From Tyzzerella sp. (GTDB taxonomy: Bacteria > Bacillota > Clostridia > Lachnospirales > Lachnospiraceae): a stretch of 64,000 nucleotides of DNA. Positions 1 through 64,000 of the stretch are shown here, piece after piece. A program made the translations under genes and the position numbers. Under the pieces are notes generated by a model that was not told the origin of the DNA, ran no database searches, and was given only the letters and a program-made list of their open reading frames with translations. Each line of letters opens with the position of its first letter. Within the stretch, counting starts at the first letter, position 1. The stretch spans positions 62,001 through 126,000 of the forward strand of contig JAFTWA010000007.1 in assembly GCA_017465565.1 (NCBI GenBank), read 5' to 3'.

Positions 1-262
1 CTGCGTCAATTAATTTTGCTGGTTTCACATCTCTTGGACAACGTTCTAAACATGCAAAGCATGAGAGACATTTCCAAAGTGATTTTGAATTCACCAAGCT
101 TTCAATATCTCCGTTTTGCACGTAAGATACGAATTGGTGTGGTTTAATATCCATCTCATTGAAGGATGGGCAGGAAGCAGAACATTTTCCACATTTCATA
201 CATTTGAGTGGATTCACGCCGCTAATCTCTTTGATTTGACTGGCCTTATTTACGTGACTCAT
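1..262 (-). CDS. HdrC-like 4Fe-4S electron carrier (partial, C-terminus outside window)
   Basis: The reading frame starts at the ATG at 262 and is still open at the window edge, so about 87 N-terminal residues are visible. Two classical 4Fe-4S motifs are seen: C21-x2-C24-x2-C27-x3-C31-P and C65-x2-C68-x2-C71-x3-C75-P. This spacing is that of HdrC, the small iron-sulfur subunit of heterodisulfide-reductase-like complexes, which passes electrons between a flavoprotein and the HdrB subunit. The start overlaps the stop of the HdrB gene as TAATG, so translation is coupled. The real electron donor and acceptor cannot be told from here; the next gene to the left of the window would help. Confidence 0.85.
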   Translation of the reverse strand, partial: MSHVNKASQIKEISGVNPLKCMKCGKCSASCPSFNEMDIKPHQFVSYVQNGDIESLVNSKSLWKCLSCFACLERCPRDVKPAKLIDA

Positions 263-1056
263 TAGATTTCTACCTCCTCTTTTACTCCGAGTGCTTCAGC
301 CAAGAGTTCTGTGAAATATACAACAGGAATCTTGCCTTCTGTACTCTTATTCAAATTGTACATGCAAAGAGGACAAGCTGTAATTAACATTTGTGCACCG
401 AAGCCTTCAGCACTGTCTACAATCTTGTCACACATGTTTTTCGCCATATCTTTTTCTTTTAATGATATGTATCCGCCACAGCATTCGTTGCGGTATGGAT
501 ATACAACTGGAGTAGCTCCAATTGCGCGGATAAAATCTTCAATAATGGTTGGATTTTCCGGATTATCAAATCCTAAAATCTTTCCTGGACGAAGAAGTAA
601 GCATCCATAGTATGCTCCAATTTTCTTTCCAGTAAGTGGATTTACCACTTTTTCTTTCAGCTTATCAAAACCAACTCTGTCGCGAAGCACTTCTAAGAAA
701 TGTAGTACTTCCGTCTCGCCAGCGTATGGTTCGCTAAGCTCCATGTAGTTGTTTGCTCTTGTGCGGATATCCTCCACATTTTTCATGTCATCATTTACGC
801 GTTTTACTACGTGGTGGCATGCTGAACAAAGTGTTACTAAGTCCTGACCCTTCTCTTTTGCTGCATTCAGTGTACGAACAGAAGAAAGCTTTGAAGCAAT
901 TTCGTCAGTGCCGAGTGGATAAACGCCACCACAACACTGCCAATCTTCCACTTCTTCTAATTCAAATCCGAGTGCTTTCGCAGAAGCTCTGGCATATGCG
1001 TCCAGATCTTTCGCCTTATTTTTGAGGGTACATCCTGGATAATAACTGTACTTCAT
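262..1056 (-). CDS. HdrB-like CCG-domain protein (heterodisulfide reductase subunit B family)
   Basis: The protein has 264 residues with two cysteine-rich CCG domains: C9, C41-C42-G-G, C77 and C80 in the first half, and C152, C192-C193-G-G, C228 and C231 in the second. In this family the CCG repeats bind non-cubane iron-sulfur clusters that act on disulfides or quinone-like acceptors; similar subunits occur in HdrABC, in thiol:fumarate reductases and in type E succinate dehydrogenases. It follows the dehydrogenase gene by 38 bp and is coupled to the HdrC gene, so the three probably form one operon. This bacterium is not a methanogen, so coenzyme M/B heterodisulfide is not the expected substrate. 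Confidence 0.85.
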   Translation of the reverse strand: MKYSYYPGCTLKNKAKDLDAYARASAKALGFELEEVEDWQCCGGVYPLGTDEIASKLSSVRTLNAAKEKGQDLVTLCSACHHVVKRVNDDMKNVEDIRTRANNYMELSEPYAGETEVLHFLEVLRDRVGFDKLKEKVVNPLTGKKIGAYYGCLLLRPGKILGFDNPENPTIIEDFIRAIGATPVVYPYRNECCGGYISLKEKDMAKNMCDKIVDSAEGFGAQMLITACPLCMYNLNKSTEGKIPVVYFTELLAEALGVKEEVEI

Positions 1057-1094
1057 ATCAAATCCCTCTCCTATTTTTATAGCATTCTAGTATA

Positions 1095-2042
1095 TTAGAT
1101 TTCAATTTGTGAAATAACTGCTTTTAATGCATCTGCACTCTTTTGAAGTTTTTCAATTTCTTCATCTGTTAAATTAACATGTACTTTGCCTTGGTGTCCA
1201 TTTGGTCCAACAAGTGATAAAGTACTTAAGCACACATCATCAATACCGTATTCTCCATGCATCATAGTAGAAACTGTAGCCATTGAATCAGAAGCTGCAA
1301 CAAGTTTTTTGCACAATTGAACTACTGATGCTGATACAGCATAGAATGTTGCACCCTTGTTTGCAATAATCTTTCCGCCTGATTTTCTAACGTATTCAAT
1401 CATCGCTTCTTTATCCACTGGTTTAACATCTCTTCCCAGCTTCTTCATGGCATTTGGATATTCATCAACTGGCACTGCTGAAATATGTGCGCAGCTCCAT
1501 GGAACGAATGATGAATCACCGTGTTCCCCGAAAATATATGCATGAACGTGTTTTTGTGCGATTTCAAAATGTTCTGAAAGACCGCAGCGAAGTCTTGCTG
1601 AGTCTAAAACTGTTCCAGAACCAATAATCTGATTTTCAGGAATTCCTGAAACCTTCGTAAATACATATGTCATAACGTCAACTGGATTACTTACGATAAT
1701 GTAAATTGCATTTGGTGCTGCCTTTGCGATCTGTGGTGCAATACTTTTCAAAATATTTACGTTTGTCTGTGCTAATTCGAGTCTTGTCTGACCTGGTTTA
1801 CGCGCAATACCCGATGTAATAATTACGATGTCAGAATCTGCTGCATCCTCATAATCTCCTGCAACAATAGAGATTGGGTCTCTGAAGCATGTACCTTGGA
1901 TAATGTCCATTACTTCGCCTTCTACCTTTTCTTTGTTAACATCAATCATAACGATTTCTGATGCGATATCGTCATTTGATAAGGTATAAGCGATTGTAGA
2001 TCCTACACTTCCGGCTCCAATAATAGTAATTTTTCGTTTCAT
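1095..2042 (-). CDS. Lactate/malate dehydrogenase family, probably malate dehydrogenase (LDH-like type)
   Basis: A 315-residue NAD-dependent 2-hydroxyacid dehydrogenase. It shows the Rossmann motif G9-A-G-S-V-G14, an acidic residue for NAD binding near 34, the substrate-binding Arg87, Asp147 and Arg150, and the catalytic His174 in GEHGDS. The overall similarity is to L-lactate dehydrogenases, which is how it would be annotated automatically. However the substrate-discriminating position of the active-site loop (Gln102 in dogfish LDH numbering) is Arg81 here, within ARKPGQTR. Arg at this site is the hallmark of malate/oxaloacetate specificity. It heads an apparent operon with HdrB/HdrC-like proteins. 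I favour malate dehydrogenase; lactate cannot be excluded without an assay. Confidence 0.85.
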   Translation of the reverse strand: MKRKITIIGAGSVGSTIAYTLSNDDIASEIVMIDVNKEKVEGEVMDIIQGTCFRDPISIVAGDYEDAADSDIVIITSGIARKPGQTRLELAQTNVNILKSIAPQIAKAAPNAIYIIVSNPVDVMTYVFTKVSGIPENQIIGSGTVLDSARLRCGLSEHFEIAQKHVHAYIFGEHGDSSFVPWSCAHISAVPVDEYPNAMKKLGRDVKPVDKEAMIEYVRKSGGKIIANKGATFYAVSASVVQLCKKLVAASDSMATVSTMMHGEYGIDDVCLSTLSLVGPNGHQGKVHVNLTDEEIEKLQKSADALKAVISQIEI

Positions 2043-2058
2043 AAGTTCTCCTCCTGCA

Positions 2059-2076
2059 TTGTCTTTTTTTTAACAA
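2059..2076. promoter_or_regulatory. Possible Rex-like operator in the dehydrogenase leader
   Basis: The sequence TTGTCTTTTTTTTAACAA has one perfect half of the Rex consensus (TTGTTAA-N4-TTAACAA) and a partial second half. It lies 17 bp upstream of the dehydrogenase ATG. Rex senses the NADH/NAD ratio and often controls fermentation dehydrogenases in Clostridia. The poly-T makes a chance match possible. Confidence 0.25.
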
Positions 2077-2086
2077 TTGTTTTTCT

Positions 2087-2110
2087 AAAAAAATGAGTTC
2101 GTACAACTCA
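2087..2110 (-). terminator. Hairpin plus T-run between nudC and the dehydrogenase
   Basis: On the minus strand TGAGTT, loop GTACG, AACTCA is followed by seven T. It can end the nudC transcript. A promoter-like pair lies just upstream of it, so it could alternatively act as an attenuator of the dehydrogenase. Confidence 0.5.
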
Positions 2111-2119
2111 CTGAGTCAT

Positions 2120-2148
2120 ATAATAACATATCCCTCTATTTTATTCAA
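2120..2148 (-). promoter_or_regulatory. Candidate sigma-A promoter for the dehydrogenase-hdr operon
   Basis: Minus strand -35 TTGAAT at 2148-2143 and -10 TATTAT at 2125-2120 with a 17-bp spacer. The start point would fall about 70 bp upstream of the dehydrogenase ATG, before the hairpin at 2087-2110. Confidence 0.4.
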
Positions 2149-2197
2149 TCATCAATATACCAATTTTTGATAAATTTTTATCAATTTTTTGTGCAGT

Positions 2198-3028
2198 TTA
2201 TAGATTACCTCTATATTTGAACTTCAAAATCATCTCATTAGTAAGGCTATTGCTAACTTCCGTAACCGGAATCTCTTCCCGTTCAAACCACTCTGCCAAT
2301 GCCAGTTCCTCTTCATCCAGTGTAATTTCATCACTTCCATCCACTTCTACATAGAAACCAAACAGCAGTGTGTCTGTCACGGACCACGGCTGGCTTTTGT
2401 AATATGTAATATTTTTAACCTTTAGCCCAACCTCTTCCATGACTTCTCTTTTCACAGTTTCTTCGATACTTTCGCCAATCTCAGCAAATCCTGCAATGAG
2501 GGCATACCTTGTATGTTCCCGCCCTGCATATTTTGACAATAACAGACGATTTCCATTGGTCACTCCGACAATGACCGCCGGGCAGATTTTCGGATACTCC
2601 ATCTGTCCGCATTCTTCACAGCGGACCATTCTTTCTTTTTCGTCGTGTTTCATCAGCTTGCCACATTTTCCACAATACTTATGGCTCTTGTACCACCCAT
2701 AAAGCTGGGAAGCCGTAACTCCTGCGAATGCAAGATACTGCGGATTAGCTGTTCTTAATTCTTTTCTTCCATACAACTGATAATCCGTCATCTCAATATC
2801 ATCTAAAAGATAGAATCTCATATCATCAATGGAAAATAAAAATGTATATTCTTCATATATAAATGGATTCTTCTCTTCCAGTTCCTGAAATGTCGGAAAA
2901 GAAATCTCGCCTGCTTCTACTTTCACTGCAAGCTTACCTTTGTTAAAGACCATTGCAAAACTATCGCCAGATGGTTTTTCTGGTCTATATTCATTATGAT
3001 ACACGTGGGGTGCAATATCTTGAATCAT
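2198..3028 (-). CDS. nudC: NAD(+) diphosphatase / NAD-capped RNA decapping Nudix hydrolase NudC
   Basis: A 276-residue protein with the NudC layout: a variable N-terminal domain, a zinc ribbon (C119-x2-C122 and C137-x2-C140), and a Nudix box at 180-202 (G180, then the REVMEEVGL core). After the Nudix box it has SQPW at about 215, the start of the NudC signature; the usual continuation PFPxS is changed to SVTDT here. The family hydrolyses NADH/NAD to NMN and AMP and removes NAD caps from RNA. The start is supported by AAAGGAG upstream. It is divergent from the D-2-hydroxyacid dehydrogenase. Confidence 0.9.
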   Translation of the reverse strand: MIQDIAPHVYHNEYRPEKPSGDSFAMVFNKGKLAVKVEAGEISFPTFQELEEKNPFIYEEYTFLFSIDDMRFYLLDDIEMTDYQLYGRKELRTANPQYLAFAGVTASQLYGWYKSHKYCGKCGKLMKHDEKERMVRCEECGQMEYPKICPAVIVGVTNGNRLLLSKYAGREHTRYALIAGFAEIGESIEETVKREVMEEVGLKVKNITYYKSQPWSVTDTLLFGFYVEVDGSDEITLDEEELALAEWFEREEIPVTEVSNSLTNEMILKFKYRGNL

Positions 3029-3075
3029 CTTATCTCTCCTTTCTCACAAATTTATTCTACCACATTCGATGTAAA

Positions 3076-3104
3076 TTGACATCCATTTTTCTTCTCTATA
3101 TAAT
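3076..3104 (+). promoter_or_regulatory. Strong sigma-A promoter for the D-2-hydroxyacid dehydrogenase
   Basis: Consensus -35 TTGACA (3076-3081), 17-bp spacer, consensus -10 TATAAT (3099-3104). A perfect 14-bp palindrome TAAGCATATGCTTA (3104-3117) covers the expected transcription start and may be a repressor operator. Confidence 0.85.
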
Positions 3105-3138
3105 AAGCATATGCTTACAGTATACGGAGGATGTTCTT

Positions 3139-4071
3139 ATGAAAATTGTTTTTTTGGATGTGAAAACCATCGGAGAGGATATCGATTTGTCTGGTTATGA
3201 TAAAGTGGGAGAAGTGGTAAAATACGACTTCACAACTCCAGAGCAGATGCCTGAACGAATCAAGGATGCAGATGTGATTGTGCTTAACAAAGCACCTGTA
3301 AATGAAATGACTATCGGTTCTGCTGAAAACTTAAAATTGGTATGTGTAACTGCAACTGGCACAAATAATCTAGACAAAGAATATCTAGATAAGCATGGAA
3401 TCGCATGGCGCAACGTGGCTGGCTACTCTACAGAATCTGTAGCACAGCACACCTTTGCAATGCTCTTCTATTTGTTAGAAAAATTAAGCTACTATGATGC
3501 TTACGTAAAAGAAGAACGATATGTAAATGATACGATATTCACTCACTTTGCAGAGCACTGGAATGAAATATGTGGCAAGACCTGGGGAATTATCGGACTT
3601 GGAAATATCGGACGCAGAGTTGCTGACATTGCGAAAGCGTTTGGGGCAAATGTAATTTACTATTCGACTTCTGGGAAAAATAATCAAGAAGGATATACGA
3701 GAGTAGATTTTGATACGCTGCTCAGTACTTCTGATATTGTTTCTGTTCATGCACCGCTTACAGCCGAGACAGAAAATTTGATGAACAAAGATGCCTTTGC
3801 TAAGATGAAACCAAGTGCTATCTTCTTAAATCTTGGCCGTGGAGCCATTGTGGCAGAACAGGATATCGCAGATGCACTGAATAATGGACAGATTGCCGCA
3901 GCCGGGCTGGACGTACTATGCGCGGAACCGATGAGTGCTGAGAATCCATTACTTCATATCAAGGATAGTAAGAAGCTTCTTATTACACCACATATCGCAT
4001 GGGCTAGTACGGAAGCTAGAACAAAGCTTATGGATCTTGTACTTAAAAATATTAAAGATTATTTCGCATAA
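3139..4071 (+). CDS. D-2-hydroxyacid dehydrogenase (glycerate/hydroxypyruvate reductase type)
   Basis: A 310-residue NAD(P)H-dependent dehydrogenase. The ATG at 3139 is chosen over the longer open frame because GGAGG lies 8 bp upstream and the promoter at 3076-3104 excludes earlier starts. It shows the dinucleotide motif G153-L-G-N-I-G158, the catalytic triad Arg234 (NLGRGAIV), Glu263 and His285 in the TPHIAW context. A Trp two residues after the catalytic His is common in the glycerate/hydroxypyruvate reductase group. The exact substrate is not determined by sequence. The gene is monocistronic: it has its own promoter and terminator. Confidence 0.85.
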   Translation: MKIVFLDVKTIGEDIDLSGYDKVGEVVKYDFTTPEQMPERIKDADVIVLNKAPVNEMTIGSAENLKLVCVTATGTNNLDKEYLDKHGIAWRNVAGYSTESVAQHTFAMLFYLLEKLSYYDAYVKEERYVNDTIFTHFAEHWNEICGKTWGIIGLGNIGRRVADIAKAFGANVIYYSTSGKNNQEGYTRVDFDTLLSTSDIVSVHAPLTAETENLMNKDAFAKMKPSAIFLNLGRGAIVAEQDIADALNNGQIAAAGLDVLCAEPMSAENPLLHIKDSKKLLITPHIAWASTEARTKLMDLVLKNIKDYFA

Positions 4072-4073
4072 TC

Positions 4074-4108
4074 AAAAAGAATCTCACTTCAAGCGTGAGA
4101 TTCTTTTT
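4074..4108. terminator. Bidirectional intrinsic terminator
   Basis: A perfect 14-bp stem (AAAAAGAATCTCAC / GTGAGATTCTTTTT) with a 7-nt loop lies between the convergent dehydrogenase and lysC. The T-rich arm on each strand lets it serve both genes. Confidence 0.9.
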
Positions 4109-4137
4109 ATATGTAATCTTTCTTATATCATCTTTTC

Positions 4138-5349
4138 TTACACATCTCCAAGTGCAAATTTTTCGTGAATTGCAAGTGTCGCTCTGTCCACATCTTTTTC
4201 ATCAATAAGTACTGTAATACGAATTTCTGATGTGGAAATCATATTGATATTGATTCCATAGTTGTACAGTGCCTCAAACATCTGCGATGCAACACCTGGA
4301 TTACTCATCATACCAGCTCCAACAATTGCAACCTTTGCAACCTTTGCGTTATGCTTGATTTCTTGAATGGTAAGCGACTCTTTATTTTCTTCCAAGACGC
4401 GAAGTGCATCCTGCAAATCATCCTGTGAAACAGTGAAAGAAATATCCTTCGTTCCCTCACGTCCTACTGACTGCAAAATAATATCAATATTGATATTGTT
4501 CTTTGCTAATCTGTGGAAGATTTTAAAAGCTGTACCCGGCTTATCTTTTACCCCGATTACTGAGATTCTCGCCGTATTCTTATCTGATGCAACACCAGTA
4601 ATTAACATTTTTTCCATTTTTACTACCTCCTTGACAACCGTTCCTTCTGTTTCGTTCAAACTAGAGCGTACCACCATCTGTACGCCATATTTTTTTGCCA
4701 TCTCTACTGAACGGTTATGCAGGACCTTTGCGCCCGATGTGGCAAGTTCTAACATTTCATCATATGTAATCTCGTCCAGTTTTCTCGCATTTGGCACGAT
4801 TCTAGGGTCTGCCGTAAATACACCATCTACGTCTGTGTAGATTTCGCATTTATCTGCATGAAGTGCCGCTGCCAAAGCTACTGCCGTTGTATCCGAACCG
4901 CCACGTCCAAGTGTGGTATAATCCTCATGCTTGTTTATACCCTGGAAGCCTGTGACAATTACAATTTTTCTAGCCTCTAGTTCGTTTGTAATACGCTCAG
5001 AATCAATACGTTTGAATCTCGCATTCCCATGACGTGAGGAGCTGTTCATCTTCACCTGAAATGCATTCAAAGAAATAGCAGGAACATCCATCGCCTGCAT
5101 TGCCATGGCCATCATTGCAACGGAAACCTGCTCGCCAGTGGTAAGAAGCATATCCATCTCTCTCTTAGAAGCATTTGGGTTAATCTCCTTCGCTTTCGCA
5201 AGCAGTTCGTCCGTTGTTTTTCCCATTGCGGAAAGAACTACAACAACGTCATGTCCTTTTTTATAATCCTCTATGCAGCGTCTGGCAACATTGAAAATTC
5301 TTTCTTTGTTCGCAACAGAGCTGCCTCCAAACTTCTTTACGATTAACAT
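4138..5349 (-). CDS. lysC: Aspartate kinase
   Basis: A 403-residue aspartokinase, which makes aspartyl-4-phosphate, the first step to lysine, methionine and threonine. The N-terminal kinase domain has KFGGSSV (6-12) and the GRGGSDTT phosphate-binding loop (148-155); the C-terminal ~150 residues form tandem ACT domains that bind amino-acid effectors for feedback inhibition. It is the last gene of the hom cluster and lies 9 bp after the apgM-type gene. Linkage with hom suggests control by threonine, but the effector cannot be read from sequence. Confidence 0.95.
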   Translation of the reverse strand: MLIVKKFGGSSVANKERIFNVARRCIEDYKKGHDVVVVLSAMGKTTDELLAKAKEINPNASKREMDMLLTTGEQVSVAMMAMAMQAMDVPAISLNAFQVKMNSSSRHGNARFKRIDSERITNELEARKIVIVTGFQGINKHEDYTTLGRGGSDTTAVALAAALHADKCEIYTDVDGVFTADPRIVPNARKLDEITYDEMLELATSGAKVLHNRSVEMAKKYGVQMVVRSSLNETEGTVVKEVVKMEKMLITGVASDKNTARISVIGVKDKPGTAFKIFHRLAKNNINIDIILQSVGREGTKDISFTVSQDDLQDALRVLEENKESLTIQEIKHNAKVAKVAIVGAGMMSNPGVASQMFEALYNYGININMISTSEIRITVLIDEKDVDRATLAIHEKFALGDV

Positions 5350-5358
5350 CGTTTCCTC

Positions 5359-6561
5359 CTAATTGTTCAATAAATAATCCATCAATTTATAACCATCTTT
5401 CCAGACGATACCGCTGGCCTCACCTGTTTTTTCGGTATACATTTCCTGACTACCTAGTTTTTTCTGATTGTCATACAAGAGGTATGGAACTGGTCCAGTC
5501 GTATGAGTGCGCACCCGGATTGGCGTTGGGTGGTCTGGTAAGATTAAGATTCGATAATCTTCCTCCGACTCATCCATTGCTCTTATGAGTGGCTGTACAA
5601 TCAGGCGGTCGATATTCTCAATCGCCTGTATCTTTTCATTTACAAGTCCCTGATGTCCCATCTCATCCGGTGCTTCTACATGGATATAGACAAAATCATA
5701 GCCGTCATTTAAGAGCGCATTTCTCGCCGCTTCCATCTTGCCTGTATAGTTGGTGTGTAAGCCGCCATTTGCACCTTCCACAATGATATTATCCATTCCT
5801 GTTCCCACAGCGATTCCTTTTAATAAATCTACTGCAGAAATCATTGCCCCGCGTTTTCCTGTCTTTTCTTCAAAATTCTGAAGCGCTGGTCTTGTGCCTG
5901 CTCCCCAGAACCATGCTGAGTTCGCCGGATTAAGCCCTGCCTCCTTACGGGCAATGTTAATTGGATGATTTACCAGAATCTCATAACTCTTTTTCATCAT
6001 TTCCCGAAGCACTTCATCTTCTGGAAGATACTCGCCAATTGTTCTTGTTAAAATATCATGCGGCGGCGTAAGCTCTACTACTTTTCCATTCCTCCACACT
6101 AAAAGATGACGGTAACTCGTTCCAACATAGAACTCGTATCCCTCTTTTTTCAGACCCTCTTTCAGTGCTTCCAAAAGAACAGCCGCATCTTCTGTGGAAA
6201 TCTCACTGGAGCTGTGGTCGATAATCTTCTTTTCTTCGTACACCTCTTCCTCTTCAGACAGGGTTACGATGTTGCAGCGCAGAGAAACGTCTGTTTTTTC
6301 CATATCCACTCCAATGCTGAGTGCTTCTAGTGGTGAACGTCCTGTATAATAAATCTTCGGATTGTACCCCATTACAGACAGGTTTGCTGTATCACTTCCT
6401 GGTGCCATTCCTTCTGGAACCATGTATGTAAGTCCAACCTCGCCGTCCTTTGAGAGTGTATCCATACCAGGCTTAACCGCCACTTCAAGTGGTGTCTTTC
6501 CGCCAAGTACCTCTAACGGCTCATCCGCCATTCCATCTCCTAATACGATAATATATTTCAC
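5359..6561 (-). CDS. ApgM-type 2,3-bisphosphoglycerate-independent phosphoglycerate mutase family; possible homoserine kinase
   Basis: A 400-residue member of the alkaline phosphatase superfamily, archaeal-type iPGM (ApgM) branch. Metal-binding LGDGMAD (7-13), the catalytic Ser56 in PGSDTANLS, HVEAPDEMGHQG and LPDHPTP near the C-terminus are all present. The formal annotation is phosphoglycerate mutase. However it is placed between homoserine dehydrogenase and aspartate kinase, 22 bp after hom and 9 bp before lysC, and no GHMP-type thrB is in the cluster. Relatives in such clusters have been proposed to be an alternative homoserine kinase. Family assignment is sure; the function as homoserine kinase is inference from context. 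Confidence 0.85.
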   Translation of the reverse strand: MKYIIVLGDGMADEPLEVLGGKTPLEVAVKPGMDTLSKDGEVGLTYMVPEGMAPGSDTANLSVMGYNPKIYYTGRSPLEALSIGVDMEKTDVSLRCNIVTLSEEEEVYEEKKIIDHSSSEISTEDAAVLLEALKEGLKKEGYEFYVGTSYRHLLVWRNGKVVELTPPHDILTRTIGEYLPEDEVLREMMKKSYEILVNHPINIARKEAGLNPANSAWFWGAGTRPALQNFEEKTGKRGAMISAVDLLKGIAVGTGMDNIIVEGANGGLHTNYTGKMEAARNALLNDGYDFVYIHVEAPDEMGHQGLVNEKIQAIENIDRLIVQPLIRAMDESEEDYRILILPDHPTPIRVRTHTTGPVPYLLYDNQKKLGSQEMYTEKTGEASGIVWKDGYKLMDYLLNN

Positions 6562-6583
6562 GCTATCACGTCCTTCTTACCGG

Positions 6584-7798
6584 TTATTCTACTCGAATCA
6601 TATGACAGATTTCTGGGAACTGTGCTGCACATTTTTCATAGCATCCTTCACTCATTACTTCTGTCACAAATCCAAATTCATTTTCTTCGCCTTCTAATGT
6701 TACTACTTCAATTGCACCAAACACTTCTTGAAGTTTGTCTTTTAGTGCAGCTGCTGTGCCATTTACACGAACGAAGAATTTCTTCTTTGTTTCTGACTTT
6801 TCTTCTAATTCTAATTTTTCTGTTGTCCATGTAGACATCATGCTGCGGTTTGGATTTTTTGCCGCTTCTACGATGTCACCAACTACGGCGCTGGCTGTTG
6901 GAAGCTTTCCTGCACCGCTTCCATAGAACATGGAATCACCAAGCATATTTCCTTTTACGAAAATCGCATTGAATACATCCTCGATGCTATAAAGCGGATG
7001 ACTCTTTGATACCAAACATGGTGCAACGATTGCACAAAGCTTTTCGCCAGAACGTTTGCAGGAAGCAAGAAGTTTAATCTTCATACCCATTGCCTTTGCA
7101 TACTGAATATCTTTTAATGTGATATTTGTAATACCTTCTGTATAAATGTCTTCAAAGTCAACTAATTTACCAGAAATGATAGACGAAAGAATTGCAATCT
7201 TTCTGCAGGCATCATGTCCTTCTACGTCAGCACTTGGGTCGCGTTCTGCATAGCCCATAGCCTGTGCTTCCTTAAGAACTGCATCGTAATCAGCATTTTC
7301 GTTGTACATCTTACTCATCATGTAGTTTGTTGTACCATTAAGGATACCTGTAATTTCTACGATTTCATCCCCTGTTAAAGATGATGTGAGCGGACGTATA
7401 ATTGGAATACCGCCGCCAACACTCGCTTCATATAAGAAATTAATATTCTTTTCCTTTGCAATTGCAAGAAGCTCTGCACCGTGTTTTGCAACAAGTGCTT
7501 TGTTCGATGTTGCAACACTCTTACCTGCAAGTAAGCTTCTCTTAACAAATGTATACGCTGGCTCAATGCCGCCCATTACTTCTACTACAATTTTTACCTC
7601 TTCATCATTTACGATTTGCTCAAAATCATGCACGATTAAATGCTCTGCTAGTGTTCCTGGAAATTCACGCAAATCTAATACATATTTAATATCCAGTTCT
7701 TCTCCAACTCTTTTATTGATTAATTCTTGATTTGTTTTTATTACTTCTACTACTCCTGAACCTACTGTTCCGTAACCTAATACTGCTATCTTTATCAT
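6584..7798 (-). CDS. hom: Homoserine dehydrogenase
   Basis: A 404-residue enzyme reducing aspartate semialdehyde to homoserine. It starts with the nucleotide-binding motif GYGTVGSG (8-15), has the family signature region GILNGTTNYM and YAERDPSADVEGHDA, and ends with a ~70-residue ACT domain (after KKKFFVRVNG) that would bind a feedback amino acid, usually threonine. The start overlaps the stop of the upstream ACT-domain gene by 4 bp (ATGA), so the two are co-translated. It belongs to the secA-prfB-ACT-hom-apgM-lysC run. Confidence 0.95.
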   Translation of the reverse strand: MIKIAVLGYGTVGSGVVEVIKTNQELINKRVGEELDIKYVLDLREFPGTLAEHLIVHDFEQIVNDEEVKIVVEVMGGIEPAYTFVKRSLLAGKSVATSNKALVAKHGAELLAIAKEKNINFLYEASVGGGIPIIRPLTSSLTGDEIVEITGILNGTTNYMMSKMYNENADYDAVLKEAQAMGYAERDPSADVEGHDACRKIAILSSIISGKLVDFEDIYTEGITNITLKDIQYAKAMGMKIKLLASCKRSGEKLCAIVAPCLVSKSHPLYSIEDVFNAIFVKGNMLGDSMFYGSGAGKLPTASAVVGDIVEAAKNPNRSMMSTWTTEKLELEEKSETKKKFFVRVNGTAAALKDKLQEVFGAIEVVTLEGEENEFGFVTEVMSEGCYEKCAAQFPEICHMIRVE

Positions 7799-8244
7799 AA
7801 CGTTAACTCCCTGCCTAAAATTTTCAAGTATTGAACACCTTGATGTTCCTCTAATTCCTCTATCATATCCGACAGATTTCCTGTCGTAGATAACACTTCC
7901 ATACTAAGACTTAAGGTTGCAAGCCCGTTAATTGGAATACTCTGATGGATGGTCAAAATATTTGCCCCATATTTTGCGATTGTCTGTAAGACATCCGCAA
8001 GTATTCCCGGCCTGTCATCCGCCTGCACAAGTAATGTGATGGTCTGCCCCTTTTCATGTTCATGAAATGGTAAAATATCGTCTTTGTATTTATAAAAAGA
8101 ACTGCGGCTGATTCCAACCTGCTCGGTTGCTTCCTGCACCGACATATTTTCATCGGCACTCAGCAGTCTTTTTACTTCTACTACTTTTAAAAGTACCTCT
8201 GGCAGCGCTTTCTTTTTCACCACGAAATATTTTGTCTTATCCAT
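7795..8244 (-). CDS. ACT domain protein of the PheB/UPF0735 family
   Basis: A 149-residue protein. The N-terminal half contains a short helix-turn-helix-like stretch (VQEATEQVGISRSSFYKYKD, about 37-56), the C-terminal half is an ACT domain with the GILADVLQTIAKYGANI core. This layout is the PheB/UPF0735 family, repeatedly found upstream of homoserine dehydrogenase in Firmicutes. It is probably an amino-acid responsive regulatory protein, but the target is unknown. Its start overlaps the end of prfB by 8 bp and its end overlaps hom by 4 bp. Confidence 0.85.
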   Translation of the reverse strand: MDKTKYFVVKKKALPEVLLKVVEVKRLLSADENMSVQEATEQVGISRSSFYKYKDDILPFHEHEKGQTITLLVQADDRPGILADVLQTIAKYGANILTIHQSIPINGLATLSLSMEVLSTTGNLSDMIEELEEHQGVQYLKILGRELTL

Positions 8245-9356
8245 GATGCGCCTCCTTGTTTTGTTCTTTTAAATATGCATTCATAAACAAATCAATGTTT
8301 CCATCTAGCACACTTGACACATTTCCGATTTCCACATTGGTTCTATGGTCTTTTACCAAGGTATATGGCTGCATTACATAAGAACGAATCTGATTTCCAA
8401 AACCAATTTCTTTGATTTCACCACGGATATCAGACACTTTTTCAGCCTGCTCCTGTTCCTTCAAAAGATAAAGTTTTGCTTTCAGCATCTGCATCGCTTT
8501 TTCTTTATTATTATGCTGTGAACGCTCATTTTGACATTGTACTACGATTCCTGTCGGAAGATGTGTAATACGAATGGCAGAAGATGTCTTGTTGACATGC
8601 TGTCCGCCCGCCCCGCTTGCACGATACGTATCAATCTTAAGCTCGTCGTCATTAAGCTCAATATCAATATCATCCTCGATATCAGGGACAACATCACAGG
8701 ATGCAAATGATGTCTGTCTCTTTCCTGCCGCGTTAAATGGTGAAATACGAACCAGACGGTGTACACCCTTCTCTGATTTCAGATATCCATATGCATTTTC
8801 ACCATTTACCTGAAAAGTAATTGCCTTCAGTCCTGCCACATCTCCATCAAGGAAATCCAGCACTTCCACCGAAAATCCTTTGCGCTCTGCCCAGCGGCTG
8901 TACATACGGTAAAGCATGTTCGCCCAGTCACAGGACTCGGTTCCACCCGCGCCTGCATGGAGCGTTACAATTGCATTGTCCTTGTCATACTCGCCCGAAA
9001 GGAGTGTCTGTATACGAACCTCCTCGTAGCAATTTTCAAAGGCTTCTATTTCCTCCGAAATCTCAGGAATCAGGCTCTCTTCATTTTCTTCATAGGCCAT
9101 CTCAATCAAAATACCGATTTCTTCATGGCTTTTCATAAGCCCTTCTACAGTCAGGACAAAATCTTTCAGGCCCTTTAATTCCTTCATGATTTTCTGTGAG
9201 ACCTCTGTATCGTCCCAAAATCCCGGTTCTTCTATTTTGCGTTCTAATTCTTCCACCCTTTTTTCTTTTCCAGGAAGGTCAAAGTGAATCCCTCAATTCC
9301 TGGAGCGGTGCTTCATATGAGTTTAATACACTTTTAAACTGATCTAGTTCGACCAC
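8237..9356 (-). CDS. prfB: Peptide chain release factor 2 with programmed +1 frameshift
   Basis: RF2 releases the peptide at UGA and UAA. Translation starts at GTG 9356 after an AGAGGTGAG ribosome binding site and reads 25 codons to CTT TGA (9284-9279). A +1 slip over CTTTGAC joins it to the main frame, giving about 372 residues. The frame is confirmed on both sides of the slip: VVELDQFKSVL before it, KEKRVEELE after it. An internal Shine-Dalgarno-like GAGGG sits a few bases upstream of the slip, as in E. coli prfB. The RF2 tripeptide SPF (in VRISPFNAAG) and the catalytic GGQ (SGAGGQHVNK) are present. It follows secA by 18 bp. Confidence 0.95.
9279..9298 (-). promoter_or_regulatory. RF2 autoregulatory frameshift signal
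   Basis: Minus strand: GAGGG, a short gap, then CTT TGA C. When RF2 is scarce the ribosome pauses at the in-frame TGA (9281-9279) and slips +1; when RF2 is abundant it terminates. The Shine-Dalgarno-like stimulator is weaker than the AGGGGG of E. coli. Confidence 0.9.
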
Positions 9357-9374
9357 ACTCTCACCTCTTTACAT

Positions 9375-11942
9375 CTATTTTCTGCCACAGCACTGTTTAT
9401 ATTTCTTACCGCTGCCACATGGACATGGGTCGTTTGGATAAACCTTCTTTTCCTCACGTTTCTTCGGTGCACGTGCAAGACTTTCGTCTTTATTTGTGCC
9501 GGTTACTTTCGCAACCTCTTCTCTTTCTACCTTCTGTTCGATGCGTACATGGAATAACATACGTACCGTCTCTGCTGAGATTGCCTCTGTCATTTCACCG
9601 AACATATCGTAGCCTACCATCTTGTATTCTACCAATGGATTCTTCTGACCATATGACTGAAGACCAATACCCTGACGGAGCTGATCCATATCATCAATGT
9701 GACCCATCCATTTTGTATCGATTACTTTTAGAAGAACGACACGCTCGATTTCACGAATCTGTTCTGCCTCTGGGAACTCTGCTTCTTTCGCTTCATATCC
9801 CTTGGCAGCGCGTTCCTTTAACATTTGCTTCAATTCCTTTTGTGACATCGCTTTTACTTCTTCTGCCGTAACTGGGCGAAGCAGAAGATGATTAAACATG
9901 TCGCGGTTGAGTGCGTCTAAATCCCAGTGTTCTGCGCCCACTTCCGGCGAAGCATATTTGTCTACCGTTGCTTCCACAAACTCTGCAATCATATTGTAGA
10001 TAACGTCACGCATACTTTCTCCGTCGAGTACACGGCGTCTTTCTTCATAAATAATTTCTCTTTGTTCATTCATAACCTGGTCGTATTCTAACAGGTTCTT
10101 ACGAATTCCAAAGTTATTGTTTTCGATTTTTTCCTGTGCCTTTTCAATTGCACTAGAAAGCATCTTGTGCTCAATCTGTTCGCCATCCTCTACACCGAGC
10201 GTGTTGAAGATACTCATGAGTCTTTCTGAACCAAATAATCTCATCAAATCATCCTGAAGTGAAATGTAGAATCTGGATTCACCCGGGTCTCCCTGACGTC
10301 CTGCACGTCCACGGAGCTGATTGTCAATACGTCTTGATTCGTGACGTTCTGTACCGATAATCTTAAGTCCGCCTGCCGCCTTCGCTTCTGCATCCAGCTT
10401 AATATCGGTACCACGACCAGCCATGTTAGTTGCAATGGTAACTGCACCATGGACACCAGCCTGTGCTACAATTTCAGCTTCCATCGCATGGAACTTCGCA
10501 TTGAGTACATTGTGCTGGATTCCGCGTTTCTTGAGCATTCTGCTGAGAAGCTCTGAGGTTTCAATTGTGATTGTACCAACCAAAACTGGCTGCCCTGTTG
10601 CATGAGCTTTTACAATTTCATCGATAACGGCTTCAAATTTTTCTCTCTGTGTTTTGTACACTGCGTCATCTAAGTCTTTTCTCTGTACAGGAACATTTGT
10701 TGGAATCTCAATAACGTCCATTCCATAAATATCACGGAATTCTTTTTCTTCTGTGAGCGCAGTACCTGTCATACCACTCTTCTTTTCAAATTTGTTGAAA
10801 AGATTCTGGAACGTAATCGTTGCAAGAGTCTTGCTCTCACGTTTTACCTTTACGTGTTCCTTTGCCTCAATTGCCTGGTGAAGACCGTCTGAATAACGAC
10901 GTCCCGGCATAATACGTCCTGTAAATTCATCGACAATCATAACCTGTCCATCTTCTGACACTACATAGTTCTGGTCCCTGAACATCAGGTTATGTGCGCG
11001 AAGTGCCAAGATGATGTTATGCTGAATTTCAAGATTCTCTGCGTCTGCAAGATTCTCAATGTGGAAGAATTGTTCTACCTTCTTCACACCCTGGTCAGTC
11101 AGGTTCACACGCTTTTCTTTCTCATCCACGATAAAATCACCAGTTTCGATAATTTCTTCGCCAAGAATTGCGTTCATCTTAGAAAATTCACCGCTTGCCT
11201 GTCCTCTTTGAAGCTGTCTTGCAAGGACATCGCAGGCTTCATATAATTTTGTAGATTTCCCGCTCTGTCCTGAAATAATAAGCGGAGTTCTTGCTTCATC
11301 GATTAATACCGAGTCGACCTCATCGATGATGGCATATTTTAATCCTCTTTGTACTAATTGCTCTTTATAAATTACCATGTTGTCTCTCAAATAATCGAAA
11401 CCAAGCTCGTTATTTGTAACATAGGTAATATCACAGTCATATGCTGCGCGGCGTTCCTCTTTCGTCATATCATTGAGTACTACACCAACTGTCAGCCCTA
11501 AGAAACGGTGCACTTCTCCCATCCAGTCAGCGTCACGCTTTGCGAGGTAATCGTTAACTGTTACGATATGAACGCCTTGACCTGTAAGCGCATTCAAATA
11601 TGCTGGAAGTGTAGAAACAAGGGTTTTACCTTCACCAGTTTTCATTTCTGCAATACGGCCTTGGTGAAGAATGATACCACCAATGAGCTGCACACGGTAA
11701 TGCTTCATTCCAATGGCTCTCCATGCTGCCTCTCTTACAACCGCATACGCCTCTGGAAGAATATCATCTAAGGTCTCACCATTTGCAAGTCTTTCTTTAA
11801 ACTCTTTTGTTTTATCTTTCAATTCATCATCTGTCATCTTCTGCATCTCAGCATCCATTGCTTCAATGCGGTCAACAATCGGATAAATTCGTTTCAATTC
11901 GTTTTCGCTATGTGTTCCAAATAATTTTTCGAATAAGCCCAT
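9375..11942 (-). CDS. secA: Preprotein translocase ATPase SecA
   Basis: An 855-residue SecA motor that drives proteins through SecYEG. Walker A is MKTGEGKT (near 100), Walker B DEVDSVL (near 208), and the helicase-like motifs [13 protein letters not shown] and [21 protein letters not shown] are intact. The C-terminus ends in the zinc-binding SEC-C motif [13 protein letters not shown]. The start is supported by AAGGAG at a good distance. It leads the run into prfB and the threonine genes. It is the only SecA seen in the window. Confidence 0.97.
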
Positions 11943-11981
11943 TTTTTACTCCTTGTTTTTCTAAAATTTACTCTAAATTCC

Positions 11982-12010
11982 ATTTTAACATCTAATTCTT
12001 TTCAGTTCAA
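11982..12010 (-). promoter_or_regulatory. Sigma-A promoter for secA-prfB cluster
   Basis: Minus strand -35 TTGAAC (12010-12005), 17-bp spacer, -10 TAAAAT (11987-11982), about 40 bp upstream of the secA ATG. Confidence 0.7.
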
Positions 12011-12037
12011 CAAGTTTACGGATTCTTTACATATTCC

Positions 12038-12805
12038 TCACAGTTTAGTCACAGCATCATACGGTATCTTTCCGCCAAACAAATCCAGGGCACTTCCAAT
12101 TGTAAAATCCAGTTTTCCCCCACTGACCTGCTCAAACTCATGCAAATCTTCCATGCTTCCGATTCCACCTGCATAGGTGATTGGGATTTTCCCCCACTCA
12201 GCCAATATTTTCACCAATTCTAATTCCACGCCAGAAGACTTTCCTTCCACGTCTACACCATGCACAAGGAATTCATCACAATATTCCGCCAGGGATTCTA
12301 ACAGAGCTTCATTTACCTCCACATTGGTAAATGTCTGCCAGCGATTTGTCACTACAAAATATTTATCGTCTTTTTTACGGCAGCTGAGGTCCAACACCAC
12401 ATGCGCTTTACCAACTGCCTCTACTAATTTCCGCAAATTCTCCCAATAGATTTCACCATTCTGAAATACATAAGAGGTTACGATTACGTGGCTTGCTCCT
12501 GCATCAATATACTCTTTTGCATTTTCTGCTGTAATGCCCCCGCCGATCTGCATTCCCCTTGGGTAAGTCTTTAGTGCAAGCATTGCCTGCGCTTTCGTCG
12601 CCTCATAATATTCCGAAGTCTTAGGATTTAACAAAATGATGTGTCCACCCAAGATTCCGTCTTCCTTGTATTTCCGGGCGTAAAATGACGCACTGTACTC
12701 CGATGCAAAATTCGTGACAGCCTGGTCGCCCTTGTCCTTCAGGGAACCACCGACAATCTGTTTTACTTTTCCATTATGAATATCAATACACGGTCTGAAT
12801 TTCAT
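12038..12805 (-). CDS. hisA: ProFAR isomerase, eukaryotic HIS6-like type
   Basis: A 255-residue TIM-barrel enzyme of histidine biosynthesis that isomerises ProFAR to PRFAR. It resembles the fungal/plant HIS6 type rather than bacterial HisA: CIDIHNGKVKQIVGG at the start, then the long insert with TNFASEYSASFYARKYKEDG, later DLSCRKKDDKYFVVTNRWQT, and YAGGI...GKLDFTIGSALDLFGG at the end all follow the eukaryotic pattern. The catalytic acidic residues are D8 and the Asp of HGVDVEG. It stands alone, 95 bp upstream of secA, without other his genes. The type assignment comes from recalled family sequences. Confidence 0.85.
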   Translation of the reverse strand: MKFRPCIDIHNGKVKQIVGGSLKDKGDQAVTNFASEYSASFYARKYKEDGILGGHIILLNPKTSEYYEATKAQAMLALKTYPRGMQIGGGITAENAKEYIDAGASHVIVTSYVFQNGEIYWENLRKLVEAVGKAHVVLDLSCRKKDDKYFVVTNRWQTFTNVEVNEALLESLAEYCDEFLVHGVDVEGKSSGVELELVKILAEWGKIPITYAGGIGSMEDLHEFEQVSGGKLDFTIGSALDLFGGKIPYDAVTKL

Positions 12806-12879
12806 TTCTTTTCACCTCAGAAAAATATGTACTAGTATAGCACGTTTGTCCCACGCGGACAAGTGTTCATTTTAGAAAA

Positions 12880-12912
12880 ACAGAAAAGGAACGCTTCCAC
12901 GTTCCCTTCTGT
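12880..12912 (-). terminator. Intrinsic terminator of the Asn-rich lipoprotein gene
   Basis: Minus strand ACAGAAGGGAACG, loop TGGAAG, then CGTTCCTTTTCTGT and further T. It begins directly at the lipoprotein stop codon. Confidence 0.85.
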
Positions 12913-13272
12913 TTAACGATTATTGTTATTGTTATTTGTATTACCATTGTCATCGTTATTGCCTGTTAAATCTTCTGTCATGTCTTCCACACCGTCTCCA
13001 ATAGCATTCGCGCCATCATCTACTGCGTCGCCTACGTTGTCGAGGACGCCATCATTTTTTGTGCCATCTGCCGAGCCGCCATTGCCTGTGCCATTTGTAA
13101 AACCGTTTCCCGTTCCGTCTGTAGCATCGTTGGTGTTTGTATCATTCTGTTCTGTCTGTGTATCATTGGCTGCATTATCATTTGCGTTATCATTTCCACC
13201 ACCGCAAGCAGTTGTTCCAAGAATCACTCCTAAACATAACATTGTTAAAATTGCTTTTTTCCACTTTTTCAT
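12913..13272 (-). CDS. Small Asn/Asp/Gly-rich lipoprotein
   Basis: A 119-residue predicted lipoprotein. The first 23 residues are a signal peptide with the lipobox LGTTAC; the lipidated Cys is followed by GGG. The rest is low complexity, rich in Asn, Asp, Thr and Gly, with an AVDDGANAIGDGVEDM stretch that could form a short amphipathic segment, and an Asn tail. No domain is recognised. It has its own terminator and lies between dapB and hisA. Function unknown; it probably sits on the outer face of the membrane. Confidence 0.7.
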   Translation of the reverse strand: MKKWKKAILTMLCLGVILGTTACGGGNDNANDNAANDTQTEQNDTNTNDATDGTGNGFTNGTGNGGSADGTKNDGVLDNVGDAVDDGANAIGDGVEDMTEDLTGNNDDNGNTNNNNNNR

Positions 13273-13375
13273 GTTTGTCTCCCTTTCATGTAAATATACT
13301 ATTTTCTAAGAATTACTTCTTGCTAATAATATTTACAATCGAGACAAATATATACTTCTCAAAAAATGGCATTTT

Positions 13376-14134
13376 TTAAAACTGAATCACATCTTTCATA
13401 TCGTACATACCAGGCTCTTTTCCTTTTAAGAATTTCCCGGCCTCTACTGCACCCTTTGCAAACACTGCTTTTGAATGTGCTGTGTGCTTAAATTCAATCA
13501 CTTCGTCTTCCCCAGCGAAAATCACTTCGTGCTCACCTACGATGGTTCCGCCGCGGACTGCCATGATACCGATTTCTTTCTTTTCACGTTTCTTGCGCAC
13601 CTGGCTTCTGTCATATGTATAAGCATATTCCTGATTTAAAACTTCATTCATAGAATCTGCCATGGCAAGTGCTGTTCCACTTGGTGCATCCACCTTGAGG
13701 TTATGATGCTTTTCTACAATTTCAATATCAAAGCCTGCTGGTGCAAGCACGCTTGTTGCATCCTTCAGGAGCTTCAAAAGCATATTTACGCCAAGTGACA
13801 TATTTGCTGATTTCAATACCGCCGCCTGTTCACTTGTCTCTTTTACCTTTTGAAGCTGTGCTTCTGATAAACCTGTTGTACAGAGAACAACTGGCATTTT
13901 CTTTTCTGCACAATAATCAAGTAATCCATCTACTGCTGCTGCATTTGAAAAATCGATGATAACGTCTGCTTCTACATCGCATTTTTCAATACTTTCAAAT
14001 ACTGGATACTCATTTGCAATTCCCATATATTTGTCGATTCCAGCCACAATCTCTGCACTTGAATCCTCTTTCACAATTCTACTGATGGTCTGCCCCATTT
14101 TACCGTTGCAGCCATGCATAATTAATCTAACCAT
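13376..14134 (-). CDS. dapB: 4-hydroxy-tetrahydrodipicolinate reductase
   Basis: A 252-residue reductase of the lysine/diaminopimelate pathway, acting after DapA. The ATG at 14134 is preferred to one 27 bp upstream because AAAGGA lies 8 bp before it and the protein then starts MVRLIMHGCNGKMGQ with the nucleotide-binding loop at the usual place. The substrate motif HHNLKVDAPSGTAL (near 145-160) holds the catalytic His and Lys. dapA lies upstream on the same strand but about 0.8 kb away, split by a toxin-antitoxin-like pair. Confidence 0.95.
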   Translation of the reverse strand: MVRLIMHGCNGKMGQTISRIVKEDSSAEIVAGIDKYMGIANEYPVFESIEKCDVEADVIIDFSNAAAVDGLLDYCAEKKMPVVLCTTGLSEAQLQKVKETSEQAAVLKSANMSLGVNMLLKLLKDATSVLAPAGFDIEIVEKHHNLKVDAPSGTALAMADSMNEVLNQEYAYTYDRSQVRKKREKKEIGIMAVRGGTIVGEHEVIFAGEDEVIEFKHTAHSKAVFAKGAVEAGKFLKGKEPGMYDMKDVIQF

Positions 14135-14228
14135 AATTATCGTCCTTTCATACTTTGTCATGATAATAGAATAACACTATGTTTTATAAAAAGCAATGAA
14201 CCAACATTTTATTTATCATAATGCATTA

Positions 14229-14651
14229 CTACATTTCTAAGTGATCTTGATACTTTTCATCCACAGCAAACATCTTAATCTCTATGGAAGGAATGCCACA
14301 TATCTGAATGTCAAATTCTTGATTCAACTTTTTTGCTTCTTCTTCATCCAGCCGAATTCTATCCTCGTATGGAATCGATGTTACAGCCAATGTATAATAG
14401 GCAATCACATCTTTATCAATAATATCTCCTTGTTCATCATACTCTTGATTAAACACAACATATGTAACCCCGTTTCCCTCTTCTGCATATTCTAATGCCT
14501 CTTCAACTAGGAATTCATTAAATTGTTGAAATGATTCACCTGCATTGAATTTTGATAACAAAAAATCCTGATGCTCGCATTTACTTAATTCGCAAACATC
14601 AGGATTAAAGTTTTCTAAATACTTTCGTTTATCTTCGTTTCTTTCCTTCAA
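14229..14651 (-). pseudogene. Truncated GNAT-acetyltransferase-like toxin fragment
   Basis: An open frame of about 140 residues. Its middle and end (VIAYYTLAVTSIPYEDRIRL, then FDIQICGIPSIEIKMFAVDE) look like the first half of GNAT acetyltransferases found as toxins in clostridial toxin-antitoxin pairs. The part that should follow, with the acetyl-CoA binding loop, is missing: the frame stops soon after YQD. No ATG is available at the start; a TTG at 14651 with GGGAG upstream is the best guess, inside the end of the upstream small gene. It is therefore likely inactive. Recognition is from memory of the family, so confidence is moderate. Confidence 0.5.
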
Positions 14652-14787
14652 ATAATCTCCCTGCTTTCTCACATGACTCTATAAATTCTTTCGTCACTTT
14701 ATTCTGATTAAATTCACGCACGAAATCGGAAGCCTCTTTTGCTGGAATAACCGAAACCTTATTTACTGGTTTTGATAATACTGCCAT
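14629..14787 (-). CDS. Small antitoxin-like protein
   Basis: A 52-residue protein starting at ATG 14787 with GGAAAGG upstream; an upstream extension of the frame is excluded by the promoter at 14843-14871. The sequence (MAVLSKPVNKVSV, then EFNQNKVTKEFIESCEKAG) is basic and mostly helical. It overlaps the GNAT-like fragment that follows it, the usual order antitoxin-toxin. I read it as the antitoxin of this pair; the family is not certain. Confidence 0.5.
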   Translation of the reverse strand: MAVLSKPVNKVSVIPAKEASDFVREFNQNKVTKEFIESCEKAGRLFEGKKRR

Positions 14788-14842
14788 ATTCTTACCTTTC
14801 CTTTCCCTTACGCCTTTGCGATTACCTTTTTTGCTCTCTTTC

Positions 14843-14871
14843 ATTATAACATTACCAAACTTTCTTTTCAA
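14843..14871 (-). promoter_or_regulatory. Strong sigma-A promoter of the toxin-antitoxin-like pair
   Basis: Minus strand -35 TTGAAA (14871-14866), 17-bp spacer, consensus -10 TATAAT (14848-14843). It decides the start of the downstream small gene. Confidence 0.75.
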
Positions 14872-14904
14872 TTGTGAAAGAAGTATATGCACAAATTTTC
14901 TATT

Positions 14905-14924
14905 TTATCCACAATTGTGGATAA
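14905..14924. promoter_or_regulatory. 20-bp perfect palindrome made of two facing DnaA-box-like nonamers
   Basis: TTATCCACAATTGTGGATAA reads the same on both strands. Each half carries TTATCCACA, a perfect DnaA box. It lies 34 bp upstream of the -35 of the toxin-antitoxin-like pair, so it may equally be an operator of that pair. Confidence 0.5.
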
Positions 14925-14931
14925 CTGAAAA

Positions 14932-14956
14932 CAAGTCCACCGCGAAGATGGACTTG
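14932..14956 (-). terminator. Intrinsic terminator of dapA
   Basis: Minus strand CAAGTCCA, 9-nt loop, TGGACTTG, then TTTTC. It separates dapA from the downstream pair. Confidence 0.75.
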
Positions 14957-14973
14957 AGTCTTAATTGTAGTTC

Positions 14974-15858
14974 TTATAAAATTCCAAAATCACGCATTGC
15001 TTTCGCAAGTTTTTCTGTGTTTGCTTCTGTCAGTTCTGTCAGTGGCATACGAAGTCCTCCAACCTCATATCCAAGAAGATTCATTGCCTTCTTTACTGGA
15101 ATTGGGTTTACTTCACAGAATAACTGTTCAACGAGTGGAATTGCCTTTAACTGTAATTCCAAGCTTCCTTTTACATCACCAGCCAAGTATTTTGCACAGA
15201 TATCATGTGTCTGCTGTGGTGCAACGTTTGATAATACAGAAATAACACCGATTCCACCAAGTGACATAATTGGAACGATTTGGTCATCGTTACCTGAATA
15301 TAAATCAATGTTGCCATCTGTTAAATTCATAATCTTAGCAATCTGGGAAATGTTTCCAGATGCTTCTTTGATACCTACAATATTGTCAACATTTTTCACG
15401 AGTGTTGCTGCTGTCTCAGGTGCAATATTCACGCCTGTTCTGCTTGCTACACTGTACATAATGATTGGTGCTTTTGCTTCTTTCGCAATCGCTGTGTAAT
15501 GCTGCACAAGACCTTGCTGTGTACATTTGTTATAGTATGGAGTTACTACCAACAAACCGTCAGCGCCTGCCTCCACTGCTGCAACTGATAATTCAATCGC
15601 TGTATGAGTGGCATTAGAACCTGTTCCTGCCACAACTGGAATTCTTCCTCTTGTGAATTCTACAGCTTTTTTGATACATTCAACATGCTCTGCTTCTGAC
15701 ATTGTAGCAGATTCGCCTGTAGTTCCACAGATAACAATACTATCTGTTCCGTTGTTACATTGAAAATCAATGATTTCTTCTAATTTATTATAATTAATAC
15801 TTCCGTCTGCATTAAATGGTGTAATAATTGCAACACCAGCTCCTGTAAAAATAGCCAT
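14974..15858 (-). CDS. dapA: 4-hydroxy-tetrahydrodipicolinate synthase
   Basis: A 294-residue TIM-barrel aldolase that condenses pyruvate and aspartate semialdehyde. The Schiff-base Lys is in VGIKEASG (near 163), the catalytic Tyr in IMYSVASRTG (near 135), and the GTTGESAT motif (near 45) binds pyruvate. Own promoter (15902-15930) and terminator are visible, with AGGAGG 8 bp before the ATG. Usually next to dapB in related genomes; here a small accessory pair lies in between. Confidence 0.97.
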   Translation of the reverse strand: MAIFTGAGVAIITPFNADGSINYNKLEEIIDFQCNNGTDSIVICGTTGESATMSEAEHVECIKKAVEFTRGRIPVVAGTGSNATHTAIELSVAAVEAGADGLLVVTPYYNKCTQQGLVQHYTAIAKEAKAPIIMYSVASRTGVNIAPETAATLVKNVDNIVGIKEASGNISQIAKIMNLTDGNIDLYSGNDDQIVPIMSLGGIGVISVLSNVAPQQTHDICAKYLAGDVKGSLELQLKAIPLVEQLFCEVNPIPVKKAMNLLGYEVGGLRMPLTELTEANTEKLAKAMRDFGIL

Positions 15859-15901
15859 GATGTTCCTCCTTAATTATTTATGAACTCTTTTTCTCCACAA
15901 A

Positions 15902-15930
15902 ATTTTAGCACTATTCCCACTTATTGTCAA
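15902..15930 (-). promoter_or_regulatory. Sigma-A promoter of dapA
   Basis: Minus strand -35 TTGACA (15930-15925), 17-bp spacer, -10 TAAAAT (15907-15902). No lysine riboswitch fits in the 40-bp leader. Between this promoter and the abi RNA promoter (15931-16043) only a 7-bp inverted repeat GAGCAAA / TTTGCTC (15940-15965) is visible. Confidence 0.8.
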
Positions 15931-16043
15931 TCTATGACGGAGCAAACCAACTTGTTTATTTGCTCTACAGATTCCTAGAATGCTAACATAATTTTATTTA
16001 CTTCACATAAACTACTAACACCGCTAAAAGTTGCAAATCGTGA

Positions 16044-16072
16044 TTGACACAGTTCACTCTTTCTTGTATACT
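16044..16072 (+). promoter_or_regulatory. Sigma-A promoter of the abi-associated RNA
   Basis: Consensus -35 TTGACA (16044-16049), 17-bp spacer, -10 TATACT (16067-16072). Transcription should start near 16079, about 90 bp before the Abi ATG. Confidence 0.85.
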
Positions 16073-16078
16073 ACGTTT

Positions 16079-16143
16079 AGTGGTTGCGCTACGTTGCTTG
16101 CGAGGCGCGTGGCCGAGGGAGTTCATGCGTGAACTCCTTTTTT
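16079..16143 (+). ncRNA. Short structured RNA upstream of the Abi_2 gene (abiF RNA candidate)
   Basis: About 65 nt lie between the promoter at 16044-16072 and a textbook terminator. The GC-rich first part (from TAGTGGTTGCGC to GGCGCGTGGCC) is unlike the AT-rich surroundings and can pair with itself (GCGC with GCGC). It ends in GGAGTTCA, loop TGCG, TGAACTCC and six T (16118-16143). The Abi gene starts 28 bp later and can only be reached by readthrough or by a separate promoter. A conserved structured RNA named abiF RNA is known from the same position upstream of abiF-type genes; a match to that model was not tested here. Confidence 0.65.
16118..16143 (+). terminator. Intrinsic terminator between the RNA and the Abi gene
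   Basis: Perfect 8-bp stem GGAGTTCA / TGAACTCC, tetraloop TGCG, followed by TTTTTT. Confidence 0.9.
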
Positions 16144-16170
16144 ACTACAATTTTTAGAAAGGAATGGATT

Positions 16171-17109
16171 ATGAAACAAAAGATATTTTTAACTTATCAA
16201 CAGCAAATCGATAAACTCAAAGAAGAAAAAAATTTAACCATTCCAGACTCTGACTATGCGAAGTCAGTATTAAAAGAAATCAGTTACTATTCCCTAATCG
16301 GAGGGTATAAAAATCTTTTCAAATCAGGCCCTTCAGGAAAATTTATCCACGGAGTCACATTCAATGAATTGGTTTCTTTTTACTACTTTGACGAGGAACT
16401 CCGAACACTGTTTTTGAAATATCTTCTCCATGTCGAACGGCGTATAAAGTCCATGATTTCATATTATTTCTGCGAGAAGTACGGCGAGTCACAAACCGAG
16501 TACTTAAATATTACAAATTACACAGTAAGCAAAAAGAATATTCACGATGTCAATCGCCTAATCTCTTCTTTAAATAAAACAATCACACTTCCTAGTCACT
16601 ATTCATATATTACACATCACGCAACCAAGTATAATAATGTACCATTGTGGGTTGCAACAAACGCCATTACATTTGGCCAAGTTTCAAAGCTATACCAATA
16701 TCTTCCTAATGATATCCAAAGTAAAATCAGCAAAGAATTCGAACACATTTCTGAACGTCAGCTTCATCAATTTATACGTGTTCTGTCAAGTTGCCGAAAT
16801 GTATGTGCACATAGCGAGAGATTATACTCCTTCGCAGTTAAAGAAAGTATTCCCGACACAGTGCTACATAAAAAACTTAAAATCCAACAGAAAAAAGGTC
16901 AATATCTTTTAGGGAAAAACGACTTATTTTCGGTTGTTATTGCTCTCCGTTACTTGATAAATAACCATGAATTCACATCATTCAAAAAGTCTTTGAAGAA
17001 ATTAATAAAGACGGTTTTATATAACTGTCCTCATTTGACTGAAACGCAACTGTTATCAAAAATGGGATTCCCTTCAAACTGGGATTCCATAACTCGATTT
17101 AAGAAATAA
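16171..17109 (+). CDS. Abi family abortive infection protein (AbiD/AbiF, Abi_2 type)
   Basis: A 312-residue protein of the Abi_2 family, known from lactococcal abortive infection systems against phage. The start at 16171 has AGAAAGGA upstream; the longer open frame runs through the upstream RNA and is not used. The N-terminal half carries the family features YYSLIGGYKNLF and YYFDEELRTLFLKYLLHVERRIK; around residue 245 there is RNVCAHSERLYSF, an R-x4-H arrangement like the RNase motif of HEPN proteins. It is probably a latent RNA-acting toxin held in check until infection. It is an island gene between dapA and a VWA gene. Confidence 0.85.
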   Translation: MKQKIFLTYQQQIDKLKEEKNLTIPDSDYAKSVLKEISYYSLIGGYKNLFKSGPSGKFIHGVTFNELVSFYYFDEELRTLFLKYLLHVERRIKSMISYYFCEKYGESQTEYLNITNYTVSKKNIHDVNRLISSLNKTITLPSHYSYITHHATKYNNVPLWVATNAITFGQVSKLYQYLPNDIQSKISKEFEHISERQLHQFIRVLSSCRNVCAHSERLYSFAVKESIPDTVLHKKLKIQQKKGQYLLGKNDLFSVVIALRYLINNHEFTSFKKSLKKLIKTVLYNCPHLTETQLLSKMGFPSNWDSITRFKK

Positions 17110-17111
17110 GG

Positions 17112-17756
17112 TTAATTCCGCCCTTCAAAATCCTCCTCGATATTTTTTGCCCAATCACTCGTAAGTGGTTGTTGCATACGTACATTGCAAACAACCTGCG
17201 CTACTGTCTCATACAACACCTTTGTCCCCTGTTCATCTGCATGATAATTTACTGCCCTCTCTTTTACAATTCCGATTTTGGCAGCTGTTTCCACCGCATC
17301 AATATTGGCTCCAATAAATAAAAACTCCCATCCATATTTTTCTTTTTGGCGTTCAATCATCTTTTTAACGGTGCTACTATCATAGCGATGACTTGCATTT
17401 TCCATACCGTCTGTTGTAATCACAAATATAGTCTGTTCTGGTACATCTTCTGGTCGCGCATACTTATGAATGTTACCTATATGCTTGATTGCGCCTCCAA
17501 TTGCGTCAATAAGTGCGGTGCATCCGCGAACCGTATAATCGGCTTCTGCCATTATCGGCACTTCTGATAACTTCACCCTATCATGTAATACTTCACTCAC
17601 ATGGTCAAATAACACAGTTGAGACATAACATTCTCCACTCTGTCTCTTTTGCTTTTCAAGCATCGCATTAAATCCACCGATTGTGTCCTTCTCAAGCCCT
17701 GCCATAGAACCACTGCGGTCCAAAATAAATACTAATTCTATAATGTTGTTCTTCAT
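17112..17756 (-). CDS. von Willebrand factor A domain protein
   Basis: A single VWA domain (about 214 residues) with a complete metal site: DRSGSM near residue 13, a Thr in the CTALIDAIG loop, and the Asp of ITTDGMENAS. Such cytoplasmic VWA proteins (TerY-like) organise metal-dependent complexes with partner enzymes. The second ATG (17756) is favoured over 17762 because AGGGGG is 8 bp from it and only 2 bp from the first. It ends 3 bp from the convergent Abi gene and lies downstream of the macro-domain gene, separated by a terminator. Its partner is unknown. Confidence 0.75.
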   Translation of the reverse strand: MKNNIIELVFILDRSGSMAGLEKDTIGGFNAMLEKQKRQSGECYVSTVLFDHVSEVLHDRVKLSEVPIMAEADYTVRGCTALIDAIGGAIKHIGNIHKYARPEDVPEQTIFVITTDGMENASHRYDSSTVKKMIERQKEKYGWEFLFIGANIDAVETAAKIGIVKERAVNYHADEQGTKVLYETVAQVVCNVRMQQPLTSDWAKNIEEDFEGRN

Positions 17757-17832
17757 CTTCATAACCCCCTAGTTTTTCTTTCTGTTTATATAATAGAGGT
17801 TATCTGATGACTAATGGTCGCTTTGAAAGCGA

Positions 17833-17862
17833 CAAAAAGAACGCAGCTTTCACCACGTTCTT
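17833..17862 (-). terminator. Intrinsic terminator of the macro-domain gene
   Basis: Minus strand AAGAACG, 12-nt loop, CGTTCTT followed by TTTG. It begins 8 bp after the macro-domain stop codon. Confidence 0.75.
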
Positions 17863-17869
17863 CTCTAAC

Positions 17870-18931
17870 CTACATTCCTAACAAACTTTGGTCAAACATA
17901 AATAGCGCTTCATTGATTTCAAAAATGTTGTAATTTCCACTTTGTATAAAATATTCAATGATAAGATCAAATTTGTTACTGTGAGAAAGTGCAAATCCAG
18001 CTTTCATCAACATATCTTTCGTTTCCTCAAGATTCAATTCTAGCGCAATTGCAAATGCAATGGCAGTTGTTTTGCTCGGCGAATAATGTACATTATTCCG
18101 AATCTTAGAAAATAATTTGCGGTCTACGTTTGCCTTTTTATAACACTCAGAATCCGTCATGCCTTTTTCATCAATTTTGCGAAGCAGCATCTCTGAAAAG
18201 CTTTCATCAATCTCTCCCAGTTTGTCTTCCAGACTGAATTTTGCCACCTGTTTTGGCATAGCAAGGCTTAGTTCTTTTACTGGCTCAACCTGTTGCGTTA
18301 CTGGTTCATCTAAAAATGTCGTTTCAAAACAAACCTCTTCTGCCTCTAGAATCTGGCTGCATTGCTCGCCACGCATCCGTTCAAAATGCGCATCTGTATG
18401 CGTCTCTACATAGTGGTCATCAATATACTCTTTGATATCCGCAAATAATTTCTCACTTATCTTATATGCTGCTTTATCAAAAATAACTACATAGACCAGC
18501 ATGTCATTTTCCAGCAAAAATGCGCTGATAACATCAATCGCCACTCTCAGTGCCTGATCTTTTGGATAACCATAAACACCACTCGAAATCAGAGGAAATG
18601 CAACAGATTCACACTCATATTCTTTTGCTAGTTGTAATGATTCACGATAGCATGACTCTAGCAGTTCTTTTTCACCATTGGTGCCACCTCTCCATACTGG
18701 TCCGACCGTGTGGATCACATATTTGCATGGTAATTTGTAGGCACCTGTGATCTTCGCCTGGCCAGTTTTGCATCCTTTTAATTTCATGCACTCCAAAAGC
18801 AAACCTTTGCCCGCGGCTCTATGTATAGCACCATCTACACCTCCGCCACCGAGCAGGGAGTTGTTGGCGGCGTTAACGATGGCGTCACATCTGAGTTTTG
18901 TAATATCTTCTCTGATAATTTGAATTGGCAT
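17870..18931 (-). CDS. Macro domain / helical HTH-like fusion protein
   Basis: About 353 residues. The N-terminal ~170 form a macro domain of the MacroD/YmdB type, with the ADP-ribose loop [25 protein letters not shown] and the second loop [13 protein letters not shown]; such enzymes remove O-acetyl-ADP-ribose or ADP-ribose from targets. The C-terminal ~125 residues ([31 protein letters not shown]...) look like a Cro/XRE-type helix-turn-helix followed by a helical tail. The ATG at 18931 with GGAG 8 bp upstream is preferred to a GTG at 18940. The role is unclear: reversal of ADP-ribosylation linked to nucleic acid binding, possibly in stress or phage defence. Confidence 0.8.
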
Positions 18932-18936
18932 GGTTG

Positions 18937-19182
18937 TCACTCCATTTCTCTTAGGAATTGTTCCATTGATTCAGCTTTGACTGCAAGTTTGTTCCATTTT
19001 TTCAAAATATCTAAATTCTTTTCGTTCATAATTCTTTGTTGAAGTTCTTCTGATACAGTACCAAGATCTTTTAACAGTTCCAAAAGCAGTTCGGTCCTTC
19101 CTTCTTGATATAAATCTTCCAATGCCTTACACATATCTACTCCATCCTCCATTTTTTCTTTCCATCCAGAAACCGCTCCCAT
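18937..19182 (-). pseudogene. C-terminal remnant of an Rpn/PD-(D/E)XK nuclease family transposase
   Basis: The frame ends in DMCKALEDLYQEG, GRTELLLELLKDLGTVSEELQQRIMNEKN and a helical tail, the usual C-terminal end of the Rpn-type PD-(D/E)XK proteins common in Clostridia. The catalytic N-terminal nuclease domain, about 200 residues, is absent. The only starts lie within the neighbouring gene or lack a ribosome binding site. It overlaps the macro-domain gene start region. I read it as a decayed remnant. Confidence 0.55.
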
Positions 19183-19195
19183 TCTACAAACGCTA

Positions 19196-19534
19196 TTACC
19201 TGAATTTTTGTTTGACACTAGAAATAACTATACACATATATATTATCACAAAAATAGCACTTATTGTTGCTGTAATATAAACACCTTTTACAAAACATCT
19301 GCAAGCTATTCCACCCCAGATTAGAAATACAATTATTCGTGCCACTTTATGTCGTAATTTTGATTCTCCACTAGAACACAATACCAAATAGAAACTGAGT
19401 AACCACAATAACGTAAACAAAATCTTATACATAATAAAAAAACTACTTATCCACAAGTCAACTAACGCTATACCTCCTACTATTATTGCCATTATTCCTA
19501 TTACATTCACCATATTCCCTATTATGAATATCAT
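19196..19534 (-). CDS. Small hydrophobic membrane protein
   Basis: A 112-residue protein, almost entirely hydrophobic, with about four predicted membrane segments (near 5-25, 30-53, 65-82 and 85-105) separated by a short basic loop (SGESKLRHKVAR). AAGGAG lies 7 bp before the ATG. No family is recognised. It lies just after the terminator of the Tad operon. Confidence 0.55.
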   Translation of the reverse strand: MIFIIGNMVNVIGIMAIIVGGIALVDLWISSFFIMYKILFTLLWLLSFYLVLCSSGESKLRHKVARIIVFLIWGGIACRCFVKGVYITATISAIFVIIYMCIVISSVKQKFR

Positions 19535-19551
19535 CTCTTATCTCCTTTTAA

Positions 19552-19587
19552 AATTTCATCCACGGATACATATCCGTGGATGAAATT
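19552..19587 (-). terminator. Strong terminator of the Tad/surface operon
   Basis: A perfect 17-bp inverted repeat (TATCCGTGGATGAAATT and its complement) with only two bases in the centre, followed on the minus strand by TTTT. It starts 7 bp after the stop of the 2344-residue protein. Confidence 0.9.
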
Positions 19588-19594
19588 AATACTC

Positions 19595-22500
19595 CTATTC
19601 TTCTTCCTTTTTACGTTTCTTAGCTACAATAAAGTATATAATACCTAAAATCACAACAATAATACCTGCAATTGAACCATAGAATAATGGTTTGTTTGCA
19701 TAAAAAATAATCAAATCACTTTGTGAAACTGTAACCTTTTCAAATGTTTCGTTATATTCATTTGTAACGCCTTCTGTATTCATAGCACAGTCACTACAGA
19801 TAATCTGAACCTTATTTTCTAAACCTTCAGGTACGGTGAATGTAATCTTTCCGTCATTATCCGCAAGATATTGTAATAATTCTTCACCTGACATTTCAAA
19901 ACGCACACTAATATCGTTTCCATTTTTATCAATCAATGGATTACCATCAGAATCAAGTACAATTACTTTAAAACTATTTAATCTTCCTCCATCATCTGTA
20001 GGAATAACTGTTACTTCTTGTTCTTGTTTCTGGTAACGACCATTTGCTTCTAAACCACTGATTGTTAATACTGGTTTTGTCTGGTCGACTACAAATGTTA
20101 CATTTAAATCCTTTACATCACTGTATGCTGTCGTATTCGCCTTGTCCGTTGATTCGATTACAATACTGTATTCTCCTTCAGCAGAAAACAATTCTTTATT
20201 GATACGGTAAGTACGTTTACTCCATTCATTAGTTCCCCCAGAAAGTTTTGTCGTATAATCGCTTCCTTCTGATAAAATTCTTCCATTTAATTTCACAGCA
20301 TATGTTTCCACTGGGTCAACGTTAATTTCTTCTAAGACAATATCCTTTTCAACACTATATACATAATATTTTTCTACAACGTCCTTTGTATTTTCATCCG
20401 CCAACGCAAAAGTGGAGCCACCCCTATTAATTGAGAACCGAACTGTTTCATACTCACTTCCATCATCGAGAACGATTCGTGAATATTCATTATTTGCATG
20501 GTCTTTTACCGTACAAACCAAAGAATAGATTCCGTCTTCTTCAAGATTACCTACGGTATACGAGTATTCTTCTCCTTCTCTAACAGTTGCCATACTTCCG
20601 AGAGAAATTTCTTTTGCAGAATATTGTCCATCTTCACCACGCACAACTGCTGATAATACAGGCTTAAATGTATTTGCATCGAAATTGGTGTCTTTAACCG
20701 AAATTGTAAAATTATATATCTTGTCCTTATTAGCCGTATTCACCTTAACATTTGATACCCTAATTGTCGGATGCTCTTTATCAATTGTTAATTCGTTTGA
20801 AACATATTCATTCATTTGGTTAGTTGATCTGTCCGAATAGCGGAAAGTAACAAAATAATCGCCGTTTTCGGTCAATTTAAATGTTCCTGTGTGTTTATCC
20901 ACACTATCATCTACCCATTTCACATTAACAGTTTGGCTCACACCATCACGAGTTACTATTACCTCTACGTCCTGTGCGAAGAAGTTTGCTTCTTGAATAA
21001 CAATAGTTCCTTGAATATCGTCAGCATAGAAACTCTGAGTGTTTACTACTTTTACAGGATTATTTAATGTAACTTGTACTGTTGGTTTGATATTATCTAC
21101 AACAATACGTTTGTTTTCTACTTTCTCTTTATTATTTCCCGAAACGTCATATGCCGTAAATTCGATTGTACCATTGAATTGTTTATCTGCACTTAACACT
21201 TCTTTAGGAATCGTAAACATTGCAGTAAATCTATAACCTTCTTGCGTAATCTGTGCTTTTTCGATAATTGCATCAAGCAGTTCTGCATTTACGTTACTTA
21301 CACCTATACTGTTAATATAACTATACAAAAATTTATTGATTCCCGAGGTTACATCTTCACCTGAAATTGTAACTTTCATCTGCCCATTGTAGTAACCATA
21401 TTGTGTCGCTTCAATAGCCGTTTCAAATACACTTGTACTATATGTTACTTGTAAATTACTTGGCGCAACTGTATCTACAGTGAATAAATCTTTTGTATAT
21501 TCTGCACTTGAGCGCGCTGCAAGGTCTGCAAATTTAATATCAAATGCATAATTTGCATCTTGGCTGTATTTGATAGTAGCTGTGTGAACATCTCCTTCAT
21601 GTGTCCATGAGGCAGGATTTTTGAACAGGTCACTATAATACTTAGCCAAAGTATCATTCCCACCATCAACTAAAACATCTTTTCCTGTTACATCAACTGC
21701 TTCCACAATTACATCTACATCTTTTGCATCAAAATTATGTTCTGTAATCGTAATTGTTGCTTGCTGCTGCGCATTCAAATAATCACGATTCTCAATTGTA
21801 TTGATAATATTTTTATTATCATACGTTACAGCTACAATTGGATTCACATTATCTACTACAAATTCAGTTGCATATTGTTTTGCAACTCTTGTTGCCAAAT
21901 CCATGTAATCTACTTTAAATACATAATCTGCATCTTCTTTAAATGTGATTTTTGCTGTATGAACATCACCTTCATTTGTCCAATTCTTTGGGGCTTTTAG
22001 CAATGCTGCATAATCATCTAATTCGCCATTTGTTTCTAATTCTCTTGTTGCTGTCACAATTGCTACAACATCTTCTGCTCGGAAATTGCGCTCTGTAATT
22101 GTAACTGTTGCCGTTCTAGATGCTTTATAATATTTTCCATTTGCAACGTTGTTATTATCGTATGTTACGCTGATTATTGGATCTACATTATCAATTACAA
22201 ACTCTTCTGATGAATATTGCTCCGCTGCTCTTCCTGATAAGTCTGTGTAATCTAATGTCCATTGATAATTTGCATCTTCTTTGAATTCGATTGTGATTGT
22301 GTGTTCATCTTCATCATGTGTCCAACTATCATTATTTTTTAATATTAATGCGTAGTCCTCAATTGCAGATGCATCTAATGCACGTGTTGATGTTATGACC
22401 GCAACTATGTCTTTTGCATTAAAGTTATGCTCTATGATTGTAATTGTTGCTTTTCTTGAAGCATCGTAATACTTTTCGTTTGCAACATCTTCATTGTCAT

Positions 22501-25500
22501 ATACTACAGTTTTAATAACTGGATCCACATTATCAATTACAAACTCCTCTGATACATATTGTTGCGCTGTTCTTCCTGATAAATCTGTACAATCCAATGT
22601 CCATTGATAATTCGCATCTTCTTTGAATTCGATGATTGTTGTATGCACATCACCATTATGTGTCCAATTTTTATCGTCTTTTAATTTTGACGCATAGTCT
22701 TCAATCACATCTTGATTCAATTCTCGAGATGTTGTCACTACCGCTACAATATCTTCTGCTCTGAAATTATGTTCTGTAATTGTAATTGTTGCAGTTCTTG
22801 ATGCTTTATAATACTTACCATTGGCAGTGTCATTATTATCATACGTAACCCGAATTACTGGATCCACATTATCAATTACACTATCATCTGATACACATTG
22901 TGTTGCTGTTCTTCCAGACAAATCTGTATAGTCAATCGTAAATTTGTAATCAGCATCCTCTTTAAATGTAATTGTTGCAGTATGTGTATCTCCGTTATGT
23001 GTCCAATTGGTATTATCTTTTAATCTTGATGCATAGTCTTCAATTACCTCTTTATTAAATTCTCGAGATGTTGTCACCACAGCTACCACATCTTTTGCAT
23101 CAAAGTTATGCTCTGTGATTGTGATTGTTGCAGTTCTGGACGCTTTATAATACTTGCCATTGGCAGCACTATTATTGTCATATACTATCATTTCGATTAC
23201 TGGATCCACATTGTCGATTACACTATCATCTGATACACATTGTATTGCTGTTCTTCCAGATATGTCTGTATAATCAATTGTAAACTTATAATCAGCATCC
23301 TCCTTAAATGTAATTGTCGCAGTATGTGTATCTCCATTATGCATCCAATTCTTATCATCTTTTAATAATGCCGCATAATCTTCAACTGCCTCTTTATTTA
23401 ACTCTCGAGATGTTGTCATTACGAGCAGAACATCTTCTGCCCTAAAGTTATGCTCTGTGATTGTAATCGTCGCTGTTCTAGAAGCTTTATAGTACTTTCC
23501 ATTTTCTGAACTATTGTTGTCATATACAACTTCTTCAATTACTGGATTCACATTATCAACTACAAATTTTGCAGACTTATATTGTTCTGCCACTCTTCCT
23601 GATAAATCCGTACAGTCTAATGTCCATTGATAATCCGCATCTTCCGTAAATGTCACTGTAGTTGTATGTACATCGCCATCACTATTCCAATCTGCTTTCA
23701 AGAGCGCTTCATAATCTTTCACAGATACATCTGACAACACATTATCAACCGTAACCACCGGAATAACTTTACTCAAATCAAAGTTATGTTCTGTAATTTT
23801 AACTTCAAAAGTCTTTGAACCACTATAATATGTTTTTTCAACAGGTGTTACTTCGATAGTAGGTGCTGTCCTATCAATTCGGACTTCTTGTTTATATGTC
23901 TGTATTGCACGCTCAGTAACATCTACAAAACTTGCTGTTACAACATAATCTCCTTCTTCTGAAAATAGATATTCTCCAACCCACTTTCCAGACACCTCAT
24001 CTTTGGTCCATGTTACTGAAGCTTCGGTTTCATTTACTTTAACAATTGGTTTATCTGCTAAATCAAAGTTTACTTCTTCAATTGCAAATTTAATAGTAAT
24101 ATCATCTTGTGTATAAATTATATTATTTGTTGTTGTATACACTCCGTCATAATCTACAGTCAATTCAGGAGTTACTGTATCAATAACAATTACTTTTTCA
24201 TTTTCATCTTCATCTTTGTCTACAATATTTTGATTGTGCCCTGCAACATCTTCTACAGTAAAAGTAATTGTATCTCTGAATTGAGGTTCAATAGTAAACT
24301 CGTAACTCGCACTTTTTTCATTAATAGTTAAATCAGCTGCATCAACGGTGAACTCTTTGCCTGTATTCTTATATGTGTATACAAACTTTGTGATACCAGA
24401 AATATCATCTGCCGCTGTAAGTGTCACTGTGACAGGGGCCTCATAGATTCCAAAAGATATTTTTTCCAAAATCTTCTTCCATGTAGGTGTCGCACAAGAT
24501 ATAACTAAATCTTTTGGTACTGTTTTATCGATTTTAATATCACTGATAGCAATCGCATCTGTAATTGCACCATTTTCATCACGAAGATATACACTTACAT
24601 TATTTGTACCTTCCTTTTCGACTGTAACAGATTCGGCCCACGTATTGCCCGTAATTGCATTTGAATAACTAATTTCATATCCTTCTGGTGCTGTAATTGT
24701 AACGTCACCTGTGTACCAACCACTTTCATTTTTCGTATCACCTGACAAAGTGTATGGCTGTGTCGGAGTCTCTAAATTATCTACCTTCAGTGTATATTCC
24801 GCCGAACACTCATTATAGCTATCATCAGATGGCTTTGTTGCCTTTACAGTAATCGTTCCAATTTTTCCATTTTGTAATGAAACTACACCAGTTGAATCGA
24901 CACTTGCATCTAATGGATTTTCTCCAACAATCTCATAGGAAATTGCAGCAGTTCCATATTTTTCTCCAACTGGATTTGCGACATTAGTGTACGTTTGTTT
25001 TCCATAATACACACTAATCTCTGCTCCATTTTCGAATTCGATTGCTTGGTCTGCCTTTTTAATTGTAACTGAATACTCAGCAGATGTTACTTTGTATTTA
25101 TCATCTGCTGCTTTTGTCGCTTTTACTTTTACGGTACCGGCTTTTTTGATTGTTAATTCGCCTGTTGATGCATTGATATCTGCAACATCGCCGCCTTCAA
25201 CAATCTCGTACACAGCAGCATTACTACTTTGTCCGCCAGTTACAGCATTCAAAAATTTATTTCCATTATCATTGTATGTAATATTTTCTGGTGCTTCAGT
25301 TGTAAATTTGAATCCAGTTTGTTCTGCTGGCAAAACTTCTATTTCTTTCGTAATAGCAGTTGCTTCATTATAAGTATCATCACCTAATCTAGATGCTTTT
25401 AGTATAAATTTCCCTGCTTTGTTTAATGTCAACGTACCATCTGTCGCAACACTAGCAACATCTGTTCCTTCAGTAATTGTAAATGTATAGTCTCCTGTAC

Positions 25501-26629
25501 CACTTCCACCTGAAACTGAGATTTTAAGAGGCTCTGTACTATAAGTTAATGTATTTGGTACGTCATCAAATGTTAATGTTCCTTGATTTTCTTTTTTCAA
25601 CACAATGTTGTCACTCGGAACAATTGTGAATGTAATTAATTGCTCAAAAGTAGAGTCATTATCCCAATCAAATTGTAATTGTGTCTCAATATTTTCAGAC
25701 GCGTCCTTGGCTTCTTTTAATATTGCAGGTGTCAAGCGAACCCAGATGCCAATATAATGTTCAGAAGCACCTTCTGCCGAATCTTTGTTTGTCCAAAAAC
25801 AACGAGAAGTAGACCAATCTGTTGTCCCATAACTCATTCTCTGATATTGCGAATTTTTCAATTCTGCTTCTGACATCCCACTCGGTGCTTTTACTTCAAT
25901 TCCAGCCCACCATCCATCTTCATTTCTTCCAATTGTGGTATCCGCCGCTGACCATTTTAATGTTAACGCATCCTCTGTTACAGAAACATTTTTTGTTTCA
26001 CTTCCTGTAACCGTGCCACCATTATATGCTTTTACTGCAGCATACTTCGGATATTCTTGAACACCCGATTTATTTAATACAACTTTTTTAGGGTCAATTG
26101 ATATTGTAACCGTCTGTTCATATGTATCGTCTTTATCCCAGTCAAACTGCCATTGAGTATCAATTGTTTTTCCTGTTGCTCTTGCACTATTCAATTTTTC
26201 ATTGTTCAAATGTGCCCATAACTCCATATGGTGCTCTGAGTCACCTGCTTCGGAATCTTTGTTACTCCAGAAGCTAAGAGGACCTGTCCACACTGTATCT
26301 CCATAACTTTTTTTCTGATATTGCACGCCTTCCAATTCAGTTTCAGTCATTCCACTTGGTGCAATTACTTTAATTCCTACCCACCAACCATCTTTAGTTC
26401 TTCCGATGGATGTATCAGCTGCTGACCACTCGAGAGTGACTATATCTGAATTTGTAACGATTACTTCCGAATCGCCTGAAACCTCGATACCTTCACTGAT
26501 TGCTTGCACAGTACCATATGAATATGCAACGGCATATGTTGTTGTAGGTAGTATTCCAACCACTAATGCCACTGCCAAAATCAGTGCCACGATTTTCGAT
26601 ATCGGTGAGTCTTTTTTTACCTTCATCAT
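19595..26629 (-). CDS. Giant repeat-rich surface protein with Ig-like modules
   Basis: A 2344-residue exported protein. A signal peptide (about 1-35, ending TTTYAVA) is followed by two copies of a ~150-residue module (40-345) holding WSAADT-IGR, DGWW-GI and QFDWD; then several bacterial Ig-like/cadherin-like domains; then seven tandem repeats of about 113 residues (roughly 910-1700), each with TITEHNF, a TxTRELN-like segment, NWTHNGDVHT, FKEDA-Y and TDLSGR; then further Ig-like modules. It ends in one membrane helix (about 2313-2336) and KKRKKEEE, without LPXTG, so it is membrane anchored rather than sortase linked. It is the last gene of the Tad operon and is a likely adhesin or stalk. Binding partner unknown. 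Confidence 0.85.
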   Translation of the reverse strand: MMKVKKDSPISKIVALILAVALVVGILPTTTYAVAYSYGTVQAISEGIEVSGDSEVIVTNSDIVTLEWSAADTSIGRTKDGWWVGIKVIAPSGMTETELEGVQYQKKSYGDTVWTGPLSFWSNKDSEAGDSEHHMELWAHLNNEKLNSARATGKTIDTQWQFDWDKDDTYEQTVTISIDPKKVVLNKSGVQEYPKYAAVKAYNGGTVTGSETKNVSVTEDALTLKWSAADTTIGRNEDGWWAGIEVKAPSGMSEAELKNSQYQRMSYGTTDWSTSRCFWTNKDSAEGASEHYIGIWVRLTPAILKEAKDASENIETQLQFDWDNDSTFEQLITFTIVPSDNIVLKKENQGTLTFDDVPNTLTYSTEPLKISVSGGSGTGDYTFTITEGTDVASVATDGTLTLNKAGKFILKASRLGDDTYNEATAITKEIEVLPAEQTGFKFTTEAPENITYNDNGNKFLNAVTGGQSSNAAVYEIVEGGDVADINASTGELTIKKAGTVKVKATKAADDKYKVTSAEYSVTIKKADQAIEFENGAEISVYYGKQTYTNVANPVGEKYGTAAISYEIVGENPLDASVDSTGVVSLQNGKIGTITVKATKPSDDSYNECSAEYTLKVDNLETPTQPYTLSGDTKNESGWYTGDVTITAPEGYEISYSNAITGNTWAESVTVEKEGTNNVSVYLRDENGAITDAIAISDIKIDKTVPKDLVISCATPTWKKILEKISFGIYEAPVTVTLTAADDISGITKFVYTYKNTGKEFTVDAADLTINEKSASYEFTIEPQFRDTITFTVEDVAGHNQNIVDKDEDENEKVIVIDTVTPELTVDYDGVYTTTNNIIYTQDDITIKFAIEEVNFDLADKPIVKVNETEASVTWTKDEVSGKWVGEYLFSEEGDYVVTASFVDVTERAIQTYKQEVRIDRTAPTIEVTPVEKTYYSGSKTFEVKITEHNFDLSKVIPVVTVDNVLSDVSVKDYEALLKADWNSDGDVHTTTVTFTEDADYQWTLDCTDLSGRVAEQYKSAKFVVDNVNPVIEEVVYDNNSSENGKYYKASRTATITITEHNFRAEDVLLVMTTSRELNKEAVEDYAALLKDDKNWMHNGDTHTATITFKEDADYKFTIDYTDISGRTAIQCVSDDSVIDNVDPVIEMIVYDNNSAANGKYYKASRTATITITEHNFDAKDVVAVVTTSREFNKEVIEDYASRLKDNTNWTHNGDTHTATITFKEDADYKFTIDYTDLSGRTATQCVSDDSVIDNVDPVIRVTYDNNDTANGKYYKASRTATITITEHNFRAEDIVAVVTTSRELNQDVIEDYASKLKDDKNWTHNGDVHTTIIEFKEDANYQWTLDCTDLSGRTAQQYVSEEFVIDNVDPVIKTVVYDNEDVANEKYYDASRKATITIIEHNFNAKDIVAVITSTRALDASAIEDYALILKNNDSWTHDEDEHTITIEFKEDANYQWTLDYTDLSGRAAEQYSSEEFVIDNVDPIISVTYDNNNVANGKYYKASRTATVTITERNFRAEDVVAIVTATRELETNGELDDYAALLKAPKNWTNEGDVHTAKITFKEDADYVFKVDYMDLATRVAKQYATEFVVDNVNPIVAVTYDNKNIINTIENRDYLNAQQQATITITEHNFDAKDVDVIVEAVDVTGKDVLVDGGNDTLAKYYSDLFKNPASWTHEGDVHTATIKYSQDANYAFDIKFADLAARSSAEYTKDLFTVDTVAPSNLQVTYSTSVFETAIEATQYGYYNGQMKVTISGEDVTSGINKFLYSYINSIGVSNVNAELLDAIIEKAQITQEGYRFTAMFTIPKEVLSADKQFNGTIEFTAYDVSGNNKEKVENKRIVVDNIKPTVQVTLNNPVKVVNTQSFYADDIQGTIVIQEANFFAQDVEVIVTRDGVSQTVNVKWVDDSVDKHTGTFKLTENGDYFVTFRYSDRSTNQMNEYVSNELTIDKEHPTIRVSNVKVNTANKDKIYNFTISVKDTNFDANTFKPVLSAVVRGEDGQYSAKEISLGSMATVREGEEYSYTVGNLEEDGIYSLVCTVKDHANNEYSRIVLDDGSEYETVRFSINRGGSTFALADENTKDVVEKYYVYSVEKDIVLEEINVDPVETYAVKLNGRILSEGSDYTTKLSGGTNEWSKRTYRINKELFSAEGEYSIVIESTDKANTTAYSDVKDLNVTFVVDQTKPVLTISGLEANGRYQKQEQEVTVIPTDDGGRLNSFKVIVLDSDGNPLIDKNGNDISVRFEMSGEELLQYLADNDGKITFTVPEGLENKVQIICSDCAMNTEGVTNEYNETFEKVTVSQSDLIIFYANKPLFYGSIAGIIVVILGIIYFIVAKKRKKEEE

Positions 26630-26659
26630 TTCATCTCATTTCCTTTCTTTTCTTATCTT

Positions 26660-27115
26660 TTATCCCAAATTAATAATTTCATCTGTGTGAATGAATGTAA
26701 TCTCATATTCAATTACAAAATCACATCCCTGCATATTACTTAACACTGCAGTTTCTTCTGAAACAACATTATCTAATACCATTGTTTCATTCAATTGTTG
26801 TGTGCCTATTTTTTCTGTCGCCATAGCTCCTGCGATTGGGCCAGTTTCTGCTCGATATAGACTTCCCGTTGGCGAAATCCTATCTGTCAATTTCCCTCTT
26901 TCTTGATTTACCAGGCTACTTCTATATGTTTTGTCTCCTGTACTTGCATTTTGTTTTCTGATTTCCTCAATTGCCTTCTTAGCCGTTGTTCCAGTTAAAT
27001 CTCCAATTACTCTTGGAATCTTCAAATAAACAAATAAAAAGACAGTTACTGCTGCCATGACGCCACAAAGAACGGCAGCACCTATGAATACGTATTGATA
27101 TATTTCATATGTCAT
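26660..27115 (-). CDS. Small membrane protein with candidate phosphothreonine motifs
   Basis: A 151-residue protein with one N-terminal membrane helix (about 9-31) and a cytoplasmic tail, assuming the positive-inside rule (KIPRVIGDLTGTTAKK follows the helix). The tail contains NETMVLDN and EETAVLSN, both close to the GETTVL motifs in the FHA protein of the same operon. It lies 12 bp downstream of the kinase gene and 30 bp upstream of the giant surface protein. I infer that it is a kinase substrate that docks the FHA protein at the membrane; no family name is recognised. Confidence 0.65.
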   Translation of the reverse strand: MTYEIYQYVFIGAAVLCGVMAAVTVFLFVYLKIPRVIGDLTGTTAKKAIEEIRKQNASTGDKTYRSSLVNQERGKLTDRISPTGSLYRAETGPIAGAMATEKIGTQQLNETMVLDNVVSEETAVLSNMQGCDFVIEYEITFIHTDEIINLG

Positions 27116-27127
27116 AGTCTACCCTCC

Positions 27128-28810
27128 TTACTCTTTCGCAGTTTCCACTTTATTAATTGTTTCTGCAACGGATATCTCTAGTTCATCGGCAAGTTTTATA
27201 ATATCTGGGTTACTTCCTTCTATATTTTCCACGTTTGATTTAATTGTGTTTAACATAGTGATTAACACATCCGGTGTCACAACTTCTAAAAAGTCGCCAA
27301 CATTGTTGTAAATCAACTTATCAATTTCTATCCACACCTGAATTTTATAATCCAACTCATATCCGTCTGCTTTACTTTGCAGAGACTCAATCATATTCCA
27401 CAAACTTTCTCGTTGCTCATCCAACTCTTGTGTTTGAATTACTTTTCCACCACGAAGCTGATTCAATTTGGTCGTACATTCTGAAATATCATAGAAGATA
27501 CTTGCGATAGCTCCATTTTCCGAATCCGAATCTTTCATCTGTTCAAACCATTTTGCTGCATTTTCATATCTATCGCGGTCAATCTCTGTATCATAATAAG
27601 ATAAGAAATCCCAACCAATTTCAAAGCAAACTTCATTGTAACCCTCTGGATTTTCAGCTTTTAATAAAGAAAGAACATTTACATTATCTGTAAATCCTGC
27701 ATTATTTTTTTCTTCCAACCCAGCTTGAAGTTTCAAAAGTTGTTGTCCCTCTTCTTTGGTCAAAACATAGTCCGAAGACAATAAATCATTCAATCCTAAG
27801 TATGCTTCTGTCCTAGTTGAATCTGTCAAAATTGCTTCATAATACTCCTCTGTAGTGATAGCAGTTTTAATTATGTCATCATAATTCTCGCTCTTCTTAT
27901 TTTCTGCAGACACGTATCCCCATGCTGATGTTACGCCTAATGCGACTGTGAGCACTGCTGATGTAATAAAAGCATTTAGTTTCTTTTTTTGTTTTTTTCT
28001 ATATAAATCATCTATTTCCTCGTAATGTTCTAATGCATACATCAACTCGGCCGCTGACTGATAACGGTCATTAGGATCGCGTTGTGTACATTTTAAGATG
28101 ATACGCTCTAAACCACTGGATAAAGTCGGATTTATTTCACGAATTGGCTTTATTTCATATGGTGGTTCGCAGGGGTTCATACCAGTAACCAAATGATAAA
28201 GTGTTGCACCTAAACAGTAGATATCTGTTCTGGCATCTGTCTGTCCCATTCCACCAAACTGCTCAGGCGCTGCATATCCAACTGTTCCCAGGCAAGTTGT
28301 ATCTGCCAAATTCTTTTCTTTAAACTCTCTGGCTGTTCCAAAGTCAATCAACGTAACATTCCCATCTGGTTTCAGCATTACGTTTGCTGGTTTCATATCA
28401 CGGTAAATAATAGCTGGAGTTCTAGTATGTAAATATCCAAGCACATCACAAAGCTGTTTTGCCCAACTGATTACATTTTCCTGTGGCTGCGCTCCGTATT
28501 CGGCTAACGCTTTATTCAACGAGTTACCCTGGATATAGTCCATAATGATGATAAAAGCGTCTTCTGTATCAATGACGTCTACAATACTAGGCAGGTTTGG
28601 ATGACTTAACTTTTTCAAAATATCGATTTCTGCCACAAGACCTTGCTTTACAACTTCAAAATCTTTCACGCCATCTTTTCGGACTTCTTTTACCGCCCAT
28701 TGCTTATTTGCCTTTTCGTTCATGGCAAGATAAACGACGCTCATACCACCTTGTCCTACTTTATTCAGAATCTTATACTTGCCGTCGACAAGTGAACCAA
28801 TTTCAAGCAT
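27128..28810 (-). CDS. Transmembrane Hanks-type Ser/Thr protein kinase
   Basis: A 560-residue kinase. The N-terminal catalytic domain (about 10-265) has the glycine loop VGQGGMSVVY, the Lys of WAVKEV, YRDMKPANVM as catalytic loop (Tyr instead of His in HRD), DFG in LIDFGTAREF and the APE-like AAPEQ. A membrane helix follows near 283-303, then about 255 residues outside or beneath the membrane, helical and TPR-like, not PASTA repeats. So the input is probably not muropeptides as in PrkC. It is 13 bp after the PP2C phosphatase gene, with which it forms an opposing pair. Confidence 0.92.
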   Translation of the reverse strand: MLEIGSLVDGKYKILNKVGQGGMSVVYLAMNEKANKQWAVKEVRKDGVKDFEVVKQGLVAEIDILKKLSHPNLPSIVDVIDTEDAFIIIMDYIQGNSLNKALAEYGAQPQENVISWAKQLCDVLGYLHTRTPAIIYRDMKPANVMLKPDGNVTLIDFGTAREFKEKNLADTTCLGTVGYAAPEQFGGMGQTDARTDIYCLGATLYHLVTGMNPCEPPYEIKPIREINPTLSSGLERIILKCTQRDPNDRYQSAAELMYALEHYEEIDDLYRKKQKKKLNAFITSAVLTVALGVTSAWGYVSAENKKSENYDDIIKTAITTEEYYEAILTDSTRTEAYLGLNDLLSSDYVLTKEEGQQLLKLQAGLEEKNNAGFTDNVNVLSLLKAENPEGYNEVCFEIGWDFLSYYDTEIDRDRYENAAKWFEQMKDSDSENGAIASIFYDISECTTKLNQLRGGKVIQTQELDEQRESLWNMIESLQSKADGYELDYKIQVWIEIDKLIYNNVGDFLEVVTPDVLITMLNTIKSNVENIEGSNPDIIKLADELEISVAETINKVETAKE

Positions 28811-28823
28811 GTTTATCTCCTTC

Positions 28824-29591
28824 CTAGAACGTTCTAATTAACGCAACTGAAATATTGTCACGTTCCTTACGTTGTTTATTTAACTCAATCAAATAGATCG
28901 AATTCTGACTCATCTGATAATCATCCATCAATACATTTGGTTGTAACTTTTCATAAATTTCTTCTGGCATAATTTCATGTCGAAAACCGTCACAGCATAA
29001 CATGTAGACAGCATTACCCTGTACGTCTCCAAAGAAGAAATCCGGATACACAGAATCCGAAGCACCAACACATTGTAATAATACGCTTCTTCTTGAATCT
29101 TTCATCGCCTCTTCTTCTGTCATGTTTCCAAGGGAAACTTCGCGTGCAACAAAAGTCTGATCCTGCGTAATTTGTTTAATTTCTGTAGTTAATTCATACG
29201 CTCGTGAATCCCCTACATTTAAAATATAATATCTATTTTGAGTTAAAAGCATTGCTACTACTGTAGTACCAAGTTTCACACCTTGTTTCGCACCATATGT
29301 TTTAATAATTTCATTCTGTTCTGTAACAATCTTTTCCCACTGTTTTCTAATAATAGAATCTTCAATTGGTCCTTGGCAAAGCTTTGGAAGTTCATTACAA
29401 ATCCAATTATCAAAAGCTTTGATTACCGATGCACTAGCAACTTCTCCTTTTGCAAGACCGCCCATACCGTCGCAAAGAATGGCAAACGCCATTCTTCCCT
29501 GACTTGTATTTATTACTTTTACCGATAAACTATCTTGATTAGTATCTTTTGTTAAGCCAATGTCTGTGTTGGCTGAAATAATAAAGTTCAC
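28824..29591 (-). CDS. PP2C-family Ser/Thr protein phosphatase
   Basis: A 255-residue soluble metal-dependent phosphatase. It shows the PP2C motifs: ANTDIGLTKDTNQDS at the N-terminus, CDGMGGLAKGEVAS (metal-binding Asp), LNVGDSRAY, the CDGFRHEI region and a final DNISVALI. It would reverse phosphorylation by the kinase encoded just downstream. It follows the FHA gene by 31 bp. Confidence 0.93.
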   Translation of the reverse strand: MNFIISANTDIGLTKDTNQDSLSVKVINTSQGRMAFAILCDGMGGLAKGEVASASVIKAFDNWICNELPKLCQGPIEDSIIRKQWEKIVTEQNEIIKTYGAKQGVKLGTTVVAMLLTQNRYYILNVGDSRAYELTTEIKQITQDQTFVAREVSLGNMTEEEAMKDSRRSVLLQCVGASDSVYPDFFFGDVQGNAVYMLCCDGFRHEIMPEEIYEKLQPNVLMDDYQMSQNSIYLIELNKQRKERDNISVALIRTF

Positions 29592-29622
29592 TATGTATTT
29601 TCCCCTTTCTCTTCAAAGCAAC

Positions 29623-31266
29623 CTAAAGTAATTTGAAATCAAAATCTTCATTGGCCAAACGGATTTTTGCACCATCTTCAATTTTTGTCTCTACGTTACT
29701 TTGAATCATCATGCCGTTAATATACGTGTGGTTGGTTGAATTTGTATCTACCACAAAATATTCACCATCACGCGTAATAATATTTGCATGACTACGACTG
29801 ATAGCTGTGTTATCACTAATAAAATAATCTACATAGCTTTTTTCTTTTCCGATTCGGAATACTGGTTTATTTAATTCAATGCGCTCATTATTCTTTGTAC
29901 GAATTAAATATGGTTGTAATTTTATTTCTTGTTGCACCATTCCCGCATTGAGAACTGTTGTCTCACCAAATGTCGCTCCATTAAGTACTGTTGTTTCACC
30001 AAAATTCATTGGTCTCGCTTGCGGTGCAGCTTGAATTGGTGTAGGTATTGGCTGTAGCGATGTTACTTCTGCAGGTGCTACTTTTTGCGGTTGCATATTA
30101 TTCACCGATTGTGATGCCACTGATTGATTTGGTTTAACCATTCCTGACAGTGGTTGTGCAGGTTGTCCTGGTATTGCAAAACCCTGTGGAGTTTGTGGTG
30201 CCTGTCCTGGTATCGCAAAACCATGTGGAGTTTGTGGTGCCTGTCCTGGTATCGCAAAACCCTTATTGGGTTGTGTTGCCTGAATCAGTGTTTTTTGTGT
30301 AGGAGTTCCTAGAACTGACATTTTTGCACTATTCCTGCCTTTTTTCGCTGCTTTCTCTGCTTCTTTTTGCGCTTTATATAAAGCAGCATTCTCTTTGTTG
30401 TAATGCTGTAACAAATAGAACATACTTATCTTTTGTTCATTTTTTGCAACTGGTTGAGATGGTTGCTGAACGGTATTTTGTTGCATTGGCTTTTGTTCTG
30501 GAACAGGATACCCTTGTTTTGGTGGTACCTGTTGTGGGTTTTCTACCTGTTTTAGTGGTTCTTTTAATGGTTGTGTTCCAATTTGTTGCGGAACTATTTG
30601 TGCACTTATAGGTTGTTGTTCCACAATCTGTTTCTGTGGCTGTTCTTGAATTTGCTTCGACACAGTTGGTTGCGGCTTTTTTTCCTGAACTGCCCCCACT
30701 TGTACTGGCGCTTCAGTTTCCTGAATTTCTTTTAACAATTTACTAAAATCTGCTAGTGAAAAGACTGGTGCACTATTTAAATGATTAATAATTTTTGCAA
30801 CATAATCACAATTTTCTGTTTGGTCAAATTGTGTAGAAAATACAATATTTTTAAAAAATGTTCCTAAACCCATGTTATTTACATTTTTGTTTATTACTGG
30901 TAAACAAATAAGTACTGTTTCACATGTAGAAACATCTGCAAATATATAATCTAAGTCAAGCAAAATTGTATTAGTGTCAATCATATATTCTTCCGCTGCC
31001 ATCATAGCATCTACAATGCCATTAAAAACTCCTAACAATCTTTTTTTATTTACTGAACCAGTAAAAAACTGCTTTACCGAAACTTTCGCTGAAACATTAT
31101 ATTTTATATACTTTGTCATATCCACTTGCATAAACAATGTAGTTGCAAGACCATCAATCTTATTATTGGTAAGCATCCCTAAACTCATGCTATCAACCAC
31201 ATCATCTGTAACAACTGTATATACCAAATACGTATTAGTACCTTGATTTTCAAAAATAAATTTCAT
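29623..31266 (-). CDS. FHA domain protein with DUF6382-like N-terminus
   Basis: A 547-residue cytoplasmic protein in three parts. Residues 1-190 resemble the DUF6382 domain that precedes FHA domains in Clostridia. Residues 190-420 are a Gln/Pro-rich linker with three tandem GFAIPGQ-type repeats (about 340-375). Residues 450-547 are an FHA domain that binds phosphothreonine: Arg471 in FRIGKE, SRSH at 490-493 and Asn517. Directly before it stand two copies of GETTVLN (423-429 and 434-440), like the phosphorylated ETT motif of mycobacterial GarA. The kinase and phosphatase follow in the operon. Likely it assembles phosphorylated partners and may be switched off by binding its own phosphorylated motif. 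Confidence 0.85.
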   Translation of the reverse strand: MKFIFENQGTNTYLVYTVVTDDVVDSMSLGMLTNNKIDGLATTLFMQVDMTKYIKYNVSAKVSVKQFFTGSVNKKRLLGVFNGIVDAMMAAEEYMIDTNTILLDLDYIFADVSTCETVLICLPVINKNVNNMGLGTFFKNIVFSTQFDQTENCDYVAKIINHLNSAPVFSLADFSKLLKEIQETEAPVQVGAVQEKKPQPTVSKQIQEQPQKQIVEQQPISAQIVPQQIGTQPLKEPLKQVENPQQVPPKQGYPVPEQKPMQQNTVQQPSQPVAKNEQKISMFYLLQHYNKENAALYKAQKEAEKAAKKGRNSAKMSVLGTPTQKTLIQATQPNKGFAIPGQAPQTPHGFAIPGQAPQTPQGFAIPGQPAQPLSGMVKPNQSVASQSVNNMQPQKVAPAEVTSLQPIPTPIQAAPQARPMNFGETTVLNGATFGETTVLNAGMVQQEIKLQPYLIRTKNNERIELNKPVFRIGKEKSYVDYFISDNTAISRSHANIITRDGEYFVVDTNSTNHTYINGMMIQSNVETKIEDGAKIRLANEDFDFKLL

Positions 31267-31290
31267 ATTCTAAATCTCCTTTAAACCTAA

Positions 31291-31869
31291 TCAAATATCC
31301 CACAGTGTAATAGAAATAGATTGTTTCCTATCGAATGCAGCAAGTCCTTGAAAATCAAATATAAATTCTTGCTTGTACTTAATTGTTAATGTCAAAACAC
31401 CATCCTCTATTTTTGTTTCGCTAAAATCCAAACCATTAATTCCACCTTGAATTCTAAGATATTTCAACATATCGTCTGCCTTGCTTTCCACTTCGCTTGA
31501 AGTGCCGGAGCCGACCAAGTATCCCAAGAAACGATTTTTTACTGTTTGAAGCATCAAATCACTATTTTCGTCATACCATTTTTTATTGGAAGAAAAATAG
31601 TCGTCTCCACCCAACGCCTCCGCGTACATTGCTTCTATTAAATCACTTCCACCTTCCATATCCTCCCAACTTATCTCCAATCTTTCCGTCGCAAAAGGGT
31701 CTAGTGACAAACTTTGTGCACTTTGAATCATTGAATGTGAAAGCAATTGATGCCCTGAAAAAAACACCATAAATCCATAAAAAAACATTAAAACAAAAAT
31801 AAAAACAGGTAATACAATACATGCTTCTAGCGAAATAGAGCCTTGATTATTTTGTTTTAATTTTTTCAT
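31291..31869 (-). CDS. TadE-like pseudopilin (first copy)
   Basis: A 192-residue protein starting at ATG 31869 (GGAG 8 bp upstream, better than the earlier ATG). The N-terminus GSISLEACIVLPVFIFVLMFFYG is the TadE-type leader with a conserved Glu inside the hydrophobic helix, where prepilin peptidase cleaves. The rest is an extracellular domain. TadE-like proteins are minor pilins needed for Tad pilus assembly. It lies 6 bp after the large TadG-like gene. Confidence 0.8.
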   Translation of the reverse strand: MKKLKQNNQGSISLEACIVLPVFIFVLMFFYGFMVFFSGHQLLSHSMIQSAQSLSLDPFATERLEISWEDMEGGSDLIEAMYAEALGGDDYFSSNKKWYDENSDLMLQTVKNRFLGYLVGSGTSSEVESKADDMLKYLRIQGGINGLDFSETKIEDGVLTLTIKYKQEFIFDFQGLAAFDRKQSISITLWDI

Positions 31870-31893
31870 CACACACTCTCCTTCCACCGTTTT

Positions 31894-34602
31894 TTAGTAT
31901 GTATTCGTCCTCGTAAATTTCTTTTTAATCAATCCTGTATTCGTTTGTAAAAGCTTAATAAATGAATCAAATTCCACATCCGCAGACGCTGAAATACCCG
32001 TATATGCTTTTGTTATATCAAACGAATATCCCGTGTCTCCCTGCGAATAATAATAATTAGCTTCCAACTGCGCAAGATTTGCTACTCTTCTCAGCATATC
32101 ATCTGTTGTTGTCGTAAACATCAGAATGAGTAAACAATGCGTACTATAATCCATTGGTAATATCCCACTACTAAAACTCAATCCTGCTTTCGTATACGCA
32201 TCAAATTTACCCTGTGTGCTACTATTAAATGCATCTACTGCTGATTGACTTATGGCAGCATTATTAATTACTACTGAACTTAATTGAGATGCCAGCGTTG
32301 GAAGACCTGTTGGCGTGAGATAACAAGATTTCTTCACAAAACTTACTTCTTCACTCCCATTGACGAGCAAAACAGTATCACATAACGGTTCTGCAAAAAC
32401 CTCAATCAAATATACCGCCCAACACGCGATTGTTGCCGCTGATGCCATTGTTGTCACAGCTGGATCTGTAAATACCGAAACCAAATCTAATAACAAACGC
32501 AAGAAATATATTTGCATAAAGACTACCGTTTGGTTCATTAACTCTGATTGAGTTCCCGCTAATATATATTCTAATTCTGCTCCTCTGAACATTTTGTCTG
32601 TTCCACCCTCCAAACTATCATTCAAAAAGTCAACAAGTGCATTTAAACTACTTTCACCTTCTTCTGCACTTTCTCCAATTCCTGTTGAGAGTACTTTAGC
32701 TGGAGTTTTTATATTTGAATATGGAAAACCAGTTAATGTTTCACCATCTAAAACTGTCTGATATGCTATTGAACCATCAACTGTTACCTCTGTTCTACCC
32801 GCCATTGTTCGATTTGGTAAATTATGAGTCATATATCCAGACATAAGTATCAATTCTCCGAATTTCTCCCATTCGCCATTCGCAACGTAACCCACAAGTT
32901 CTGAAATTTTCTCAACTGTATTCGCTGTTAATTGAACTACTGCTTCTACAGTGCTTTTAATTGAACTACACAAATTCGCAACAGCATCTATCAATTCGAA
33001 GAAATCAAGACCACTAATTGCACTATTGAATGAATCCACCGCTGCCATCATAGATGCCAGTGCATTCAGCAAACTCACATAAGGATTTTCTTCATCTGCT
33101 CCTCTCTCACCAGAATCCGACAAAAGCGTCGCTACAGTTTCATCATTTAAATAAGCATTCAAACTGCCATCATAGAAAACGTCCAAATCGAACAGTCCAT
33201 TAATTGTATTAACTAAATTTGTCAATATCTCTCCAACTGAGGATTCTACTCTGTCAACAAATTGATTTTTTGCATCTGTCACAGCATCATTTATAGTGTC
33301 TTTTATTTGAGAAAGGCTCATATTGAAAACACTTGGAACATATTTATCCTTTAATGTTTGTAGTATCCCATTGTAACTGCCTTCTTCCCATGCTGTCGGA
33401 AGTTCACTTAAAATATCTTGCAAATCCTCCTGCGCTTCATCAGATAATGGCAACGCATAATATTCTTCTAAATTCCAACATTTTGTTACATCTAATCCTA
33501 GTCCTTCCACTAGCTGTTCTGCAAAACCTTCCGCCGCTGTTTTTAAGGACTCAACTGTTGTAGTGCTCAATTGTTCTGTAGCTTCATCTATTGCACTACC
33601 AATTTCATTTATAACCTGTTGGTACAATGAAGTTGATTCATCTGCCACTTCACCTATATTACTTTCTCCTTGCCCTGCTGAACCAGTATTACTTGATGAC
33701 GAGAGCGATGTCGTGCTATTTATTACTGCATCAACCGCTGCCACTGCTTCATCATAATCAACCTTAAGAGCAGACAAAGAGTTCGGAAGTGCTGTCACTA
33801 AATCTTTTAATGTATTCACTGAAGAAACCAACGTTTCTGATTTTTCATAAACTGTTTTTATATCTTCAATATAGGCTTCAATTAACTGTTCATAAGAAGC
33901 TTCTTCACTATCTTCAGTTGTCATATCAACGCTAAATCCATCCGTATTGATTTTTTGGTACAAATCGGCTATGGCTTTCGCAAATGCATTAGCATCATTC
34001 TTTACCGTTTCTACTTGATTTACTGCACTCTCTAACTGTCCGACTAGAGTTTCTCCACTTTGAACCAATTCTTTTATCTTTGTCGTCATAGTGTTCATGT
34101 CTGTGAGGGTTTGCGTTAATCCTCCAATAGCCATTATTTTATCCAACTCATCCAGTAATGCTTGTAATTGTAAATCTTCCAATATAATTTCAGTTAAAAC
34201 TGTACTCTCGCTAAAATCAAGAATTTGACGCTTTATGATATCTGTATCAGACAAAGGTAACATCCCTGTTGCCGTTATATCTGTTCCAAGCGTTATTCCT
34301 TCCATAACTAAACTATTTTGCAATAAACTATTCTTATATGTTTCATTAATATTGCAATCCTGCGATACTGCAAATAAGCCAAATCTTTCCTCTAAATAAC
34401 TGTCATAATTTGCCATGGTTGAAAGAGACGCACAATCCATTACCTCTTGAAAAATAGCTTCAGTATTTTGATATCTTGAAAATTCAATTAACACAGACGC
34501 TAAAGACAAAACAGGAGTCATAATCAAGCAAAGGAAAATAGAAATAACACCTTTTGTACCATTTATATATTTATGTTTTCTTTTTTTCTTGAACAGTTTC
34601 AT
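31894..34602 (-). CDS. Large TadG-like protein (DUF5702-like)
   Basis: A 902-residue exported protein. After a basic start, GTKGVISIFLCLIMTPVLSLASVLIEFSRYQ forms a TadG-like single helix (about 16-45) followed by the typical ACDCASLSTMANYDSYLEERFGLF-like segment. The middle (about 150-620) is mainly helical and may be coiled coil. This long form is usual in clostridial Tad loci and I associate it with the DUF5702 family. It probably anchors or caps the pilus. It lies between two TadE-like genes. Confidence 0.75.
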   Translation of the reverse strand: MKLFKKKRKHKYINGTKGVISIFLCLIMTPVLSLASVLIEFSRYQNTEAIFQEVMDCASLSTMANYDSYLEERFGLFAVSQDCNINETYKNSLLQNSLVMEGITLGTDITATGMLPLSDTDIIKRQILDFSESTVLTEIILEDLQLQALLDELDKIMAIGGLTQTLTDMNTMTTKIKELVQSGETLVGQLESAVNQVETVKNDANAFAKAIADLYQKINTDGFSVDMTTEDSEEASYEQLIEAYIEDIKTVYEKSETLVSSVNTLKDLVTALPNSLSALKVDYDEAVAAVDAVINSTTSLSSSSNTGSAGQGESNIGEVADESTSLYQQVINEIGSAIDEATEQLSTTTVESLKTAAEGFAEQLVEGLGLDVTKCWNLEEYYALPLSDEAQEDLQDILSELPTAWEEGSYNGILQTLKDKYVPSVFNMSLSQIKDTINDAVTDAKNQFVDRVESSVGEILTNLVNTINGLFDLDVFYDGSLNAYLNDETVATLLSDSGERGADEENPYVSLLNALASMMAAVDSFNSAISGLDFFELIDAVANLCSSIKSTVEAVVQLTANTVEKISELVGYVANGEWEKFGELILMSGYMTHNLPNRTMAGRTEVTVDGSIAYQTVLDGETLTGFPYSNIKTPAKVLSTGIGESAEEGESSLNALVDFLNDSLEGGTDKMFRGAELEYILAGTQSELMNQTVVFMQIYFLRLLLDLVSVFTDPAVTTMASAATIACWAVYLIEVFAEPLCDTVLLVNGSEEVSFVKKSCYLTPTGLPTLASQLSSVVINNAAISQSAVDAFNSSTQGKFDAYTKAGLSFSSGILPMDYSTHCLLILMFTTTTDDMLRRVANLAQLEANYYYSQGDTGYSFDITKAYTGISASADVEFDSFIKLLQTNTGLIKKKFTRTNTY

Positions 34603-34623
34603 TAGTTCTTCTCCTAATAGTAA

Positions 34624-35304
34624 TTAATTTCCTAACAACATATCTGCAATTGAATCTGCATCTTGAAAAATACCAATAATACTTGTTATTGCTTTATTTC
34701 CATTTGGTAAGGTTTCTTCTGCTTTCCTACCAACATAATCTAAAAATTTCACATGACTTGCATATGCAGTGATATCCAAACATTCTGCACTTGCTCGCGC
34801 ACTAAATCTAGGCGTGGAATCTATAATTCCAAAATATTTCAGTGCACCACTAAATAGAATATCGCATTCCATTGACACTGTAAGCTCAACATGCATTCTT
34901 CCTACATTGTCCACCGCAATATCAAATTCTTCTAACACTGGCTCTTTCTCAGCTATTCCTAAGGTTGACATCTGAATTCTTTCTGGCAAATATTCTTCCG
35001 CACGTTGTTTATGTAATGCCTTCATGCTGAACATCGAAACAGAAGTTCGATATAATTTCACATCGTTCAGCGCTGTACTAGTTACTTCACCTTCGCCAAT
35101 ATCTTGATTTGTAAGTTTATAGGACGTTGCTATATCTGACGCTAAATCTGTAGCGACAGTATTTATCATCGCTTGTTGATAGAAAAGAAAACCAACACTA
35201 AGCATTGCAATCAAAATTAACAGTGTAAACACCATAATAATTGTCGATTCTAACATCACTTCTCCACTATCTTTTTTTAAGTACGCTCTAACTTTCTGTT
35301 TCAT
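34624..35304 (-). CDS. TadE-like pseudopilin (second copy)
   Basis: A 226-residue protein. The N-terminus KKDSGEVMLESTIIMVFTLLILIAMLSVG has the TadE pattern: a short basic leader, Glu18 in the helix start and one membrane segment. The extracellular part is unrelated in detail to the first copy at 31291-31869. Gap to the next gene is 21 bp. Confidence 0.8.
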   Translation of the reverse strand: MKQKVRAYLKKDSGEVMLESTIIMVFTLLILIAMLSVGFLFYQQAMINTVATDLASDIATSYKLTNQDIGEGEVTSTALNDVKLYRTSVSMFSMKALHKQRAEEYLPERIQMSTLGIAEKEPVLEEFDIAVDNVGRMHVELTVSMECDILFSGALKYFGIIDSTPRFSARASAECLDITAYASHVKFLDYVGRKAEETLPNGNKAITSIIGIFQDADSIADMLLGN

Positions 35305-35317
35305 CTCGCACTCCTTA

Positions 35318-36217
35318 CTAGTAGTACTTTTTCCGCATCATTCCATCACTATAATTATCAAACTGGATATCTGCCGCTGACCCTTCTTTTACATATACAG
35401 TTATTACATTCGCTTGTTGACCAAACGTTGATTTTTCTACAGTTTCCAAACTTGCTGGTAAATAGATTTCTTTCAAATTGTTACAATATGTAAATGCCAT
35501 TGTCCCTAATGTTGTTAGTGTTTCTGGCAATTCAACTTTAGTAAATTCATGACAATTATAAAACGCCCATTCACCGATGCTTTCCAATCCTTTTAAAAAA
35601 GATACCTGTTCTAATTTTTCATTATAAGCAAATGCATAATCACCAATATTTTTTAGCGACTCTGACAGATTGATTATTTCCAAACTTGTACAACTTTCAA
35701 ATGCGCTAACTCCAATCTCTTCTATATTGCTTCCTAACTTAACACTTTTTAATGCCAAACACTTATAAAATGCATCTTCACCAATTACTTTTACTGTCTC
35801 AGGTATTTCTATCTCTTCCAAAGAGCTGCATTCCAAAAAACACGATTCCGGAATTGCAACAAGATTAGTTGGTAATTCCACATATTTCAATGCTAGACAC
35901 TCTCTAAACATCGCATCTCCCATAATAACATCTGGATTTTCGAAATACACTTTTTCCAAATTAGGACTTTCTCTCAAAGCTCCATATGCTAGTTCTGTAC
36001 ATTTTGCAGGAATAGTTAGTTCCTTCTGTTTTAATCCTTCTTCTGTATAACCTACAATTTTTGTTGGTTCGAAATCATCCCATTTAAAATAGTCTTCATT
36101 CGCTACCACTTGACTATTTCCATCACTTTTTGTATTACTTTCTTCTTCATCACCACATGCAGTAAGCAATAACATGCTCATCACAATAATCATTAATGTA
36201 CCATATATTTTTTTCAT
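35318..36217 (-). CDS. Leucine-rich repeat (BspA type) lipoprotein
   Basis: A 299-residue lipoprotein: signal peptide with lipobox LLTAC (Cys about 21) and then about eight BspA/LRR_5-type repeats of ~23 residues with the pattern L-x-x-I-x-L-P-x-x-L-x-x-I-G-x-x-A-F (for example SLEEIEIPETVKVIGEDAF). This repeat type is found in adhesins and surface receptors of gut and oral bacteria. Encoded inside the Tad operon, 16 bp after the WG-repeat gene. It may help pilus-mediated attachment; the ligand is unknown. Confidence 0.85.
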   Translation of the reverse strand: MKKIYGTLMIIVMSMLLLTACGDEEESNTKSDGNSQVVANEDYFKWDDFEPTKIVGYTEEGLKQKELTIPAKCTELAYGALRESPNLEKVYFENPDVIMGDAMFRECLALKYVELPTNLVAIPESCFLECSSLEEIEIPETVKVIGEDAFYKCLALKSVKLGSNIEEIGVSAFESCTSLEIINLSESLKNIGDYAFAYNEKLEQVSFLKGLESIGEWAFYNCHEFTKVELPETLTTLGTMAFTYCNNLKEIYLPASLETVEKSTFGQQANVITVYVKEGSAADIQFDNYSDGMMRKKYY

Positions 36218-36233
36218 TATTTATACACTCCTT

Positions 36234-37583
36234 TTATAAACCAAGATTCAAAATTAACAATTTCCAAAGTTCCTCATCTTCAACTCCAGGTGCATCGCAT
36301 CTTACCATGCAACTTCCACCCGCATTGAAATAATCTGCACCAGCAAATTGATACTCTATCACAACTTCACCGCTCGTATTGATAAATCCCCATTTCCCAT
36401 CTTTACAAACAGCAGCTAACCCATAAGAAAAACTTTTAGCTTCTTCGTACTGTGGTTCTATTACTACTTTTCCCTCAGTATTAACATAACCCCATTTTCC
36501 ATCCTTTTCATACGCAATCCAACCATCTGACATACAAAAATCCATATTATCAGCAATGAAATCACATATACTTTTTCCATTTTTATCAAATAACTGATAT
36601 TTTCCATCCTCTTTAGCCGCTACCATAACAGAACCCATCAAATATAGACCATTTGAATCTATAACAATATCGACAAATTCTTGACTTTCTTCTTTACCTG
36701 ACGTATTAATTAATACCCATTTACCATCTTGTTGCACGGCAGCTAAACCATTTTGAAATGTTCCGGCCATATCATATCCGCCGAACTGTTCTTTAGCAAA
36801 CGAATTGTAATAGTTATATTTACCGTCACATAAAACAGGAATCAAATCTTCCGAAAAAACCCCGGATTCAGAAACAGTAAAAGAGAAAATTCCCAATACT
36901 AATCCTGTACTGTCAACCAATCTGCTTCCCAAACTTGTATCATACAAGCGAGTTCCATCTGAACTCACAGAACTCATATACGGATAATTGTAATCAATAA
37001 TTAGTTCACCACTAGCATCAACGCAGCCCCATCCGGTACCCTTTGCTACTGCATATGTATTTGCTGATATGCTCTTGAAACCTGAATATGTGTTATAATC
37101 TAAATCGTATGAATATTTTAATTCCTGAGCTTGTTTCAAAATTTTCTCATCTGTCACACCATTTTCAATTGCAGTTGCCATACAAGCATATGCGCTCCTG
37201 TAATCATTAGAAACCATATGTAACTCATACAATTTTTGTACAAATGACACATTCTTAGGATACAGTGCAAGCGCATTATTTAATTCTGTTATATAATCAG
37301 ATAAAATACTTACATCTTCTGCATAGCGCATTTCATATGCATTCATCATTTTTGTCCAATTTTTTTCAGTACTATCATAAACAAGTGCTTCTTTGTACTT
37401 TAGAATAGCTCTCTGATAAAGCCCCTCTTCAACCCATTGGTCTGCAATAGAAATATACGATTTGTTTTCGAGATACTTCGAACCATTACCAAAAATAAAT
37501 GTCGCCCATCCTACTACTGTTAATGCGACCAAAGCAATTACAGTAAATGTTCTTATTCCTTTCATCTTACGCACAATCCTCAC
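36234..37583 (-). CDS. Membrane-anchored WG-repeat protein
   Basis: A 449-residue protein with one N-terminal membrane helix (about 12-32), a helical TPR-like segment (about 45-160) and then WG beta-repeats: GTGWGCVDASGELIIDY, GKWVLINTSGKEE, DGKWGYVNTEGKVVIEPQY and DGKWGFINTSGEVVIEYQF. WG repeats form a propeller-like surface for binding. The first codon in frame is GTG directly at the stop of the prepilin peptidase gene; ATG at 37565 is an alternative. It sits in the pilus operon and is likely exposed outside the membrane. Confidence 0.8.
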   Translation of the reverse strand: MRIVRKMKGIRTFTVIALVALTVVGWATFIFGNGSKYLENKSYISIADQWVEEGLYQRAILKYKEALVYDSTEKNWTKMMNAYEMRYAEDVSILSDYITELNNALALYPKNVSFVQKLYELHMVSNDYRSAYACMATAIENGVTDEKILKQAQELKYSYDLDYNTYSGFKSISANTYAVAKGTGWGCVDASGELIIDYNYPYMSSVSSDGTRLYDTSLGSRLVDSTGLVLGIFSFTVSESGVFSEDLIPVLCDGKYNYYNSFAKEQFGGYDMAGTFQNGLAAVQQDGKWVLINTSGKEESQEFVDIVIDSNGLYLMGSVMVAAKEDGKYQLFDKNGKSICDFIADNMDFCMSDGWIAYEKDGKWGYVNTEGKVVIEPQYEEAKSFSYGLAAVCKDGKWGFINTSGEVVIEYQFAGADYFNAGGSCMVRCDAPGVEDEELWKLLILNLGL

Positions 37584-38387
37584 TTAAAATTTTCCTAAAA
37601 CAACTACTAAAATATATCCAATAAAAAGAAATGGTCCGAAAGGGAGCTCATCCTTCATTTTTTTCATTTTTGTAACCAATAACAACAATGTAATCATTAA
37701 ACAAAGTATATTCGCATAAAGAAATGTATAAAATGATGTTGCAATACCCGCTACAAATCCCATTGTACTAATTAATTTTACATCGCCCATACCAATGCCC
37801 CCTCTTGTTAAAAGTGACATGAGTATCAAAATTAAAAAGGTGCCAATTAAACCAAGTATGCTCGCTACAAAAAGGATCATGAAAGAATTCTTCATACAAA
37901 AATACTCAATTATCAAAAATATAATTCCTGCTACTAGCAATGTAACTGGAAGAAAATTAGGTATTTTCTTTATATAAAAATCAATAACTGCTGCCGACAT
38001 CATAATTTCCGATACAATTATGATTTTTGCAATCCCAATAGAATCTAATCCATCGCTATTCCACGTCATGACCTGAGCACAATAACAAACAAAACCAATC
38101 AGTAAAACAACACTAATAAACACCACCCACCGTGATATTGTGAAAGTTGAAAATACTTGTTTCAGAATATTTTTCAAACATATTTTTTCATTTCTTTGAG
38201 TATCTGCAACACTGTCAGACTCCGAACTTTCATCGGAGTCTGCTGTTGTATCAGATATTTCAGCAATATCACTCTCACAAGATGTTTCTTGTGAAACTTG
38301 AAGGTGTTTGTTAATTACTATATATGAGGCAACACAAATACCAGCCGCCAGCAACATACAACTAATCGTTAACAAATACACCATCAT
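37584..38387 (-). CDS. Prepilin peptidase (A24 family, TadV/CpaA-like)
   Basis: About 267 residues with six or more membrane helices. The two catalytic Asp of the A24 aspartic peptidases are seen in VIDFYIKKIPN and GIGMGDVKL. The N-terminal region has an acidic Ser/Glu/Asp-rich loop (DESSESDSVAD) that is not part of the core fold. ATG 38387 with AAGGAG upstream is chosen; the longer frame would overlap the pilin gene. It would cleave the Flp pilin and the TadE-like proteins. Gap to the pilin gene is 11 bp. Confidence 0.88.
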   Translation of the reverse strand: MMVYLLTISCMLLAAGICVASYIVINKHLQVSQETSCESDIAEISDTTADSDESSESDSVADTQRNEKICLKNILKQVFSTFTISRWVVFISVVLLIGFVCYCAQVMTWNSDGLDSIGIAKIIIVSEIMMSAAVIDFYIKKIPNFLPVTLLVAGIIFLIIEYFCMKNSFMILFVASILGLIGTFLILILMSLLTRGGIGMGDVKLISTMGFVAGIATSFYTFLYANILCLMITLLLLVTKMKKMKDELPFGPFLFIGYILVVVLGKF

Positions 38388-38398
38388 ATTACTCCTTC

Positions 38399-38656
38399 CT
38401 ATGGAGGTGTTACTGTTTCTGGTGTACTTATAGTTTGTCCACCAAATGAAGTTGAGAATTTTGTCCATGTACTATTGACTAATTGTACTATTTTGTCTTT
38501 AAACGCAATAAATACAATTGCCATAAGTAATACAATTGCCATAATGATGATGATAGAAATAAAGTTAGTATCACCATCTTCGTTGTAAAGAAAATCATTT
38601 ACTTTTGAACGAGTTTTCCACACAAGCAAATTGAGTTTAAATTCTAGTTTCTTCAT
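38399..38656 (-). CDS. flp: Flp-type pilin (Flp1-like)
   Basis: An 85-residue protein, the only candidate for the major pilin in the operon. A positively charged N-terminal part of ~32 residues is followed by NEDGDTNFISIIIIMAIV and a hydrophobic helix to about 55, then a polar tail ending in Thr/Pro. The size and position between tadC and the prepilin peptidase fit a Flp1-like type IVb pilin of Firmicutes. The leader is unusually long and the canonical Glu at position 5 after the cleavage Gly is not obvious, so the cleavage site is uncertain. Confidence 0.7.
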   Translation of the reverse strand: MKKLEFKLNLLVWKTRSKVNDFLYNEDGDTNFISIIIIMAIVLLMAIVFIAFKDKIVQLVNSTWTKFSTSFGGQTISTPETVTPP

Positions 38657-38696
38657 AATCCTCTCTCCTTTTCTTTTTTATAATTAAGGCCATAGC

Positions 38697-39551
38697 CTAA
38701 ATTAACATACCTACTGCTGCTGAAATTACAATAATCAGAATTCCCACAAAGATTAAAGCTATTGGTGCTAACAATTTGGAAGCAGCCGCTTCACCCTTTT
38801 GCAACATGATTTGTTTCTTTAAAGCCCACATTTCTGAAGACTGTTTCGTAAGAAAGTCACTCAAATCACGGCTTCCTTTTGAAAGACCTTGCACTAATGC
38901 TCCAGTAAATTTTTTTATCTCAGGCGAATCCGACATTACACCAAATTTATAAATCGCATCCATCTCAGAAAAACCATTTTGCATATCAATGCATGCATCT
39001 TGCATTAAGTTATAAACCGTTCCTTCTTTTCCATAAGCAATTTTCTCCCAAGCTTCTCGCAAAACCATACCAGAGTTAATAAGTAATGCCATTGTAGAAA
39101 CTATCTCAGGAAGTTCAATTGTACATTCTAATTTACGCTTATTTAAATCTTCTTTCATTTTTGTTAAAAAGAAATATCCAAAAACAAAGGCACATATGAC
39201 ACCTACAAGTGCCGAAAACAAAAAGTTAAACACTCCACCCAATACAAAGCCGACACACAAACACAAATGCACCACACTAACCACCTGCGCCCAAACAACA
39301 TTTGCATAGTATTCTGCATATTGCGGATTGTGCAACAACTTTGCTTGTGAAATTAGCATTTTTCTAACCTTTCCCCTTAGGTTCAATAATTCACCCTCGT
39401 TCCAAGCAAATCCGATACAATAAAAACATTTCAGTGGATAATCAGAATCATCCAAATTTTCTACATAACTATCAAAGCTTTCTCCTTGCATCATTTTAAT
39501 TACAAATAATACCAATAAAACAGTTCCGATAATCAACGAAATCAATTGCAT
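38697..39551 (-). CDS. tadC: Tad pilus inner-membrane platform protein TadC
   Basis: About 284 residues, type II secretion F-domain family, with membrane helices at the start, near 95-135 and at the C-terminus (LAPIALIFVGILIIVISAAVG). The cytoplasmic part has the family pattern ELPEIVSTMALLINSGMVLREAW and KGSRDLSDFL. It pairs with TadB as the membrane platform on which TadA acts. ATG 39551 with AAGGGG 8 bp upstream is chosen over a GTG overlapping the tadB stop. Confidence 0.88.
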   Translation of the reverse strand: MQLISLIIGTVLLVLFVIKMMQGESFDSYVENLDDSDYPLKCFYCIGFAWNEGELLNLRGKVRKMLISQAKLLHNPQYAEYYANVVWAQVVSVVHLCLCVGFVLGGVFNFLFSALVGVICAFVFGYFFLTKMKEDLNKRKLECTIELPEIVSTMALLINSGMVLREAWEKIAYGKEGTVYNLMQDACIDMQNGFSEMDAIYKFGVMSDSPEIKKFTGALVQGLSKGSRDLSDFLTKQSSEMWALKKQIMLQKGEAAASKLLAPIALIFVGILIIVISAAVGMLI

Positions 39552-39556
39552 ACAAA

Positions 39557-40417
39557 TCACCCCTTAATATCCATCATTTTTTGTCCCATTTTGTATGCTG
39601 CCAAGAAGAATACAACTCCTACAGTCATGCAAATCACACCTACAATACTGCCAAAAGCTTGATCGAACTCCGAACTAGAACTTCTTAACATAAGAACCAG
39701 AAAAATAGGAATAACATTCATAACTTGCATTTGCATCTTATTAGAAGTAATCTTTGTTTGTATTTCTTCAGAAATCATAATTTTTTCACTAATAATATCT
39801 GTCGTTCGCCGAATAATCTCTTTGATATTTCCACCTGTACGATATGCCGTTTCAAAAACAATCGCAAAATTTGCAATATCATCATTACCACTTCTGTTTC
39901 CGAAATCAATTAACAATTCCTCCAATGCGATATTATTTTGCATTCCATTAATCATCTCTTTTACTTCTACAACAATGTAAGCATCACTAGAATATTGCGC
40001 TTCTAAATCGTTACACGCATTGATAATTGCATCATTGACGTTCATTCCTCCTGATAATGAATTAGACAAAGAGTCAAGAAAATCTCTAAATTGAGTTTTT
40101 AATTTGTTTAATCTTTTATTTTTTAGAGAATCTCTTATAACAGGAACAAATATCTTACTTGCCAATAATCCAATACCACCAAAAACAACGATATTACTTA
40201 TAAATGTGGCAAATGTAGCTTCACCCTCCACTCTAAACAATCCGCCATAGAAAATCAGTCCTACTAACCCACCTGCAATAAAAGTTACTAAAAAAAACGT
40301 TAAATGTTCCATTGGACTAAGAATATACACCTTATAATTCAAAACAGGATTGTTTATTGCCGACATATAAAATTGTAACTCTTCCGGTTCCTTCTCTTTT
40401 TTAGTAAATAGACCCAT
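39557..40417 (-). CDS. tadB: Tad pilus inner-membrane platform protein TadB
   Basis: About 286 residues, type II secretion F-domain family. Membrane helices near 40-65, 80-105 and in the last 60 residues surround the conserved cytoplasmic segment FRDFLDSLSNSLSGGMNVNDAI and GGNIKEIIRRTTDIISEK. ATG 40417 with GAGG 8 bp upstream is chosen over the GTG at 40426. It follows tadA directly, as in other Tad loci. Confidence 0.9.
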   Translation of the reverse strand: MGLFTKKEKEPEELQFYMSAINNPVLNYKVYILSPMEHLTFFLVTFIAGGLVGLIFYGGLFRVEGEATFATFISNIVVFGGIGLLASKIFVPVIRDSLKNKRLNKLKTQFRDFLDSLSNSLSGGMNVNDAIINACNDLEAQYSSDAYIVVEVKEMINGMQNNIALEELLIDFGNRSGNDDIANFAIVFETAYRTGGNIKEIIRRTTDIISEKIMISEEIQTKITSNKMQMQVMNVIPIFLVLMLRSSSSEFDQAFGSIVGVICMTVGVVFFLAAYKMGQKMMDIKG

Positions 40418-40427
40418 TCCTAACACC

Positions 40428-41666
40428 TCAAATTTCTGTTCTTATTCCTGACAAAATTAACTTATGTGTATTCTTCATCGGATTCTCTGTACGTTTCAAA
40501 CTTCCAGACACTTTTTCAAGTGTACTATTCTCATCTTCTTCAAACACATACAACGGATTCAAAATAATCTTTCCATCCTCATAACCAAGCACTTCCGTGA
40601 TTTCCATCGTTTTTCTCGACTTATCACGTAATCTAGAAAGATGAATAATAATATCTACTGCCGAAGCAATTTGTTGGCGAATCGCTTCTAATGGGAGTCC
40701 ATCTGCTCCTTGAAGAACCATGGTTTCCAAACGGCTCAACATATCTTGAGTCGAGTTTGCATGACCGGTAGAAAGCGAACCGTCATGACCGGTATTCATA
40801 GCCTGAAGCATATCAAGAGCTTCTCCACCACGAACCTCACCTACTACGATACGTTCTGGCCTCATACGAAGTGAAGATTTAATCAAATCTCGAATTGTAA
40901 TCTGACCCGCACCAGAAGCATTGGCATTTCTAGTTTCCAGACTTACTAAGTTGTCAACTCCTATAATCTGAAGTTCTGCCGAGTCCTCGATTGTGATAAC
41001 ACGTTCATCTCTTGGTATGTAGTTTGAAAGCGCATTTAGGAATGTAGTTTTACCCGAACCAGTACCTCCACAAACGAAGATGTTGTATTTTGCCTTTACC
41101 AAAAGTTCTAATTTATCTGCTATTTCTTGCGTAATTGAACCGTATGCAATTAAACGCTCAATCGTCATTGGCGTCTTCGAGAACTTACGAATCGTAAGTG
41201 TTGGTCCACAAAGTGCAATAGGCGGAAGTACCACATTGACACGGGAACCGTCCGGTAAACGAGTATCACAAATAGGGTTCGCTTGGTTTACTTCTCTACC
41301 TGCCAACCCTACAATACGTTGTATTACGTCCTCCAACCTTCTCTGACTTTCGAATTGTTTATCTAATTTAAACAATCTACCATTTTGTTCAATAAACACA
41401 TTTTCAGGACCGTTAATCATAACTTCAGTGATAGTGTCATCACTGATAATTGAATCCAAAAGTCCAAATCCACGAATGGAACTATATACTTGTTGAATAA
41501 TGGAAACCCTTTGTTCAATGGAGCAATATATTCCACTCAATTTCCGCTGAACAATTTCTTCCACTTTTTCTTCGAGTTCTTCGTCACTCATTTTACTAAG
41601 TGGCAAATTTTCGGTTACATATTTTTTAATCTCGGATACAAACCGTTGCTCTTGTTCAAAATCCAT
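40428..41666 (-). CDS. tadA: Tad pilus ATPase TadA/CpaF
   Basis: A 412-residue secretion ATPase of the VirB11/CpaF family that powers pilus extension and retraction. Walker A GGTGSGKTT (near 200), the Asp box ITIEDSAELQ, Walker B-like RIVVGEVRGGEALDML and the His box STGHANS are all present. The N-terminal domain includes the family signature ITEVMINGPENVFIE. It lies 16 bp after the TadZ gene. In Tad systems this one ATPase drives both directions. Confidence 0.95.
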   Translation of the reverse strand: MDFEQEQRFVSEIKKYVTENLPLSKMSDEELEEKVEEIVQRKLSGIYCSIEQRVSIIQQVYSSIRGFGLLDSIISDDTITEVMINGPENVFIEQNGRLFKLDKQFESQRRLEDVIQRIVGLAGREVNQANPICDTRLPDGSRVNVVLPPIALCGPTLTIRKFSKTPMTIERLIAYGSITQEIADKLELLVKAKYNIFVCGGTGSGKTTFLNALSNYIPRDERVITIEDSAELQIIGVDNLVSLETRNANASGAGQITIRDLIKSSLRMRPERIVVGEVRGGEALDMLQAMNTGHDGSLSTGHANSTQDMLSRLETMVLQGADGLPLEAIRQQIASAVDIIIHLSRLRDKSRKTMEITEVLGYEDGKIILNPLYVFEEDENSTLEKVSGSLKRTENPMKNTHKLILSGIRTEI

Positions 41667-41682
41667 ATCTACACCACCCTGA

Positions 41683-42744
41683 TTAGATTAGTTTGTCAAA
41701 CATATCTTTTGGAGAAAGTTGCTTCAATACCTGTTCCGTAGTTGCATGCTCGAATCTTGGTGCACCACCTACATTTTTCAAACCACTTTCTTCAAGTGCC
41801 TTCCCAGTTTTATTACTGAACTTGTTATAGATAAGACTAATTCTGCTTGTTAATGGGAGGTCAGCATTCTGCTCCATAATTGTAAGAGACTGAAATGCAC
41901 GGTATATTTTTGTATTAGATGTTTCAGAGCCATCTCCAGTCCACACCACACCATGGGCTTGACGCCACAACTGCAAACTGTCTTTATCCATTCCGAAATC
42001 CATATCCAGGATAATGTAATCATATGAACCTGTTAATCTCACTTCTGAGATAAGACGTTCAATGTCTTCTATATTTAACTCAAGCATATCCATTGGTACT
42101 TTTGTTTGCGAATAGAAACATACTCCTGTTTTATCCTGCTTCACACAGCTTTCCAGCTTTAATCCTAGATTTGCTTTTTTGCTCTTAAGCGCGAAAACAA
42201 TATCGCTCATATCAAACTGCCCTTCCGCCACAAAAAAAACATCAGAAGAACCAAATCTTTCCAGATTTAAATAGAGCGTCTTCTTTCCTTGTGCGGCAAA
42301 ATGCATAGCAGATGCTGCGGCCATAGTTGAACTACCCGTACCTCCGCTTGGTGAAGTAAATACAAGTATCTTCGCACTGTCATCCCCTAAATTTAATCCA
42401 GATATACTTCCTGCCTTCTCTGAATAAACGCTCAAGATTTGCTTATAGATAAGTTCTACCTTTTGAAATTTACAAATAGCACGTTGATCGTTTTCCATTG
42501 CAATATCTGCCACATCAACAAAATACGCAAAACCACAACGTTTTGGAAGTGCATTCACATCAATCTCAAATACATCGTTCGCCACCAAGACATCAATCCT
42601 AGCTCCATCCAACACTGACAATGCAACATCTTTATCTGTGAATGAATAGATTTCGAATTTATCTGTATATTTAGTACTGAATACAGACACAATTCGATTT
42701 AAATAGTTTTGATCTTTTTCAAGTATTGCTAACTTAATTTTCAT
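41683..42744 (-). CDS. TadZ/CpaE-like pilus localisation protein
   Basis: A 353-residue protein with an atypical receiver-like domain (1-115) and a MinD/ParA-like domain (about 125-350). The deviant Walker A region reads SPSGGTGSSTMA: both the signature Lys and the P-loop Lys are replaced by Ser. The Walker B region is YDYIILDMDFG. TadZ proteins mark the pole where the pilus is built and recruit TadA. Loss of the Lys residues suggests weak or no ATP hydrolysis, so it may be a static marker. It is the first gene of the operon. Confidence 0.85.
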   Translation of the reverse strand: MKIKLAILEKDQNYLNRIVSVFSTKYTDKFEIYSFTDKDVALSVLDGARIDVLVANDVFEIDVNALPKRCGFAYFVDVADIAMENDQRAICKFQKVELIYKQILSVYSEKAGSISGLNLGDDSAKILVFTSPSGGTGSSTMAAASAMHFAAQGKKTLYLNLERFGSSDVFFVAEGQFDMSDIVFALKSKKANLGLKLESCVKQDKTGVCFYSQTKVPMDMLELNIEDIERLISEVRLTGSYDYIILDMDFGMDKDSLQLWRQAHGVVWTGDGSETSNTKIYRAFQSLTIMEQNADLPLTSRISLIYNKFSNKTGKALEESGLKNVGGAPRFEHATTEQVLKQLSPKDMFDKLI

Positions 42745-42777
42745 TTTGTTTTCCTCTCATCCTCTTTAGTTCTCTTA

Positions 42778-42783
42778 TTATAT
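42778..42783 (-). promoter_or_regulatory. Possible second -10 box close to the Tad operon
   Basis: A consensus TATAAT on the minus strand lies about 34 bp upstream of the first Tad gene, downstream of the leader hairpin. No good -35 is present at 16-18 bp, so it would need an activator or be inactive. Confidence 0.3.
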
Positions 42784-42812
42784 AGATTTTCAAATTTCAC
42801 GCTGTATTCAAA

Positions 42813-42846
42813 TAAAAAACGAACGAAGTTATTAGACCTCGTCCGC
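42813..42846 (-). terminator. Terminator-like hairpin in the leader of the Tad operon
   Basis: Minus strand GCGGACGAGGT, loop CTAATA, ACTTCGTTCGT (11 pairs with three G-T pairs), followed by six T. It lies between the operon promoter (42961-42989) and the first gene (start 42744), about 110 nt into the transcript. It could be an attenuator or end a separate short RNA. The 318-bp gap 42746-43063 holds this, the divergent promoters and the operator; nothing else is seen. Confidence 0.7.
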
Positions 42847-42960
42847 TCTCACTACTACCTCAATTTACAAGCTTATTTCGATTTCAACACCAATATAACT
42901 ACAAAATGAATTAATCGTTGTCAAAAGTCTAATCTTTATCCGGCATTTTATTTTTCCAAC

Positions 42961-42989
42961 ATTATACACCTGTTAGGTTTATTCGTCAA
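42961..42989 (-). promoter_or_regulatory. Sigma-A promoter of the Tad operon
   Basis: Minus strand -35 TTGACG (42989-42984), 17-bp spacer, consensus -10 TATAAT (42966-42961). One operator half-site (42967-42982) fills the spacer exactly. Confidence 0.8.
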
Positions 42990-43024
42990 CACCTTTTGGG
43001 TTGTTATTATAAACCTCACAGGTG
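42967..43024. promoter_or_regulatory. Two-half inverted operator shared by XRE regulator and Tad operon
   Basis: ATAAACCTMACAGGTG occurs twice in inverted orientation, at 42967-42982 (minus) and 43009-43024 (plus), 15 of 16 bases identical and 26 bp apart. Each copy lies immediately before a TATAAT that faces outward, so a bound repressor would cover the spacer of each promoter. Confidence 0.75.
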
Positions 43025-43032
43025 GATATAAT
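43004..43032 (+). promoter_or_regulatory. Promoter of the XRE regulator gene
   Basis: -10 TATAAT at 43027-43032; the -35 at 43004-43009 (TTATTA) is weak, spacer 17 bp. An operator half-site lies in the spacer, suggesting autoregulation. Confidence 0.6.
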
Positions 43033-43063
43033 AAGGTAATAAGAGTCTCAAGAGGTGGTAAAA

Positions 43064-43420
43064 ATGACATTAAATGCTTCCATTGGGTTAAGAATCGCAA
43101 CGCTGCGAAAAGAACGCAGACTAACCCAAGAACAATTGGCTGAAAAGCTAGATATCTCTATTAAACATTGTAGTTCCGTTGAACGAGGTTTATCTTGCCT
43201 ATCACTGGAAAAGCTGATAGAAGTGAGTAATCTTTTTGATGTAAGTCTTGATTACCTGATTAAAGGAAATCCATCTTCAAATAATTGCACCAGTTACATC
43301 TACTTCAACTTACCACAATCCATCGTTTCTATTATGTCTTCAGGAGATGAAACTGAAATTAGTCTATTGCAGGAATACTTACAGCTTTACACCAAAATTC
43401 ATAACACAAAGAAAGAGTAA
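43064..43420 (+). CDS. XRE-family transcriptional regulator
   Basis: A 118-residue regulator starting at ATG 43064. The N-terminal ~65 residues are a Cro/CI-type helix-turn-helix (LRIATLRKERRLTQEQLAEKLDISIKHCSSVERG), with the recognition helix near 32-42. The C-terminal part (after SLDYLIKG) has a short region containing INLPQSIVSIMS-like hydrophobics for dimerisation. It is divergent from the Tad operon and the operator halves flank both promoters, so it probably represses both itself and the operon. Confidence 0.85.
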   Translation: MTLNASIGLRIATLRKERRLTQEQLAEKLDISIKHCSSVERGLSCLSLEKLIEVSNLFDVSLDYLIKGNPSSNNCTSYIYFNLPQSIVSIMSSGDETEISLLQEYLQLYTKIHNTKKE

Positions 43421-43430
43421 ATCACAGAAA

Positions 43431-43460
43431 AACGCCACAAAGTCCTCACTTCGTGGCGTT
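43431..43460. terminator. Bidirectional terminator between XRE gene and ssb-like gene
   Basis: AACGCCAC-A-AAGT, loop CCTC, ACTT-C-GTGGCGTT: a 12-bp stem with one mismatch between convergent genes. Confidence 0.75.
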
Positions 43461-43479
43461 AACTATTTCCTTCTATCTT

Positions 43480-44109
43480 CTATTCAAGTACACATTCCAA
43501 TTTACTCACAGAAACCTCATATGCCGTCCTTTTCTCCGTCTCCGTTTCTGTCAGCTTCTTCACATATTCCCTGCTCTGGATTCTTCCCAGAATCTGCACA
43601 TGTTCTCCCACTTCGAATCCCGAAGCAAATCTTGCGTTACGTCCCCAGCAAATGCAAGGTATGTAATCCGATTTCCCATAAGGTCTATTTACAGCAAGAA
43701 GCAAATCTGCAATTTCTCTTCCAAGCGGCGTCTTGCGGTAAATTGGTCTCTTGCAAATATATCCATCCAACAAAATCGTATTAGTTTTTGCACCGTCAAC
43801 CTCTTCTTCCACAAAAGAAACCTCGCGCACAAACACAGACAATACCAGTCTGTTCTTGTGTTCATCGTGCTGATTATACGAGCGGAACTGTCCTGTTACC
43901 ATAATATACTCTCCCGTATAATCCTGCTGTACATCAATCAGGCGTTCCGAAATCATAAGCGGGATACGGTCATCCGAACTGCTGAGTCTCTTAACCAGCA
44001 CATCTACCATATAAAACCCCTCTCCAAATACCTCGTGACTAAATGTGAATTCAGAAGCCACCTCTCCAATAATAGTTACTTGATTGTTTTCAATAATCTT
44101 ATCTGACAT
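43480..44109 (-). CDS. Single-stranded DNA-binding-like OB-fold protein
   Basis: About 209 residues. The frame holds two SSB-like OB-fold segments: NNQVTIIGEVASEFTFSHEV...FYMVDVLVKRLS near the start, and the second half LLDGYICKRPIYRKTPLGREIADLLLAVNR..YIPCICWGRNAR, where the latter is the usual SSB core. This is a long variant found in Clostridia; it lacks the acidic SSB tail for partner binding (ends SVSKLECVLE). ATG 44109 has GGGAG upstream at 11 bp. It may be an accessory SSB rather than the main replication SSB. Confidence 0.75.
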   Translation of the reverse strand: MSDKIIENNQVTIIGEVASEFTFSHEVFGEGFYMVDVLVKRLSSSDDRIPLMISERLIDVQQDYTGEYIMVTGQFRSYNQHDEHKNRLVLSVFVREVSFVEEEVDGAKTNTILLDGYICKRPIYRKTPLGREIADLLLAVNRPYGKSDYIPCICWGRNARFASGFEVGEHVQILGRIQSREYVKKLTETETEKRTAYEVSVSKLECVLE

Positions 44110-44213
44110 GAATTTATAATCTCCCTTCCTCTGTCTTGTACTTTTCATTCACTAATCAATGTATGCAAAAAAGTTCCATTATATTCCAAAATTTAAAAAT
44201 ATTTTTGGAAATG

Positions 44214-44241
44214 TTGTAAAAACTAGAATATGTGCTAGAAT
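44214..44241 (+). promoter_or_regulatory. Extended -10 promoter of typA
   Basis: -35 TTGTAA (44214-44219), 16-bp spacer, TGC-TAGAAT extended -10 (to 44241), about 50 bp before the ATG. Confidence 0.6.
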
Positions 44242-44290
44242 ATAAGGGTTGTATATGAATAATAGATTCTATGGAAAAGGATGATTTAAT

Positions 44291-46117
44291 ATGAAAAGTA
44301 AACGTAATGACGTACGTAATATAGCAATCATTGCCCATGTTGACCATGGCAAGACAACTTTAGTTGACGAGCTGCTTAAGCAAAGCGGTGTTTTCCGTGA
44401 AAACCAGGAGGTTGCAGAACGTGTCATGGACTCCAATGACATCGAACGTGAACGTGGCATCACGATTCTGGCAAAAAACACTGCAGTATATTATAAAAAC
44501 ACAAAAATCAATATCATCGATACTCCTGGACATGCTGACTTCGGCGGCGAAGTAGAACGTGTTCTTAAAATGGTAAATGGTGTAATTCTGGTTGTCGATG
44601 CATTTGAAGGTGCCATGCCTCAGACAAAATTTGTTCTGAAGAAGGCTCTGGAATTAGAACTTCCAGTTATTGTATGTATCAACAAAATCGACCGCCCAGA
44701 AGCAAGACCAGACGAAGTAATCGATGAAATCTTAGAACTGTTCATGGACTTGGACGCATCTGATGAGCAGCTGGACTGCCCATTCGTATATGCTTCTGCA
44801 AAGGCAGGTCACGCGATTTTAGACTTGACAGATGAACCAGAAAATATGGTTCCTCTTTTTGAAACCATTATCGACTACATCCCTGCTCCAGAGGGTGACC
44901 CAGAAGCAAATACGCAGGTTCTTATCAGTACTATCGACTACAACGAATACGTTGGCCGCATCGGTATTGGCAAGGTAGACAACGGAACCATCGCTGTCAA
45001 CAAAGAAATGGTCGTAGTAAATGCCCATGAACCTGACAAACAGAAAAAAGTAAAAATCAGCAAATTATATGAATTTGATGGTCTGAACAAGGTGGAAGTG
45101 AAAGAGGCTTCTATCGGTTCTATTGTAGCAATTTCCGGAATTACAGACATTGCTATCGGAGACACGCTCTGTGCTCCTGAAGAACCAGTCGCAATTCCAT
45201 TCCAGAAGATTTCGGAACCAACCATTGCAATGCAGTTTATCGTAAATGACAGTCCATTTGCAGGTCAGGAAGGTAAATATGTAACCTCCCGCCATCTACG
45301 CGACCGCCTCTTCCGTGAATTAAATACAGACGTAAGCCTCCGTGTAGAAGAGACTGAAAACGCAGACAGCTTTAAGGTCTCTGGCCGTGGCGAGCTTCAC
45401 TTATCTGTATTGATTGAAAATATGAGACGTGAGGGATACGAGTTTGCGGTAAGTAAGGCTGAGGTTCTGTATAAGAAAGACGAAAATGGAAAACTTTTAG
45501 AGCCAATGGAAACAGCCTATGTGGATGTTCCAGATGAATTTACTGGAACAGTTATTGATAAGCTCAGCCAGCGTAAGGGCGAGCTTCAGAACATGAGCGC
45601 TTCTAACGGAAGCACAACCCGCCTTGAATTCTCGATTCCAGCCCGTGGCTTAATCGGATACCGCGGCGAGTTTATGACTGATACAAAAGGTAATGGTATT
45701 TTAAATACCTCTTTTGAAGGATATGCCCCATACAAAGGAGACATCCAATATCGTAAACAAGGCTCACTTATCGCTTTCGAGACAGGTGAATCTGTAACCT
45801 ACGGTTTATATAGCGCACAGGAACGTGGTACTCTCTTTATCGGTGCCGGAGAAAAGGTTTATGCAGGAATGGTAATCGGCCAGAACGGAAAAACAGACGA
45901 TATCGAATTAAACGTTTGTAAAACAAAACACCTGACAAATACCCGTGCCTCAGGTTCGGATGAAGCATTAAGACTTACCACACCCCGCGTATTAAGTCTC
46001 GAGGAAGCTTTAGACTTTATTGATACCGACGAACTTTTAGAAGTGACTCCAAAGTCGCTCCGCATCCGCAAGAAAACGTTGGATGCAAAGCTTCGAAAGA
46101 GAGAGAAATTCCAGTAA
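44291..46117 (+). CDS. typA: Ribosome-associated translational GTPase TypA/BipA
   Basis: A 608-residue EF-G-like GTPase. The G motifs are complete: [10 protein letters not shown] (G1), RGITI (G2), DTPGH (G3), NKID (G4) and SAK-like YASAKAG (G5). The C-terminal BipA-specific part contains [20 protein letters not shown] and [16 protein letters not shown]. BipA binds the ribosome like EF-G and helps 50S assembly and stress responses. AAAGGATG precedes the ATG. Confidence 0.97.
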
Positions 46118-46163
46118 TTGTCAGTCATCTTATGATTTTAGTTTCGAATTTTCTATAATTTTA

Positions 46164-46192
46164 TTGCATGTCCAACAAATTAATTGTATAAT
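46164..46192 (+). promoter_or_regulatory. Sigma-A promoter of hpf
   Basis: -35 TTGCAT (46164-46169), 17-bp spacer, consensus -10 TATAAT (46187-46192), 37 bp before the ATG. The short leader leaves no room for a raiA-type structured RNA. Confidence 0.75.
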
Positions 46193-46228
46193 AGCGATAT
46201 AAAATATATCGCAAAGGAGTTGAACTGC

Positions 46229-46762
46229 ATGAATTTTATTATTAGCGGCAAAAACATCAATGTGACCCCTGGTTTACGAACAACCATTGAGAACAAGTTA
46301 GGAAAACTGGAAAGGTATTTCACTCCTGATACGGACATCATTGTAACTCTGAGTGTCGAGAAAGAACGCCAGAAAATCGAAGTGACAATTCCAGTCAAGG
46401 GAAATATCATTCGTTCTGAACAAGTAAGTGACGATATGTATGTATCCATTGATTTGGTGGAAGAAGTAATCGAGCGTCAGCTTCGCAAGTACAAAAACAA
46501 ATTAATTGCCAAACATCAAGAAGGCGGAAACTTTCAACAAGAATTTGTTGATTTGGATGACAGCGCTGATGATGGCGAAATTAAGATTATCCGTACAAAA
46601 CGTTTTGGAATTAAACCAATGTTCCCAGAAGATGCATGTGTACAGATGGAATTATTGGGACACAACTTCTTCGTATTCAGCAATGCTGAAACAGATGAAG
46701 TAAACGTAGTGTACAAGCGTAAAAATAACACCTATGGTTTAATCGAACCAGAATTTGATTAA
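46229..46762 (+). CDS. hpf: Long-form ribosome hibernation promoting factor
   Basis: A 177-residue HPF/RaiA. The N-terminal ~100 residues (MNFIISGKNINVTPGLRTTIENKLGKLERYF) bind the 30S decoding site; the C-terminal ~60 residues (IIRTKRFGIKPMFPEDACVQMELLGHNFFVF) are the dimerisation domain that pairs ribosomes into 100S particles, as in Gram-positive bacteria. ATG 46229 has AAGGAG upstream; an earlier ATG in frame is within the promoter. Its 3' end abuts the first giant palindrome. Confidence 0.95.
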   Translation: MNFIISGKNINVTPGLRTTIENKLGKLERYFTPDTDIIVTLSVEKERQKIEVTIPVKGNIIRSEQVSDDMYVSIDLVEEVIERQLRKYKNKLIAKHQEGGNFQQEFVDLDDSADDGEIKIIRTKRFGIKPMFPEDACVQMELLGHNFFVFSNAETDEVNVVYKRKNNTYGLIEPEFD

Positions 46763-46823
46763 TACAAATTAGAAAAGGATGTTGCTAGATTAAAAATTCA
46801 AGAATATAATCAAGGGTTTTTAG

Positions 46824-46849
46824 CCACCACTTTTATGTGGTGGTTTTTT
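46824..46849 (+). terminator. Terminator of hpf inside the left arm of LIR1
   Basis: CCACCAC, loop TTTTAT, GTGGTGG and six T. Confidence 0.9.
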
Positions 46850-47621
46850 GTGAGATTTATACAGTGTTGCATACAAATTCATGTAAGTATTCTGGGATTT
46901 TTCTTATACAAAATTTGGGTTGTTGCAAGGAAAATAAATTGTCTTTTTTAGTCCTTTTCCCATGATTTTTAAGTTGATTTTTCTTTATGGCACAAAAGTA
47001 GTCTTAGAATCCAACAAATTCACAAAAATTATTAGCATGGAATACAAGTTTTTCTGCATAAAGAAAATCACAAATGAAATTCATCTCTTGATTCATATTT
47101 ACCGTTGTGTGAAGTTAGGCCTTCAGCTGCAAGTTTCTCTAAAGTGTCCCATTCTCAAGAAGTTATTCACATACTTCAAACGGACTCACAGCCAAAAGTT
47201 CCACGGCCGGCATATGCGTGAAATAACATAGAGAGATTCTGTGAAAAGTTGTTGAATGCATATGCCAGCCATGGAACTTTGTCTGTTTGAGCCGTTTTCC
47301 GTATGTGCTTTTTTGAGAATAGGGAGACTAAAAGAAACATAACAACTTGCAGATAACTTCACACAACAGTAAATATGAATCAAGAGATGAATTTCATTTG
47401 TGATTTTCTTTATGCAGAAAAACTTGTATTCCATGCTAATAATTTTTGTGAATTTGTTGGATTCTAAGACTACTTTTGTGCTATAAAGAAAAATCAACTT
47501 AAAAATCATGGAAAAAGGACTAAAAAAGACAATTTATTTCCCTTGTAACAACCCAAATTTTGTATAAGGAAAATCCCAGAATACTTACATGAATTTGTAT
47601 GCAACACTGTATAAATCTCAC

Positions 47622-47648
47622 AAAAAAACCACCACATAAAAGTGGTGG
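47622..47648 (-). terminator. Terminator of the PBP gene inside the right arm of LIR1
   Basis: Mirror copy of the hpf terminator: minus strand CCACCAC, TTTTAT, GTGGTGG and seven T. Confidence 0.9.
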
Positions 47649-47702
47649 CTAAAAACCCTTGATTATATTCTTGAATTTTTAATCTAGCAACATCCTTTTA
47701 TT

Positions 47703-50162
47703 TTACTCCGTAGGAGTTATTGTATTGGATTGGTCTCCTGGTAATATAGCATCTAAACCTTGGTTAACAAGATCTTGAAGCTGCTGCTGCAACGACTGTT
47801 CCTGAGCTTCCTTTTCTTTATCTGGATGTCCAGGACAGCTTTGCTCTGGAATCGTTCCTTCTGCAAAGTATTCTGTTTTCTTCGAACAGAAATCTGTACT
47901 TGCAAGCTTACCAGTCGCTGTACAGATTGTTTTTCGCTGAACCGTCTCTGGCATTTCAAAAGATTTTTCTTCGTAACCTTCGTGGATACGCTCCATAATC
48001 TTTCTCCAAATTACCAGGTGATAGCTCTGGTTGTCAATCTGCTTCTCCATTGGTGAGTGGTCATCATAGCCAGTCCATACAGAGGCTGTGAGATATGGGG
48101 TATATCCAGAGAACCATAAGTCTACAACGCCTGTAGTTGTACCTGTCTTACCTACAACAGGCATGCCTGAGAATTTTGCTCTTCCACCAGTACCAATTGA
48201 GGAATTCACAACATCGCTCATCGCATCTGTCATCAGTGCTGCTGTTGTCTCTTTCATAGCCACATGTGTCTTTGGTGTATTCTCATACAACAGGTTTCCA
48301 TCATGGTCATAAATTTGTGTATAGAAAATTGGCTCTGTGTAAACACCCTTATTTGCAATGGAAGCATATGCCGCTGTCATTTCCAAATTATAGATACCGT
48401 TTGTAATTCCACCGAGAGCAGTCGACTGAACGATATCTGTCGTTGGAAGCGTTGTAAATGCAAAGTTTTCTGTCAAGTACTGATATCCAAGTGCTGGTGT
48501 AATTTCAGTAAGCTTCTTAACGGTACAAACGTTTGCCGAACGCGCAATACATTCACGAATAGTCATAGCTCCTCTGTATGAGCTTCCCCAGTGATTATTT
48601 ACCGGAGTTCCGTCTGCATAATTGAATGGCTCATCCACAATCACGGTGGCAAGTGTGTCTCCAAATGAATCCAGTGCCGGCACGAAAGTCGATAAAACCT
48701 TGAAGCAAGAGCCTGGCTGTCTCGTAGACTGTGTCGCACGGTTAAGACTCATGCTTTCTGTTTTTTCGCCACGACCGCCTACGACAGCTTTTACATATCC
48801 CGTAGCCTGATCCATAACAACAACTGATGCCTGTGGCTGTGCGAAAAGTGTGATACGTGTCTGTACCGTATCATTCACACTCGTCTTCAAAGTCTCAATA
48901 TACTCTTCAATCATTTTATTTGCTTTTTCTTTTGAAGAGAATGTAGTTCCGTATTTTCCATATTCCGGATAATTACTTGTCACATAACCATTCAGACCAT
49001 TGTGGTCATAATGCTTTTGGGTACCATCCTCGTGGGTGATTGTAATGGCGCAGCTCACACCCCACTTTATGTTCGATGGATAATTATCATCGTCATTTAT
49101 TTCTTCTTCGCAGATTTGCTGCATTTCGATGTTCTGAGTTGTGATAATTTTAAGTCCGCCACTGTATACAGCATTGTAAGCCTGTGACTCCGTATATCCA
49201 AGCTCTGAGACAAGGTCTTCCTGAACCTGCTTTGCAACCTCATCAATAAAGTATGAGTTTGCAGCCTGGCTTTCTGTGTATTCCGCATTCACGAGCTGAA
49301 TACGTTCATAGACATTATCCGCCATTGCCTCATCATATTCTGCCTGAGAAATCATTTTCTGCTCCAGCATATCGCCGAGAACCTTCTCACGGCGCTTTTG
49401 ATTGGCTTCCGGATTGGAAATAGGATTATATCCGTTCGGACTCTTTGTAATACCTGCAATTGTAGCAGCTTCTGCCAATGTCAGTTCACTGACATCTTTT
49501 CCAAAATAACGTTTCGAAGCAGCCTGCACTCCCAGAGTATTTTGTCCGAGGTTGATTGTATTTAGATAGTTTTCTAAAATCTCATCCTTATCAACTATTT
49601 TTTCAATTTGAACTGCAAGATACCATTCCTGAATCTTACGCTCGACTTTTTCCCATCTTGTTTCTTGAACAAAGTTTGGAAAAACACTATTCTTGATTAA
49701 CTGTTGTGTAATGGTACTGGCACCCTGTGAAAAATCACCAGAAGTAAGACCTACAACACCAGCTCTCACAATACCCTTAAGGTCAATTCCGTTATGTTCG
49801 CGGAAACGAGAATCCTCTACGGCAATGAATGCGTCTTCCAAAATATCAGGAATCTCTTCAATCGTTGCATACTCGCGGTTAGAACCAGCAGCTACAAACG
49901 TGTCAATAATCGTCTCTCCATCATCTGCATAAGCAGTAGTTGTAAATGCAGAAGGTTTGATAGTATCTGCAGTAATCTGCGGTGTGTCATCAATTATCTT
50001 TTTGAAAAGAAGTGCGCCGCCAGCGATGCCTAATGCAACAACAAATAAGCATCCAACCAAAAAGGCTTTAAAAAAACGTACTCCCATTCTTTTTTTCTTC
50101 ATGAGCGCTTTAGACTGAATCGTTCTGCAGCGTCTTGAAGTTGTCTTTTTTCCATAATTCAT
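47703..50162 (-). CDS. Class A penicillin-binding protein (PBP1A type)
   Basis: An 819-residue bifunctional peptidoglycan synthase: short basic cytoplasmic tail, one membrane helix (about 29-51), glycosyltransferase GT51 domain (AVEDSRFREHNGIDLKGIVRA, GASTITQQL, KIQEWYLAVQIE) and a transpeptidase domain with the active Ser in PGSCFK, SAN in ARSANVCT and KTGTT. The C-terminal tail is Gln/Pro/Thr-rich. AAAGGAGG precedes the ATG. It is convergent with hpf across the first palindrome. Beta-lactam target. Confidence 0.95.
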   Translation of the reverse strand: MNYGKKTTSRRCRTIQSKALMKKKRMGVRFFKAFLVGCLFVVALGIAGGALLFKKIIDDTPQITADTIKPSAFTTTAYADDGETIIDTFVAAGSNREYATIEEIPDILEDAFIAVEDSRFREHNGIDLKGIVRAGVVGLTSGDFSQGASTITQQLIKNSVFPNFVQETRWEKVERKIQEWYLAVQIEKIVDKDEILENYLNTINLGQNTLGVQAASKRYFGKDVSELTLAEAATIAGITKSPNGYNPISNPEANQKRREKVLGDMLEQKMISQAEYDEAMADNVYERIQLVNAEYTESQAANSYFIDEVAKQVQEDLVSELGYTESQAYNAVYSGGLKIITTQNIEMQQICEEEINDDDNYPSNIKWGVSCAITITHEDGTQKHYDHNGLNGYVTSNYPEYGKYGTTFSSKEKANKMIEEYIETLKTSVNDTVQTRITLFAQPQASVVVMDQATGYVKAVVGGRGEKTESMSLNRATQSTRQPGSCFKVLSTFVPALDSFGDTLATVIVDEPFNYADGTPVNNHWGSSYRGAMTIRECIARSANVCTVKKLTEITPALGYQYLTENFAFTTLPTTDIVQSTALGGITNGIYNLEMTAAYASIANKGVYTEPIFYTQIYDHDGNLLYENTPKTHVAMKETTAALMTDAMSDVVNSSIGTGGRAKFSGMPVVGKTGTTTGVVDLWFSGYTPYLTASVWTGYDDHSPMEKQIDNQSYHLVIWRKIMERIHEGYEEKSFEMPETVQRKTICTATGKLASTDFCSKKTEYFAEGTIPEQSCPGHPDKEKEAQEQSLQQQLQDLVNQGLDAILPGDQSNTITPTE

Positions 50163-50269
50163 GAGTTTTGCCTCCTTTATTTCGAGAAATATTATAACAA
50201 ACTTGTCCTGTTAAATAAAGCCAAAAATAAAAAGTTCCCATTTTAATAGGAAAAAATTAAGAATTTATT

Positions 50270-50297
50270 TTGAAAATCAGCAAAATACTGGTATAGT
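50270..50297 (+). promoter_or_regulatory. Sigma-A promoter of yigZ
   Basis: -35 TTGAAA (50270-50275), 16-bp spacer, -10 TATAGT (50292-50297), 30 bp before the ATG. Confidence 0.55.
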
Positions 50298-50327
50298 AAT
50301 AGAAAACACATGAAAAGGTGAGCAAAT

Positions 50328-50984
50328 ATGCTAAGTCAATATAAAACAGTTTACTCAGGCGGAGAAGCCGAAATAATAGAAAAAAAATCCCGTTTCATCG
50401 CAACAGTGCACCCTGTGAAAACAGAGGAAGAAGCCATTGCATTTATCGAAGCTATGAAAAAGAAATATTGGAATGCGACGCATAACTGCTCTGCATATGT
50501 AATTGGAGACCATTTCCAGATTCAGCGCTGCAGTGACGATGGCGAGCCAAGTGGAACCGCCGGAAAGCCAATGCTTGATGTGCTTTTGGGAGAAGCCATT
50601 CATGATGTAGTAGTCGTAGTCACCCGATACTTTGGCGGCACACTTCTTGGAACCGGCGGACTTGTAAGAGCATACTCAAGCTCGGCCAAAGAAGGTCTTC
50701 TGGCAAGTAAAGTGATTACCAAAATGCATGGTCAAAAGCTTGTGATTCAGACAGACTATACAGGACTCGGAAAAATCCAGTATATTCTGGGGCAGAGGGG
50801 ACTTACGATTCTCGATTCCGTGTATACCGACAAAGTAGAATTGCAGGTATTACTTCCAGAAGATGAGATAAAACCTGTCATGTCAGAAATCACGGAGGGA
50901 ACCAATGGACAGGCTGTGATGGAGCTTAAGGAAGAATGCTATTTCGCAAAAATCGATGGAGAAATGAAAATATTCGAGGATTAA
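50328..50984 (+). CDS. yigZ: YigZ/IMPACT family protein
   Basis: A 218-residue protein. The N-terminal IMPACT domain has KKSRFIATVHPV, NATHNCSAYVIG, SDDGEPSGTAGKPML and VVVTRYFGGTLLGTGGLVRAY, the family hallmarks; the C-terminal ~70 residues are the DUF1949 ferredoxin-like domain. Proteins of this family bind nucleic acid or ribosomes; the bacterial function is not settled. The start has AAAGGTGAG upstream. Its 3' end abuts the second palindrome. Confidence 0.93.
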   Translation: MLSQYKTVYSGGEAEIIEKKSRFIATVHPVKTEEEAIAFIEAMKKKYWNATHNCSAYVIGDHFQIQRCSDDGEPSGTAGKPMLDVLLGEAIHDVVVVVTRYFGGTLLGTGGLVRAYSSSAKEGLLASKVITKMHGQKLVIQTDYTGLGKIQYILGQRGLTILDSVYTDKVELQVLLPEDEIKPVMSEITEGTNGQAVMELKEECYFAKIDGEMKIFED

Positions 50985-50985
50985 A

Positions 50986-51687
50986 AAAGTGCTCTACACA
51001 CATGATTGTTTGGCTCTAAAACAAATGTTGAGGTTTGAAAATCACGGGGATTAAATGTTATAAAAATACAAAATTCAAGAGGAGGTGCATGTTTGCATTT
51101 CCTCTTATATTTTTGCTTAGAGTTTCAGCCAATGTTCATTCTTCAAGAAGGCACATCTGCAACCTTTTGTTGATTTTCTTACAGCCTTATGAGACAAAAA
51201 GACGGTTGTTCAAAGCACGTTCAAACAGTCACTAATTTCCGAGGTAAAATATGCGGTTCAAGGTCTAGGCTACAGATTCTGGAAAAGTCTACGTGGGCTA
51301 CGTTCAGTAATGTGATTAGGAAAGCGCTTCAAGAACTTACTTCGTGCAGACAACTTTCCGCGCTTTCCCATTTACTGAACTGTAGCCACTAGACTTTACA
51401 CAGAATCTTTCGATGCCCTTTCACCGCATATTTTGCCTCGGAAATTTTGGCTGTGCGTTTGCTTTGGACAACTGTATAAATCTCTTGTCTCATAAGGCTG
51501 TTAGAAAATTCGAAAGGTGAAGCCGTGCCTTCTTGAAGAATGAACATTGGCTGAAACTCTAAGCAAAAATATAAGAGGAAATGCAAACACGCACCTCCTC
51601 TTGAATTTTGTATTTTTATAACATTTAATCCCTGTGATTTTCAAACCTCAACATTTGTTTTAGAGCCGATTGTGTAGGGCACCTTTT
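50986..51687. repeat. Giant imperfect palindrome LIR2 (about 700 bp)
   Basis: Inverted arms around a centre near 51336. Outer 120 bp are nearly identical: GGCTCTAAAACAAATGTTGAGG at 51012 onward mirrors 51620-51667. Inner parts diverge but still pair, e.g. CAGCCTTATGAGACAA on both sides (51181 onward and 51487-51502). Inward TTGAAA-18-TATAAA boxes (51035-51064 and mirror) are followed by an AAGAGGA/TCCTCTT hairpin (51077-51106). The core from 51455 to 51402 (minus) matches the core of LIR1 and LIR3 (ACAGCCAAAA, ATATGCG, CATCGAA, GATTCTG). It lies between the convergent yigZ and glucokinase genes and fills the 720-bp gap. Confidence 0.85.
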
Positions 51688-51706
51688 ATGTAGACTTCTT
51701 TATGTA

Positions 51707-52648
51707 TTAAGATAAGGCTAATTTTGCTGCACCGTAAATTCCGGCATCATTTCCAAGCTCAGCTAAAGCAAATTTTACTTCTTTTTGCGCAAAGAATGCT
51801 CTTTCCAAATAAGGACCTTCCACGAAGCCAAACAAAATTTCCCCTGCTCTTGAAACACCGCCGCCAATTACAAAGATATCCGGGTCGACAACAGCAGAAA
51901 CTGTTGCAAGACCATAGCCTAAATATCTTCCAAATTCTTCTGCAATTTCAATTGCCACTTTATCGCCTGCTTTTACTGCATCAAACACATCCTTTGCAGA
52001 AATGCTATCCATATTCAAGACAGTTTCATCTGTGTTTCCTTCTAATCTTCTCTTTGCAAGCCGCACAACTCCTGTAGCTGATGCATATTGTTCTAGACAA
52101 CCTGTTTTGCCACATCCACATTTGTCTGTTTCATTGTAGTCCACACAAATGTGTCCGATTTCTCCGGCCGCTCCATTTGTACCCACAAGAATCTCACCAT
52201 CAACAATAACGCCACCGCCAACACCTGTTCCAAGTGTTACCACAACAAGGTTCTTGTAGCCTTGGCCGCCGCCTTTCCACATTTCGCCCAGCGCAGCAAC
52301 ATTTGCATCATTACCAATCACCGATGTTATGCCCGTCAGTTCTTCTAACTCACGTTTCACTTCCTTATAGCCCCAGCCGATATTGGCAGAACCATTTACA
52401 ACACCTTCTTTATTCACTGGTGCCGGAATTCCCATACCGATTCCAACAACGTCTTCCCTGCAAACGCCCCGCTCTGCTAATTTCGCATGGATAGCTGCTG
52501 CAATATCCGGGAGAATATTCTCACCCTGATTTTCTGTTCTTGTCTCAATTTCCCACTTATCAAGCACTTCTCCATCTGCCTGGAAAAATCCCATTTTCAC
52601 TGTTGTTCCGCCAAGGTCTACGCCAAAGCAATATTTCATCTCGCTCAT
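51707..52648 (-). CDS. ROK family glucokinase
   Basis: A 313-residue sugar kinase. ATP-binding DLGGTTVKMG (11-20), the ROK motif with GEIGHICVD, and the zinc-binding cysteine cluster CGCGKTGCLEQYAS are present; EIGH supplies a zinc-binding His and the Glu of glucose binding. It phosphorylates glucose to glucose-6-phosphate. It follows hprK by 11 bp in the uvrC-hprK-glk run. The combination with hprK points to sugar metabolism and its control. Confidence 0.9.
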   Translation of the reverse strand: MSEMKYCFGVDLGGTTVKMGFFQADGEVLDKWEIETRTENQGENILPDIAAAIHAKLAERGVCREDVVGIGMGIPAPVNKEGVVNGSANIGWGYKEVKRELEELTGITSVIGNDANVAALGEMWKGGGQGYKNLVVVTLGTGVGGGVIVDGEILVGTNGAAGEIGHICVDYNETDKCGCGKTGCLEQYASATGVVRLAKRRLEGNTDETVLNMDSISAKDVFDAVKAGDKVAIEIAEEFGRYLGYGLATVSAVVDPDIFVIGGGVSRAGEILFGFVEGPYLERAFFAQKEVKFALAELGNDAGIYGAAKLALS

Positions 52649-52659
52649 TTTCTTGTCTC

Positions 52660-53586
52660 CTATTTCTTACGTGTTAAGCTTTCTTGTACTCTTCTGTATA
52701 ATTCTTGTGCTGCGTTGTAACCCATTTGTTTTTGTCTGTGGTTAATTGCAGCGGATTCAACGATAATCGCAACATTACGGCCTGGACGGATTGGAATCGA
52801 ATAGCATACCAGTTTATTTCCAAGAAATTCTGTATAATTATCCTCTAATCCTAATCGGTCGTACTCTTTATGCTTATCCCATTCTTCGAGAGTGATAACC
52901 ATATCTATCGTCTGCGTTTCCTTTACACTCTGCACACCAAACAGCATCTTCACATCCACAATACCAATACCGCGCAGCTCAATTAGGTGCTTTGTGATGC
53001 TTGGTGCAGAACCCACCAGCGTATCATCACTGACTCTTCGAATATCCACAACATCATCCGTCACAAGACGATGACCACGCTTAATCAATTCCAAAGCGGC
53101 CTCACTCTTACCGATTCCACTTTCTCCCATGATTAAAACGCCGACACCATAAACGTCAACCAATACACCATGAATGGAAATACTTGGTGCCAATTGTTCG
53201 TTCAGCCAGCGAATCAGCTCTGCCTGGAAAGGCGACGTCTTTTGCTCTGTTGAAAATATCGGGATTCCGGCTTTATTCGCTTGTTCCAGCATTTCCTCAT
53301 CTGGTTGAATTTCTGTTGTATAAATCAAACAAGGAATCCCATAAGATAATAATTCTTTGTAAACTTCCCTCTTTCGCTGTGCCTCCAAGGTTTCCAGATA
53401 TGTGTATTCCACATATCCTATAATCTGTACTCTCACAGAATCGAAATGGTCAAAATATCCTGTCAGCTGCAGAGCCGGACGGTTAATGTCTGGCACAGTA
53501 ATATATCTCTCAGTCAGTTCAATATCTGGTGTGAGATTTTTTAAATTCATTCGTTCTACTAAATCTGTAATTTTTACACCTGGCAT
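52660..53586 (-). CDS. hprK: HPr kinase/phosphorylase
   Basis: A 308-residue bifunctional enzyme that phosphorylates HPr on Ser46 and so starts carbon catabolite repression in Firmicutes. The C-terminal catalytic domain has the Walker A GESGIGKSEAALELI (near 155-169), the DDVVDIRR acidic motif and the HprK signature ELRGIGIVDVKMLFG; the N-terminal domain is of the usual regulatory type. Between uvrC (40 bp) and the glucokinase gene (11 bp). Confidence 0.96.
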   Translation of the reverse strand: MPGVKITDLVERMNLKNLTPDIELTERYITVPDINRPALQLTGYFDHFDSVRVQIIGYVEYTYLETLEAQRKREVYKELLSYGIPCLIYTTEIQPDEEMLEQANKAGIPIFSTEQKTSPFQAELIRWLNEQLAPSISIHGVLVDVYGVGVLIMGESGIGKSEAALELIKRGHRLVTDDVVDIRRVSDDTLVGSAPSITKHLIELRGIGIVDVKMLFGVQSVKETQTIDMVITLEEWDKHKEYDRLGLEDNYTEFLGNKLVCYSIPIRPGRNVAIIVESAAINHRQKQMGYNAAQELYRRVQESLTRKK

Positions 53587-53626
53587 GTCCTACCCTCTCA
53601 TTCCTAGTATTCTACCTCTTAGTATA

Positions 53627-55465
53627 TCACTTATGGAAAAAACTGTACACTTCCTTTGCAGATTTTTCATTCATGGAAGGTACTTTTTTCAAATCCTCTA
53701 CACTCGCATTTTTTAATTCTTCTATATTCTCAAAATATTTCATGAGTGCTTTTCTTCTTGCCGGACCAACCCCTTTAATATCATCCAGCACCGAATGCAC
53801 CTGTCCCTGGCTTCTAAGCTTCCGGTGAAACTCAATTGCAAACCGATGGGCTTCGTCCTGAATCCTTGTAATTAATTTGAACCCTTCTGAATTCCGGTCA
53901 ATCGGAATCTCAACATTGTTATAGTAAAGTCCTCTGGTTCTGTGGTTGTCGTCTTTTACCATGCCGCACACTGGTATCTGCAAATCCAATTTACCCAGCA
54001 CTTCTAAAGCAATATTCACCTGTCCGCGGCCACCATCCATCATAATTAAATCAGGAAATGCTGTAAAGCTTCCCAGTTCTTTTCCATTTTCTATCTCGTC
54101 AAGTCCATGCTTAAAACGTCTTGTAAGCACTTCCTCCATGCTTGCGTAATCATCTGGACCCTGAACACTTTTTATCTTAAACTTGCGATAATCGGTTCTC
54201 TTCGGCTTCCCTTTTTCATACACAATCATGGAGCCGACAGAAGCAAAGCCACTGGTATTCGAAATATCATAGGCTTCCATTCTTACAATATTCTTTAGCC
54301 CCAATAACGCTTCGATTTCTTTCACTGCACCAATGGTTCGGCCCTCTTCGCGTTTCAGACGTTCCTTGTCTGTATTCAGAATCAAGGCTGCATTCTTTCT
54401 CGCAAGCTCCACTAATTTTTCTTTTTCACCCTTCTTTGGCACTCGAATATGCACGCGGTGTTCCCGCTTTTTCGTGAGCCACTGTTCTAATAGTTCGTGC
54501 TCTTCCAGTTCTTCATGGGTCATAATTTCTGCTGGCACAAAAGGCGACCCTGCGTAAAATTGTTTGATAAAGCTGGCAAGCAGCTCGCTCTTGGACGCAT
54601 CCGCATTTCGAAAGAAGAAATGATCGCGGCCGATTAATCTTCCACCCCGGATAAAGAAAATCTGCACCACCGCATCCTCCGCATCCTTCGCAACTGCCAC
54701 AATATCGCGGTCCTCGCCCCTGCTATCTGTAATCTTCTGCTTCTGGGCAATCTGCTTCACACTATGAATCAGTTCCCGGTATTCAATAGCCCGCTCAAAC
54801 TCCATATTTTCAGAAGCCTCAAGCATCTTTGCTTCCAGGTCTTCTAAAACGCTGTCGTAATGCCCATTCAAAAAACGCAGTACTCCATCAATCGATTTCC
54901 GGTATTCTGCTTCCGAAATATATCCCTGACATGGTGCCTTGCACTGCTTAATATGATAATTGAGGCAAGGTCTGTCTTTCCCCATGTCTTTTGGAAGATT
55001 TCGGTTACAGCTTCGTATATTATATAACTTCTGAACCAGTTCAATCGTATCCTTTACAGCTCCTGCACTTGTGAATGGTCCAAAATATTTCGCCTTATCC
55101 TTCTGCATGGTTCGGGCCAGCATCACTCTCGGATACGCCTCATTTACCGTCACTTTAATAAAGGGGTAGCCCTTATCGTCCATCAGCATCGTGTTATACT
55201 TCGGTCTGTGCTCCTTAATCAGGTTACATTCCAATACCAATGCTTCCAGCTCTGAGTCTGTTACGATATATTCAAATCGCCGGATATGAGTTACCATCTG
55301 GTCGATCTTAGCACCTTTATTTCGGCTTGCCTGAAAATATTGTCTTACACGGTTCTTTAGGCTAATCGCTTTTCCAACATATATAATCTGGTCCTTCTCA
55401 TCGTGCATCAGATACACGCCTGGTTTCGCAGGAAGTTTCTTTAGTTCTTCTTCAATGATAAACAT
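53627..55465 (-). CDS. uvrC: Excinuclease ABC subunit C
   Basis: A 612-residue nuclease of nucleotide excision repair; it cuts both sides of a UvrB-bound lesion. The GIY-YIG domain at the N-terminus ([18 protein letters not shown]), a UVR motif ([16 protein letters not shown], near 205), the RNase H-like endonuclease domain ([29 protein letters not shown]) and a C-terminal helix-hairpin-helix ([19 protein letters not shown]) are all present. ATG 55465 is preferred, as the longer frame has no ribosome binding site. First gene of uvrC-hprK-glk. Confidence 0.96.
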
Positions 55466-55530
55466 ACCACACCCTGCCTTTCTTTTTGCTTTAGCACTAT
55501 CATACCACAATGTTACTTATAAAGCGAGGA

Positions 55531-56248
55531 AGGGATTGTTGCAAAATTAAAAATCAAAAATATAATCAAGGATTTAGGGTACTGGCAGGTACTTTTGCCC
55601 GTCTATACCCAAAATCAGACGATTTTTAATGGTTTTCGCTAAATGAATACCCAACCACAGAATGAAATGGCATCTCCAAATGCGATTCACCATCATATAG
55701 AATTAGGCCTTCGGCTCCAAGTTTCTCTAAAGTGTCCCATTTTCAAGAAGTTATACACATACTCTAAGCGGACTTACAGCCAAAAGTTCTGTAGTCAGCA
55801 TATGCGTGAAATAACATCGAAGGATTCTGCAAAAAGTCTTGCAACTGAAGTTCGGAAAATGTGCAAACACGGGAACATGTTTGAGCACTTTGTGCGAGTT
55901 TGTGAGTGTGCTTGCTAACATCATTTCCGAACACAGTTGCGTAGCCTTTTTCAGAATCTGTCGCAAAGTTGTTGAACGCATATGCTGGCTGCAGAACTTT
56001 GTCTGTTTGAGCCGCTTTTCGTATGTACTTTTTTGAAAATGAGGACACTAAGAGAAACATAGTAGCCTGCAGATAATTCCATATGATGGTGAATCGCATT
56101 TGGAGATGTCATTTCATTCTGTGGTTGGGCATTTATTTAGCGAAAACCATTAAAAATCGTCTGATTTTGGGTATAGACGGGCAAAAGTGCCTGCCAGTAC
56201 CCCAAATCCTTGATTATATTTTTGATTTTAAATTTTGCAACAATCCCT
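55531..56248. repeat. Giant imperfect palindrome LIR3 (about 718 bp)
   Basis: Inverted arms around a centre near 55890. Tips AGGGATTGTTGC at 55531 and its complement at 56248 mirror over about 150 bp with few changes, then the arms pair less perfectly toward the middle. The tips resemble those of LIR1 (ATTAAAAAT, AATATAATCAAGG) and carry an inward TTGCAA/TATAAT box pair (55539-55566). A nested hairpin (GGGTA...TACCC, 55577-55610) follows. The inner part from AGGCCTTC (55707) to GATTCTG (55829) is about 85 percent identical to LIR1 by eye. Unlike LIR1 and LIR2 it lies between codirectional genes: after yedF and before uvrC. It fills the 830-bp gap except 65 bp at the left and the yedF terminator. 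Confidence 0.88.
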
Positions 56249-56256
56249 ACTTAGGC

Positions 56257-56290
56257 AAAAAAGGAATCTCGACCAATTTCGAGATTCCTT
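56257..56290 (-). terminator. Terminator of the yedE-yedF operon
   Basis: Minus strand AAGGAATCTCGA, loop AATTGG, TCGAGATTCCTT followed by T: 12-bp perfect stem just after the yedF stop. Confidence 0.9.
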
Positions 56291-56296
56291 TATGTA

Positions 56297-56500
56297 TTAT
56301 TCGATAATGATTTCGTATTCTGAACCAATTTCATTTACTGTTACTTTTTTGCCTTTGTCTTTAGCAAATTTTTCAACGTTTGTTTTTTGGTGTGGTTCAC
56401 TTACTAATACTTTAATAGCGCCTGTTTGAGTTTTAAGCGCATCATTTGTCATCATTAAAGGTTGTGGACATGATAATCCTCTTGCATCTACTTCGTACAT
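56297..56500 (-). CDS. yedF: TusA/YedF-like sulfurtransferase-fold protein
   Basis: A 67-residue SirA/TusA-fold protein. The single conserved Cys is in ARGLSCPQPLM (Cys11), the thiol that would carry sulfur or selenium. It is 3 bp after yedE, a pair found with selenium metabolism. No selD or other sel genes are in the window. Likely partner of the YedE membrane protein. Confidence 0.85.
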   Translation of the reverse strand: MYEVDARGLSCPQPLMMTNDALKTQTGAIKVLVSEPHQKTNVEKFAKDKGKKVTVNEIGSEYEIIIE

Positions 56501-56503
56501 ATC

Positions 56504-57604
56504 TTAAGCCTTCTTTCTTTTAATTCCTGCTACTGCAATCACAACTAAAGCAACAATACAGATAATCACTGCAATTTTACCATTTTGTGAAGCTGCACCT
56601 AATACTAATTCACCAGTTTCAGCATTTTTAGCTGTACCACTTGAAGCAAGTCCTAAGTTGTGGCAAAGTGCTGCACCTACGAACATACCAAGTACTGTTA
56701 CAGCTGCATCAGAAGAACCTTGTCCAGCTAATACTAACTGACGAAGTGGACATCCACCTGCTAATGTTGCAGCGAAACCTACTGCGAACATACCAAGAAG
56801 GTTCCATAAATGATCTGAGTGGGCAACGATTCCTGGTGTGTCAAATCCTAATACAAATGAACCATTTGCGATGTTGTAGATTAACATAACAACGAATAAT
56901 CCGCCAACTACGCATAATAAATCAAAGTTTTTCATTAAGATGACGTCACGGATACCACCAGCGAAGCACATTCTTGATTTTTGAGCTAATGCACCAAAGA
57001 TGATTGCGCCAACTAATGCAAGTGCGATTGGAGCGCGTAAGCTGCCTGGACCTGATTCGCTGAATTTAAGTAATGAAGGTACAAATAAAAGAACTAATAA
57101 AAGTCCAAGTGCAAGTACTGGTAAAACAGCACCTGCCGCTTTTGTAGTTTCATATGAACGGCCAAGGCTGAAGCCTTTCTTTAATGCCACGATACCTGCA
57201 ACGATACCTAAAATGAAACCAACTAATGCAACGTATGCATTTAAGTCACCAGCTGACATACGGATAACCATACGTAATGGACATCCTAAGAATACTAAAG
57301 ATCCAATCATAATGATTACGCCCAATACGAAACGAATCATTGGTGAAGAACCTGCTGTTGAACGGTATTCTTTTGTTGCTACAGCGATAATGAATGAGCC
57401 TAATACGATACCAATGATTTCTGGTCTTGCGTATTGAACTACTGCTGCTTGGTGCATTCCGAGAGCACCTGCTGTATCACGAATAAAACATGCGATACAA
57501 ATTGCCATGTTTGCAGGGTTTCCGTTAGATGCTAACAATACTGCGATAACACCACAAAGAAGACCTGCTAATGTTAATGTTTTCTTTGAACTTGATAAAT
57601 TCAT
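56504..57604 (-). CDS. yedE: YedE-family membrane transporter (putative selenium/sulfur-species importer)
   Basis: A 366-residue protein with about ten membrane helices. It contains the YeeE/YedE repeat twice, each with Cys-containing GCPLR (LGCPLRMVIR and GGCPLRQLVL); in relatives Cys residues line a path for a thiosulfate- or selenium-type anion. ATG 57604 has AGGAGG 8 bp upstream. It is in an operon with yedF. The combination is called putative selenium transport, but the substrate is unproven. Confidence 0.88.
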   Translation of the reverse strand: MNLSSSKKTLTLAGLLCGVIAVLLASNGNPANMAICIACFIRDTAGALGMHQAAVVQYARPEIIGIVLGSFIIAVATKEYRSTAGSSPMIRFVLGVIIMIGSLVFLGCPLRMVIRMSAGDLNAYVALVGFILGIVAGIVALKKGFSLGRSYETTKAAGAVLPVLALGLLLVLLFVPSLLKFSESGPGSLRAPIALALVGAIIFGALAQKSRMCFAGGIRDVILMKNFDLLCVVGGLFVVMLIYNIANGSFVLGFDTPGIVAHSDHLWNLLGMFAVGFAATLAGGCPLRQLVLAGQGSSDAAVTVLGMFVGAALCHNLGLASSGTAKNAETGELVLGAASQNGKIAVIICIVALVVIAVAGIKRKKA

Positions 57605-57710
57605 GTCAAATTCCTCCTTTATTTTCCTCTCTTCGACAATTTTACCACTAGCCACAACGACAGTCTAATAGATAGTTTTTAATACACTTATTCATTTCTT
57701 CTATAGACAA

Positions 57711-57750
57711 ATAAAAGAGATGGATAATTTCTATAAATTATCCACCTCTT
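57711..57750 (-). terminator. Terminator of ftsH
   Basis: Minus strand stem AAGAG-G-TGGATAATTT, loop ATAG, AAATTATCCA-T-CTCTT, then TTTTATTTG. Confidence 0.8.
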
Positions 57751-57754
57751 GTCA

Positions 57755-59683
57755 TTACTCTTCTTCAAAGCATGCTTCTGCGACTGCAGTTCCTGCTTCA
57801 TCTCCCATTCCCTGCACTTTATGGAAAATATCCATAAACTCTTTTCCCGTAATGGTTTCCTTTTCAATCAGGAAGTCCGCGATTTTATCTAAGGCCTCAC
57901 GGTTTTCAGATAAGAGACGTTTTGCCTCTTCATATGCTCCTTTTAGCATTCGCATCACTTCTGCATCGATTTCAGATGCAGTAGCCTCACCGCAGTTCAT
58001 AACAGCACGGCCATCCAGATATTTGTGCTGGATAGATTCCAGTCCCATTAATCCAAAGCGCTCTGACATACCGTATTGTGTCACCATCGCTCTTGCAATC
58101 TTTGTCGCCCGTTCGATATCATTTGACGCGCCGGTTGTTACGGTATCAAACACGATTTCCTCTGCCGCACGTCCTGCAAGAAGTCCCACAATCATCGCTT
58201 CCAGTTCTGCTTTTGTATTGAGGTATTTCTCCTCCTCTGGTGTCTGCATAACATATCCCAAAGCTCCCATTGTTCTTGGAACAATGGTAATCTTTTGAAC
58301 TGGCTCAGAATCCTTTTGAAGTGCACTTACAAGCGCATGACCCACCTCATGATATGATACAATGCGTCTTTCTTCCGCATTCATAATACGGTCTTTCTTT
58401 TCTTTACCAACCAACACTACTTCCACTGCTTCAAAGAGGTCTTTCTGCGAAACCACTTTTCTGCCATTCTTAACTGCATTAATCGCAGCCTCGTTAATCA
58501 TATTCGCCAGGTCAGAACCCACTGCACCAGAAGTTGCAAGTGCGATCGCTTCTAAATCAACGGTCTCATCCATTCGCACATCCTTTGAATGTACCTTGAG
58601 AACATCCACGCGACCTTTCAAATCTGGCTTATCTACGATAATTCGTCTGTCAAAACGGCCTGGACGCAGAAGTGCTGGGTCTAAAACCTCAGGTCTGTTC
58701 GTTGCCGCCAAAAGTAATAAACCTTTTTCTGTGCTAAATCCGTCCATTTCTGAGAGAATCTGATTCAATGTCTGTTCACGTTCATCATTGCTTCCCAGTG
58801 CATTATCACGGCTTTTTCCGATGGCATCAATTTCATCGATAAAGATAATACATGGAGCCATCGACTGTGCCTGCTTAAATAAATCACGTACTCTGGATGC
58901 GCCGACACCCACATACATTTCCACGAATTCAGAACCTGAAACAGAGAAGAATGGAACCTTTGCTTCTCCCGCTACCGCTTTCGCCAGTAACGTCTTACCT
59001 GTTCCCGGAGGTCCTACCAGGAGCGCACCCTTTGGCAGCTTCGCGCCAACTTCTGTATATTTTCTCGGATTATGCAGGAAATCCACTACTTCCTGCAGTG
59101 ACTCCTTCGCTTCATCCTGCCCTGCTACGTCCTTAAATGTCACACCCGTCTGCTTTTCTACGTACATCTTGGCATTGCTCTTGCCAATCCCCATCAGTCC
59201 GCCGCCTTTTGACATTTTTCTCATCATAAAACTCATAAATATAAAAATGAGTCCAAATGGCAAAATGACTGTAAGCATAAAATTCCAGAAAATAGCGGAT
59301 ACAGTATCTGGAATTTCAGAATAATATCTTACTCCTGCCTTATCCAGACGCTCTGTCAAGCCTTCGTCCGGAACAACGCCAGTGTAATACGTAATCTGAA
59401 CATTTGGAAATAAGGACTCCTGCTCCTGCGACCTTGGCTTAATCGTAAGCTTATCGCTTCCAATGATTACCTCTTCCACTTCACCAGCCGCCACCATGTC
59501 ACGGAATTCGTCGTAGCTGATTTCCTTTGTAGTAGCACCACCGGCAAAATCCATCAGACTAAACACCAAAAATGTGGTTATTAAGGTAGTAAGTATTACA
59601 AGCATCCAGCCTTGTCTGTTATGTTTTCTATTATTATTGTTATTATTATTTGAATCTTTATTGTTATTCTGATTAATATCCAT
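57755..59683 (-). CDS. ftsH: ATP-dependent membrane zinc protease FtsH
   Basis: A 642-residue AAA+ protease. N-terminal cytoplasmic Asn-rich tract (about 5-18), two membrane helices (about 27-46 and 130-150) with an extracellular domain between, AAA domain with Walker A GPPGTGKT and Walker [12 protein letters not shown], second region of homology RPGRFDRRI, and the zinc site HEVGH with the third ligand Asp in LDGRAVMN-downstream helix. HEVGH replaces the more usual HEAGH. ATG 59683 is chosen with AGGAGG 6 bp upstream. It degrades misfolded membrane proteins and regulators. Confidence 0.96.
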
Positions 59684-59876
59684 CTTTATCCTCCTAATCA
59701 TTCTTTCTTATTATAATTATTGGCATCATATAAATCAATAAAAACGTTCTAAAACTTTTCTAAATTTTCCAACTATTAGGACTAGATAAAGCCATATGAT
59801 TTGTAGTATACTATTTTAGTAGTTTATTATTCCATTGCAAAATGAACTAAAACTTTAGACGAGGTAAGGACAACTT

Positions 59877-61355
59877 ATGAAAATAGGGTTTGATAACGAA
59901 AAATATCTTCAAATGCAATCTGAACATATTCGTGAAAGAATTAATCATTTTGACAACAAATTATATCTGGAGTTCGGCGGCAAATTATTTGATGATTATC
60001 ATGCTGCCAGAGTTCTTCCTGGATTTGCCCCAGACAGCAAGCTAAGATTATTAATGCAATTATCCGATCAGGCAGAGATTGTAATTGTAATCAGTGCTGG
60101 TGATATTGAAAAAAATAAGGTTCGTGGTGATTTAGGAATCACATACGACAGTGACGTATTGAGATTAATGGATTCCTTCAAAGAAAAAGGACTGTATGTA
60201 GGAAGTGTTGTTATCACACAATACTCAGGCCAGAACAGTGCTAATCTTTTCAAAACAAGATTGGAAAAATTAGGAATCAAAGTATATACCCACTACTCTA
60301 TCGAAGGTTATCCTTCAAACATTCCTCTTATCGTAAGCGATGACGGTTATGGTAAGAACGACTATATTGAGACTTCAAGACCGCTTGTAATCATTACAGC
60401 GCCAGGTCCTGGAAGCGGTAAGATGGCAACCTGCCTTTCACAGCTTTACCACGAACACAAGCGTGGTATCCGTGCAGGATATGCGAAGTTTGAAACATTC
60501 CCAATTTGGAACATTCCATTAAAGCACCCTGTAAACCTTGCATACGAGGCTGCTACAGCAGATTTGAATGACGTCAACATGATTGACCCATTCCATTTGG
60601 ATGCCTACGGAATTACAACTGTTAACTATAACCGCGACGTAGAGATTTTCCCAGTACTGGATGCTATTTTCGAAAGAATCTACGGAGAGAATCCTTACAA
60701 ATCACCTACAGATATGGGGGTTAATATGGCTGGTAACTGCATTTGTGATGATGATGCATGCCGCGAAGCTTCTAACCAGGAAATTATCCGCAGATATTAT
60801 GCGGCGTTGAAAGGTCTCGCAGAAGGTACATCACAAGAAGATGAAGCGTTTAAAATTGAATTGCTTATGAAACAAGCACATATTACGGTTGAAGACCGTA
60901 AAGTGGTACAAGCTGCTCTTGAAAAAGCAGAAAAGACCGATGGCCCTGCTGCCGCTCTCGAGCTGCCAGACGGAACAATTATTACCGGTAAGACAACTCC
61001 TCTTCTCGGAGCATCTGCTGCCGTTTTACTCAATGCACTCAAGGAGCTGGCTGGTTTAGACGATGAGATTCACCTTATCTCACCAAGCGTTATTGAGCCA
61101 ATCCAGAAGCTAAAGACATCGTTCCTCGGAAGCAAGAACCCGAGACTTCATACAGACGAAGTTCTGATTGCTCTCTCTATCAGTGCCGCAACAGATGAAA
61201 ATGCCCAGTGCGCTTTAGAACAGATTCCAAAGCTAAGCGGATGCCAGGCTCATACTTCTGTCATGCTTTCTTCTGTAGATATTAAACAATTCAAGCGCTT
61301 AAATATTCAAGTAACTTCAGAAGCAAAATACGAAAACAAGAGAATCTATCATTAA
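59877..61355 (+). CDS. DUF1846 (UPF0371) family protein
   Basis: A 492-residue protein. MKIGFDNEKYLQMQSEHIRERI at the start, VVITQYSGQ and the conserved ITAPGPGSGKMATCLSQLYHE loop (near 178-198), which looks like a nucleotide-binding loop, identify the DUF1846 family. The family is common in Firmicutes; its biochemical role is not established. Monocistronic, divergent from ftsH, with its own terminator. Confidence 0.9.
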   Translation: MKIGFDNEKYLQMQSEHIRERINHFDNKLYLEFGGKLFDDYHAARVLPGFAPDSKLRLLMQLSDQAEIVIVISAGDIEKNKVRGDLGITYDSDVLRLMDSFKEKGLYVGSVVITQYSGQNSANLFKTRLEKLGIKVYTHYSIEGYPSNIPLIVSDDGYGKNDYIETSRPLVIITAPGPGSGKMATCLSQLYHEHKRGIRAGYAKFETFPIWNIPLKHPVNLAYEAATADLNDVNMIDPFHLDAYGITTVNYNRDVEIFPVLDAIFERIYGENPYKSPTDMGVNMAGNCICDDDACREASNQEIIRRYYAALKGLAEGTSQEDEAFKIELLMKQAHITVEDRKVVQAALEKAEKTDGPAAALELPDGTIITGKTTPLLGASAAVLLNALKELAGLDDEIHLISPSVIEPIQKLKTSFLGSKNPRLHTDEVLIALSISAATDENAQCALEQIPKLSGCQAHTSVMLSSVDIKQFKRLNIQVTSEAKYENKRIYH

Positions 61356-61377
61356 TTTGACATTTCGACAAAAAATA

Positions 61378-61420
61378 AACCAAGTTTTCAAGGATACACC
61401 ATTTGAAAACTTGGTTTTCT
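61378..61420. terminator. Bidirectional terminator between the DUF1846 gene and nagA
   Basis: AACCAAGTTTTCAA / TTGAAAACTTGGTT, a 14-bp perfect stem with an 11-nt loop followed by TTCTTTT between convergent genes. Confidence 0.9.
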
Positions 61421-61437
61421 TTTACTTATTTTTAGTG

Positions 61438-62571
61438 TTAAACAAGATTGCCGTTGATAATCGTATGAATCACATTGATGGCATCATCGCAAATAATAAT
61501 ATCTGCATATTTCCCGACTTCTAAGGAACCAATATAGTCTCCCTCACCAATGGCCTTTGCAGGATTGAGACTAGCGGCAGCAAATGCTTCTGACAGGGAC
61601 AACTCTGTATGTTTCAATACATTTCGTACTGCCTCATTTAATTTCAAAACACTTCCTGCAATGGTGCCGTCTTCCAAAAGACAACGGATACCTGTTTTGA
61701 TGACGTGCTGTCCGCCTAATGTATAATCACCATCCTCCATACCGCCTGCACGAATGCAGTCCGTAATCAGACAGAGCTTGTCGCCTTTGGCTTTTGCCAC
61801 CAATTTGTAAAGTCCCGGATTTACATGGAACGTATCTGCAATGAGTTCGCAGCTGACTCTCTCATCCGAAAGAGCCGCACCGACAACGCCAGGGTTACGG
61901 TGCATAAGAGGAGTCATGGCATTAAATAAATGGGTCGCATGGCATACGCCACTTTCAATCCCCTTATTTGCCTCATCAAAAGAAGCATTTGTATGTCCCA
62001 TAGAAACAAGGACTCTTCCGTCTTTATATACCTTTTCAATACACTCTATTGCGCCTTCCATTTCTGGAGCAACCGTAAAGAGCTTCAAAATGTCCGCATT
62101 TTCTATAATAAAATCACCATCTGGTTTCAGAATGTGCTCCTCAGCCTGCGCACCCTTCTTCGCAGGATTAATAAAAGGTCCCTCACAGTTAATTCCCAGT
62201 ATTTTGGCACCATAATATTCCTTTTCTGCTTTCACTTTCCTTACAGCATCAAAAGCAGTTAGAAGTTCATCCTTTGCAACAGTCATCGTAGTTGGACACC
62301 AAGAAGTCACTCCATTTTCTACAATTCCCGCTGCGATTTTTTTAATTCCCTCTGCATCACCATCCGAAGCGTCAGCTCCAAGGTAGCCGTGAATATGAAT
62401 GTCCACAAGACCTGGCGCAACTAGATTTCCTTTCGCGTCAATCACTTCATATTCATCTGGATTTATCTCTTTCATTGGAACAATCGCCTTGATTTTGTTA
62501 TCAAAGACAATTGCCATCTCCGACACAACACTGTCTGTTAAAACAATGCGTCCATTTATAATACATTTCAT
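61438..62571 (-). CDS. nagA: N-acetylglucosamine-6-phosphate deacetylase
   Basis: A 377-residue amidohydrolase that converts GlcNAc-6-phosphate to GlcN-6-phosphate. The metal motif HIHGYLGADASDGD (58-71) opens the barrel; the family motifs GINCEGPFINPAKKGAQ, MGHTNASF, THLFNAMTPLMHRNPG and ITDCIRAGGM follow. It allows use of N-acetylglucosamine from cell wall or host glycans. nagB is not next to it. The gene for the aldose epimerase lies 4 bp upstream on the same strand. Confidence 0.96.
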   Translation of the reverse strand: MKCIINGRIVLTDSVVSEMAIVFDNKIKAIVPMKEINPDEYEVIDAKGNLVAPGLVDIHIHGYLGADASDGDAEGIKKIAAGIVENGVTSWCPTTMTVAKDELLTAFDAVRKVKAEKEYYGAKILGINCEGPFINPAKKGAQAEEHILKPDGDFIIENADILKLFTVAPEMEGAIECIEKVYKDGRVLVSMGHTNASFDEANKGIESGVCHATHLFNAMTPLMHRNPGVVGAALSDERVSCELIADTFHVNPGLYKLVAKAKGDKLCLITDCIRAGGMEDGDYTLGGQHVIKTGIRCLLEDGTIAGSVLKLNEAVRNVLKHTELSLSEAFAAASLNPAKAIGEGDYIGSLEVGKYADIIICDDAINVIHTIINGNLV

Positions 62572-62575
62572 AGTT

Positions 62576-63451
62576 TTATCCTCTTACTTCTATACTAAAC
62601 TGGTTGCGGTATTCTCCACCTGTTTCTAATGAAATCAGACCTGGCTGAGTTGCCAAATCTTCTACAATTCCCTTTCTTGATGGCAGCGACGTCCACGGCT
62701 CAATGCAGACATACGGTGCATCTGTCTTCGGTCTGTGCCAGAGTCCCAAGTACGGCATATCTGGATATGTCACACAAATTGCCTTCTTACCTTCTTTCGA
62801 AGTCAATTTTACACCTCGCGCCATATCTACAAGCACGATGGCATCATCGTCAAACAAATCGTGTCGTAAAGACAACCTCTTGCCGTCTTCCAACAAAATT
62901 TTTTCATTTACTCCCATAACAAAGCAGTCCTCTGAAAATCCAACACGTTTTGCATCTGCCACAGAATCAAATTCCAGATAATAATCCTCAAATACTGTAT
63001 TTTCTTCAAATGGCACATTAAATCCGGGATGTCCTCCGACGCCGAAATACATCTCATTTTCATCCTTATTTTTCACAATATATGTAACAAGAAGCTTGCT
63101 TCCTTCTAATTTATAAGAAACTGCAAATTCAAACTGATAAGGATATTGCTTATAGGTCTCCTCTGTGTTATGAATGCTAAAAATCACATGGCTGTCCGAT
63201 TTTTCTTCCACCTGGAAAACAGTATCCTTCGCGAAACCATGGATGTCCATCTCATAGGTTTTACCTTGAAGTGTATATTTTCCTTCTGTCATACGAGCAA
63301 TATAAGGGAAGAGATTCAGTGCCTTATCTCCCCAGTACTTAGGGTCTCCCTGCCACAAATACTCATTGCCAGACGCATCTTTAATTGACCATAATTCAGC
63401 TCCTCTTTCATGAATCATAACATTTAAAAATTCGTTTTTAATTTTAATCAT
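62576..63451 (-). CDS. Aldose 1-epimerase family protein
   Basis: A 291-residue protein of the galactose mutarotase-like superfamily. HGFAKDTVF (near 71-79) carries the His of the active site, GVGGHPGFNVPF the second His region, and the Glu of CIEPWTSLP (near 260) the base. The short version is the LACX/YeaD-like group, active on sugar or sugar-phosphate anomers. With nagA it forms a two-gene operon for amino sugar or hexose use. Exact sugar unknown. Confidence 0.88.
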   Translation of the reverse strand: MIKIKNEFLNVMIHERGAELWSIKDASGNEYLWQGDPKYWGDKALNLFPYIARMTEGKYTLQGKTYEMDIHGFAKDTVFQVEEKSDSHVIFSIHNTEETYKQYPYQFEFAVSYKLEGSKLLVTYIVKNKDENEMYFGVGGHPGFNVPFEENTVFEDYYLEFDSVADAKRVGFSEDCFVMGVNEKILLEDGKRLSLRHDLFDDDAIVLVDMARGVKLTSKEGKKAICVTYPDMPYLGLWHRPKTDAPYVCIEPWTSLPSRKGIVEDLATQPGLISLETGGEYRNQFSIEVRG

Positions 63452-63555
63452 TTCTATTCTCCTAAATATTAAAAATCAATCTTCTTTTTTACCTATTTCC
63501 GCCATTATATCATAAATGTGTCTGTTTTAACACAATATATAAATTTCTAACTACC

Positions 63556-63912
63556 TTATATTTCGATCTTTCGATTATAAACTCTGTCATTATGATACTT
63601 CTCCACTTTTCTCACCTTCCCTAGCAACTGTCTCATCTGGTCCAATGTTTTCTTATGTTGTGGTTCTTGGAAAAAGTTCACAATATCCTCAGTCAGCTCT
63701 ACAGCATTTTTATACTCTCTTCGTTCAATTCGGCTCTTATGTAATTTTGTGCACAACTTACTACGTTCCTTTGTCTTTGTTTCAAACTCTATCGCATGTA
63801 ATAGGTCTTGCAATCTGGCATCTTCTTTTTTCATATTTTCAAAAGCCAAATCGTGCATATTTTTGCATTCATCTATGAAATCCAAAAATGCTTTAATTTT
63901 GTTTGAATTCAT
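63556..63912 (-). CDS. Small coiled-coil protein of unknown function
   Basis: A 118-residue, highly charged and mainly helical protein, rich in Lys, Glu and Arg, with heptad-like spacing in the middle (about 20-75), where a coiled coil is likely. AAAGGAGG at 6 bp before the ATG gives strong translation. No domain is recognised. The 104-bp gap to the epimerase gene contains that operon's start region with a TATAAT near 63506. Function not known. Confidence 0.6.
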   Translation of the reverse strand: MNSNKIKAFLDFIDECKNMHDLAFENMKKEDARLQDLLHAIEFETKTKERSKLCTKLHKSRIERREYKNAVELTEDIVNFFQEPQHKKTLDQMRQLLGKVRKVEKYHNDRVYNRKIEI

Positions 63913-64000
63913 ACGTTACCTCCTTTCTCTATTCAATTTTTAAATTTGGAATCTTTTTGGCTGAAACGCCCAATAATCAGATATGTCTTTTGAAATGCAA

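What the first reader, a model, noticed from the sequence alone, without database searches (positions are those of the whole stretch)
46773..56248. A family of giant palindromic elements (LIR1-LIR3) within 10 kb
Three intergenic elements of about 927, 702 and 718 bp are each built as two inverted arms. LIR1 and LIR3 share their tips (GATTGTTGC-like ends, AATATAATCAAGG) and long inner parts; LIR2 differs at the tips but its core matches the others (ACAGCCAAAA, ATATGCG, CATCGAA, GATTCTG in the same order). Each fills a whole gap between housekeeping genes. All have the same plan: inward promoter-like box, local hairpin, long arm, common core. If transcribed they would form very long double-stranded RNA. 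They do not match a known insertion sequence, BIME, or large bacterial ncRNA that I know.
Basis: partly seen in the sequence, partly recalled or inferred. Interest (0 to 1): 0.82.

Follow-up and report, generated by a model that had tools for sequence, protein, structure and literature searches.

The report
Giant hairpin transposons with conserved core
These three giant DNA palindromes belong to a large, apparently undescribed family of gene-less jumping elements, whose ends and central hairpin are conserved while their long arms change freely but stay complementary to each other.

Summary
The palindromes are real: LIR1 46773-47699, LIR2 51012-51667, LIR3 55531-56248. Twelve more complete ones and pieces at eight contig starts lie in the same draft genome. 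Nothing in Rfam matches, and the ORFs tested carry no Pfam domain. Covariance models reveal a conserved central hairpin (loop CTGTTTGAGCGNAGCGAGTT plus asymmetric internal loops). Model R3, with no sequence from the window's genome, still finds LIR3. It matches 60 of 397 genomes of the family (inferred Lachnospiraceae) and 21 of 398 of the phylum, the own genome counted in both; 39 of 41 base pairs show two-sided changes. In genus g71, elements of about 289 bp with ends GTTACAGTTCAC have exact 8-bp target duplications in 10 of 16 fetched copies, and 9 bp in one more. A copy in the window's own genus has ends GTAACAGTTCAGCC/GTTACAATTCAGCC and an exact 8-bp duplication. So these are gene-less, MITE-like transposons. 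Unusual are their size (to 1,075 bp), arms that differ between copies (down to 38% identity) yet stay 95-99% self-complementary, and a core conserved across genera behind different ends. Against: no duplication at 15 own-genome elements, no autonomous partner found, and the core's role is unknown. Filed as a new variant of a known kind.

The parts
46773..47699 (.). LIR1, whole palindromic element (927 bp). By length and alignment its core lacks about 127 nt against the copy on contig C48.
46782..46810 (+). LIR1 left inward promoter-like site TTGCTA-17-TATAAT
   Evidence: consensus match only
46822..46845 (+). LIR1 left inward terminator-like hairpin
   Evidence: consensus match only
47118..47353 (+). 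LIR1 core remnant between the long arms; orientation from alignment with the C48 and C32 cores
47627..47650 (-). LIR1 right inward terminator-like hairpin
   Evidence: consensus match only
47662..47690 (-). LIR1 right inward promoter-like site
   Evidence: consensus match only
51012..51667 (.). LIR2, whole palindromic element (656 bp)
51077..51106 (+). LIR2 left inward terminator-like hairpin
   Evidence: consensus match only
51270..51414 (-). LIR2 apical core domain (model R2, 147.9 bits; C2:113270-113414 less 62000). LIR2 was one of the sources of R1 but not of R2.
51573..51602 (-). LIR2 right inward terminator-like hairpin
   Evidence: consensus match only
55531..56248 (.). LIR3, whole palindromic element (718 bp)
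55539..55566 (+). LIR3 left inward promoter-like site TTGCAA-16-TATAAT
   Evidence: consensus match only
55824..55956 (+). LIR3 conserved core hairpin found by R3, a model with no sequence from this genome (25.1 bits, E 0.00097 over 137 kb); R2 gives 55816-55963, 111.2 bits
56213..56240 (-). LIR3 right inward promoter-like site TTGCAA-16-TATAAT
   Evidence: consensus match only

Best explanation
LIR1-3 are copies of a non-autonomous, gene-less transposable element that is palindromic from end to end (a giant, foldback-type MITE). Each has three zones: terminal inverted repeats, long arms whose sequence is free but whose two halves stay complementary, and a conserved central hairpin core. Shown: TIRs and 8-bp target duplications in young relatives, many copies per genome, arms that change in step, and a core conserved and covarying across genera. 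Inferred: a DDE-type transposase acting in trans on the TIRs moves them. Arm complementarity is renewed at the DNA level, by template switching between arms or fold-back copying during replication or transposition. The core is kept because it acts as a folded single strand (ssDNA or RNA) bound by a protein that the element needs to move or to be tolerated. The window's copies look old: they show no target duplication, and by eye the flanking 8 bp of several own-genome copies are mirrored rather than directly repeated.
For: TSDs: 16 copies of genus g71 fetched; 10 have exact 8-bp direct repeats at the palindrome ends (one, L328, with an ambiguous boundary), a further one 9 bp. The nine elements of exactly 289 bp compared were chosen among these and all have exact repeats. 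In the window's genus, L079 (610 bp, G003) has an exact 8-bp repeat with TIR GTTACAATTCAGCC, and L024/L065 an AT-rich 8-bp repeat. Zones (nine copies): arm columns 38-76% identical in the six pairs printed, self-complementarity of arm windows 0.95-0.99, core 88-95% identical. Arms change in step: LIR1 against C32, 67 mirrored, 13 single-arm, 0 parallel; LIR1 against C48, 20, 16, 0; C48 against C32, 47, 20, 1. Core: 39 of 41 pairs with two-sided changes, 87.3% of cells paired against 59.3% shuffled, 35-50% in slid controls. Spread. No neighbour gene recurs beyond 11 of the loci examined; flanking-gene layout is mixed (of 80 loci 16 at edges, 18 convergent, 34 tandem, 12 divergent).
Against: No TSD of 7 bp or more at the ends of any of 15 own-genome elements; the one 7-bp hit lies inside C32. 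Five of 16 g71 copies gave none by script. No autonomous element with these ends was found; nine small contigs fetched for it read wholly or partly as N. The own-genome ends (GTTGCAAAAT) only resemble GTTACARTTCA, and other genera show other ends. Mirroring is not universal: C33 against C9 gives 5 mirrored and 29 single-arm sites, and the g71 set has 264 parallel beside 653 mirrored cells over non-independent pairs. A strand bias of G-U over A-C in the inner 75 pairs (115:46) vanished in the covarying stems (36:33), so RNA-level selection on one strand is not shown. No clean empty site was obtained.
Confidence: 0.8

Rival explanations
1. They are host genes for a giant hairpin RNA with a cellular job (protein-binding scaffold, RNase III substrate, insulator), and the repeats at the ends are incidental.
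For: Core conserved and covarying across genera. Loops conserved while stems vary. L056 and L057 sit in what reads as the same intergenic site in two species, arms 77% alike. Tips with promoter-like and terminator-like sites.
Against: Exact 8-bp duplications, scattered multi-copy distribution (337 of 397 family genomes had no match), mixed orientation. Strand bias not upheld. No expression data.
Confidence: 0.1
2. They are oversized transcription terminators or insulators of ordinary genes, grown by palindrome-extending replication errors.
For: LIR1 and LIR2 lie between convergent genes; inward terminator-like hairpins. The apical loop sequence also occurs, by eye, in a few short terminator-like hairpins. 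By eye the outermost stems differ between copies but are palindromic with A and T runs.
Against: Target duplications and shared ends in relatives. In 80 loci the layout is not restricted to gene ends: 12 of the 64 classified are divergent (crude ORF calls). The g16 copies have T-run then stem then A-run, the reverse of a terminator (by eye).
Confidence: 0.07
3. Assembly artefacts or chance palindromes.
For: The own genome is a draft of 62 contigs, and several copies sit at contig starts.
Against: LIR1-3 lie inside a 131-kb contig; independent species, among them single-contig assemblies (G079, G264), have them; BLAST E-values down to 0.
Confidence: 0.01

Closest known systems
[quoted passage not shown] Chunjie of Geobacter uraniireducens and QMITE2 of Coxiella burnetii (PMC10969869; passages and sections 2.1 and 2.2 read)
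   Same: No transposase gene, TIRs, direct repeats in young copies, many intergenic copies, strong hairpin when single-stranded, shortened derivatives (by eye L333-L336).
   Different: Up to 1,075 bp here (review: typically under 500 bp); palindromic over the whole length with freely varying arms; a hairpin core conserved across genera. Whether Chunjie, also from the group formerly called Deltaproteobacteria (recalled), has this core was not tested: its sequence was not at hand.
REP, BIME and REPIN palindromes (PMC3733652, PMC3116915: search listing and start of abstract only)
   Same: Repeated intergenic palindromes.
   Different: REPs are 20-40 bp (abstract of PMC3733652); these are 190-1,075 bp with TIRs and 8-bp duplications in relatives.
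Foldback-type transposons of eukaryotes (recalled)
   Same: Long inverted arms without coding capacity.
   Different: Bacterial; conserved structured core. No tested relation.
Rickettsia palindromic elements, about 150 bp (named in PMC10969869, passage read)
   Same: Dispersed palindromes.
   Different: Those integrate in genes; these lie mostly in intergenic gaps here. Sequence relation not tested.

Membership tests
MITE | No transposase or other coding gene inside | tested here: met
   Four ORFs of at least 80 aa inside LIR1 and LIR3 have no Pfam match at E 0.01; LIR2 holds no ORF of 80 aa or more
MITE | Terminal inverted repeats | tested here: met
   The palindrome runs to the ends; GTTACAGTTCAC ends in g71 copies
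MITE | Target-site duplication, in relatives | tested here: met
   10 of 16 g71 copies exact 8 bp and one 9 bp; L079 in the window's genus exact 8 bp
MITE | Target-site duplication, at the window's copies and the other own-genome elements | tested here: not met
   0 of 15 own-genome elements; review section 2.1 says such repeats wane with age
MITE | Many dispersed copies | tested here: met
   15 complete elements in the own genome; up to the eight candidates scored per genome elsewhere
MITE | Length typically under 500 bp | tested here: not met
   656-927 bp in the window, up to 1,075 bp in the genome; 289 bp in g71. The review says 'typically', so this is not a strict criterion.
MITE | Autonomous IS with the same ends | tested here: inconclusive
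   GTTACTGTTCAG stands about 100 bp from seven contig ends of G393, as an unassembled IS would; interiors not seen
Rfam ncRNA families | Match to any of 4227 families | tested here: not met
   None at gathering in the window, none at E 1 over the LIR stretch; in relatives only sub-gathering matches
REP/BIME | 20-40 bp units | tested here: not met
   Element sizes
REP/BIME | GTAG or CGTC tag | not tested
   No scan was made
IS200/IS605-type elements moved as ssDNA without duplication (recalled) | No target duplication | tested here: not met
   8-bp duplications in relatives

The most novel reading that the evidence does not exclude
A single conserved hairpin module has been captured by several unrelated transposon families (different terminal repeats in different genera) across Bacillota and perhaps Desulfobacterota. 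The elements renew one arm from the other each time they copy, through a fold-back single-strand intermediate, so that arm sequence is free, complementarity is exact, and the core is the recognition and turn-around signal. This would be a hairpin-copying mode of bacterial transposition.
Probability: 0.2. Interest if true: 0.87.

Novelty: new variant of a known kind. Interest (0 to 1): 0.64.

Why it matters
If right, a gene-less mobile element that is common in a major gut family, and in scattered other Bacillota, has not been catalogued: no Rfam match, and nothing in the paper searches listed. Its three-zone design separates what must be kept (ends and core) from what is only required to pair (arms). 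That makes two questions testable: how bacteria keep kilobase palindromes perfect when long palindromes are usually unstable (recalled), and why a parasite without genes carries a structure conserved across genera.

Tried and rejected
Strand-specific RNA selection: the inner 75 pairs of the oriented elements gave G-U to A-C 115:46 (arms 85:100), but the covarying stems of alignment A3 gave 36:33. The first figure came at least partly from conserved loop positions, so I dropped it.

'Arms totally replaced at the same site' in L056/L057 (my notes): alignment shows 77% over 213 columns, so I withdraw 'totally different'. The statement that arms can be unrelated rests on LIR1 against LIR3 and on g71 copies at 38%.

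Phage or plasmid origin: LIR1 has no match in phages or plasmids. The bare loop motif occurs in 54 viral contigs, none with a giant hairpin by the self-BLAST used. So the loop alone is not diagnostic, and the single pattern hits outside Lachnospiraceae (Halanaerobiales, Empedobacter, Thiothrix, Gastranaerophilales) may be chance, even though R3 scores them at 35-37 bits. They were selected by the motif that the model contains.

Associated gene: ORFs at 95 loci clustered; the largest cluster spans 11 loci at varied distances. I dropped the idea of a linked gene.

Empty site next to hpf: nine of ten genus genomes have hpf. In the stretches printed, hpf 3' flanks of five congeners were in view, none with an LIR by eye; for three loci the stretch shown may be the other side. 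The neighbouring genes differ, so it is no clean empty site.

Autonomous partner: C1:621815-624331 of G393 is a chance pair of ends around ubiD/ubiX-like genes (named from recall of the sequence). The ends GTTACTGTTCAG gave no match in plasmids, phages or viral contigs. L342 shows a decayed stretch only.

Skipping-rope RNA (recalled) considered: no Rfam match, and the paper search on the name listed only unrelated papers among the 10 of 15 shown. Papers: searches gave nothing describing these elements, judged from listings; only PMC10969869 was opened.

Limits: the genome search scored at most eight candidates per genome in the large runs and drew a sample of the family and phylum, so counts are lower bounds. 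Of the 95 stretches, 80 were listed and inspected; 63 of these 80 have a self-complementary alignment of at least 186 columns across the motif, and several of the other 17 are cut by contig ends.
Full report
OBSERVATION. The three palindromes are present at the stated places: LIR1 46773-47699, LIR2 51012-51667, LIR3 55531-56248, each aligning to its own reverse complement at 82-90% over its whole length, with ungapped arms 95-100% complementary. They fill the gaps between housekeeping genes. Promoter-like sites point inward at both ends of LIR1 and LIR3, and inward terminator-like hairpins follow in both arms of LIR1 and LIR2. The region as a whole has no excess of promoter-like sites, so this rests on their mirrored placement.

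COPIES IN THE GENOME. DNA searches of the own draft genome (3.22 Mb, 62 contigs) and self-alignment of the fetched stretches give 15 complete palindromes of 381-1,075 bp, LIR1-3 included, and pieces at the starts of eight contigs (C2, C5, C10, C14, C16, C26, C29, C37). Several copies lack the middle of the core; LIR1 is one of them. A 380-nt stretch of a same-family genome lies exactly in a record titled Lachnospiraceae bacterium RGIG4622, from which I infer that the window is from Lachnospiraceae.

A CONSERVED CORE. A covariance model of the apical domain built from the own genome (R1) found two other genomes among 397. A second model with sequences of two other species of the genus (R2) matched 5 of 10 genus genomes and 25 of 397 family genomes at E 0.01, both counts including the own genome. 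The matches lie, with few exceptions, in the middle of hairpins of about 190-650 bp. A pattern taken from them hit 95 stretches in the genome collection, 80 listed: mostly Lachnospiraceae, with several copies each in some genomes, and several each in two Desulfobacterota-type bins and one Clostridia bin. From 23 of these sequences, none from the window's genome, alignment A3 was made. On a structure drawn from their own folds, 39 of 41 pairs show changes on both sides, 87.3% of cells pair against 59.3% in shuffles and 35-50% when slid, and the covariation score is 0.705 against 0.204. Because the structure came from these sequences, the share of paired cells leans in its favour; the two-sided changes are the stronger evidence. 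The model R3 from A3 finds LIR3 in the window (55824-55956, 25.1 bits), other own-genome and same-genus copies (25.7-44.7 bits) and L056/L057 (84.4 and 76.9 bits). LIR1 and LIR2 are not among its matches at E 0.01. R3 matches 60 of 397 family genomes and 21 of 398 of the phylum, the own genome counted in both.

TRANSPOSITION. In two genomes of genus g71 I fetched the 16 copies listed. Ten have exact 8-bp direct repeats at the palindrome ends (L328 with an ambiguous boundary) and one more a 9-bp repeat; five gave none by script. One of those five (L319) shows an offset repeat by eye, and L329 may not have been scanned because its loop deviates. The end is GTTACAGTTCAC and variants. Three of five coreless derivatives also show an exact 8-bp repeat by eye. 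In the window's genus, L079 (G003) has ends GTAACAGTTCAGCC/GTTACAATTCAGCC and an exact 8-bp repeat; L024/L065 has an AT-rich one. Outside g71, scans of the other fetched loci gave only these two and two 7-bp cases, L235 and L249, with another end, GATGCC. In the own genome 0 of 15 elements have such repeats. By eye, the eight bases outside GTTGC are mirrored in several copies, which would fit later correction of the flanks, but this is not shown.

THREE ZONES. In nine 289-bp copies with exact duplications, the outermost 12 nt and the core are conserved between copies (core 88-95% in six pairs), while the arms fall to 38% identity yet remain 95-99% self-complementary. Own-genome copies show the same concerted change: LIR1 against C32, 67 sites changed on both arms, 13 on one arm, none in parallel. 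C33 against C9 goes the other way (5 against 29), and g71 copies also share left-right differences (264 parallel against 653 mirrored over non-independent pairs). So correction is frequent but not immediate. A G-U excess on the loop-bearing strand was not upheld in the covarying stems (36:33), so selection as RNA on one strand is not shown and DNA-level correction is sufficient for the arms.

WHAT IT IS. The simplest account is a non-autonomous DNA transposon, palindromic throughout, moved in trans through its ends. The core must matter, since it outlasts the arms and recurs behind different ends in different genera (GTTACARTTCA in g1 and g71; GATGYYRGGGNC in three other genomes, the last read by eye). 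I think it most likely works as a folded single strand bound by a protein, in transposition or in tolerance by the host; this is inference. No partner gene recurs near the copies, and no autonomous element was seen.

COMPARISON. It meets the main features of MITEs in relatives and fails two at the window's copies (no duplications, unusual size). A review of prokaryotic MITEs (PMC10969869, passages and two sections) describes the same basic architecture at typically under 500 bp and loss of repeats with age; the passages seen do not describe conserved cores across genera or freely varying palindromic arms. No Rfam family matches. Paper searches listed nothing that describes these elements. I therefore file it as a new variant of a known kind.

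Noticed in passing
window 21531-23718: Long direct repeats in several registers, spacing about 350 bp, 69-77% identical.
   Followed up: no
L070 about 1247-1322 (G003:C40): The outer 37 bp of the left arm (GGTTACAATCAGCC...CTCACG) stand twice in tandem.
   Followed up: no
L226, right end of the element: About six tandem copies of a 19-bp unit (GCCTTGGAACAGAGGGTAC).
   Followed up: no
L053, near the end of own-genome contig C54: A palindrome tip is interrupted by another sequence that reads like the start of an insertion sequence (recalled, not tested).
   Followed up: no
L333, L334, L336 (G393), L335 (G079): Very short derivatives (48-238 bp) with the same ends; 8-bp repeats exact by eye in three, 7 of 8 in L335.
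   Followed up: partly
L308 (G454:C3:738500-756500): Five R3 matches within about 13 kb of a 1.8-Mb genome of another family; the reason for the cluster is unknown.
   Followed up: no
L122-L175, viral contigs: TGTTTGAGCGAAGCGAGTT recurs in two fixed contexts (GATAAACA..., ACCAGTCGAAC...) without a giant hairpin.
   Followed up: partly
L331, L332, L341 (G393 contig ends): GTTACTGTTCAGAGG stands about 100 bp from contig ends, followed by different sequences: probably collapsed insertion sequences with ends like those of the hairpin elements.
   Followed up: partly
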